A program made the translations under genes and the position numbers. Of a stretch of DNA of 39,075 nucleotides, positions 1 to 39,075 are shown one piece after another. The first letter of the stretch is position 1, and every line of letters begins with the position of its first letter. Where the stretch lies: contig CANGZW010000020.1 of assembly GCA_947458405.1 (NCBI GenBank), positions 1-39,075 of the forward strand. Reading direction: 5' to 3'. The notes below the pieces were generated by a model. It had not been told where the DNA came from, did no database searches, and saw only the letters and a list, made by a program, of their open reading frames with translations. Origin of the DNA: Leptospiraceae bacterium (GTDB lineage: Bacteria; Spirochaetota; Leptospiria; Leptospirales; Leptospiraceae).

Positions 1-674
1 ACAAAATTCTTGGTAAACCATTTTGGTAACCAGGGTTGCATTACATCAGCTGAAGGTACGCCAAAAAAAGTTTTTGGTATTATCCATCTTCCTGACCGCA
101 TTGATATATGACTTTCTTCCGAAATTTCTCCCGCATCTACGGCAATATCAAATGCCGAATTTCCCCCTCCCACAACTAAAATTCGTTTTCCCCTAATACT
201 TTCGGGTGTTTTGTAATCTTTGGAGTGTAAGATTTCCCCTGAAAAATTTCCTTTTAATTGGGGATATCTTGTATGCCAGTGGTGACCATTTGCTATAATT
301 ACTGAATGATAATCCAATACACCCTTCCCTTCAATTTCTAATTGCCAATTATCTCGATTTTGTACTACATTTAAAATATTGGAATTAAATTGAATCTCTG
401 ATTCCAGGTTAAATTTTTTAGCATAGGATTTTAAATAAGTAAACATTTGATTTGCTTTAGGGAAATCAGGATAAGAATCCGGCATGGGATATTCCAGATA
501 CTGGGTTGTTTTTTTAGAGGAAATAATATGAACATTTTCATAAACACCATACTTCCAGTTCCCACCCAGCTCTGGCATTTTTTCAAAATGATCGTATGCT
601 ATGTTTCTTTCCCTTAGAGCCCTGGCCATACCCAAGCCCGAGATCCCCGCTCCTATTAATGCCACTTTTTTCAT
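1..674 (-). CDS. Flavin-containing monooxygenase, C-terminus cut off by window edge
   Basis: The first 224 residues of an FAD- and NADPH-dependent monooxygenase of the FMO/Baeyer-Villiger type are present; the C-terminus lies beyond position 1. The FAD-binding Rossmann motif GAGISG starts about residue 8, followed by ELGGNWKYG, as in FMOs. The family fingerprint (FxGxxxHxxxY) is seen as FSGEILHSKDY, and a second nucleotide-binding motif GGGNSAFD follows it for NADPH. The ATG at 674 has a strong ribosome site (GGAGG at 684-680). The gene is divergent from a TetR regulator and has its own promoter beside a palindromic operator, so that regulator very likely controls it. The substrate cannot be told from the sequence; FMOs oxidise N, S or carbonyl groups of small hydrophobic molecules. 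Confidence 0.9.
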   Translation of the reverse strand, partial: MKKVALIGAGISGLGMARALRERNIAYDHFEKMPELGGNWKYGVYENVHIISSKKTTQYLEYPMPDSYPDFPKANQMFTYLKSYAKKFNLESEIQFNSNILNVVQNRDNWQLEIEGKGVLDYHSVIIANGHHWHTRYPQLKGNFSGEILHSKDYKTPESIRGKRILVVGGGNSAFDIAVDAGEISEESHISMRSGRWIIPKTFFGVPSADVMQPWLPKWFTKNF

Positions 675-690
675 AGTCGCCTCCGTATTT

Positions 691-719
691 ATTATCGTAG
701 AACTTGAACAATGCGTCAA
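691..719 (-). promoter_or_regulatory. Promoter of the flavin monooxygenase gene
   Basis: On the minus strand a -35 box TTGACG (719-714) is followed after exactly 17 bases by a -10 box GATAAT (696-691), a near-consensus housekeeping promoter. Transcription would start about 684, very close to the ribosome site and ATG at 674, so the leader would be only about ten bases. The -35 box lies immediately next to the palindrome at 722-747. Confidence 0.65.
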
Positions 720-721
720 CT

Positions 722-747
722 AAAAAATGAACGACTCGTCATTTTTT
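722..747. promoter_or_regulatory. Palindromic operator, probably for the TetR regulator
   Basis: Nine-base inverted repeats AAAAAATGA (722-730) and TCATTTTTT (739-747) flank the core ACGACTCG. The inner part TGAACGACTCGTCA has the look of many TetR-family operators. It sits between two divergent genes and abuts the -35 box of the monooxygenase gene, so a bound repressor would block that promoter and could also control the regulator's own gene. Confidence 0.6.
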
Positions 748-807
748 TTGTTTTCAGGAATAAAAATAAATTTAAATCTGTGGAAGGGATTAGAAAGTTA
801 AGAAAAA

Positions 808-1419
808 ATGAGTAAACGAGAGGAAACAAAAAAGGAAAATAGAGCTAAAATTATGAGCTCTGCCCTGAGTGTATTCAGTGAAAAGGGGCTGGATGGGGCA
901 AATATCAGAGATATCATTCGGGAATCTGAGCTTTCACCCGGTACATTTTATAATTACTTTGAGAGCAAAGAAGAAGTTTATTATTCCTTGTTGGATGATA
1001 TAATTTTAACTATCAGAACTGAAGCTAGAAATAGTTGGAAAAAATCCTCCGAAGAAGGGGGAATGGATTCTATAGCACAATCTTTTGAGAGCTTTCTAAA
1101 TATATTTGTAACTCACCCCGAACTTTTAAAATTTTTTGAAAGAAATCAGCATCATGTTAGAGAACTGAGATACAATGGAAAATTGGATGGTATTCTTTTG
1201 GATCTAGAAAATGATTTTAATGAAGCCATTAAAAATGGAAGATTTCCGCCGTTTCCTGTAAAATTAATTACACTGACTCTTTTTGGAACGGTGTTCGAAA
1301 TTTTGGGAGAGATGGTAAGAAATCCTTATACATTTAATATAACCGAAACAGCCCAAAATTTATCCAATTTCTTCAGGGGTGGTGTATTACAAATGGGAAT
1401 TTTTAATAAGAAAAAGTAA
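808..1419 (+). CDS. TetR/AcrR-family transcriptional repressor
   Basis: This 203-residue protein has the length and layout of a TetR repressor. An N-terminal helix-turn-helix domain covers about residues 8-58, with the helix IRDIIRESELSPGTFYNYF, which is the TetR signature (xxGTFYxYFxSKEE). The rest is a helical ligand-binding domain typical of the family but too variable to name an effector. It is divergent from a flavin monooxygenase, with a palindrome between them, and the usual logic is that it represses both genes until it binds the monooxygenase substrate or a related molecule. The ribosome site before the ATG is weak (AGAAAG). A symmetric terminator follows. Confidence 0.92.
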   Translation: MSKREETKKENRAKIMSSALSVFSEKGLDGANIRDIIRESELSPGTFYNYFESKEEVYYSLLDDIILTIRTEARNSWKKSSEEGGMDSIAQSFESFLNIFVTHPELLKFFERNQHHVRELRYNGKLDGILLDLENDFNEAIKNGRFPPFPVKLITLTLFGTVFEILGEMVRNPYTFNITETAQNLSNFFRGGVLQMGIFNKKK

Positions 1420-1437
1420 TATAAAAAATTGCTGAAA

Positions 1438-1485
1438 TATAAAAATTAGAAAATACTTTCTATTCTCTAATTTTTATACTTTTTT
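1438..1485. terminator. Bidirectional terminator between convergent genes
   Basis: A 13-base perfect inverted repeat, TATAAAAATTAGA (1438-1450) and TCTAATTTTTATA (1466-1478), lies between the stop codons of the TetR gene and the helicase gene, which point at each other. The plus-strand copy is followed by a T-run. The stem is A+T-rich, which weakens it as an intrinsic terminator, but the position is as expected. Confidence 0.6.
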
Positions 1486-1489
1486 AGTG

Positions 1490-2848
1490 TTAGTTTTTTT
1501 CTTTAATTTCTTTGAAATTATATGGGAGTGATACACTTAATAGTGATGCAGCTAACTCATCAGGTGCAATTCCCCCTTCTGAAATTTTTTCAACTACCGA
1601 TCTATATAAATTCATTTCTTTGCCCTTAGAATGCTTTTCGAACATATTTTGAATTTGACGGATATAGGCTTCTTTCATATCTTTTGCCCCGGGGGCTTTT
1701 TTACGTTCGATTTTTGCATTGATATGATTTTCTATTCTTTGTAATTTTTTAACTTCTCCATTACTAGAAACAAAACTAAATGCAATACCGGATGCTCCTG
1801 CCCTTCCCGTTCTTCCTATTCTATGCACATAACTTTCAAAGTCTAGAGGAAGATCGTAATTAAATACGCCATCTATTTCATTGACATTAATTCCACGTGC
1901 TGCAACGTCTGTGGCTACCAAAACATTAATAGTACCTTTTCTAAATGCATCTAAAACCTGATTTCTTTGATTTTGATTGAGATCACCATGTATTGCACTT
2001 GAGGGTATTCCTAAATAAGATAGAGATTTTACAACATCATCGACTTTTCTTTTTGTATTGCAAAAAATTAATATTGATTTTAAATCGTAAAACATTTTTA
2101 TCAATTGAATGAGCCCTGATTTTTCGCTCTCCCGCACTTCATAATAAAACTGTTGAATGTTTGCGGCAGTCAACTCTGAACGGGTGATCTTTGCCATTGT
2201 AGGATTTCTTAAAAATCTATGGGCGATATCTAATATTGGTTTTGGCATGGTTGCTGAAAATAATACCGTCTGACGGTTTTCAGGCATCCAACTGAGTAAA
2301 TCTTCAATTTCATCCCTAAAACCCATATTTAGCATTTCATCTGCCTCATCTAAAACAGCTATTTTTATGGAGTCGAGTTTTAATATCTTTCTATCAAATA
2401 GATCCATCACTCTACCGGGAGTTCCCACCACGATGTTGATAGACCCTTTACGAAGAGCTAATATTTGTTTTTGAATGGGATCTCCTCCAAAAACGGGAAG
2501 AATATGAATGTGTTTTTTGTGACGGGAAAGTTTTCCCATTTCTACTGCCACCTGTAATGCCAATTCTCTGGTTGGGCATAGGATAATTCCTGAAATGGCT
2601 TTGTCTTTAGGAGTGATGGATTCTATCATGGGAATTCCAAAAGCCGCTGTTTTACCGGTACCTGTTTGAGCCTGGCCGACTAGATCTTCTCCCTTTAAAA
2701 GGGAAGGAATGGAAAGCTTTTGTATGGGTGTGGCTTCTTTAAAACCCATTTCTTCAATGGATTTGAGGATTTCTGGACTAATTGAAAAATCAGAAAATAG
2801 TGATGGATTCGCTTTGACTGCTACTGCTGTACTTGAATTTGTTTTCAA
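1490..2848 (-). CDS. DEAD-box ATP-dependent RNA helicase
   Basis: This 452-residue protein unwinds RNA duplexes using ATP. All helicase motifs are in order: Q motif (FKEATPIQ, about 36-43), I AQTGTGKT (60-67), Ia PTRELA (92-97), Ib TPGR (143-146), II DEAD (167-170), III SAT (198-200), IV IFCN (261-264), V around 312-320 and VI HRIGRTGR (342-349). After the core there is only a tail of about 90 residues without a recognisable RNA-binding domain, so it is closer to CshA/RhlE-type enzymes than to full-length DeaD or DbpA. The start is TTG at 2848: an in-frame TAA lies two codons upstream and GGAG (2861-2858) sits 9 bases before it. Roles in ribosome assembly or mRNA decay in the cold are usual for the family. 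Confidence 0.95.
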   Translation of the reverse strand: MKTNSSTAVAVKANPSLFSDFSISPEILKSIEEMGFKEATPIQKLSIPSLLKGEDLVGQAQTGTGKTAAFGIPMIESITPKDKAISGIILCPTRELALQVAVEMGKLSRHKKHIHILPVFGGDPIQKQILALRKGSINIVVGTPGRVMDLFDRKILKLDSIKIAVLDEADEMLNMGFRDEIEDLLSWMPENRQTVLFSATMPKPILDIAHRFLRNPTMAKITRSELTAANIQQFYYEVRESEKSGLIQLIKMFYDLKSILIFCNTKRKVDDVVKSLSYLGIPSSAIHGDLNQNQRNQVLDAFRKGTINVLVATDVAARGINVNEIDGVFNYDLPLDFESYVHRIGRTGRAGASGIAFSFVSSNGEVKKLQRIENHINAKIERKKAPGAKDMKEAYIRQIQNMFEKHSKGKEMNLYRSVVEKISEGGIAPDELAASLLSVSLPYNFKEIKEKN

Positions 2849-2860
2849 AATTTAATGCTC

Positions 2861-2877
2861 CGGGTTGACTTGACCCG
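2861..2877 (-). promoter_or_regulatory. Small hairpin at the helicase ribosome-binding site
   Basis: CGGGT (2861-2865) and ACCCG (2873-2877) can pair around a 7-base loop in the leader of the helicase mRNA. The arm nearest the gene shares its last base with the ribosome-binding GGAG (2861-2858). Such a stem could affect translation, perhaps with temperature. It is short and may be chance. Confidence 0.3.
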
Positions 2878-3069
2878 TTTTCGGTAAGAGGTGTATCGAG
2901 TTAGGGCTAAAATCTTTATATTTACAGCATTTTTTTAAAGGGGCCACAAGGCAAACCCTTTATTCTCGATATTCAAAGGTTAATCAATACTAAGATTAAG
3001 TACTACGAAAGAATTGAAGAAAAAATGTGCTTTTGTTAAAAAATAAAAATTTTGGCTTTTTTTGCAATA

Positions 3070-3089
3070 ATTCCAATTCAGATTGGAAT
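3070..3089 (+). promoter_or_regulatory. Inverted repeat upstream of recC
   Basis: ATTCCAAT-TCAG-ATTGGAAT is a perfect 8-base inverted repeat ending 25 bases before the TTG start of recC and 11 bases before its ribosome site (AGGAG, 3101-3105). It is either a regulator site in the recCBD promoter or a leader hairpin. It does not resemble the TTTG-N5-CAAA box reported for a Leptospira LexA. I could not place a convincing -35/-10 pair here. Confidence 0.4.
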
Positions 3090-3114
3090 ATTTAATATAT
3101 AGGAGCAATCAATC

Positions 3115-6100
3115 TTGAATTCATTACTTTTATCCCTATCCAGTGAAAATATGATAGATTCATTGATAAAAAATATTTATCAAGAAATATCATCCTCCGA
3201 AAACCTGCTTTATAAACCAATAGTTGTTTGCCCCAATGGAAATGTTAGAAATTATATTATTTTAAGAATTGCCGGTAACCAAAGTTATAAAATTGCCACA
3301 GGTATAGAATTTACCTCTATCGAAACCATTTTAAAGAAACTATTAAAGCCGGGTCAAAAATTAGTAGATGAGACTATCTTTGGACTCTATTCATTATTAG
3401 TTTTAAAATCACAACCTGAGAAATTTGAAAAAATATTTAGTATCTTTCAGAATTTTCAAAACGAAATATCTATACATAAGAGAATGGACCTGGCAATGGC
3501 CTTGGGTAGTCTAATTGTAAGATACCAAAAAGAATTGGGGGCTGATTGGCAAAATGTAATACAAAAAAATGACAATGAGTATAAAGATGAAGAAATCCTG
3601 TTATACGAAAAAATAAAAAAGTTACTTAAAACTAAAAAAATAAATTACTCTAATATTCTTGAAAAAAAAGAAAATGAAATAATTGATGAGTTTATTTTTT
3701 ATGAAGATTTTCCTAATCTTGTAAAATCTAATCTGAAAAAAATTTCACAACCCATTCATATCATTGGAGCTATCAATCCAATTTATATCCATTTGGAATC
3801 TTTGAAATACCTTGAATCAAATATTCATTTTTATCAACTTTTCCCCTATGGTTCTATCGAAAATAGTTGGAGTAAACCAATAATTTCAATATTGAATCAG
3901 CGTTTAAATTTTATTAATAATTTTTTTGATCTCACTCAAAATACCAAAATAAAAAAAGATAAACTGGAAATCACAAAAAATCTAGAAGTATTTCAATCGG
4001 ATTTAATCAGTAAAAATAAAAATTTACCTACCTTTGAAGACAATAGCTTACAGTTAATAATTGCTCCTTCAATTAAAAGAGAACTAGAATCTGTGCATGC
4101 TCATATACTTTCTAAATTAGAGATAGATAAAAACGTATCTCCAAATGATTTTTTAATATTAGTACCTAATTTAGCTTTGTACTCCAATGAAATATACTCT
4201 GTGTTTTCAAAATTAAATAGAATTAATCTCGATAATGGAGGGTATATAGATAAATATTTACCTTTTATTATCACAGATGAAGTAGCAGGAAAAGAATCCA
4301 CTTATATGTTAGCAATTAAAGATTTTTTTACTGTTGGTTTATCTGAATTTTTAAATCGAAGAAATATATTATCTCTACTTCGTCATACATCAATTCAAAT
4401 TGCATTGGGTTTTAATCAAGAGGATATAGTTGTAATTAGTGCTTGGTTTGATACTTATAATTTTTATTCGGAATTATCTCTTGACGAAAAAAATATATAT
4501 GAAAATGGAAAAAACCCTGAGATTAATAGAATGATATTTTCTTTTTCAGTTTTATTGAAAAGAATTAGAATGGGACTTTTTTTGCCAGTAAACAATCAGG
4601 AAATATTTGAAACAAAAGAAGGAATCAATTATCTTCCAATTTCCAATATAAATAGAGAGCATTTGTCAATTTTAGATAAACTCCTTGGAGCTCATGAAAA
4701 ATGGGAAAACTGGATGAATTTTTTGAAGTCACCATCTATAAAACTAGAAGAAATTCTCGATCATATTGAATTAAACTTAAAACCTAATTTTAGTGATTTT
4801 AGTGAAAATAGATCTTTTCTTAAATTAAAAAATAAATTATTACAAATTAATTCAATTTATAATGAAAACTTAAATGGAATAGAAATTTTAAAAATTATTG
4901 AAGATATAATAGGTGATGATAAGGAAACAAAAAGTGCAGTTTTAGAAAATGGTATTACAATTTCAGGAATTCAGCCCGTAAGACCAATCCCGTTTAAAAA
5001 TATATATATTTTGGGTTTAAATCAGGGAAATTTTGGAGTTAATCCTGAGAAATCGCCCTATGATCTATACTTGGAGTCTGAACACAATGAGGGTTTTCAA
5101 ATTTTAAAATCAGATGAAAATGCCAAACTAATGTTACTAGAAGCTATACTTTCTGCAAGGGATAATTTAGTGATGTCTTACGTAGTACAAGATTCATCCG
5201 ATGATATAAAAGAATTATTAAACTTTAGAATTGATTCAGATAATATAAATTATTTTAATTTGAAAAACATAAGTAATATTAAAGAACCGGAAATAAAAAA
5301 GATTTTCAATAAATTATTTTCAAAAACAGGAAATGTATTGGGTTCTTTGCTTGAAACTATTAAAGATTCTAAGATTAGTGTACCAATCACACCTATTCCT
5401 TTAAGTAAATACTCTAAATTTTATACAAACAAAGAGATCGTTTCTAATGGTGATTTTATTCAAATGAATTCCATAAAAGGTAATTTGGCTGTAGCATATT
5501 TACAGAGTAGTAAAGATAAAAATTCTAAATATAATGAAAAAGATATTTTTACGCTTTTATATACAAATAAAAATATAAAAAAGTCTAATATTAAAAATAT
5601 TGATGTATTACAAGATTTAAAAAAAGTTGATCTAAAAAAACTGGCTAATTTTATAATCAACCCATATGAGGATTTTTTAGATCGTATGAGAGGGATAGAA
5701 TTTGATCTATTGGTGGATCCCAGAAAAGAAAATGATCCCATTGAACTTGATAAAAAATCCCTAACTAAGAAATGTATTCCCTATTTTAAAGAATTTGGAA
5801 GTAATTTTTTGGACAAAATAAAGGAAGTAATACCAAAATGGAAAGCAAATGGTGAATTACCCCTAGGAAATTGGGAAATTGGAAATTCAGAAATTTTAAA
5901 TTTAATAGAAGAGACTTTTAGTGACCTAATGGAAAATATTAAAGAAGATAGAATAATTTATAGAATTAATGATTCTAAACTATATATTAATAATATAGAA
6001 AATTTGAAAACTACAGAACTTGATAATTATCCCCTACTTTCGCATCAATGGGAAGTTTATGGAGAGAAAATTATAATCTTTAAAACATATTCTGAAAACA

Positions 6101-6594
6101 GTTCAAAAAAGTATTCAAAACCTGAGTTATTGGCAAATGCAATGGCAATGTTTTTTTCAAAAAATACTGATATTAATTATAGTTATTATATAACCTACTT
6201 AGATAGTGATACTTTAAAACTAAAAAATTGGGAAAATATATTAATTATAAATGATATGAAAAAAGTAGAATTTTTAGAAATTTTTCATGAAGTATATCTT
6301 GAATATTTAAATGAAGCATTCCCGTATAACTTTGAAAGTATAGATTTTAAAAAATATGATGGAGATATTAATAATTTGGAGTATTACCTTAAGCCGTCCT
6401 CTGAATTCAAATCAAATGACGACTATGAGAAAAGGCAAAGAGATAGGCAAAGATCCATTCTTGGAAATCGAACACCAACCATAGGTATACCTAAAAAAGA
6501 CAAGGATAGGCTAATTAGACTCCTGAATTTACAAAAAAATATATTAGAGATTACAGGTATTACTTTGGAAACTAAAGAATCAAAAAAGGTATAA
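3115..6594 (+). CDS. recC: Exodeoxyribonuclease V gamma subunit RecC
   Basis: RecC is the subunit of RecBCD that recognises Chi and splits the strands at broken DNA ends. The 1159-residue length fits the family. The N-terminus shows the inactive helicase fold typical of RecC (VVCPNGNVRNYI in place of a Walker A). Around residues 620-655 the sequence QPVRPIPFKNIYILGLNQG matches the RecC signature (PMRSIPFRVVxLLGMNxG in E. coli). It heads a recC-recB-recD operon, with recB starting two bases after the stop. The start is TTG with AGGAG 9 bases upstream. The gene is very rich in A, with many Lys, Asn and Ile codons. Chi recognition in this lineage cannot be predicted from the sequence. Confidence 0.9.
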   Translation: MNSLLLSLSSENMIDSLIKNIYQEISSSENLLYKPIVVCPNGNVRNYIILRIAGNQSYKIATGIEFTSIETILKKLLKPGQKLVDETIFGLYSLLVLKSQPEKFEKIFSIFQNFQNEISIHKRMDLAMALGSLIVRYQKELGADWQNVIQKNDNEYKDEEILLYEKIKKLLKTKKINYSNILEKKENEIIDEFIFYEDFPNLVKSNLKKISQPIHIIGAINPIYIHLESLKYLESNIHFYQLFPYGSIENSWSKPIISILNQRLNFINNFFDLTQNTKIKKDKLEITKNLEVFQSDLISKNKNLPTFEDNSLQLIIAPSIKRELESVHAHILSKLEIDKNVSPNDFLILVPNLALYSNEIYSVFSKLNRINLDNGGYIDKYLPFIITDEVAGKESTYMLAIKDFFTVGLSEFLNRRNILSLLRHTSIQIALGFNQEDIVVISAWFDTYNFYSELSLDEKNIYENGKNPEINRMIFSFSVLLKRIRMGLFLPVNNQEIFETKEGINYLPISNINREHLSILDKLLGAHEKWENWMNFLKSPSIKLEEILDHIELNLKPNFSDFSENRSFLKLKNKLLQINSIYNENLNGIEILKIIEDIIGDDKETKSAVLENGITISGIQPVRPIPFKNIYILGLNQGNFGVNPEKSPYDLYLESEHNEGFQILKSDENAKLMLLEAILSARDNLVMSYVVQDSSDDIKELLNFRIDSDNINYFNLKNISNIKEPEIKKIFNKLFSKTGNVLGSLLETIKDSKISVPITPIPLSKYSKFYTNKEIVSNGDFIQMNSIKGNLAVAYLQSSKDKNSKYNEKDIFTLLYTNKNIKKSNIKNIDVLQDLKKVDLKKLANFIINPYEDFLDRMRGIEFDLLVDPRKENDPIELDKKSLTKKCIPYFKEFGSNFLDKIKEVIPKWKANGELPLGNWEIGNSEILNLIEETFSDLMENIKEDRIIYRINDSKLYINNIENLKTTELDNYPLLSHQWEVYGEKIIIFKTYSENSSKKYSKPELLANAMAMFFSKNTDINYSYYITYLDSDTLKLKNWENILIINDMKKVEFLEIFHEVYLEYLNEAFPYNFESIDFKKYDGDINNLEYYLKPSSEFKSNDDYEKRQRDRQRSILGNRTPTIGIPKKDKDRLIRLLNLQKNILEITGITLETKESKKV

Positions 6595-6596
6595 AT

Positions 6597-9500
6597 ATGA
6601 GTATATTAAACTATAATTTAGATAAAGATATTTTTATAGAAGCAAGTGCCGGTACGGGTAAAACTTTTTCTATTGAACATATTGTACTACGAATTCTTTT
6701 GGAAAAAAATATTAAATTAAAAGAGATTGTATTACTTACCTTTACAAAAAAGGCAGCAAATGACCTCAGGGCTAGGATCATAGGAAAGATTTCAAATCTT
6801 ATAGAGCGTTATGAGTCCAAAGAAAAAATAGATTTTAAAAAAGATTTTTTTTGTAATATAACCACATTGTCAAAAGATAAGGTAGAGTTTTTAAAAGAAC
6901 AAATCTTAAAACAAGATGAATCCATGATCGGTACGATTCATTCATTTTGTCAAAAGCTCATTTTGAAATATCCGGATGTGAGTAAAACAGGAACAAAGTT
7001 TAATTTTCAATCGAAAACAGAGTTTGCTAGAAAGTATGAGTCTCTAGTATTAAAATATTCAGTTTTAAATAAGTATAAATCAGAAGATATTATTCCTTTT
7101 TTAGATAAAGTATTTAAAAATAATATGTTGTATATCTATGACACTGCTATGCCTGACTTAAGTATTAATTATGAAGAGGAAGCAAAGAGTATTTATTTAA
7201 AAAATATTAATATAATTAAAATTAATGAATTTAAATTTACTGATATGGATTTTTATAATTTTATTGATGGTCGATCTAAAGATCCAATTAAAAAATTAAT
7301 ATTAAATATTAAAGAATTATTTCAATTCGATAACTTTGATTTTGATATTTTTTATAATAATCTTAAAATATTATCAAAATTAAATGATGTCATTGATAAA
7401 ATCTATCAGAGTGAATATCCTAAAGATTTAAAAGATTTAAGAGAAAAGAATAAAATAATTGAAAAAGTACCACCTATCGCTTATGAGTTAAAAGAAATTA
7501 TAATTAATATATTTAAAGATATTAAAACATTAAAAAAACATTATATTAAAATTAACTTAATAAAAATTAATCCTTTCATAGTAATTTCTAAATCTATAAA
7601 CCATTCTATGATTGAATCGGGTAACCTCCAATTAGATCATTTAATAACCTTAGTCCATGATTTTAGAAATGAATTTCACATTAAATTTAAAATGGAGTAC
7701 AAATACCTAATTGTCGATGAATTTCAGGATACAGACCATAAGCAATGGGAAATATTTTCATCTCTAGCCCGTGATACTGTAAGATTAATAGTAGTTGGAG
7801 ATCCCAAACAATCTATTTATAAATTTCGGGGGGCAGACATTGAAAATTATTCAAAAGCTAGAGAATCAAAAGAAAGAAAATGGATTATTCATACATTAGA
7901 AACCAATTTTAGATCTACCAAAATACTTGGTGACTTTTATAATTATGTTTTTAATAAAAATTGGTTTAATTTAGAAACATCTGTAAATTTTCCACTTACT
8001 AATATTGAATATAATGATATTAAATTTGATAAAAAAACACAAGGTACATTAGGATTTTTAGAATTTGAAGATAGTAAAAAATTTTATGAGTTCACAGCTA
8101 AGATAATCATAGAAAAGAATTTATTAAAAAATGGAACAGTTGCAATCCTAAGTAGAAGTAATTCTGAATTGAAAAAGGCTGGAGAAACCTTAACAGGATT
8201 TGGAATCCCCTGGAGATTTAAAGCAATCAATTGGAGTGAATCAAGAGAAGTATTGGAAACCATCTATTTAATTGATGGATTGATTGATATTGATAAGAGT
8301 CATAAGATTTGTCTTACAAGATTTTGGAAGACAGAGCCCGAACAAACTAACCTCTTAGTCAATGAAAAAGAAAAAATAAGGGAAGAAAATTGGTTTAATA
8401 ATTTAAAATATAAATCCTTAAATAAGGATTGGTCTGATTTCTTTTTTAAACTTTGCAATGAATCCTATTTATTAGAGAGATTAAAAAATGAATCAGACTC
8501 AGAAAGAGTTTTATATGATTTTCTAGAAATTTGGGAAATTATGGAATCCATAGCAATTGAAAGAAATTTTTCTTTGGTAGAACTTAGAAACTGGATAGAA
8601 GAAGAACAATATAATTTAGAATTATCTTCATATTCATCTGATGAAGAAAATTCTATTGAAATAGTAAATAAAAGAGAGGGAAAAAGTGTTGAACTTATCA
8701 CAATTCATAGCAGTAAGGGCTTAGAATTTGACAGTGTGTTTATTCCCCCAAGTAAAGAAAAAACTAAAATAGATGAAAATTGGGCATTAACCCATTTCTC
8801 ATATAAAAATGAAATATCCCCTCCTCTGACTCTCTGTAATTTAGATGATATAGATGTAAAACAACAAACTCTCTATGAAGAAAATTTAGAATTTAGACGT
8901 TTAAACTATGTTGCTTTAACTAGAGCTATAAATAATTTATATATAGGTATTACATATTCAGATAATAAAAATGGGAGATCTTATACTTTTCCTAATAACT
9001 TTTATGAAGAATATAAACGAAACCTAAATTTTCAATTGGATAATAATGAAAATAAGTTCAAATCTGAAATTGGAGATAATTATGAATATTATGATGATAA
9101 AATTAAGTTTAATAAAGATAAATATAAGTATAAAAATATTGATAAAGAAAGCATTGGATTGGATTTTAAAACGCCCGAAATTCAATCCTTTAAAAATAGG
9201 GGTTTTGTAAAAAAAAGTTTTACCAGTTTATCCAAAATTGGTGTGGAAATAGATAGCTTTGATGAAGAGATAGATTTAAAAATCGGTAATTCTATTGAAA
9301 TAAACAAGTTGATAGAAGAAGAAATTCAAGTTAAAATAGAAGAAGAGAAATTGATTTTATTTCCCAATTTAGATTCCATACGGGGTAAAAAATTTGGAAC
9401 AGTAGTACACTCATTATTTGAGGAGCTAGATTTTTCAGAAATAACAAGATATGATACCATTGATGATTTTAAGGATAAATCCAATGAATATTCAAATTTT

Positions 9501-10082
9501 ATCTTTCAATTAAAAAAACTCTCAGATTATAGAAATTCAGAAAACCCTGAAGGTATTGAAAGTGATATATTTCTATTGTTAAAAATAAATCTAGAACAAC
9601 CCTTAGATTCCACAAATATTAAATTGGGAAACATATCCAAAGAACAAAGACTTCATGAAGAAAACTTTTTTTTAGGTATGGCTGAAAACCAAGAAAAATC
9701 GGAGATCCTTCAGAAAGGTTTTTTGAATGGCTCTATAGATTTACTTTTTGAATATGAAAAAAAATATTATATTTTAGACTGGAAAACAAATTATCTCGGT
9801 AATACGGAAAGTACTATTAAAGAAACACTCAAGGAAAAAATGGGTACTAAAAATGATAGTCATACATATACTTTTCAAGGATATATATATATGCTTGCCT
9901 TATATAATATGTTAAAATCCAGGGGAATTGAAAATCCAATAGAGAAAATGGGAGGTGCTTTTTTTCTTTTTGTAAGACATAGAGAAGTATTCTTTATAAA
10001 TCCTCCCACTGAAGAAGAACTACTGAATCTTTCTAAAAATATAAATGAAAAGTTACTAGATTTAGGAGTAGCCAATGTCTGA
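6597..10082 (+). CDS. recB: Exodeoxyribonuclease V beta subunit RecB (helicase-nuclease)
   Basis: RecB is the 3'-5' helicase and only nuclease of RecBCD and loads RecA after Chi. The 1161 residues carry all UvrD-type helicase motifs: Walker A EASAGTGKT (15-23), DEFQDT (about 374-379), GDPKQSIYKFRGAD (about 401-414), TIHSSKGLEFD (about 701) and NYVALTRA (about 771). The C-terminal nuclease is intact: GTVVHSLFEEL, then GSIDLLFE (about 1045) and DWKTNYLG (about 1061), matching the metal-binding D and catalytic D-x-K of E. coli RecB, followed by QGYIYMLALY. It begins two bases after recC and its last 8 bases overlap recD, so translation is probably coupled. Confidence 0.95.
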   Translation: MSILNYNLDKDIFIEASAGTGKTFSIEHIVLRILLEKNIKLKEIVLLTFTKKAANDLRARIIGKISNLIERYESKEKIDFKKDFFCNITTLSKDKVEFLKEQILKQDESMIGTIHSFCQKLILKYPDVSKTGTKFNFQSKTEFARKYESLVLKYSVLNKYKSEDIIPFLDKVFKNNMLYIYDTAMPDLSINYEEEAKSIYLKNINIIKINEFKFTDMDFYNFIDGRSKDPIKKLILNIKELFQFDNFDFDIFYNNLKILSKLNDVIDKIYQSEYPKDLKDLREKNKIIEKVPPIAYELKEIIINIFKDIKTLKKHYIKINLIKINPFIVISKSINHSMIESGNLQLDHLITLVHDFRNEFHIKFKMEYKYLIVDEFQDTDHKQWEIFSSLARDTVRLIVVGDPKQSIYKFRGADIENYSKARESKERKWIIHTLETNFRSTKILGDFYNYVFNKNWFNLETSVNFPLTNIEYNDIKFDKKTQGTLGFLEFEDSKKFYEFTAKIIIEKNLLKNGTVAILSRSNSELKKAGETLTGFGIPWRFKAINWSESREVLETIYLIDGLIDIDKSHKICLTRFWKTEPEQTNLLVNEKEKIREENWFNNLKYKSLNKDWSDFFFKLCNESYLLERLKNESDSERVLYDFLEIWEIMESIAIERNFSLVELRNWIEEEQYNLELSSYSSDEENSIEIVNKREGKSVELITIHSSKGLEFDSVFIPPSKEKTKIDENWALTHFSYKNEISPPLTLCNLDDIDVKQQTLYEENLEFRRLNYVALTRAINNLYIGITYSDNKNGRSYTFPNNFYEEYKRNLNFQLDNNENKFKSEIGDNYEYYDDKIKFNKDKYKYKNIDKESIGLDFKTPEIQSFKNRGFVKKSFTSLSKIGVEIDSFDEEIDLKIGNSIEINKLIEEEIQVKIEEEKLILFPNLDSIRGKKFGTVVHSLFEELDFSEITRYDTIDDFKDKSNEYSNFIFQLKKLSDYRNSENPEGIESDIFLLLKINLEQPLDSTNIKLGNISKEQRLHEENFFLGMAENQEKSEILQKGFLNGSIDLLFEYEKKYYILDWKTNYLGNTESTIKETLKEKMGTKNDSHTYTFQGYIYMLALYNMLKSRGIENPIEKMGGAFFLFVRHREVFFINPPTEEELLNLSKNINEKLLDLGVANV

Positions 10083-11670
10083 GAATATAAAAAATGTATT
10101 CCCTAATTTAACCAAAAATCTCTTGAATGACTTAAAAGAATTTGAAATTTTTGATGAAACCATAGCTCAAAATATTATATCCAATATTTTGGAACCAGAA
10201 AAATACTCTCCCATTCCCCACTTCAATTTAAATGAAAAAAATAAAAAAATTTTAAAAGAATATAAGAATTCTGTAAGAACTCAGAAAGAATTTTTTATTA
10301 AGGATTCAATTAACAATAATTTTCAAAACTTTAATATTGGTATAAACGAAAAAGATAAAAATTTATTCAAAGAAATTGGAAAAAATTTTATACTTACTGA
10401 AGAACAATTGGAAGCATTACTTTTAAGTTTAGAAAATAGGTTTTTTATTCTCACGGGAGGTCCCGGAACAGGAAAAACAACCACCGCCGCAGCAATTATC
10501 TATTCTCATATTATTCAAAAAGACAAATTTTCAAATATCTCAGTCTGTGCGCCCACAGGTAGAGCGGCCGGACGTATTACAGAATCATTACAATTGTCTT
10601 TTAAAAATTATTTTAATAAATTTCAGACTGAAGATTTAATTAAAGATAAATTACAAAATTTAAAGGCAAGCACAATTCATAGATTATTGTCCTATTCGTA
10701 TTCTAAAAATAAATTCTATAAAAATAAAGATAATCCACTTCTCGTGGATCTTTTGGTTATTGATGAAGGAAGTATGCTTTCACCAGAACTTTTTTATTCT
10801 ATAATGGAAGCCCTACCCGAGTCGGCAAAATTGGTCATCTTAGGAGATTCTTTTCAATTGCCTCCTGTAGATTCTGAAAAATTCTTCTCTCCTCTCATAG
10901 AAGGAGAATTAACTACTGAGAAACCAATAAATTTCGAGATTACATATAATTTTCGCTCGAATGAGTCTAAGGAATTGTCGAGTCTATTAATTAATATTAA
11001 AAAGGAAAATCCTTACTTTTTTGAAAAAATTAACTGGTTAGAATATAATTCGGAAAGTTCAAATGACTTTTTTAAATGTCTTACAAGATCTACACCATCT
11101 GTTACCTATTTAAATAACAATTTTATAAATAATAAAAAAGAATATGATAAATTTTGGGAAGAGTATACTAAAAATATATTGATTGATACTCTTTATTTAA
11201 AAAACAAAAAAGATCCATATAAAAATCTTTGGGAAGATATTTCTAAATATCAAATTTTAACATCCTTAAAAAGAACCGGAAGGGAAAGTTCATCATATAT
11301 AAATACTGTAATTGAGTCATATTTAAAAAAAGATAAGTGGATTTACCCAAGAATTATGAACTACAACGATTATAATTTAAATATTTTTAATGGAGACGTA
11401 GGAGCAGAAATTAATGGTGAATGTTTATTTGTTATTGAATCCGAAAATAAATCTTTCCCTAAAAATATAAGTGGGTTAGAAAGTGCTTTTGCTATAACAG
11501 TACACAAAGCACAGGGATCTCAATATGAAAATACAATAATCGTACTGCCCAAAGAAATAGAAAATGAACTCAATACAAAGGCAATGTTGTACACTGCAGT
11601 AAGTCGAGCAAAAAAAAATGTGCTGATTATTGGCAATGAATCAATTTTAAATAAAGCAATATTCCAATAA
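10075..11670 (+). CDS. recD: Exodeoxyribonuclease V alpha subunit RecD (5'-3' helicase)
   Basis: RecD is the fast 5'-3' helicase of RecBCD. The 531-residue protein is shorter than E. coli RecD (608). It has an N-terminal interaction region, then Walker A GGPGTGKT (128-135), Walker B region LLVIDEGSM (about 226-234; DEGSM where most have DEASM), GDSFQLPPVD, and C-terminal motifs VHKAQGSQYE (about 476-485) and YTAVSRA (about 506-512). All are needed for helicase activity and appear intact. The ATG overlaps the end of recB by 8 bases and is preceded by AGGAG inside recB. The length and the operon argue against the longer free-standing RecD2. Confidence 0.93.
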   Translation: MSENIKNVFPNLTKNLLNDLKEFEIFDETIAQNIISNILEPEKYSPIPHFNLNEKNKKILKEYKNSVRTQKEFFIKDSINNNFQNFNIGINEKDKNLFKEIGKNFILTEEQLEALLLSLENRFFILTGGPGTGKTTTAAAIIYSHIIQKDKFSNISVCAPTGRAAGRITESLQLSFKNYFNKFQTEDLIKDKLQNLKASTIHRLLSYSYSKNKFYKNKDNPLLVDLLVIDEGSMLSPELFYSIMEALPESAKLVILGDSFQLPPVDSEKFFSPLIEGELTTEKPINFEITYNFRSNESKELSSLLINIKKENPYFFEKINWLEYNSESSNDFFKCLTRSTPSVTYLNNNFINNKKEYDKFWEEYTKNILIDTLYLKNKKDPYKNLWEDISKYQILTSLKRTGRESSSYINTVIESYLKKDKWIYPRIMNYNDYNLNIFNGDVGAEINGECLFVIESENKSFPKNISGLESAFAITVHKAQGSQYENTIIVLPKEIENELNTKAMLYTAVSRAKKNVLIIGNESILNKAIFQ

Positions 11671-11744
11671 AATAAATATACTTATTATAATTGGAATACT
11701 TAACTATCCTTCGGTGCTACCAATTAAATAAAAAATATTATTTC

Positions 11745-12008
11745 TTAAAAATAAATAACAAATACGCGGGGAGTGGATGAATAATTATCATCTTCCGGTC
11801 TGTGCTTTAGAATAAAAACTAGATCATCTTTTCTGTCTTTATTTAAGTCTCCCTCGGATTTTTGGAGTATGATCCATTCGTTCCATTTTAATTCAGCCAA
11901 ACTATTTAATTGATTTTTTATCTCTCTTAGGGATATTTCCTGAGGATTTATACTTTGATAATTTACAATTAATCCAAAAATCAACAAAAACAAAGAGTGT
12001 TTTATCAA
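11745..12008 (-). CDS. Small exported protein, apparently a truncated FG-GAP/VCBS-type protein
   Basis: An 87-residue protein with a short hydrophobic N-terminus (HSLFLLIFGLIVNYQS) suggesting export. Around residues 53-65 it has EGDLNKDRKDDLVFIL, which resembles the start of an FG-GAP/VCBS or EF-hand-like calcium loop (DxNxDxxxD). Proteins with this opening normally continue for 100 or more residues, but here a stop follows VFVIYF, so the gene looks cut short. The 74 bases beyond the stop, up to recD, hold no clear remainder in one frame. It stands alone on the minus strand between recD and lexA. It may be a decayed gene or a short lineage-specific protein. Confidence 0.5.
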   Translation of the reverse strand: MIKHSLFLLIFGLIVNYQSINPQEISLREIKNQLNSLAELKWNEWIILQKSEGDLNKDRKDDLVFILKHRPEDDNYSSTPRVFVIYF

Positions 12009-12314
12009 AATTTAAAATTTATAGTTAAAAAATTATTGAAAAAGGAAAAATAGCAAGTAATTTTTATTAGTTCGATTTTTATTATACTACATAATATTAT
12101 TATAAATGAATAACAGAATCTATTAAGGTATCAAAAAGTTAGCAAATACAGAATAACTATATTTAAGAATATGTATAATTATCTAGATTATAAAGACCTT
12201 ATTTTGGTTTTAATTTTCTTCCAATACAATAATTATATAAAAAATTATAAAATTAGTAATTTTTTAAGAAAAAATAATTGACACAAACAAATATTACCTT
12301 TTATTTTGTATAGC
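12009..12314. other. Very AT-rich intergenic region between divergent genes
   Basis: About 300 bases, almost all A and T, separate the small exported protein from lexA. Apart from the lexA promoter at its right end I see no gene, RNA structure or clear repeat. A 36-codon reading frame at 12171-12281 has no ribosome site and looks like chance. Confidence 0.6.
12278..12307 (+). promoter_or_regulatory. lexA promoter, very close to the start codon
   Basis: A consensus -35 box TTGACA (12278-12283) is followed after 17-18 bases by TTATTT/TATTTT (12301-12307) as a -10 box. Transcription would then begin about 12313-12315, at or just before the ATG at 12315, and there is no Shine-Dalgarno sequence. 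The mRNA may therefore be leaderless. Confidence 0.5.
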
Positions 12315-12923
12315 ATGAAGACACTAACAGATAAACAAGTAAATGTTTTAAAGTATATAACAAAGATTATCAAAGAAAACGGATTTTCGCCCACTATTCG
12401 AGAAATAGCTGATGAGTTTGAAATAACTGCTAAAGGTGCCTATGATCATTTAAAAGCTATTGAAAAGAAGGGCTATCTCAAAACCAATAAGAATCAATCT
12501 AGGGCTATTGAGTTACTCCGTCACAGTGCAGATGATGAAATTCCAGTCAGGGCTATGAGTATTCCCGTCATAGGAAGAGTAGCGGCAGGTTTGCCAATTT
12601 TTGCGGAAGAGAATATTGAGAGTTACATTCCCGTTCCTGATGAAATGGCTAAAAAAGGCAATCTCTTTGCCCTTCGTGTGGTGGGTGAATCCATGAAAGA
12701 TGTGGGAATCAATTCTGGAGATATAGCTATTATCCAAAAAAAAGACACTGCTAAAAATGGGGAAATAGTGGTAGCTCTAGTAGAAGAGGAAGCGACTCTC
12801 AAAGCATACTACAAAGAGAATGATCATATTCGATTGGAAGCTCGCAACAAAACATTCAAGCCAATAAAAACTAAAAAAGCAAATGTTCTCGGAAAGTTAG
12901 TGGGATTATACAGAATTTACTGA
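12315..12923 (+). CDS. lexA: LexA repressor, SOS regulator
   Basis: LexA represses DNA-damage genes until RecA filaments trigger its self-cleavage. The 202-residue protein has an N-terminal winged helix (about 1-70) and a C-terminal S24 peptidase domain. The cleavage bond is Ala91-Gly92 (RVAAGLPIF), the nucleophile Ser126 (GESMKD) and the general base Lys163 (EEATLKAYY). The spacings of 35 and 37 residues equal those of E. coli LexA (84/119/156), so it should be fully cleavable. The recognition helix (TAKGAYDHLKAI) differs from those of E. coli and Bacillus, so its box need not match theirs. ATG 12315 gives the standard N-terminus MKTLTDKQ; a TTG at 12306 is a less likely start. Neither has a ribosome site. 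Confidence 0.96.
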   Translation: MKTLTDKQVNVLKYITKIIKENGFSPTIREIADEFEITAKGAYDHLKAIEKKGYLKTNKNQSRAIELLRHSADDEIPVRAMSIPVIGRVAAGLPIFAEENIESYIPVPDEMAKKGNLFALRVVGESMKDVGINSGDIAIIQKKDTAKNGEIVVALVEEEATLKAYYKENDHIRLEARNKTFKPIKTKKANVLGKLVGLYRIY

Positions 12924-12944
12924 TTGACAGACCATTGTGATAGA

Positions 12945-12979
12945 AAACCCTGAAGGTAATGAATAGCCTTCCAGGGTTT
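12945..12979 (+). terminator. Strong hairpin after lexA, enclosing the next start codon
   Basis: AAACCCTGAAGG (12945-12956) pairs with CCTTCCAGGGTTT (12967-12979) with a single bulged C, the most G+C-rich stem I see in the window. It begins 21 bases after the lexA stop, as a terminator would, but the plus strand lacks a long T-run after it. Its 10-base loop contains the ATG (12959) of the following lipoprotein reading frame, and its left arm holds AAGG. It may attenuate or control translation of that gene. Confidence 0.5.
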
Positions 12980-13333
12980 GCAATTAAAACAGTAAACCAA
13001 TCTCACATATATGCACAAATTAAAGATTTTCTCCAATCTAAATACTTTAAAACTTTTCCTTTCTTTATAATATTTTTAATCATATTTTCCAATTGTGCTC
13101 CGGAGAAACAGGAAATTACAGACCTGGATGTACATAAAATTATTGAGCGGGTTTCTTATTCTCGTTTTACAGAAAGATTAGATCTAGAAGATTCTACAAA
13201 AATTAAATCTGATAGAGAGCTTTTTTTAGATGCATGTGAAATATATAGAATCAATCCGAAGGTAATTCTCGATAAATTAAAAGACTCAAATTCCTCACTC
13301 TATCAGCGATTTAAGGATGAAAATGAAAAATAA
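12959..13333 (+). CDS. Small predicted lipoprotein of unknown function
   Basis: A 124-residue reading frame whose only in-frame ATG is at 12959. A hydrophobic stretch (FPFFIIFLIIF) leads to a lipobox-like FSNC with Cys46, so the mature protein would be about 79 residues and membrane-anchored. The n-region before the hydrophobic core is unusually long, so translation may really begin further in from a rare start codon. The mature part is charged and helical (TDLDVHKIIERV, DREELFL-like segment) with no recognised family. It ends by overlapping the start of ctpA, which suggests the two are co-transcribed and perhaps work together, for example as a protease partner. Confidence 0.6.
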   Translation: MNSLPGFAIKTVNQSHIYAQIKDFLQSKYFKTFPFFIIFLIIFSNCAPEKQEITDLDVHKIIERVSYSRFTERLDLEDSTKIKSDRELFLDACEIYRINPKVILDKLKDSNSSLYQRFKDENEK

Positions 13334-14708
13334 AGAACGTTTTTTTTGGATATCTCTGACTATTATTCTCGCCTCTCAGCTTTTCTTTCCCCTGGAAAAA
13401 GCTTTTGCCATCTCTAGGGAAGCGGAAAAATATCTTCAAATCTTTCATGAAATCTCCACCCTGATTGAATCTGATTATGTGGAACAGGTGGAGGATAAAA
13501 ACGTATATCTGGGTGCAATTAAAGGCATGATCGGTGCCCTCGGCGATCCGCATACCCGTTTTATGGAAGAAGAGGACTTTAAGCAATTACAAGAAGAAAC
13601 AAGGGGAAGTTTTGGTGGCGTAGGGATTGAAGTCACCCAGCAGGAGGGAGCCTTATTAGTAATCACTCCCATAGATGATACCCCGGCCCAAAAAGCAGGA
13701 ATACTACCCCAGGATAAGATCATTGAAATCAATGGGCAATCCACTGAAAAAATGAACATTGCCGATGCCATAAAAATAATGAGAGGTGTAGCGGGCTCTC
13801 CTGTGACTTTAAAAATAAAAAGAAAAACCTTAAAAGAGCCTTTTAATGTTACATTGATCAGAGAATTAATTAAAATTCAATTTTTAAAGTCTTCATTTTT
13901 AGAAAAAGAAAAATTGGGGTATATCCGACTCTCCCAATTTATGGGAAGAGAGTCAACTTCCTCTGATTTCAAAAGAATAATTCGCGAATTTCAGGACAAA
14001 AAAGCAACGGGAATCATAGTAGATTTACGCTCCAATCCCGGAGGATTATTAGATTTATCCATTGATCTATCTGATTTATTTTTGCCGGAAGGAAAAGATA
14101 TTGTCTCTGTAAAAGGTCGGGGGGAAAAACTCATTCGTGTTTATAAGTCCACAACATCCCAGGACAAGATTTTGGAGATTCCAATGGTAGTACTCCTCAA
14201 TAATGGATCGGCAAGTGCTTCTGAAATCTTTGCGGGGGCTATGCAGGACAATAAAAGAGCTACAATTTTGGGAAATCAATCCTTTGGAAAAGGTAGCGTT
14301 CAAAATATATATCCCTTGAGTCATAAAACAGGGGTTGCCTTAACTATACAAAAATACTATACTCCCAGTGGAGTATCCATTCATAAAAAGGGGATTACAC
14401 CAGATATTGTAATCAATCAAATAGTTCCCGATGAAGATGAAAGAAATAATTTAGATAAAATAATCAAAGGGAATATGGTAAATACATTTGTTACCGAGAA
14501 CCCGGGTTATACAGAAAAAAATGTAAATTTGTTCAATGATTTACTCACTAAAAAGGGTTTAAAATTAAGACCACAGGTAGCAAGATATGTTTTAAAAAGG
14601 GAGTACAATCTAGGGCAATCAGCTCCCATTTTTGATAGAGAATTTGATCTTCAATTGAATAAAGCCATCGATATTCTTAATAATCCTAACTCAAAAACGG
14701 TAGAATAA
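13323..14708 (+). CDS. ctpA: Carboxy-terminal processing protease, S41 family
   Basis: A periplasmic serine protease that trims or degrades proteins from their C-termini. The roughly 461-residue protein has a signal peptide (residues 1-29, ending EKAFA), an N-terminal helical region, a PDZ domain (from GSFGGVGIEV to about residue 170) and the S41 catalytic core. The core has LRSNPGGLLD, NNGSASASEIF with Ser298 as nucleophile, and SFGKGSVQ with Lys323 as base, 25 residues apart as in E. coli Prc. I prefer ATG 13323, which has AAGGA (13313-13317) at good spacing, over ATG 13317, which overlaps that site. The gene overlaps the small lipoprotein upstream and is followed at once by tsaD. Confidence 0.95.
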   Translation: MKNKERFFWISLTIILASQLFFPLEKAFAISREAEKYLQIFHEISTLIESDYVEQVEDKNVYLGAIKGMIGALGDPHTRFMEEEDFKQLQEETRGSFGGVGIEVTQQEGALLVITPIDDTPAQKAGILPQDKIIEINGQSTEKMNIADAIKIMRGVAGSPVTLKIKRKTLKEPFNVTLIRELIKIQFLKSSFLEKEKLGYIRLSQFMGRESTSSDFKRIIREFQDKKATGIIVDLRSNPGGLLDLSIDLSDLFLPEGKDIVSVKGRGEKLIRVYKSTTSQDKILEIPMVVLLNNGSASASEIFAGAMQDNKRATILGNQSFGKGSVQNIYPLSHKTGVALTIQKYYTPSGVSIHKKGITPDIVINQIVPDEDERNNLDKIIKGNMVNTFVTENPGYTEKNVNLFNDLLTKKGLKLRPQVARYVLKREYNLGQSAPIFDREFDLQLNKAIDILNNPNSKTVE

Positions 14709-15740
14709 TTGATTGGGATGGGCATAGAAACAAGTTGTGATGAAACTTCCATCGGAATAGTCAAAGATGGAAGCCATCTACTGAGTTTACAAACTTATTC
14801 TCAAATCGAACTCCATAATAAGCATAATGGAATAGTTCCTGAAATCGCTTCCCGTTCCCATTTGGAAAAAATAAATACACTCATAGATTTAGCTATCTTA
14901 GAAAGTAATATTAAATTAAAAGATCTGGATTATATTTCAGTAACTAATCGCCCGGGTCTTTTGGGATCACTTTTGGTAGGTGTTCAAACTGCAAAAGCAT
15001 TGGCGTTATCCTTAAATAAACCATTAATACCTATAGATCATTTAGAAGCGCACCTTTCAATTGTAATGCTCGAAAATAAATTTCCGGAGTACCCTTTTCT
15101 TGGCCTCCTGTTGTCCGGAGGAAATTCTGCCATATTTAAAGTTGAATCCCCCGATAACATGAAAACAATTGGTGATACGCTTGATGATGCTTTGGGGGAG
15201 GCTTTTGATAAAGTAGGAATCTTACTCGGAATGGGTTATCCTGCGGGTGCCGAAATAGAAAGAACGGCAAACATGCACTCCAAACAAAAAGGTGATGTTT
15301 CTATATTTCCTAAAATTTTAAAAGAAAAATCTGATAAAGTTCAGTTTTCATATAGTGGAATTAAAACTTCCGTAATACAACACATTAAAAAAAATCCTGA
15401 GTTCAAAAATAAATTACCAAAACTATGTTATGATTTTCAAAATTCTGTTTTTGATTTAGTTGAGAGAAATCTTTTAAAAGCTATTGAGTCGATCGGAATA
15501 AAAACTGTGGTAGCGGGTGGAGGAGTTTTGGCTAATACCACTTTAAGGGATAGAATGAATAAATTAGCAACAAAACATAATTTTCAATTTATTTACCCAG
15601 AGAAAAAGATTTACTGCACAGACAATGGTGCGATGGTTGCCTGTCAGGGTTTCTTATTATTACAAAAGTACAAAACAAATAGCACTGATTTTTCAATAAG
15701 TCCGAGTAGAGAGAATTATAACTATGAAACTAAAGCTTAA
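14709..15740 (+). CDS. tsaD: tRNA threonylcarbamoyladenosine transferase TsaD
   Basis: TsaD, with TsaB and TsaE, transfers the threonylcarbamoyl group to A37 of tRNAs that read ANN codons. At 343 residues it has family length. It shows the N-terminal signature GIETSCDET, the metal-binding histidines in DHLEAHL, the nucleotide-binding GLLLSGGNSAIF, the GEAFDKVG motif with GYPAG, and the C-terminal VAGGGVLANTTLR and CTDNGAM. The start TTG at 14709 directly follows the ctpA stop and gives MIGMGIETSC, aligning exactly with the usual four residues before GIETSC; ATG 14718 would remove three of them. The gene overlaps pssA by 17 bases. Confidence 0.97.
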   Translation: MIGMGIETSCDETSIGIVKDGSHLLSLQTYSQIELHNKHNGIVPEIASRSHLEKINTLIDLAILESNIKLKDLDYISVTNRPGLLGSLLVGVQTAKALALSLNKPLIPIDHLEAHLSIVMLENKFPEYPFLGLLLSGGNSAIFKVESPDNMKTIGDTLDDALGEAFDKVGILLGMGYPAGAEIERTANMHSKQKGDVSIFPKILKEKSDKVQFSYSGIKTSVIQHIKKNPEFKNKLPKLCYDFQNSVFDLVERNLLKAIESIGIKTVVAGGGVLANTTLRDRMNKLATKHNFQFIYPEKKIYCTDNGAMVACQGFLLLQKYKTNSTDFSISPSRENYNYETKA

Positions 15741-16482
15741 CTGGATTCCTAACGCCCTTTCTTTGGGTAATTTGACATTTGGATTTATTGCCATATTAAT
15801 TTCTTCGAATGCAAATCAAATAGGAAAAGATAACTCAAAATTATTTGTCTTATCGGGAATTTTTATATTACTTGCCGCAGTCTTTGATGGGTTTGATGGA
15901 ATGGTTGCCCGTGCATTGAATGCCACAAGTGAGCTAGGGGCAGAATTAGATACCTTAGCAGATTTAACTACATTTGGAATTGCCCCGGGTTTTTTAATGT
16001 ATAAAATGATATTAGAAAATTTTCATGTTTATCTAATCGGAACAAATAGCGAGATACCGATAGGCATGCTAATTTCTGCTATCTTTCCAATTTGTGCGGC
16101 TTACCGCTTAGCGAGATTTACTGTATTACATGATCCCTCTTCTTTTACGGGTCTTCCCTCTCCTATTGCTGGTGTAATTGTGGCTCTATTCCCTATGGTA
16201 TTTCAACAGAATACAATTACCGATATATTAACCATTTCAGGTTTTGTTTTAGTTGCCCTACTTATGGTTTCAACAATCAAATATTCCAAACCTCAAGTAG
16301 CAATTCGGGGTAGATTTTCCAAGGAAAAATTGATGGTGGCTGGTTTTTTATTTTTTGTTATGATGGTCACCGCTTTTTTTATCGCTCCTTTTATCTTTCC
16401 CTATCTTGCATATGGATTTATTTTTTTCTATGTATTTTCAGGAATAATTAGCTTAGTAATACAAATAATTCAGGAATTTTAA
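15724..16482 (+). CDS. pssA: CDP-diacylglycerol-serine O-phosphatidyltransferase
   Basis: This integral membrane enzyme makes phosphatidylserine, the precursor of phosphatidylethanolamine, from CDP-diacylglycerol and serine. The 252 residues include about seven or eight hydrophobic segments. The full CDP-alcohol phosphotransferase motif DG(x2)AR(x8)G(x3)D(x3)D is present with D58, G59, A62, R63, G72, D76 and D80. The opening NWIPNALSLGNLTFGF and the PSPIAG region are characteristic of PssA rather than PgsA. It overlaps tsaD and is followed without a gap by a glycosyltransferase gene, so it lies in the middle of one transcription unit. Confidence 0.93.
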   Translation: MKLKLNWIPNALSLGNLTFGFIAILISSNANQIGKDNSKLFVLSGIFILLAAVFDGFDGMVARALNATSELGAELDTLADLTTFGIAPGFLMYKMILENFHVYLIGTNSEIPIGMLISAIFPICAAYRLARFTVLHDPSSFTGLPSPIAGVIVALFPMVFQQNTITDILTISGFVLVALLMVSTIKYSKPQVAIRGRFSKEKLMVAGFLFFVMMVTAFFIAPFIFPYLAYGFIFFYVFSGIISLVIQIIQEF

Positions 16483-17772
16483 ATGATAAAATATTTCTAT
16501 AAATTAATCTATAAGTACATTTCAATTTATATTAGACCTGAAGACTCTCTTTTAGAAATTGATCCTGTTGAAAATTATATAAATGAAAATTATACAAACA
16601 AAGATGTATTACTTACTAAAAATAAAAATATAAATTATGATGAATTAAGATCTAAAAATTTTGATTATATTTTATTAAATGGTAATATTCATTATGAAAG
16701 GGATATTCAAGACTTCCTTTTTAATCTAAAAAATTTATGTAATACAAATACAAGAATAATGATAACCTATTTTTCAACTTTATGGAAGCCTTTAATAGTT
16801 TTTGCAACTTGGATGGGTTTTAGAAGAAAAAATATTGAAACAAATTGGATAGCCCACGAAGATATATCAAATTTACTTTTACTAACTGATTATGAGGTAG
16901 TGAGAATTGAAAATAAAATATTAATTCCCTTTTATCTTCCCATCCTTAGTCATCTATTAAATAGATATATCTCACCTCTTCCATTTTTTAGAAACTTTAA
17001 CATGGTGAATATATTAATAGCCAGACCAATTTTAAAGATTGATAATTCAAAAATGAGTGTATCGATAGTAGTTGCCGCCCGTAATGAAGAAGGAAATATT
17101 AAAAATATTTTAGATCGTATTCCAAAAATGGGTCCGAATGACGAGCTCATCTTTGTTGAGGGAAACTCAACGGATAATACCTGGCAGAAAATTCAGGACT
17201 TGAGCAAGGAATATTCGAGTAAATTGAATATCATCACAGCTCAACAATCGGGAAAGGGAAAAGGTGATGCCGTTAGAAAAGGTTTTTCTCTCGCTTCCAA
17301 AGAGATATTAATGATTTTAGATGCCGATTTAACTGTTCCACCAGAAGATCTTCCAAGATTTTACAATGCCATAGTCAGTGGGAAAGGTGAGTTTATCAAT
17401 GGTAGTAGATTGGTTTATCCAATGGAAAAAGAAGCCATGAGATTTTTTAATCTACTAGGAAATAAATTTTTTGCAATGGCATTCTCCTATGTTTTAGGGC
17501 AGAGATTTAAGGATACACTCTGTGGAACAAAAGTAATCACATTAAAAAATTATCAAAAACTAGAAAAGAATCGAAATTACTTTGGAGAATTCGATCCATT
17601 TGGAGACTTTGATTTAATCTTTGGGGCCGCTAGGATGGGACTTAAAATAGTTGAGGTTCCCATTATTTACAGAGAGAGAACATATGGTGAAACTAATATA
17701 TCCCGTTGGAAACATGGTGTTATTTTACTTGCTATGCTTATTTTTTCAGCGAGAAAGATAAAATTTATCTAG
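16483..17772 (+). CDS. Glycosyltransferase family 2 with a degenerate methyltransferase-like N-terminus
   Basis: The 429-residue protein has two parts. Residues 191-429 are a GT-A glycosyltransferase like dolichyl-phosphate mannose/glucose synthases: MSVSIVVAARNEEGN (191-205), FVEGNSTDNTW, KGKGDAVRKGF, the metal-binding DADL (280-283), GSRL and the FDLIFGAARMGLKIVEVP acceptor region. Residues 1-185 resemble a class I SAM methyltransferase in layout (EDSLLEIDP, FDYILLNG, LCNTNTRIMITYF) but lack the glycine-rich SAM loop, so the part is probably inactive. Such methyltransferase-GT2 fusions occur in other bacteria. ATG 16483 directly follows the pssA stop. It may make a polyprenyl-phosphate sugar for envelope glycans; the substrate is unknown. 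Confidence 0.85.
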   Translation: MIKYFYKLIYKYISIYIRPEDSLLEIDPVENYINENYTNKDVLLTKNKNINYDELRSKNFDYILLNGNIHYERDIQDFLFNLKNLCNTNTRIMITYFSTLWKPLIVFATWMGFRRKNIETNWIAHEDISNLLLLTDYEVVRIENKILIPFYLPILSHLLNRYISPLPFFRNFNMVNILIARPILKIDNSKMSVSIVVAARNEEGNIKNILDRIPKMGPNDELIFVEGNSTDNTWQKIQDLSKEYSSKLNIITAQQSGKGKGDAVRKGFSLASKEILMILDADLTVPPEDLPRFYNAIVSGKGEFINGSRLVYPMEKEAMRFFNLLGNKFFAMAFSYVLGQRFKDTLCGTKVITLKNYQKLEKNRNYFGEFDPFGDFDLIFGAARMGLKIVEVPIIYRERTYGETNISRWKHGVILLAMLIFSARKIKFI

Positions 17773-17905
17773 ATTTAAAAAAATAATTTTAAAAATGACT
17801 TTACATTCAAAAACAACGTATTAAATTTTAGATTCAATCTATGAGAGAATTATAAAAAAATATCAAAAATAGGTATTTTTCCTCAAAAAATAAGAAAAGA
17901 ATATT

Positions 17906-18247
17906 ATGAAAATAAAAGTAACTACAAAAAATGATGTTAATATTTTTAAAATCGAAGGTCCTATAAAAGCTGGTAATGAGTTTGAATTAGGAGAAAAAAT
18001 AGAAGAATTTATAAAAAAAGGTGTAGCTCCTAAATTTATAATAGATTTAAAAAAAGTACCTTTTATCAACTCCGCTGGTTTGGGAATATTTTTAAATATT
18101 TTTAAGCATGTAGATGGACTTAAAGGAAGAATGGTTTTTGCTAATTTGAATTCTGATATTGAAAATTTAATGGAGATAACTAAGCTAGCCAGTATTTTTG
18201 AAATATTCAAAAATACTGAAGAAGCAATGGACTCTTTTGACTTTTAA
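17906..18247 (+). CDS. STAS-domain protein (anti-sigma factor antagonist type)
   Basis: A 113-residue single STAS domain of the SpoIIAA/RsbV type. These bind anti-sigma factor kinases or act in partner-switching signalling, and are turned off by phosphorylation of one serine. The motif FINSAGLGIFL around residue 54-64 places Ser56 at the phosphorylation site, with Asn replacing the usual Asp just before it. No anti-sigma kinase or PP2C phosphatase is encoded nearby, so its partners are elsewhere. About 130 non-coding, AT-rich bases precede it. It is separated from the AsmA-like gene by only 8 bases, so the two are probably co-transcribed. Confidence 0.88.
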   Translation: MKIKVTTKNDVNIFKIEGPIKAGNEFELGEKIEEFIKKGVAPKFIIDLKKVPFINSAGLGIFLNIFKHVDGLKGRMVFANLNSDIENLMEITKLASIFEIFKNTEEAMDSFDF

Positions 18248-18255
18248 TAGATAAA

Positions 18256-21231
18256 TTGAAATCCCCCCGGGAAATCTTAAAAAATAAATTTGTATTACTT
18301 ATTCTGGGATGTGTTTTTATTTATCATTCCATATTCAATCAATTAATAGGGCAAATCATATTTGACCACTTTTCACCAAATCTATCAAGCGGAATAATAA
18401 AAGCAAATATCACTAAATTTTCACTATTTTTTGGAATAGCAGCTAGTGATTTATTAATTCAAGAAAAAGATACACAAAACCCTCCCCTTCTAAAGGCAAA
18501 AAATGTTTCACTAAATTATAATCTTCCCCTTTTACTAATTGGAAGATTGAAAATATCAGAAATTCTTTTGATGGATTCTGAAGTTATTATTAATAAATTA
18601 GATAATAAGTATAATTATGAAAAAATATTTATTAGTAAAGAAGAAGAAATTAAAAAAGAGGAAAATAATGAAGCTCAAGATTTAATTAATCTATATTTAT
18701 ATATTAGTATTTATTTAAAAGTTAATATCTCAAATCTAAATATTCAATTTATAGATACCGATAAATCATTTAAAATAAATAATTTCAGCACTTCTTTAGA
18801 ATTAGACTCGAAAAGATTCAATAAATTATATTTAGATTCTTCAATTTTTGATAATATTGAATATCTAAGTTTAATAATTCAGCCAAATAAAATTTTAGAT
18901 ATTTACTACAAAGACAAAGTCTTTGAGTTAAAAGAATTAATTGAATTTTATTTCTTTATAACTAAAGAGGGTAATAATAGTGATAGTTTTAAACATGAAT
19001 TTGTATTTAAATTAAATGGTATCTCACCTACTTTTAATGAAAATAAAATTAAACCATTAACTGTATTACTAAATACTAAGGCATCATTTTTAAATAATAA
19101 ATTGACAATTAATAAAATATTTTTTAGTTTTTTTGATAAGAAATTTATTGATGCTTTTGGACAAATTGATGATGTTTCAAATAAAGATAGTATAGTAAAT
19201 TTAGAATTTATTAATTCTATAATTGATTTGGACTCTATTAATGATTATTTAAAATTATTTAATGGAAAATTTCCTAATATATCAGGGAAGATTCACCTTT
19301 CCCCATTAATAATATCAGGTAATCTACAAAACATAGAATTAAAATGGAGTCCTAATCTTGAAAATATAGGGATTAGTAGTACTGAAAGTAATCATTTCAT
19401 TCAAAATGGTAAATTTAATTTAGAATGTAATTTAAATTTATTTCTAAAAGAAAATGAAAAAGTAAATAAATTATCAAACTTCAAAAAAATTCACCTTGAT
19501 AACTTATATATAAATTATAATAAATCAGAAATCAGATCAACTATAGATTTTTTAAATCCAATATTACAAGGAAATATAAGTATAAAAAATTTAAATCTTA
19601 GTAATTTTTCAAAAAATATAAATGGAAAATTTGGATTAGAAGCTAATATACAAAATAATGATTATAAAAATTTAAATATCTCTCTGAATTCTGAATTAAA
19701 TAATTTTCAATTTTACTCTGATAATTTTAATATTAAACCTTCAAACTTTAAATTAAAAACAGCAGTTGAAATATTTCTAAATTCAGATTTGAAATTTCAA
19801 AGCATGAAATTAAAAAATTCAAATTTAAATTTTTTAAATCCAAATTTTAAAAATAGTGTAGAGTTAATTTCTACCTTAATCGAGTATAAGGATGATTTAA
19901 AAAAAATTATTATAAATGATTCCAAGATAAATATTTTTTTGGATATATTGATTCCATTACTTCCATCTGACTTATCCTCTAACATAAGAAATTTTCAATC
20001 TATTTCAGGTAATCCCTCTATTTTAATTTCTAATCTAAATTATAATCTCATCAATGAAAAATTAATCAATGGGAATATAACATTTGTTTTACCTGGAATC
20101 CATTTAACAGATTTGAAATTTTTATTTAATATAAAATTAAATTCAGAAAATAATAATAATATAGATATTAATGAAATAAATATTAAAGGATTTAAGAATA
20201 TTTTAGCGTTAGACATAAATGGAAAAATAGTAAATAAAAAAATAGAAAATGTAATCAAAAAGGAAATCAATCTTAACATTAGTTCAACTATAATTTCTGA
20301 TAATTTATTTGAACTTACTAAATTTTTGAAATATAGTGGAAAAACAAAATTAGATTTTGTATTAAATAATGACATATTAAATGGAAGCATAGTTAGCGAT
20401 AAAGTTAATTTAGAGATTAACAAAGGTGAATGTCCAGGGATAAATTGCTCTAAATATATTATTAATAATTTATATTTAAATGTATTTTTAAATCATAATT
20501 TGAATTTTAATAATTATTATTCTATCCTAGAAGGAGATAAATCAAATTTAATAAAAACAATAGGAATGAATAAAGAAATCAATTTTAAAATTGATAACAT
20601 ACTAGGGACACATCCTATTGAAAAAGAAAAATCTTTTTCATATATTCAAGGAAATAATAAAGATCCTGGTATTACAGGAAGAATTGATTATAATAATAAT
20701 ATGTTCTCCATCTCAAATTTTAACTTAAAAACTTTAAATGGAGATATCTCCTCTAAAAATATTCAGGTTAATATAAATAGAGGCAACTTAGATAAAATCC
20801 AATACCTAGGAAATCTGCAGGTTAGAGACATAGATTTTACAGAATTAATCCCCTTAGAAAATAGGAAAAAGATTGATGATGGAAAAATTAGAGGTGATAT
20901 TAATTTTTCAGGAGAAAATATGAATGATTTGGTAAATAATACTGAAATATTTTTTAGTATTTATAAGATTGGTAAAGATTTTGGAAATAGTGCAATCAAC
21001 ATAGTTAGTCCTCCCAATATTATTAGGGATTATATAGTGAACAGTTATTCAGTTGATAAAATAGAAGCAGAACTATCTAAAGGTTTAGTCTATATTAATA
21101 TACTATTTAAGCAGGGGATTTTAAGTAATTTATTAACTAAAATAGAAAATAATAAAATCTCTCAAGAAAGAATGCCAATTAATAATTTTTTAAATAGAGC
21201 TCAGGATGAATTTTCAACATATAAAAAGTAA
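18256..21231 (+). CDS. Large AsmA-like (YdbH/TamB-type) envelope protein
   Basis: A 991-residue protein with one N-terminal membrane segment (about 11-30) and a long beta-rich, repetitive remainder. The beginning has the AsmA-type pattern in which a helix anchor is followed by short strands describing a protein layer (LLKAKNVSLNYNLPLLLIGRLKISEILL). The C-terminal 150 residues (DGKIRGDINFSG and on) resemble the end of AsmA-like proteins. Such proteins form long grooves that carry phospholipids between inner and outer membranes. The start is TTG at 18256 with no clear ribosome site, 8 bases after the STAS gene. Composition is extreme: mostly A/T, rich in Asn, Ile, Lys and Leu. It overlaps the DUF1318 lipoprotein gene, as in E. 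coli where ydbH, ynbE and ydbL are neighbours. Family is called from layout and context, not from a strong motif. Confidence 0.65.
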   Translation: MKSPREILKNKFVLLILGCVFIYHSIFNQLIGQIIFDHFSPNLSSGIIKANITKFSLFFGIAASDLLIQEKDTQNPPLLKAKNVSLNYNLPLLLIGRLKISEILLMDSEVIINKLDNKYNYEKIFISKEEEIKKEENNEAQDLINLYLYISIYLKVNISNLNIQFIDTDKSFKINNFSTSLELDSKRFNKLYLDSSIFDNIEYLSLIIQPNKILDIYYKDKVFELKELIEFYFFITKEGNNSDSFKHEFVFKLNGISPTFNENKIKPLTVLLNTKASFLNNKLTINKIFFSFFDKKFIDAFGQIDDVSNKDSIVNLEFINSIIDLDSINDYLKLFNGKFPNISGKIHLSPLIISGNLQNIELKWSPNLENIGISSTESNHFIQNGKFNLECNLNLFLKENEKVNKLSNFKKIHLDNLYINYNKSEIRSTIDFLNPILQGNISIKNLNLSNFSKNINGKFGLEANIQNNDYKNLNISLNSELNNFQFYSDNFNIKPSNFKLKTAVEIFLNSDLKFQSMKLKNSNLNFLNPNFKNSVELISTLIEYKDDLKKIIINDSKINIFLDILIPLLPSDLSSNIRNFQSISGNPSILISNLNYNLINEKLINGNITFVLPGIHLTDLKFLFNIKLNSENNNNIDINEINIKGFKNILALDINGKIVNKKIENVIKKEINLNISSTIISDNLFELTKFLKYSGKTKLDFVLNNDILNGSIVSDKVNLEINKGECPGINCSKYIINNLYLNVFLNHNLNFNNYYSILEGDKSNLIKTIGMNKEINFKIDNILGTHPIEKEKSFSYIQGNNKDPGITGRIDYNNNMFSISNFNLKTLNGDISSKNIQVNINRGNLDKIQYLGNLQVRDIDFTELIPLENRKKIDDGKIRGDINFSGENMNDLVNNTEIFFSIYKIGKDFGNSAINIVSPPNIIRDYIVNSYSVDKIEAELSKGLVYINILFKQGILSNLLTKIENNKISQERMPINNFLNRAQDEFSTYKK

Positions 21232-21805
21232 AATGTCTATTATATACTTATTATTTTTTGTAATAATATTTAATAATTGTTTTTCGCTTTTAAAACCTCC
21301 AGCAATTACTTTTACTCAATCCCCCTCTTCAGCAGAAAAACAAATTATTGGTGACAATAAAGAGTTAGAATCTGATGGTTGGTTGTTATCATCCATTAAA
21401 ACCTCAGCCATTGGTCCCGTTGAATGGAGAAGAGAAAACTTTGATGAGTTTGAATCCATAGAAATTGCTAATGAATATAAATCATTATTAAAAATAATAC
21501 TACATACAACTCCAGAAATAAAAAAATTAAAACAATTAAAATATATAGGTGAGGGACTAAATGGAAGTTTAGCTATATTAGAAAGCAAGAGAGATCCCAA
21601 ATTTGATAAAATATACAACACTAAAGAAGAAGTCAATAGAGTTAAAGATTTAGTAGCCCTTGTAAATGAGACTAGACAAAAAGTAAAAGATATCAGAAAA
21701 AATATAAAAAATAAAAGTAATACACCAGAATATACTTATTTAAATACTGTGGAGTTTGGAGAATATTTTGAGGAGAAAAAAGGAAATTGGATTCTAAAAG
21801 AGTAG
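21206..21805 (+). CDS. DUF1318 (YdbL-like) lipoprotein
   Basis: A 199-residue protein with a signal peptide and spirochaete-style lipobox FNNC (Cys25 counted from ATG 21206). The mature part has SSAEKQIIGDNKELESDGW, typical of DUF1318 lipoproteins. It ends FGEYFEEKKGNWILKE, which matches the YdbL ending (GEYVxxxxGKWxxK), preceded by a helix LVALVNETRQKVKDI. In E. coli YdbL works with the AsmA-like YdbH and lipoprotein YnbE at the outer membrane. Here one lipidated protein could stand in for both small partners. ATG 21206 overlaps the AsmA-like gene by 26 bases and supplies positive charges before the hydrophobic core; ATG 21233 is an alternative. Confidence 0.75.
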   Translation: MNFQHIKSKMSIIYLLFFVIIFNNCFSLLKPPAITFTQSPSSAEKQIIGDNKELESDGWLLSSIKTSAIGPVEWRRENFDEFESIEIANEYKSLLKIILHTTPEIKKLKQLKYIGEGLNGSLAILESKRDPKFDKIYNTKEEVNRVKDLVALVNETRQKVKDIRKNIKNKSNTPEYTYLNTVEFGEYFEEKKGNWILKE

Positions 21806-22863
21806 AGACAATAATCATTGGAGCTGGTATCACGGGATCAGTAATTTCCTATTACTTAAATTCACCTATTCTTGATAAAGCAAAAATGGCTGGTGGTAGA
21901 TGTTCCACCGGTAGGATGAGTTCAAAATATTTATATGATAAGGGTGCAACTATGTATAAAAACTCTTTTCATTATACTATAAATAATAAATCAAATAAAT
22001 TCAATTTGAATAACTATTTAAATAATAAATTTCCTAATTTAAAAACCAAACAAATTTATGATAATATGTTTGTTCCAGAAAACGGTATGATTTCTTTAGT
22101 AAGTAGTTTTATAAAAGAAAATAATTTAATTAGTAATATTAAAATCATAAAAATTATAAAAGAAAACGACTATTTTCTAATCATGGATGATTTAAATAAT
22201 TCTTACTATGCTGAAAAATGTATTATCACATGTCCCTTACCCCAATCCCTTGAGATAATTCAAGATCTACCATTTTATAAAGAATGGGAAGGCTTTACTC
22301 AAAAATATATTGATTATAAAAAGACTCTTGTTGCAACAGGACTTTGGGAAAATTTAAGTTTCAACCTAGATCAAAATCAAAAAATTAGTGAGTTGAATCA
22401 TAAGGATAATTTAGAATATTTTACTATTGAAAGTCAAAAATTTGATGATTATCAAAATTTAATTTTAAGCATTCAATTTTCTAAAGAATTCAGTGAAAAA
22501 AATTTTGAAAATTGGATGGATGAAAATAAAAATTTAAATAAAGATAAAACAGAAATTGTTGAAAATTTTTTTAGTTCAATATTTAGTAAATATAATCTAA
22601 ATTATATATCTCCCTCTCAAATCAGAGCCCATCGTTGGAAATATTCAAATCCAATTGTATCCATGTTTGATAAAGACAATGAAATAAATTTTGATAGCGT
22701 AACCTATCATGATTATATTGAGTTATGTAAAAAGTATAATTTGTATTTAACTGGAGATTGGGTTTTTGGACAGAGGGCTCCTAAATGTGTTTTAGGAGCA
22801 ATTCAACTCTCTTCTATTTTTTTAGGGAAGGATCTTCTATCGGTGGAAGGCTCTTTGCCATAG
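21787..22863 (+). CDS. FAD-dependent amine oxidoreductase, renalase-like
   Basis: A 358-residue flavoprotein. The FAD-binding motif GAGITG spans residues 12-17, followed by KMAGGRCSTGRM, the usual GGR motif of flavin amine oxidases and renalases, where the Arg contacts FAD. The C-terminus has LYLTGDWVFGQRAPKCVLGA, the second FAD contact. This layout matches bacterial renalase-like proteins, which oxidise aberrant dihydronicotinamide isomers, but the substrate here is not known. The start is TTG at 21787, overlapping the lipoprotein gene by 19 bases, with GAGGAG about 12 bases upstream. Its last 50 bases overlap the end of flgJ on the other strand. Confidence 0.8.
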   Translation: MDSKRVETIIIGAGITGSVISYYLNSPILDKAKMAGGRCSTGRMSSKYLYDKGATMYKNSFHYTINNKSNKFNLNNYLNNKFPNLKTKQIYDNMFVPENGMISLVSSFIKENNLISNIKIIKIIKENDYFLIMDDLNNSYYAEKCIITCPLPQSLEIIQDLPFYKEWEGFTQKYIDYKKTLVATGLWENLSFNLDQNQKISELNHKDNLEYFTIESQKFDDYQNLILSIQFSKEFSEKNFENWMDENKNLNKDKTEIVENFFSSIFSKYNLNYISPSQIRAHRWKYSNPIVSMFDKDNEINFDSVTYHDYIELCKKYNLYLTGDWVFGQRAPKCVLGAIQLSSIFLGKDLLSVEGSLP

Positions 22864-23272
22864 AACTATATATTTGTTCGGCAATTCCCAAAGATTCATT
22901 TTTTGAAATTTCTTTAGCATATTCATCGTATAACATATCTTCAAAAATATCTTCCGCATATCCACCATGGATCATGTTTTGCTTTTCTACTGTTTTACGC
23001 ATTTGATTTAACATGAGTTTTACAAACATTGATTCAAATTCCACACTGGCATCAAAAAGCTTTTTGCGATAAGGGTCTTTTTTAATTTCTTCTTTTATAT
23101 TTGTAGGATTTATTACGTCAGAAGAAGAAATCTTTCCTAATAGCTTCTCATCCAATTCCTTTTTAAATGAAGCTCCTGAATCTTTAGAGGGGGTTTCCAC
23201 TGATCTTTTCAGATCATTTAATCTTGAATCTGAAATATTAGCCCTATTCATATAATCTTGAATAATATTCAT
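22814..23272 (-). CDS. flgJ: Rod-binding protein, FlgJ N-terminal type
   Basis: A 152-residue protein with the rod-binding domain of FlgJ in its C-terminal half (DASVEFESMFVKLMLNQMR, about residues 75-93), which caps or scaffolds the growing flagellar rod. The muramidase domain found in enterobacterial FlgJ is absent, as in many other phyla, so peptidoglycan must be opened by another enzyme. The first 70 residues are polar and probably disordered. Its ATG overlaps the flgI stop (ATGA). It is the last gene of the flgG-flgA-flgH-flgI-flgJ run and overlaps the convergent oxidoreductase gene by 50 bases. Confidence 0.88.
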   Translation of the reverse strand: MNIIQDYMNRANISDSRLNDLKRSVETPSKDSGASFKKELDEKLLGKISSSDVINPTNIKEEIKKDPYRKKLFDASVEFESMFVKLMLNQMRKTVEKQNMIHGGYAEDIFEDMLYDEYAKEISKNESLGIAEQIYSSMAKSLPPIEDPSLKK

Positions 23273-24327
23273 TGTACTACAACCTCCGCATGCATTGCAC
23301 CCGATTTACGTAATGCTTCTAAAATTGAAATTATATCCTTGGTAGTCGCCCCAACCTTATTAAGGGCTTTAACTAAATCAGAAACTTTTGTGGCTTCTGG
23401 CATAACTATTACATTTTCGACTTTTTCTGAATCATCCCAAAATCTTTTTTTACCACCACCAGAAACTACCACACTCAAACCTTGTTTAGAGATAGCAACT
23501 TCATCGATGGTTACATTGGCTCCCATAACTATTGTTCCTGTTCTCTCATTAACCACTACCCTTGCTTTATTTTCAGGGGTAACTGTAATATTTTCCAGCT
23601 TTCCTAAGATTGCTATTGGATCACTTGATTCAGGAATGATTACTTCCACTTCCACTGGGGATACTATTCTGGTAGTAACATTTTCAGATTGAAAATTTTC
23701 TGTGATTGCTTTGTTGACAATATCCAGGGTGGCAAAATCTTGATTTTGAAGTATCACCCGATATTTATTTTCTTTATTGAAAAACTTACCTTGAATTTCT
23801 TTTTCTACTATCGCTCCTCCCTGAATAATTCCTACTGTTTTGGGGGGATTTTTCGAAACTCCTATTTTTACTTCTTTGCCTCCAAAAGAAATGGCACCAC
23901 TGGCAACTGCAAAAATTTCATTGTTGGCGGCTTTTAGAGGAGATTGAAGAAGAATACCACCTTCTAGTGATTTTGCATCCCCAATCGAAGACACAGTAAC
24001 ATCTATTTTATCGCCAACCTTAGCATAGGTTGGAATATTGGCAGTTATAACTACTGATGCTATATTTTTCGATATAGCAGGATTTGATGCCGCAGAAAGA
24101 CCTTGATTTTTTAGGAAATTTTTCATACTTTCTGATGTTATTAAGTTTTTCGTATCACCAGTTTGTGCAAGTCCACTAACAATTCCAAAGCCTGAAAGTT
24201 GATTTTCTCTTACTCCATCAATTCTAGCTATATCTTTAAGTTTGGCTTCTACCGAAAAAATTTGAAAAGAGTATATAAGCAATATATAGGTAAAATATAT
24301 ATAATATTTGAAAAAGGATTTTTTCAT
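23269..24327 (-). CDS. flgI: Flagellar P-ring protein FlgI
   Basis: FlgI forms the periplasmic P ring around the flagellar rod in Gram-negative bacteria. The 352-residue protein has a signal peptide (about 1-28, ending SVEA) and the family signature KLKDIARIDGVRENQLSGFG, then GLAQTGDT. The C-terminus KVGATTKDIISILEALRKSG is also typical of FlgI. ATGA overlaps join it to flgH before and flgJ after it. If the host is a spirochaete, the flagella are periplasmic and do not cross the outer membrane, so the role of a P ring is open. Confidence 0.96.
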   Translation of the reverse strand: MKKSFFKYYIYFTYILLIYSFQIFSVEAKLKDIARIDGVRENQLSGFGIVSGLAQTGDTKNLITSESMKNFLKNQGLSAASNPAISKNIASVVITANIPTYAKVGDKIDVTVSSIGDAKSLEGGILLQSPLKAANNEIFAVASGAISFGGKEVKIGVSKNPPKTVGIIQGGAIVEKEIQGKFFNKENKYRVILQNQDFATLDIVNKAITENFQSENVTTRIVSPVEVEVIIPESSDPIAILGKLENITVTPENKARVVVNERTGTIVMGANVTIDEVAISKQGLSVVVSGGGKKRFWDDSEKVENVIVMPEATKVSDLVKALNKVGATTKDIISILEALRKSGAMHAEVVVQ

Positions 24328-25004
24328 TCGCTTTCTCCGAGAAGTCTTTTAATATTTTTAAGTATAATTTTTTGACGTTCTGTTTCTGTTATTTCAGATT
24401 TTAGAACAGGTTGTCCATCCGGACCAATGATAGGTTTACCCTTGGGATCGAGTGCTGGTTTTAGCTGTAAATCGGGATCTTTCAAGTTTTTCTCAATTGG
24501 GCTTGCAATGTACTCCAATTTTAATTCAGCCACTTTATCACTTTCAATAGCATTTCCATCTTTAATATCTCCACCTGCAACTTTCCCTGTTAATTTTAGG
24601 GAACTTTTTCCAGTATCATAGGTTGCTTCTCTCGAACCTGTAATGATTAAATTACCTGCAGGATCTAGTCCAATTACTTGGGCTGCCATTGATCCTACTA
24701 TTTTGCTATTGGATTTTTCTTTTCCATTTTTCTTTCCTGCAATGGTTCTATCCATATTGTATCCCATAATCTCAGGAATAGATTTTTTATCGGGGGATGA
24801 TTTTATCGTGATTGTGTCATCCTTACCTGATTCGTAAACATATTCTGCTTTAATTCCATCCTTCAGTAGGACTCGAACTATAGCTCCTACCTGAAGCCCT
24901 TGAGTTCCTGTAGAATATGGATTAGAATCTACCCAGAGACTATTTGATTGTGAAAATAGATTAAAATTTAAAATACAAAAAAATATTATTATAAAAATTT
25001 TCAT
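24324..25004 (-). CDS. flgH: Flagellar L-ring protein FlgH, apparently not lipidated
   Basis: A 226-residue FlgH homologue. The N-terminus is a signal peptide ending near FSQ, followed by NSLWVDS, like the GSLW found after the signal in FlgH. The core has GNLIITGSREATYDTGKSS, LTGKVAGGDI and AIESDKVAELKLEY, matching the FlgH pattern (NL.+.G.+.+..N...L.+.G.VRP.DI...N.V.S..+A...I.Y). Canonical FlgH is an outer-membrane lipoprotein; here no Cys sits at the cleavage site. A charged tail of about 50 residues after the conserved region (from LKPALDPKGKP on) is extra. The ATG at 25004 has AGGAT 8 bases upstream; the stop overlaps flgI. Confidence 0.9.
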   Translation of the reverse strand: MKIFIIIFFCILNFNLFSQSNSLWVDSNPYSTGTQGLQVGAIVRVLLKDGIKAEYVYESGKDDTITIKSSPDKKSIPEIMGYNMDRTIAGKKNGKEKSNSKIVGSMAAQVIGLDPAGNLIITGSREATYDTGKSSLKLTGKVAGGDIKDGNAIESDKVAELKLEYIASPIEKNLKDPDLQLKPALDPKGKPIIGPDGQPVLKSEITETERQKIILKNIKRLLGESE

Positions 25005-25025
25005 TATTTTATCCTAAAAATTAGA

Positions 25026-26012
25026 TTATTCAATTTTTACCTGACCGTTGTTAGTTACAATTCCGGATAGTAATGTTCCACTGGATTTAGATTGTACTTT
25101 TATCTTTTCTCCTGTATTTCCAGACTCTCTAGCAATAGCCCGTGTAGATATAAATACATTACCTTCATAAAATACAATATCAATATTAGAACCCCTTTCA
25201 ACAGTATGTATTTCTCTAAGGTGCTTCTTTCGAATTAAATCACCTTCCTCGATGTTTGAGAGAGATGTCATACCCTTTACATTTGAGGTAAATAAATCAG
25301 AAATATTTTCTGAAATAAATATTTGCTTATATATTATATCATTCTCCGAGATTTGTTGGAGTCTGTTTATCCTACGATTGGCAACAGGTGCATTAATTTT
25401 AAATTCAACTAAAAATTTTGTTCTAACGGAATAAACCCTAGTGTTGTCTTTCCAAGCATCTAATGTAAAAATTTTTTGACCTGGAGTTATATTTTTAGGG
25501 ATATTTCCCCATTTTAACTCTACTCCTTTTTCAGGGAAAAATAAATCCTCACCAAGATACGTTACGCGAATATCATCTGGAGTAATTTTTTCTTTCTCTG
25601 ATATCTCAAATACAAATGATTTTTCTATATCTTCCTTTAGAAATTTCTTATTGAGTGGAATAATTTGACAGGAACTCCCTAAAACTTTTCTATCCGATAA
25701 TTCAGATGGCAATAATTTATAAATTTCATCAGGAGTTAGAGTTATAGGTTCAGTTGGTGTTGCAGTTAAATAAATATCTGCGATACCATCAGGGAGTTTA
25801 GAAATATTCGATAAGTAGATATCTTTCCCTGTGATAAATGCCTTGGGTTTGATATAGATAGCATCAGATGAAAATAAGGAGTTTGGAGTTAAAATTCCTA
25901 ATGTTAGTAAAGTTATATTAAGCGATAATTTAAGTATTAGTAGTACTTTTTTAAATAATTTAGATATATACAGGCACTGAATCAATTTAGTTTCAGCACC
26001 GGTAGTTATCAT
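25026..26012 (-). CDS. flgA: Flagellar P-ring assembly chaperone FlgA
   Basis: FlgA is a periplasmic chaperone that helps FlgI form the P ring. The 328-residue protein has a long N-terminal region with a hydrophobic segment (about 22-48) that serves as signal or anchor. The C-terminal part is the SAF-type domain of FlgA: APVANRRINRLQQISENDI, then SNIEEGDLIRKKHLRE, VERGSNIDIVFYEGNV and the closing GEKIKVQSKSSGTLLSGIV, all family features. It is about 100 residues longer than E. coli FlgA at the N-terminal side. It follows flgG by 10 bases and precedes flgH by 21. Confidence 0.92.
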   Translation of the reverse strand: MITTGAETKLIQCLYISKLFKKVLLILKLSLNITLLTLGILTPNSLFSSDAIYIKPKAFITGKDIYLSNISKLPDGIADIYLTATPTEPITLTPDEIYKLLPSELSDRKVLGSSCQIIPLNKKFLKEDIEKSFVFEISEKEKITPDDIRVTYLGEDLFFPEKGVELKWGNIPKNITPGQKIFTLDAWKDNTRVYSVRTKFLVEFKINAPVANRRINRLQQISENDIIYKQIFISENISDLFTSNVKGMTSLSNIEEGDLIRKKHLREIHTVERGSNIDIVFYEGNVFISTRAIARESGNTGEKIKVQSKSSGTLLSGIVTNNGQVKIE

Positions 26013-26022
26013 TTTTAATATC

Positions 26023-26820
26023 CTATCGTTTTAGTCCGATAGCAGTTGAGAGCATGTTATCAGATGTTTGAATTGCCTTTGAGTTTGATTCATAAGCTCT
26101 TTGTGCTACAATCATACTTACCATTTCTTCAACTATTTTTACATTACTCATTTCTAAAAATCCTTGTAGTACGCTTCCAAATCCTTCTGAAGAGGGTGAA
26201 CCGGGAATTTCTGCACCACTGGCAACAGTTTCTTTGAAAAGATTTTTACCAATTGCCTGCAAACCAGCTGGATTAACAAATCTATAAAGTTCAACCTGAC
26301 CAATAGTGGTAGGACGTATGTCATTTCCTATTTTTACAGTTACTTCTCCCTGTTCGCTCACAGAAAGTGAATTCAAAATAGCATTTTCCGGTAAAATTAT
26401 TGGAGGCTCAAATAAATATCCATTTGAGGTAACAACCTGTTGGTTTGAATCAATCTTAAAAGATCCATCTCTTGTAAAAGCAAAGGATCCATCAGGCATT
26501 TGAATTTTGAAAAATCCCATTTCTCCAGTTATCGCAAGGTCCAACTTATTTCCAGTTGCCTGGAAAGAACCTATTTCAAACATTTTTTGGGATGCCGCGG
26601 CTCTAACACCATGTCCTACATTTACTCCAGTAGGTATTTCACTCACTGCTGTAGCGGGTGTTCCTGCCATGACCTGGTGTTGATATACTAAATCTTCAAA
26701 ATCTGCTCTATTCTTCTTAAAACCTGTTGTGTTAACGTTTGCAAGGTTATTTGAAATTGTATCGATATGAAACTGCTGTGCAATCATACCTGTAGAAGCA
26801 GTCCAGAGGGATCTCATCAT
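26023..26820 (-). CDS. flgG: Flagellar distal rod protein FlgG
   Basis: FlgG forms the distal rod of the flagellar motor. The 265-residue length is standard. The N-terminus MMRSLWTASTGMIAQQ continues as IDTISNNLANVNTTGFK, the signature of rod and hook proteins, and the C-terminus ends EEMVSMIVAQRAYESNSKAIQTSD, as in FlgG; the terminal helices polymerise into the rod. It is the first gene of the flg run; the start has AGGAG (26835-26831) about 10 bases upstream. The methyltransferase gene ends only 69 bases upstream with no visible terminator, so the flg run may also receive transcripts from it. Confidence 0.97.
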   Translation of the reverse strand: MMRSLWTASTGMIAQQFHIDTISNNLANVNTTGFKKNRADFEDLVYQHQVMAGTPATAVSEIPTGVNVGHGVRAAASQKMFEIGSFQATGNKLDLAITGEMGFFKIQMPDGSFAFTRDGSFKIDSNQQVVTSNGYLFEPPIILPENAILNSLSVSEQGEVTVKIGNDIRPTTIGQVELYRFVNPAGLQAIGKNLFKETVASGAEIPGSPSSEGFGSVLQGFLEMSNVKIVEEMVSMIVAQRAYESNSKAIQTSDNMLSTAIGLKR

Positions 26821-26889
26821 ATTGATATTTCTCCTATTCTAAAGAATCTATCGTCATTTGTAGAATTTTCGTTATACTTTTTTTTAATT

Positions 26890-28035
26890 TTAACGTGATA
26901 AAACTACACATCGATTGGAATTTGTACCTTTTTCATTGTTAGAAATATTCCAACAATTAGATAATTTCGTAAATTTTTGTGAGTTAATTATTGTTTTGAC
27001 CCAATACAATGATGACTTTTCAGCAGATTCAATAACTAGATCATCTAGATTGAGTAATTCTTTTTTGTACAACACATCACCCACTTCCATAACTAGAAAT
27101 GAATTTTTTTTCATCACCCTATGACATTCTCTTAATGTATTTTGAATGAATTCTTTCCAATCAGATGGATTTTGAATAATCGATACACCTGTTAAAAATT
27201 TCAAATCAATATCTAAAAACCATGCTTTTAACCAATTATCATTTATATAATCAACCTTATCCAGGAATGGTGGAGATGTAACAATTAAATCGACAGAGTC
27301 GGTGGGAACCTCTTTCATGTTGTAAGAAAAAGATTGAGTGTATTTATTTTTCTTAGAAAATTCGTGATAAAAAGGTGGAAGTGGATCGGAAAGATCATTT
27401 CTCATCTTTTTTAAAATTCTTTCTTTAATAGCCTTATATTGTGGGGTTTGGTTTCTCTTTTCATTGTTTCTTTTTTGAGAAATAGCAGGTATAGAAATTT
27501 GTGGAAATGTATAGACTGAAAAAAAACCATCTGAATGTCCATGCAAGCGGGAGAGTGCTGTTAACATTATATATGTTAACTCCGGTGATTTATCTTCTTT
27601 GTAAATTTCTTTAAGATTTTTAATTTCCTGTAAAGTTTTTGGATGATAAAAATGATGTAGATCATTGTCTTGTATCTCATCTGATTTTTTCTTATGCAAG
27701 TCTAAACCGTTGATGATTTTTTCCATTTTTTCATAGGATGGTACCACTCTTCTTGATTCGGCTAAGAAAATAGAGAGAGGATTTATATCATTGTGTATTC
27801 CAAAATGACCATCAAGATTAGCCTGGATGGTTGTAGTTCCCCTTCCTCCGAAAGGGTCTAAGATCGTTCTCTTTTTCTTTTTTAGAAAACGATTAATAAA
27901 GTATTGAGGTAATTCTGGTTTAAATGCCGCCCTATAGCTTATGCAGTAATGCAGTGTATGGGATTGCCTTTGTTTTGAAGTCCAAAATTCCCCTATTTCA
28001 TATTTAGATTCTTTCGTTAATAAATTTTTAGCCAT
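26890..28035 (-). CDS. Solitary DNA methyltransferase (N4-cytosine/N6-adenine type)
   Basis: A 381-residue amino-methyltransferase. The SAM-binding motif [16 protein letters not shown] comes first, about residues 58-73, and the catalytic motif TSPPF lies about residue 263. Between them are some 190 residues that probably read the target sequence (including [20 protein letters not shown]). This order, SAM motif then target region then catalytic motif, is not that of the common beta-class enzymes of this group. TSPPF fits either N4-cytosine or N6-adenine transfer. No restriction endonuclease gene is adjacent, so it looks solitary, with a possible role in gene regulation or phage avoidance. The ATG follows an AG-rich ribosome site. 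Confidence 0.85.
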
Positions 28036-28230
28036 TTCTTCTTCTTCTATTTTCGGAAAAAATGAAACTAAAGAATTGTTATTTTTTATATAAAAAGTAT
28101 ATACAAATTGTTTAAATAATAATCATCTTTACTGATATATATTCTTAAAGGTATATTTTTGTTAATAAAACAAACACTATTTGCTTTAAAAATAGGCTAA
28201 ACTCATCCCAAAATAACTAATATTTAAATT

Positions 28231-28250
28231 AAAGTAAGTAATTGTACTTT
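28231..28250. promoter_or_regulatory. Inverted repeat, possible activator site for the sigma-54 promoter
   Basis: AAAGTA (28231-28236) and TACTTT (28245-28250) face each other across 8 bases, centred about 85 bases upstream of the predicted sigma-54 start. Enhancer-binding proteins usually bind inverted repeats 80-150 bases upstream. Another inverted repeat, TTTGTT-AATAA-AACAAA (28158-28174), is further up. Both are short in very AT-rich DNA and could be chance. I see nothing else in 28036-28299. Confidence 0.3.
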
Positions 28251-28299
28251 TCAAATGCCAATTTTTTGTTAAATTATTAGATAAATAATAATTATGATA

Positions 28300-28315
28300 T
28301 GGCACAGAATTTGCA
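28300..28315 (+). promoter_or_regulatory. Sigma-54 (RpoN) type promoter
   Basis: TGGCACAGAATTTGCA matches the sigma-54 consensus TGGCAC-N5-TTGCA. The invariant GG (28301-28302) and GC (28313-28314) are exactly 10 bases apart. Such a match is rare in DNA this poor in G and C. Transcription would begin about 28326, one base before the ATG at 28327. Confidence 0.7.
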
Positions 28316-28326
28316 TATACTTTAGC

Positions 28327-28911
28327 ATGAATTTCTACAAAAAGAAATGGATAGGTGTAATTTTATGTGGAAGAAGACCAAATTTATATTCGGTAGATAA
28401 GTCTGTATTCCATGAAGAAGAAAATAAACTCGTATCACATTCATATAATTTACTGAATAGTGTAGTTCAGTACATCGTTTTGAGCGTTAACGAAAAGCAA
28501 TTTCCATTTTATAAGAATAATTACAACGATACTGAAATAATCATAGATTCAAATAAATTAGGTGGTTCCTTAAGCGGCATATTGAGTGTTTTTAATGCTT
28601 ACAGAAATTTTAATTTTATTGTAACAAGCTACAAAATGAGAAATATTACAAATGATTTATTGAATGATTTAATTTATAATTACAATAACCAACCAGGATA
28701 TGATTTTTATGTTTATAATAAGGCTGATATTATTGAACCATTTTGTGGTATCTACACAGCTAAAGGATTAGAGAATATTCATACACTTTATAATGAGGGA
28801 TATTTAAAAACTAATTCTTTAATTGAATCTATAAAATTAAGTAATACATTATTTTTACCAATTAAAAATAATTTTAATGAATGTTTTAAACCTTTTGTAG
28901 AAACTATATAA
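28327..28911 (+). CDS. Degenerate MobA-like nucleotidyltransferase
   Basis: A 194-residue protein resembling MobA, which links GMP to molybdopterin. The layout is kept: GVILCGRRPNLYSVDKSVF where MobA has LAGGxSxRMGxDKxxL, then GGSLSGILS for GPLAGIxS, IVTSYKMRNI for the metal-binding CDMPxI and EPFCGIY for EPLxAxY. Several key residues are lost: the second glycine of the nucleotide loop, the Arg-Met, and the Asp of CDMP. The Asp-Lys of the loop and the EPxCxIY strand remain. It is probably catalytically changed or inactive, or works on another substrate. I place the start at ATG 28327 because the ATG at 28294 lies upstream of the sigma-54 promoter; neither has a ribosome site. Confidence 0.65.
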   Translation: MNFYKKKWIGVILCGRRPNLYSVDKSVFHEEENKLVSHSYNLLNSVVQYIVLSVNEKQFPFYKNNYNDTEIIIDSNKLGGSLSGILSVFNAYRNFNFIVTSYKMRNITNDLLNDLIYNYNNQPGYDFYVYNKADIIEPFCGIYTAKGLENIHTLYNEGYLKTNSLIESIKLSNTLFLPIKNNFNECFKPFVETI

Positions 28912-29116
28912 TAAAAAATTTTAATTATATAAAAAAAGTTTAGGAAAATTCTTATTTACCAATTTATTTACTAAGCTAAAAAGTTAATCTAGTTCAAAAA
29001 CCCCCTTTTTTTCTCAAAATCATAATTTATAAAAGTAATAAAAATTAGCTGTATTAAAGTTGGATTTCAAAAATATAGTGAAATTAGAATAGCATTAAAT
29101 ATTTGTAGGTAAGAAA

Positions 29117-30904
29117 ATGAGCCAAATTGACAAGACAAAAAAATCTATTGGAATTAATAAAATCGAAGACAAAGATCGTCAGGAAATATTCAAGAAATTT
29201 ATCGATGCAGGGGGGCAGGTTATCAAAGAGGATTCCTCTAAAAAAGAAGATCCCACCAAGGCGGTAAAAAGCACAAAGGCTCCTTCTAGATCTCCCATAG
29301 CAAGGGATAAAAAAACAAAATCTCAAGGCAACGAGCCTAAAAATACTAAATCTGCTTCCTCGGACTCTAGCAAAAGTGAGCAGTCTAATCCAACAGATCC
29401 AAGCATTCACGAAAATAACTATTCTTCCTTTTTATCCATATTTTTCCTGAAATTTAAATCATGGTCTTCAAAAGTTTCGGAATTTAACTCACCTATATTG
29501 ACTCCAGATTTTTTAAGCCAATTAAACCTGGAACTCAAAGAATCTCTTCTAAACTTTAACTTAGCTGGAAAAGAAATCTTAGGAAATCCAGAAATTTATC
29601 AAAACATGGTGGTTGAACTCTCAAAAGAATCTCCATTTTACCCCGAACTAATAATTAGAGGTGGGAAACTTATGGATTACGGGGAATTAGAAGAGCTATT
29701 TAGAGAGTACAATATCTCCCCTCAAAGAGGAATAAACGTTGCTTCAATTTACAATCCCTTATATTCTATTTTTAGAAAAATTTACTTTTTATATCCATAT
29801 AATACGTCATACTTAAAAGCACTTGAAAAAGGATATGATGTCTTAGAAAAATTAGAAAAAAAATCTTCAGTTATATATAAAACAAGAAAGAAACAATTAT
29901 CTAAGTATCACAATTTTATATTTAATAAGGCATTCGAAAAAATATATTTAGCAGTTCTAAGACACAACAATAAAAATGTTCCGTTAGAATCTAAATATAT
30001 GGAAATTTTATTAGAAATTAAAAATGAAGAAAGAATCGGTTCAATGAAAAATTTTAATTTTGTAGAGATAGAACAAAAAGTGGAAGAGCCAACCGCTGAA
30101 ACAGATAAAAAAGAGGAAGATTCTGAAAATAATAAAGAAGAAGAAATTCCTGAAATAGTAAAACACGGTTTAGAATTAATGGGAGCCACCAATTTAGAAA
30201 ATTTAAGAAAAAAACATGATCCAAAAAAAGAGTTTTCTGATATTAATATTGCTGACAAAACTTTTGTTTCCTATCTATTCTTTAAAGAATTTGATATTGA
30301 ATATTCATTAGTATTGACCACAAAAAAAGTTATTGTCAATTCAACTAACGTAAAAGGGTTAAAAATAGATTACAGAGAAAAATTAGAATCCATTTATGAA
30401 TTAACAAGATCCTGTTTGGAACAATTTAGACTTTACGTTGAAAGTGTCAGAGAGTTCGAAAAAGTGAAGAGTACACCCCTTGTAAACTATATAGAACAAT
30501 CAAAGAAAATGACTCAAATAGATCAAAAGAAGAATATCCAATCTAGATCTTCTAGAGTTTCAATCAAAGAATATATAGAAAAAACTTCTGTGATACTAAA
30601 TACATTTTTAGAGGATATGGAAAAAGAAAAAGTAATCATTGGAAATCCAGATGATGTATTAAATTTTGATAATGTTGAATCAAAGAAGAAATTAAATAAA
30701 AAGAAAATAAGAGAAGCTATATATGACTGCTGTGCTTTTTGTAATGGTTTATTGAGTAAGTTAAGCGATTCCGGAGAATTATATGGTGCTGGATTAGAAT
30801 TAACTCCGGAACAATTAAAAAATAGCTATGGCATAGAAGTTTTAGTAACTACAAAAGAATCTGAAGATTCAACAAAAGATGCTAATGATCTATCGGAAAT
30901 TTAA
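29117..30904 (+). CDS. Conserved-looking protein of unknown function, 595 residues
   Basis: I do not recognise this protein. It has no signal peptide and should be cytoplasmic. Residues 1-40 (GINKIEDKDRQEIFKKFID, then AGGQVIKED) look like a conserved motif. Residues 40-100 are a low-complexity, Lys/Ser/Pro-rich, probably disordered linker. The rest is mainly helical, with an acidic insert about 320-345 (EEPTAETDKKEEDSENNKEE) between two helical regions. A Cys-Cys-x-x-Cys (CCAFC) occurs about residue 538. A weak AGG precedes the ATG by about 8 bases. The next gene starts two bases after the stop, so the two proteins are very likely made together. Confidence 0.75.
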   Translation: MSQIDKTKKSIGINKIEDKDRQEIFKKFIDAGGQVIKEDSSKKEDPTKAVKSTKAPSRSPIARDKKTKSQGNEPKNTKSASSDSSKSEQSNPTDPSIHENNYSSFLSIFFLKFKSWSSKVSEFNSPILTPDFLSQLNLELKESLLNFNLAGKEILGNPEIYQNMVVELSKESPFYPELIIRGGKLMDYGELEELFREYNISPQRGINVASIYNPLYSIFRKIYFLYPYNTSYLKALEKGYDVLEKLEKKSSVIYKTRKKQLSKYHNFIFNKAFEKIYLAVLRHNNKNVPLESKYMEILLEIKNEERIGSMKNFNFVEIEQKVEEPTAETDKKEEDSENNKEEEIPEIVKHGLELMGATNLENLRKKHDPKKEFSDINIADKTFVSYLFFKEFDIEYSLVLTTKKVIVNSTNVKGLKIDYREKLESIYELTRSCLEQFRLYVESVREFEKVKSTPLVNYIEQSKKMTQIDQKKNIQSRSSRVSIKEYIEKTSVILNTFLEDMEKEKVIIGNPDDVLNFDNVESKKKLNKKKIREAIYDCCAFCNGLLSKLSDSGELYGAGLELTPEQLKNSYGIEVLVTTKESEDSTKDANDLSEI

Positions 30905-30906
30905 CA

Positions 30907-31632
30907 ATGGCAAATATTAAAGTAATAATTTTTCAAAAAAATATAAATACTGATCTAACTAAAGATCAAAAATTAAAAATTGCGTCTGCGAAAGCTGACT
31001 TTTTAATTTTACCGAGATTCTTCCCCTACTTTGAAAAAGCGAGTGATGGCATTCAACAAAAAGAATCTTTTTACTTGGATAAAATTTTAGAAATTTCTGA
31101 GTATCACAAAGGAGTTGTTATCGGAGGTAGTATAATAAGGAAAATAGAAGGTAATTTTGTAGAATCAATACCCATTGTTAAAGATGTAACACTTGTGGAT
31201 TATTATAATTTTAGGTCAGGAAGCACTATCGGAGATTTAAAGATTCTTCCTCAAGATGGAGATTCAATTTATATTTTGAATGGTGCTCGATTTTCTATTT
31301 TGCCCGGAGAAGATATTTTAAATCCTAGTAATATGGAAATTCTAAAAAAAGAAAAGATAGAATTGGTTTTTAACCCAAATGATTCTTATAATTCCGACAA
31401 TGAATTTACTAATTACCAAGATGAATTAAAGAAATTTTTTGAATTCTCTCAGATTTATAATTTCAATATTATTAGAACTTGTGGTACAGGGAAGATAAAT
31501 GGAAAAGAATTAACCGGCAGAAGTTTTTATACATCACAAACAGGTGTTAAATGGAAACTAGGAGAGGTTGAAAATCAATTAGAAATTATAAAGACAGTAA
31601 ATGTTAACATCTTTGAAACATTCCCAAATTAG
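30907..31632 (+). CDS. Nitrilase-fold protein apparently lacking the catalytic triad
   Basis: A 241-residue protein with the layout of the carbon-nitrogen hydrolase (nitrilase) superfamily: [13 protein letters not shown], then [24 protein letters not shown], and [11 protein letters not shown] followed by [13 protein letters not shown]. In active members these positions read PE (catalytic Glu), RKxHL (Lys) and liCxD (Cys). Here the Glu position appears as Arg, the Lys position as Asp and the Cys as Gly (LPGED). The fold is probably kept while the amidase reaction is lost. The gene starts two bases after the 595-residue protein, suggesting a joint, perhaps structural or regulatory, role. Its end overlaps the end of rlmN by 4 bases. 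The alignment was made by eye. Confidence 0.6.
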
Positions 31633-32654
31633 TAAGACACAGCTGCGAGCATTCCACAAGCTCCGTTAATATCTTTTCCGGGAGATCTTCTATTTAAAAT
31701 AGGTACTTTTGATGACTTTAATAATTCCCGAAAAGTATCTATTTCATCCTCATTGGGTTTTCTCCATCCATGTAATTCTGTATTTAAAGGAATTAAATTA
31801 ATTTTACAGTTTACCGATCTTAATATTTTCACCAGCTTTAAAGCATTTTCTTTTCCCATATTTACACCCGGGATCATTATATACTCAAAAGTGATTCTAC
31901 GTCCCAAAGTTTTAGTAAAATCTCTTGCAGATTTAAGTAACACTTCCAATGGATATTTTTCATCTATACCCATGATAGTTTTTCTAGTTACTGGATTTGG
32001 GTGATTTAATGAAATTGCAAAATTAAAAGGTTCTTTATTTTTAATAAATCTTTCTATTCCTGTAACAACCCCAGCAGTTGAAATTGTAATACGTTTTGCA
32101 CCTAAGTTCCATGTTTGGGGATCATGAAAGATATGAGCAGACTGTATTACCGAATCATAATTATGCATAGGCTCACCCATGCCCATAAAGACAATATTAG
32201 TGCATCTATCCCCTACAATTTTTTCTACTTGTAGAATTTGGTCAACAATCTGCCAAACTTTTAGGTTACCCTTAAAATCTAATAAGCCCGTAGCACAAAA
32301 CGCACATGATAAAGTACACCCTACTTGTGATGAGATACAAATTGTTTTTCTCTCTTCATCTCCAGTGGGAATCCAAACGGTTTCGATAACTTTGCCTTCT
32401 TCTACTGCAAAGGTCATCTTTTGAGTTCCATCTTTTGAAATTAAATGCTTATCTAATTTAATAGATAGGATTTCAGCCTTTTCTTTTAATAATTCCCTGA
32501 AGGTTTTTGGTAGGGTAGAAAATTCGTCAAAGTTAGTAAATCTATCCTTATAAAGACCTGCGTAAATTTGTTTGGCTCTATAAGAATTTTCACCAAGTTC
32601 TTTTATAAAAGTTTCTAAGGCATGTAGACTCATACCTTTCAGGTTTTTTTTCAT
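31629..32654 (-). CDS. rlmN: Dual-specificity 23S rRNA/tRNA methyltransferase RlmN
   Basis: RlmN is a radical-SAM enzyme that methylates C2 of A2503 in 23S rRNA and A37 of some tRNAs. The 341 residues include the 4Fe-4S-binding C113-x3-C117-x2-C120 ([12 protein letters not shown]), the SAM-contacting MGMGEP, the ISTAGV and SLNHP segments and the mechanistic cysteine in NGACGML (about Cys333), which forms the covalent intermediate. It closes the Suf gene run, starting three bases after sufT, so an Fe-S-dependent enzyme is made together with the cluster-building machinery. Confidence 0.96.
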
Positions 32655-32657
32655 ACT

Positions 32658-32990
32658 TTAATCATAGATTCCCAATGTAACTTTGGCATCTTCGGATGCC
32701 ATAATTCTAGGATCCCATTTAGGAGTCCAAACGATTTCAACATCAACATCTGTAATACCATCTACCCTAAGAGCACATGTCAATACCTGACTTTTTAATT
32801 CCGGCCCTGCAGGACATGCCATACTAGTAAAAGTCATTTTTATTTTCGCTTTCTTTTCTTCATCAACTCTTATATCATAAATTAAACCTAATTCAACTAT
32901 TAGAATACCAATTTCAGGGTCTTCGATTTCCATTAGAGAATCATAAATATTTTTTTCTAACTCACTGAGTGGTCTATCTTCCATTAGCAT
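32658..32990 (-). CDS. sufT: SufT-like MIP18/DUF59 Fe-S maturation protein
   Basis: A 110-residue MIP18-family (DUF59) protein. Members help deliver or mature Fe-S clusters under high demand. Visible features are [17 protein letters not shown], the conserved core, and [10 protein letters not shown] with the single conserved Cys. The place in the run, directly after sufU and before rlmN, agrees with SufT. ATG 32990 and ATG 32984 (two residues apart) are both possible starts. The gaps are 10 bases to sufU and 3 to rlmN. Confidence 0.88.
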
Positions 32991-33000
32991 AGTAAAAAAC

Positions 33001-33423
33001 CTATTTTAACAACTGTTCAAGAGTATTCCATGCTAGAACTGCACATTTTACTCTGACAGGATATTTTTTAACGCCTAAAAGTGCTTCTAGGTCACCTTCA
33101 TCTTCGCTAAAAACTTCATTAGAATCTTCTAATATAGCTTTTTTGAATTTTTTTAATATTTCATATGCTTCTTCTTTGGATTTTCCTTTAACAAGCTCTG
33201 TCATCATAGATCCACTCGATTGTGAAATTGAACATCCCTTGCCATTAAAAGTTATCTCATTAATTGTATCGTTTTCCATTCTGAGAAATATTTCTAACTC
33301 ATCCCCACACAATGGATTCATTCCTTTCTCATGGAAAGTACAGGGCTCTAAAATACCATAATTTCTTGGGTTTTCAAAGTGATCTAAAATTACCTCTTTA
33401 TACAAATCATCTCTTAACGACAC
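33001..33423 (-). CDS. sufU: Fe-S cluster assembly protein SufU
   Basis: SufU accepts sulfur from SufS, either as a zinc-dependent sulfur-transfer protein or scaffold. The 140-residue protein shows PLCGDE (Cys39, Asp41), GKGCSIS (Cys64) and VKCAVLAW (Cys127), the three Cys and one Asp that bind zinc. I use GTG 33423 as start: AGGAG (33438-33434) lies 10 bases upstream and the product begins [15 protein letters not shown] as in known SufU. A longer frame from 33456 would add 11 residues absent from the family. This start overlaps sufS by 17 bases. Confidence 0.93.
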
Positions 33424-34645
33424 GGGCAAATATCTCCTTGACCTGCAAAAGTCCATTAATCAAAGCATCAATATCTTCCTTTGTATTATATAAATAAAAA
33501 CTAGCCCTACAGGTTCCGGCAATTTTCATTTTTTTCATAAAAGGTTGTGCACAATGATGCCCTACCCTAATTGCAATACCTTCTTCATCCAATATAGAAC
33601 CAACATCATGAGCATGGACACCATTCACGTTAAAAGAAACTACCCCACCTCTCTTCTGTAAATCATTCACTCCATATAATGTAATACCATTCAGTGAATC
33701 TAATCTTTCGAGAGCATATTCAGTTAAAGCCACTTCATGTTGGTGTATATTTTCCAAACCCACTTTTTCTAGATATTCAATTGCATGTCGAAATGCGATT
33801 ACACCGGATATATGTGGAGTCCCTGCTTCTAATCTAGCTGGTAAATCTGCATATGTACTTTTATCCAAACTTACATCACTAATCATATCTCCCCCACCCA
33901 TCCAGGGGGGCATCTTCTCCAATATTTCTTCTTTCCCATATAAAACACCAACACCTGTTGGTCCGAGCATTTTATGAGCAGAGAATGCATAAAAATCTAC
34001 ATCTAACTCTCTTACATTTGTTTCTATATGACAGGCCCCCTGAGCTCCATCAAGTAAAAAGAGAGCACCAACAGAGTGTGCTTTAGCAATTAAAGGTTTA
34101 ATATCATGAATGGTGCCCGTTACATTAGACATTTGTGATACAGCTACAATCTTAGTTCTATAATCAATTATCTCATTGATATTAGTCGTATCTAAAGATG
34201 AGTCAGGATTTATAGGAATATACTTAATTACTGCTCCTTTTTCCTGAGCTAACATTTGCCAGGGGACAATATTGGAATGATGTTCAAGTTCGGTTAATAC
34301 AATAACATCTCCCCTGTTTATATTTTGCCTTCCCCAACTTTGTGCTACTAAATTAATGCTTTCAGTTGTATTACGAGTAAATATAATTACTTTTGCACAT
34401 TTAGCACCAATAAATTCTGATATTTTAATTCTGGTTCTCTCAAAAAGTTCTGTGGCTTTTTGGGAAAGGTAGTACACACCCCTATGTATATTAGCATTTT
34501 CTTCTTTGTAATACTTATCTAATGCATCTATAACTTGAAATGGTTTTTGTGAACTAGCGGCACTATCTAAAAACACAAGAGACTTACCATTCATATTAGT
34601 TTGAAGGATTGGAAAATCTGTTTTTAATCTATAAGCGTCTAACAT
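33407..34645 (-). CDS. sufS: Cysteine desulfurase SufS
   Basis: SufS takes sulfur from cysteine with pyridoxal phosphate and hands it to SufU. The 412 residues have the PLP-binding Lys225 in [11 protein letters not shown], the cofactor-binding [13 protein letters not shown] and [10 protein letters not shown] regions, and the active Cys365 in RVGHHCAQP, the group II (SufS) pattern. It starts two bases after the Rieske gene and overlaps sufU, typical of the SufS-SufU pair. Confidence 0.97.
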
Positions 34646-34647
34646 AT

Positions 34648-34956
34648 TTACTCCTCTATTACCACAATTATTTCTTCGCCAATTACTCTTACTGGGAACG
34701 TTCTGATGTCTTCAACTGCAGGCATACAGATTGCCTTCCCAGTTTTCATATCAAATTTTGCCATATGGCGCGGACACACGATACAACCGTTTTCTATTTT
34801 ACCACCATCAAAAGATTCACCATCATGACTGCAAACATCTTCAAATGCTAAAACTTCTGAATTAAGAATGGCAATACATATTTGATAATCTTTAGAAGAT
34901 AAAATTTTTATCTGATCTTCTAGAATCTCTTTTTTTTGACACTTTAACTCAATCAT
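34648..34956 (-). CDS. Rieske-type [2Fe-2S] ferredoxin in the suf run
   Basis: A 102-residue soluble Rieske ferredoxin. The cluster ligands are Cys42 and His44 (VCSHDGESF) and Cys61 and His64 ([10 protein letters not shown]), followed by a typical GKA turn. It lies between sufD and sufS with 1-2 base gaps. Small Rieske proteins are found in suf clusters of several bacteria and may supply electrons or serve as an early client; the exact role is unknown. Confidence 0.92.
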
Positions 34957-34957
34957 T

Positions 34958-36163
34958 TTAGATACCTATTTTTCTGAGGAATTTATCTTTTAAATCTTGG
35001 GCTATCGTACTACTTTTTATTTTATCTAATATTTCTGTAATAAAACCCTCTACTATTAAATGTCGGGAATCAGAAATAGATAATCCACGACTCATGAGAT
35101 AAAAAAGTTGATCTTCGTTAATTTCACTCATAGTAGCTCCATGAGAACATTTTACATCATCAGCAAAAACTTCTAGCTTGGGCATGGATTCAGCTCTAGA
35201 TGTTTTATCCAAAATTAAGTTGTTATTTAGTTGGCTAGCAGTTACATGAAGGGATGTTCTGGGAATATTCAAATTTCCTGTAAATATGTGATGGCTTTTA
35301 TCTTTCATGACTGTTTTGAGCTTTAAACTACTTGAAGTGTAACTATCTAGGTGGTTTAATGAAAATTCAATGTCTTGAATTTCTTTTTTTGATGGTACTG
35401 CAATTCCAAATAAATCCGATTCTGAGCCTTTCTTATTTAGATTACTTTCAATAAATGTCTTACCTTTATATCCATCTAGATTAAAATAATAAATGATAGA
35501 TTTTGAATCTCTTTCATGATTATATTCAATATTTCTAATATGAAAATTTGAATTATTAAAGTTTTCTTCATGAATGATTTCAGCCTTAGAGCTTTCCCCT
35601 ATATTAGTGAGAGTGTATGAATTAAAAAAATTTAAACTTTCTAGGTAAGAAGATTTTAAATTATCATGTAGTACGAAATGACTATTTTTTCCTATATTGA
35701 TAATTAACAAAAGAATAGCAGATTTAGAATTAGACTGAAATGAAGATTCTAATTCTATGGGCTCCGTTCCATTATAATTATCAGGAACATCTAATATATA
35801 AGTTAAATTGTTGTAGGCTAATGAAAATAATTTATAAAAATTATTACTATTTAATATGTTACTAAAATTATGTTTAATATTATCTATTATTTTTTGATTT
35901 GATAACTCTTCCGGTTTTGATAATTTAATAAGATTATCATTTGTTTTAAGATTAACTATTAATGATGATTCTGAATTTAGGTATTCATTCAAATTTAAAT
36001 TATTAAATTTAACCTTTCTCCATGATTCTAGTTTACTATCCGGAGGAGAAAGGTGTATAAGTTTTTCATATGCAAGATTTTTATATTCAAAAATCCAACT
36101 GGGTTCGGATTCATTGTGTGTTACATTTGGTAATGAGGATTTAATTAATTCTACTACACTCAA
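34958..36163 (-). CDS. sufD: Fe-S cluster assembly protein SufD
   Basis: SufD joins SufB and SufC in the SufBC2D scaffold. The 401-residue protein has a divergent N-terminal half (with [12 protein letters not shown], the SufD ESWRxTxL opening) and a conserved beta-helix C-terminus: [39 protein letters not shown]. It is SufD rather than SufB by its length and opening. The start is TTG at 36163, overlapping the sufC stop (TTGA). No sufB is present in the window. Confidence 0.93.
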
Positions 36164-36906
36164 GGTTTAGCACCTACCACCCAATCATAACCTTTTTCTT
36201 CTAATTCTAGAGCCAGATTCTTATCCCCTGATAAAACAATTTTTCCGTCCATAAAAACATGAACTTTGTCAGGTACTACATAATTAAGCATTCTTTGATA
36301 ATGTGTAATCAGCAGTATTGCAGAATCCTGATTACGATTTTTATTTATACCATCACAAACTGTTTTGAGGGCATCAATATCGAGACCGGAATCTGTTTCA
36401 TCTAAAATAGATAGGTAGGGTTTTAATATTGACATCTGAAGTATCTCGTTTCTTTTTTTTTCTCCTCCTGAAAATCCATCATTGACATATCTTCCCAAAA
36501 AAGAGTCTTCAATTTTTAATTCGGAAGTTTCTTTTTTTACAATTTGCCGAAATTCCTTGACGGGCATATCCTTGCCTTTGATCCCTTTTAAAATTGTTCT
36601 TAAGAAATTTGTTACCGTTACTCCGGGAATAGCAGTAGGATACTGGAAACTGAGAAAAATACCGAGTCTTGCCCTCTCGTCAGGTTTTAGAGCCAGAATG
36701 GACTCACCTTTAAATAAAATATCTCCACCGGTAATAGAATAGTTGGGATGGCCTAAAATAATATTAGAGAGTGTGCTCTTACCCGATCCATTTTTTCCCA
36801 TAATCGCATGAACTTCCCCAGAATGTATGGTTAGATTCACACCTTTGAGGATTTCAGTTTCTCCTATCTTGGCTTTTAAATCTATAATTTTTATAATTTC
36901 TGACAC
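36160..36906 (-). CDS. sufC: Suf ABC-type ATPase SufC
   Basis: SufC is the ATPase of the SufBC2D scaffold. The 248 residues have Walker [10 protein letters not shown] (37-45), the signature [10 protein letters not shown] (about 146), Walker [13 protein letters not shown] and a switch histidine in LLITHYQR, all with SufC-type wording. It heads the minus-strand suf run. The start is GTG at 36906 with AAAGGA about 9 bases upstream. A palindrome lies in its promoter region. Confidence 0.97.
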
Positions 36907-36961
36907 TGGAAAATCCTTTTGTTTTTGAGTTTCTATTTACCATCCTATCAGATGTAATAGT

Positions 36962-36977
36962 GAAATCAATTGATTTC
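36962..36977. promoter_or_regulatory. Perfect 16-base palindrome in the suf promoter region
   Basis: GAAATCAATTGATTTC is its own reverse complement, centred about 63 bases upstream of the sufC start. On the minus strand it contains TTGATT (36971-36966), which with TAGGAT 16 bases further on could be a weak promoter. A repressor bound here would block suf transcription. It does not look like a Fur box or the E. coli IscR sites. Confidence 0.45.
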
Positions 36978-37104
36978 TTGTGTATTTGTAATTATTCTAA
37001 AAACTCAATTTTGTACAATCTTATAAACATTTTGTCAAAAGAAACCAAACGATTGAAAAAATTACCTTCTAAAAAAGTAATTTCAGAAAACAGATTGATT
37101 TTTC

Positions 37105-37123
37105 TTTACTTTAAATAAGTAAA
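37105..37123. promoter_or_regulatory. Inverted repeat upstream of the HDOD gene
   Basis: TTTACTT and AAGTAAA form a perfect 7-base inverted repeat around TAAAT. A TATAAT box (37140-37145) lies 16 bases further on, 28 bases before the ATG of the HDOD gene, so the repeat covers the -35 zone of that promoter. The -35 sequence itself is poor, as expected for an activated promoter, or the repeat may be a repressor site. Confidence 0.4.
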
Positions 37124-37172
37124 TTATTGAAACACTACCTATAATTTTTGAATCATACAAAAAAGGCAAAAC

Positions 37173-38636
37173 ATGAATTCCAATTTACAAAATAATGATT
37201 ACGGTAATACGAAAATGCAATGGTCATTTATAACAAATCTTAACTATATGCAAATCTCTTCTTATCTTCAAAATATGTTTTTAAAAATGGAGAAAGCTTA
37301 TGTTTCAGAGACAGTTTTTATGATACTAAAAGAAATATTAATGAATGCAAATAGAGCAAATTCTAAAAAAATATTTTTGGAAAAAAATAATATAAATACA
37401 GAAAACGCTGAAGATTATCAAGTTGGATTATCCAGATTTAAAAATGAAATAATTTCCAATTGGGATAGTTTAAAAGGTGGTATCACCGATAGCTCATATT
37501 ACGTATCACTAGATATTGCAATAGTAGATGATAAAATATTATTTACAATATTAAATAATAGTACTTTACTACCCATTGAAGAAGAACGAATAAAAACAAG
37601 GATAGAAAAATCAGAAAATTATAAAACTGTCATAGATGCCTATAAAGATATGGGTGATAAAAGTGAAAGTGCCGGACTCGGTATTGTGATGAGCGTACTA
37701 CTTTTAAGAAATATTGGTCTTAGTAAAAATAATATTAAATTAAATCGAAAAGAAAATGAAACTAGCTTTGTAATTGAAATTCCCAAGGAAATAGTTCCTC
37801 TTCAAGTTTCTTCACAAATTAAAGATAGATTATTAATTGAAGTTAGGTCACTACCTTCACTATCTACATCTCTACAAAAAATAATTTCTCTCTGCACAGA
37901 TCCCGATATGAATATGAAAGATCTAATTGATTCAATTGAAAAAAATCCAAGTGTAAGTGCAGAGATTTTAAAATTAGCTAATTCAGTAGGATTTATTATG
38001 AAATCCAAGTCTATGTCTATTTCTCAAGCAGTAAAAATCATTGGTGTAAAAGCTATATTACGATTATTGTATGCCATGGGATCTATGAATGTTATGAATA
38101 AGGCATATTCAAGAATGGAGGCACAGTGGGAACATTCCAGAAGAGCTAGTTTTTATGCAAGTTTAATTATTAAAGATTTGGGTTTGGGAAAATTGGGAGA
38201 AAGTGTAATATCCGGTGCTCTTCTTCATAATATAGGAAGAATTTTGCTATTGTCTGTTGATAAAGAAATATTCCCTGTAATACAAGAGCTAACTCACAAT
38301 AGAGCAACGGAAAATTCCAAGGTATTAGAAGAGGCCGCTATTGGTTTGAGTTATTCCAGACTCGGGGGAATGCTAGCAGACAAGTGGAATTTTCCAGAGG
38401 ATTTGAAATGCATTATAGAATTTCACCAGCAACCCTATATGGCACCTGAAAAATATCGAAAAATAACTGAGATTGTCTATTTAGCCAATAATTTAGCAGC
38501 AAATATTCAGGGAAAAGTCCATTTTTTCTCATTAAATGATGAAATACTAAATAATTTTAAGATAACATCGGAAGAAGATTTTGAAAATCTGTATAAAAAA
38601 TACGAGGAAAGATACAAAAAAGAAGGAATGGAATAG
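37173..38636 (+). CDS. Fusion of a histidine-kinase-like ATPase domain and an HDOD domain
   Basis: A 487-residue signalling protein without membrane segments. Residues 30-210 resemble a GHKL ATPase domain: N-box-like LKEILMNANRAN (52-63), a weak LNNSTLLP where the DNG loop would be, and SAGLGIVMSVLLLRN (about 166-180), the glycine-rich lid. No phosphoacceptor His domain is present. Residues 215-420 are an HDOD domain (RSLPSLSTSLQKIISL, NPSVSAEILKLANS, ISGALLHNIGRILLL). As in other HDOD proteins the metal-binding His-Asp is lost (here HN). HDOD proteins regulate gene expression, motility or stress responses by protein contact. An AAAGG precedes the ATG. The stop overlaps the next gene by one base. 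Confidence 0.8.
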   Translation: MNSNLQNNDYGNTKMQWSFITNLNYMQISSYLQNMFLKMEKAYVSETVFMILKEILMNANRANSKKIFLEKNNINTENAEDYQVGLSRFKNEIISNWDSLKGGITDSSYYVSLDIAIVDDKILFTILNNSTLLPIEEERIKTRIEKSENYKTVIDAYKDMGDKSESAGLGIVMSVLLLRNIGLSKNNIKLNRKENETSFVIEIPKEIVPLQVSSQIKDRLLIEVRSLPSLSTSLQKIISLCTDPDMNMKDLIDSIEKNPSVSAEILKLANSVGFIMKSKSMSISQAVKIIGVKAILRLLYAMGSMNVMNKAYSRMEAQWEHSRRASFYASLIIKDLGLGKLGESVISGALLHNIGRILLLSVDKEIFPVIQELTHNRATENSKVLEEAAIGLSYSRLGGMLADKWNFPEDLKCIIEFHQQPYMAPEKYRKITEIVYLANNLAANIQGKVHFFSLNDEILNNFKITSEEDFENLYKKYEERYKKEGME

Positions 38637-39075
38637 TGTTAGAACTTCCGGGATTCAAGGGATTAAAAAAAATTCTATGGAAAAATATTTCTCCCGGCAT
38701 GATCATTATCAGTGGAGCCAAAGTCAATAATACAACACCCCCTGAACTATTTAATTATCCCATTGTAAGTGCAGGATTAATTTATGAAATAAGTAAAAAA
38801 TATCATTTTAGAGATGGTAAAGAAATAATTATTGCAGAAGTAGAAAAAGGAAATTCTCCCGAAAAACTTGGCAGATCCCTTCGTTCAATTGAAAAGAGGG
38901 TTAATGTATTTAATGACTTCAGAACAATTATATTAAATCGTAAAACAGAAATATTGAGAAGTTTGGATTATATTCCTAAAAATGATATTAAAATTTATAA
39001 TTCTGATTTAGTTGTAATAAGCGAAAATATATTAACAAATTTTAATTCCTTTGAGGTGAAATTAAAAGGCTTTAA
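38636..39075 (+). CDS. Unknown protein, N-terminal part, cut off by window edge
   Basis: An open frame runs from GTG 38636 to the end of the window, about 146 residues. AAGGA (38623-38627) lies 8 bases before the GTG, which overlaps the HDOD stop (TAGTG), so the two are translationally coupled. The product begins LELPGFKGLKKILWKNISPG and has FRDGKEIIIAEVEKGNSPEKL further on. It has no signal peptide or recognised domain. The coupling suggests it works with the HDOD protein. Confidence 0.7.
   Translation, partial: MLELPGFKGLKKILWKNISPGMIIISGAKVNNTTPPELFNYPIVSAGLIYEISKKYHFRDGKEIIIAEVEKGNSPEKLGRSLRSIEKRVNVFNDFRTIILNRKTEILRSLDYIPKNDIKIYNSDLVVISENILTNFNSFEVKLKGF

Follow-up and report, generated by a model that had tools for sequence, protein, structure and literature searches.

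How phospholipids are delivered to the outer membrane is an open problem of bacterial envelope biology. The window studied here, a stretch of 39,075 nucleotides from a Leptospiraceae genome, carries a gene for an AsmA-like protein that overlaps a gene for a small lipoprotein. Do these two proteins form an intermembrane lipid bridge and, if so, is it the YdbH-YnbE-YdbL system of E. coli? The earlier note on this DNA had suggested a two-part version of that system. We conclude that the pair probably forms an inter-membrane lipid bridge built differently from the E. coli one, because every sampled spirochaete genome that has the lipoprotein also has the bridge protein.

The AsmA-like protein and its neighbours

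The features of the locus are as follows.

15724-16482, PssA, upstream of the AsmA-like gene
17906..18247, + strand, STAS-domain protein (PF01740, 1.9e-19); linkage not conserved
18256..21231, + strand, AsmA-like protein of the LIC_11026 family, 991 aa, TTG start; predicted inner-membrane-anchored beta-groove bridge
18286..18333, + strand, predicted N-terminal membrane helix, residues 11-26 of the AsmA-like protein (model helix and hydrophobic stretch)
21154..21216, + strand, C-terminal tail of the AsmA-like protein, residues 967-987, QERIPLAxFLxRAxxE (alignment and model); candidate contact with the lipoprotein
21206..21805, + strand, lipoprotein, 199 aa, ATG start (ORF call, family alignment)
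21278..21280, + strand, codon of the lipobox cysteine, Cys25 (IFNN-C; from the sequence, cysteine aligned in relatives)
21293..21406, + strand, N-terminal module of the lipoprotein, residues 30-67 (family alignments)
21512..21796, + strand, DUF1318 / YdbL-like domain of the lipoprotein, residues 103-197 (PF07027, hhalign, PDB 28oj)
21787..22863, + strand, FAD/NAD-binding ORF (PF13450, 1.1e-5); linkage not conserved

Both reading frames lie where the earlier note had placed them, and the AsmA-like and lipoprotein genes overlap by 26 nt. The STAS gene ends 8 nt before the AsmA-like gene, the FAD/NAD-binding ORF starts inside the lipoprotein gene (19 nt overlap) and a GT2 gene is located between PssA and the STAS/AsmA-like region. 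The genes proposed to form a unit with the pair, downstream of pssA, are thus present, but a functional unit is unsupported and was rejected because none of them recurs near any other copy. With the window proteins as queries and flanks of about 1.5 to 8 kb, counterparts of the STAS protein, the FAD enzyme or pssA were found near 0 of the 64 loci compared.

The AsmA-like protein belongs to an already named family. It matches NCBIfam NF047499 (LIC_11026 family) with 621.2 bits for a cut-off of 325, and the match is full-length (residues 9-990 on model positions 9-1006). NF047499 is described as a hypothetical equivalog, without assigned function. The window protein has no Pfam match of its own, but PF05170 (AsmA) is above cut-off in three distant relatives (L040, L121 and L134), which bears out the AsmA-like identity. 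Scanning the genome contigs with the AsmA-like protein as single query found nothing, and searching the PDB with the AsmA profile returned chance matches only. Elsewhere in the same genome, one further AsmA-family ORF is found on contig C3.

An AlphaFold2 model computed from a 14-row alignment (mean pLDDT 80.7, pTM 0.58) predicts about 50 strands, amounting to 58% of the chain, and a membrane helix at residues 11-26. Strands of at least 6 residues have an amphipathicity of 1.18, compared with 0.65 +/- 0.07 in shuffled sequences, a value reached in 0 of 2000 shuffles. Alternating hydrophobic and polar faces are required by a groove-lining sheet; other amphipathic sheets would share them. Among PDB folds, the model best matches LPD-3, a bridge-like lipid-transfer protein (E=7.7e-6, probability 0.82); ApoB100 comes next and then LptD entries from E=0.004. 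Agreement with LPD-3 and ApoB by TM-score is low (0.09-0.18). The predicted structure, long, mostly beta and with amphipathic strands, therefore agrees with the long hydrophobic groove that had been expected, and the match to LPD-3 only points to that groove being continuous. The last 20 residues, a strand (967-974 in the model) followed by the QERIPLAxFL helix (975-987), are among the most conserved of the protein. This tail is near-invariant in one family alignment and conserved in most rows of a wider set.

Is the protein a version of YdbH by descent? None of 149 Spirochaetota genomes has a PF11739 (YdbH) match above cut-off, the one weak match reaching 16.4 bits (G058). The AsmA-like profile aligns with YdbH with an hhalign E of about 0.01, and AsmA and YhjG score better. 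Profile comparison places the protein closer to AsmA, YhjG and TamB than to YdbH, and finds similarity to TamB in its N-terminal part. A strand-helix tail also ends YdbH proteins, with a similarity to the AsmA-like tail that is not significant. Membership in YdbH by sequence, as the comparison with E. coli had implied, was thus rejected. The window's own genome has no match to PF04357 (TamB), PF13116 (YhdP) or PF11739, so by Pfam no bridge of a better-known kind outranks the pair there.

A lipoprotein with a DUF1318 domain

In the window lipoprotein, PF07027 (DUF1318) covers residues 103-197 with E=0.0076 and 17.2 bits, below the cut-off of 27. The profile match anticipated for this gene is therefore present, but exceeds the cut-off in relatives and not in the window protein itself. 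Of the two results that the earlier note had named as refuting its idea, a lacking groove and a lacking DUF1318 match, neither was seen as far as the analyses reached. Twelve of 15 aligned relatives match PF07027 (best 3.7e-10), and a search of the phylum with this profile recovered the gene from 29 of 149 genomes, 21 of them above cut-off, with scores of up to 57 bits. Because the relatives match, the assignment is firm despite the sub-threshold score. The domain has the DUF1318 signature G-E...G ... N-x-x-R ... G-E-Y/W ... W. The family profile aligns over the whole domain with that of YdbL from eight Proteobacteria (hhalign probability 98%, E=1.5e-14), and compared with the PDB it matches the crystal structure of E. 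coli YdbL (28oj, 4.4e-5). This entry labels YdbL as a probable chaperone-like protein. In the structural model of the lipoprotein, mean pLDDT is above 85 over residues 81-160 and 181-199, and 28oj, with probability 0.99 and a TM of 0.68 by target length (Foldseek E only 0.054), ranks first among the fold matches and alone is convincing. The C-terminal half of the lipoprotein is a true DUF1318/YdbL domain. No NCBIfam model is above cut-off for the lipoprotein, and a plasmid search with the spirochaete lipoprotein as query gave no match. An alignment of 15 of the lipoproteins offered no stretch suited to searching. Fusions of DUF1318 to lipoproteins are suspected in some lineages outside Spirochaetota.

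The lipobox cysteine, Cys25, aligns with a cysteine in nearly all relatives; a single protein that is both lipidated and DUF1318-like, as described from the sequence, is thereby well founded. The lipid anchor and the DUF1318 domain are separated by a module of 35-40 residues with the pattern P-P-I-T-x-T...T-A-x-E-+-Q-I-I-G-E...E-L-E-K-D-x-W...S-S. Across the phylum, conservation in the lipoprotein family is highest in this module, where P32, T37, E44, Q46, G49 and W59 are invariant or nearly so. Folded alone, it has low pLDDT.

YnbE is not visible, as had been noted at this locus: PF13617 has no match in the window's own genome and is above cut-off in 0 of the 149 Spirochaetota genomes. We considered that YnbE might be fused at the N-terminus of the lipoprotein, on the strength of two short resemblances (DKELEK with DKDVEE, and PIT with PIT). 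An hhalign comparison of the lipoprotein with YnbE aligned the lipobox only, and a gapless profile test of the N-terminal module against YnbE gave p=0.33 by column shuffling, so that this candidate was rejected. The missing YnbE, the failure of the YdbH profiles and a module without detectable resemblance to YnbE mean that the bridge is supported as a function, not as membership in the YdbH-YnbE-YdbL system.

Distribution of the pair and a third gene

Co-occurrence was examined in 198 Spirochaetota genomes; the Pfam searches for YdbH, YnbE and DUF1318 covered 149. The lipoprotein is present in 90 of the 198 and the AsmA-like protein in 93; 90 genomes have both, and none has the lipoprotein alone. 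Completeness is 82-83% for two of the three genomes with only the AsmA-like gene and 91% for the third. The conservation of the pair in spirochaetes is confirmed: in 75 of the 90 genomes with both, the two genes lie side by side. They are neighbours in 10 families of the phylum, which argues against chance. Stop-to-start distances are mostly -26 to +15 nt, often -4, larger negative values arising from taking the longest ORF. Linkage is never seen in families f3, f5 and f6, although all 12 of their genomes with the lipoprotein have the AsmA-like gene too; thus, co-occurrence is not a by-product of linkage. Fisher's test gives p 1e-53, a figure that is not a probability since the genomes are related. 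For this reason, the argument for pairing is its spread over 15 families.

The pair is enriched in genomes with LpxC (Fisher p=1.5e-5, from genomes that are not independent). It also occurs in 26 genomes without LpxC, from six or more families, and is missing from 43 genomes with LpxC. Dependence on LPS was therefore rejected as a requirement, and because of the 26 genomes the pair is not tied to LPS.

In most families a giant gene directly follows the lipoprotein gene on the same strand, usually overlapping it (f1 for one of two copies, f2, f12, f23, f26, f31, f35, f39, f41 and f46). Where complete, the product has 1,784-2,713 aa and its own lipobox. Near its N-terminus is a PD40/TolB-like propeller (TIGR02800, E=1.5e-25, below the model cut-off), and TPRs are found around residues 940-1110. 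The idea of a two-part bridge thus holds for the AsmA-like protein and lipoprotein but is incomplete for most families, which carry this third gene. No giant gene lies beside the pair in the window, after the pair at the f14 loci inspected or beside the lipoprotein at those of f3 and f5. The same genome encodes a second lipoprotein (C61:22161-22709) followed by a giant gene. The AsmA-like gene of that copy probably sits in an assembly gap, because the contig ends right there. As the second lipoprotein retains its giant gene, the window pair has most likely been split off, as an additional copy, from a cluster of three genes. In a tree built from the AsmA-like copies, the placement of the window copy relative to the other copies lacking the giant gene was not resolved.

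A possible mechanism and its relation to known systems

With moderate confidence, we favour an intermembrane lipid-transfer bridge as the function of the pair. This reading draws on fold class, membrane anchor, DUF1318 homology, lipidation signal, conservation, obligate pairing and gene overlap. The N-terminal helix would hold the AsmA-like protein in the inner membrane, and the rest would cross the periplasm as a long beta sheet whose one hydrophobic face may serve as the path for the acyl chains of phospholipids, the presumed cargo. The lipoprotein, presumably lipid-anchored in the outer membrane, would cap the far end. We infer that its N-terminal module most likely contacts the conserved C-terminal tail of the AsmA-like protein by adding a strand to it, with the YdbL-like domain acting in cis as chaperone or regulator of this contact; one polypeptide would therefore do the job of E. 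coli YnbE and YdbL. Such a one-piece lipoprotein would place the chaperone-like domain permanently at the cap. The giant propeller/TPR lipoprotein probably joins the complex in most spirochaetes. A fuller proposal is more tentative. Spirochaetes may possess a bridge class of their own, made of an AsmA-like spine and a one-piece cap in which a new strand-donating module is joined to a chaperone domain of YdbL type. In most families this bridge would be docked by the giant outer-membrane TolB-propeller/TPR lipoprotein. The cap would have arisen independently of YnbE, and the system would serve cells with and without LPS.

The AsmA-like protein could also be a bridge that the lipoprotein only regulates or chaperones, the true outer-membrane partner being the giant lipoprotein or another protein. 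The giant gene adjoins the pair in most families, the DUF1318 domain resembles YdbL, which is thought to be a regulator or chaperone, and the N-terminal module does not resemble YnbE. We nevertheless find this unlikely: copies without an adjoining giant gene, in the window, f14 and f3/f5/f6, keep both proteins, and conservation peaks in the module next to the lipid anchor, not in the YdbL domain. YdbL reportedly controls YnbE assembly (according to Kumar et al., 2024). For most AsmA-like proteins, no outer-membrane partner is known (PMC10900882).

Two further readings concern the cargo. Of the three linked genes, two are for lipoproteins, and spirochaetes are generally known to be rich in surface lipoproteins. 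The system might move lipoproteins instead of phospholipids to the outer membrane or the surface, as reported for the AsmA-like GspN with type II secretion in Acinetobacter (PMC12802150). However, the strict partner is of YdbL type, the known YdbL system handles phospholipid and the best fold match is a phospholipid bridge, which makes lipoprotein transport quite improbable. It appears very unlikely that the protein assists in outer-membrane protein assembly, as TamB does, or takes part in LPS transport. TamB is likewise AsmA-like and shares the N-terminal profile similarity, and some fold similarity to LptD is seen, but with no PF04357 match in its own genome the protein is not a Pfam TamB, and the LpxC distribution described above speaks against LPS transport.

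In the literature searched, no papers were found on LIC_11026 to LIC_11028 and no functional data on any family member. No description of the pair, or of a YdbH-type system in spirochaetes, was found there either, in a search that covered a minority of subscription journals. Because an obligate pair of spine and lipoprotein occurs in about half of the sampled phylum, with and without LpxC, the question of phospholipid delivery becomes directly testable in spirochaetes through two or three named genes. If the bridge reading is true, it suggests that such bridges keep the YdbL domain as their constant element, whereas the lipoprotein module contacting the spine is replaceable.

Among known families, the window protein is a full-length member of NF047499, whereas its partner lipoprotein matches no NCBIfam model above cut-off. 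Eukaryotic bridge proteins of the LPD-3 kind share the extended beta groove, but sequence similarity is undetectable and they serve other membranes with other partners. AsmA, YhjG, TamB and YhdP of E. coli have the AsmA-type N-terminus and the repeated beta-groove fold; unlike the spirochaete protein, they are not paired with a DUF1318 lipoprotein, and TamB pairs with TamA or TamL. The differences from YdbH-YnbE-YdbL are that DUF1318 lies within the lipoprotein, that YnbE sequence is absent, that the AsmA-like protein falls outside PF11739 and that a third, giant lipoprotein gene is usually present. The translationally coupled ydbH and ynbE genes (PMC6728339) overlap by 4 nt, compared with 26 nt in the window. 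In E. coli, the C-terminus of YdbH is proposed to bind YnbE by strand augmentation (PMC12045153). In both systems, a gene of the AsmA superfamily precedes and overlaps a lipoprotein gene, and both have a DUF1318 domain, an inner-membrane anchor, a long beta sheet and a C-terminal strand-then-helix tail.

Giant lipoprotein downstream of the pair

In most Spirochaetota families, the gene of a giant lipoprotein is kept 3' of the AsmA-lipoprotein pair. This protein (1.8-2.7 kaa) contains a TolB-like propeller and TPRs, and about 1,500 of its residues have no Pfam match. Three of its many loci are given as examples:

L070:8519-16402, + strand, giant lipoprotein gene
L151:299-8290, - strand, giant lipoprotein gene
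L141:1-6162, - strand, giant lipoprotein gene

Other genes in the source genome and in family f14

The source genome, G000, contains a second copy of the DUF1318 lipoprotein, 46% identical to that of the window. Its gene lies at the extreme end of contig C61, adjoining the giant gene. Besides the window gene, a single AsmA-family ORF was found in G000, scoring 31.9 bits against PF05170, barely above the cut-off.

C61:22161-22709 (locus L141), second DUF1318 lipoprotein
C3:67325-68683, AsmA-family ORF (668 aa, PF05170)

In several genomes of family f14 (G067, G191, G099, G105, G165, G152 and G078), the AsmA-like matches include one or two in-frame stop codons. These may correspond to pseudogenes, sequencing errors or match-end artefacts.

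Elsewhere in the window, one ORF carries DPFGG and TSPPF motifs and probably encodes a DNA methylase. A flgG-like gene is located immediately downstream on the same strand.

26890-28035, - strand, putative DNA methylase ORF

Possible partner-switch control

In several relatives (L065, L066 and L067), one pair copy is followed by a Pkinase-AAA-GAF-SpoIIE protein, whose domains were scanned in L065 among these loci.

L065:8592-13871, Pkinase-AAA-GAF-SpoIIE protein
17906-18247 (window), STAS protein

The STAS protein is encoded immediately 5' of the window pair. Because STAS proteins are targets of SpoIIE phosphatases, partner-switch control of the window copy is conceivable.
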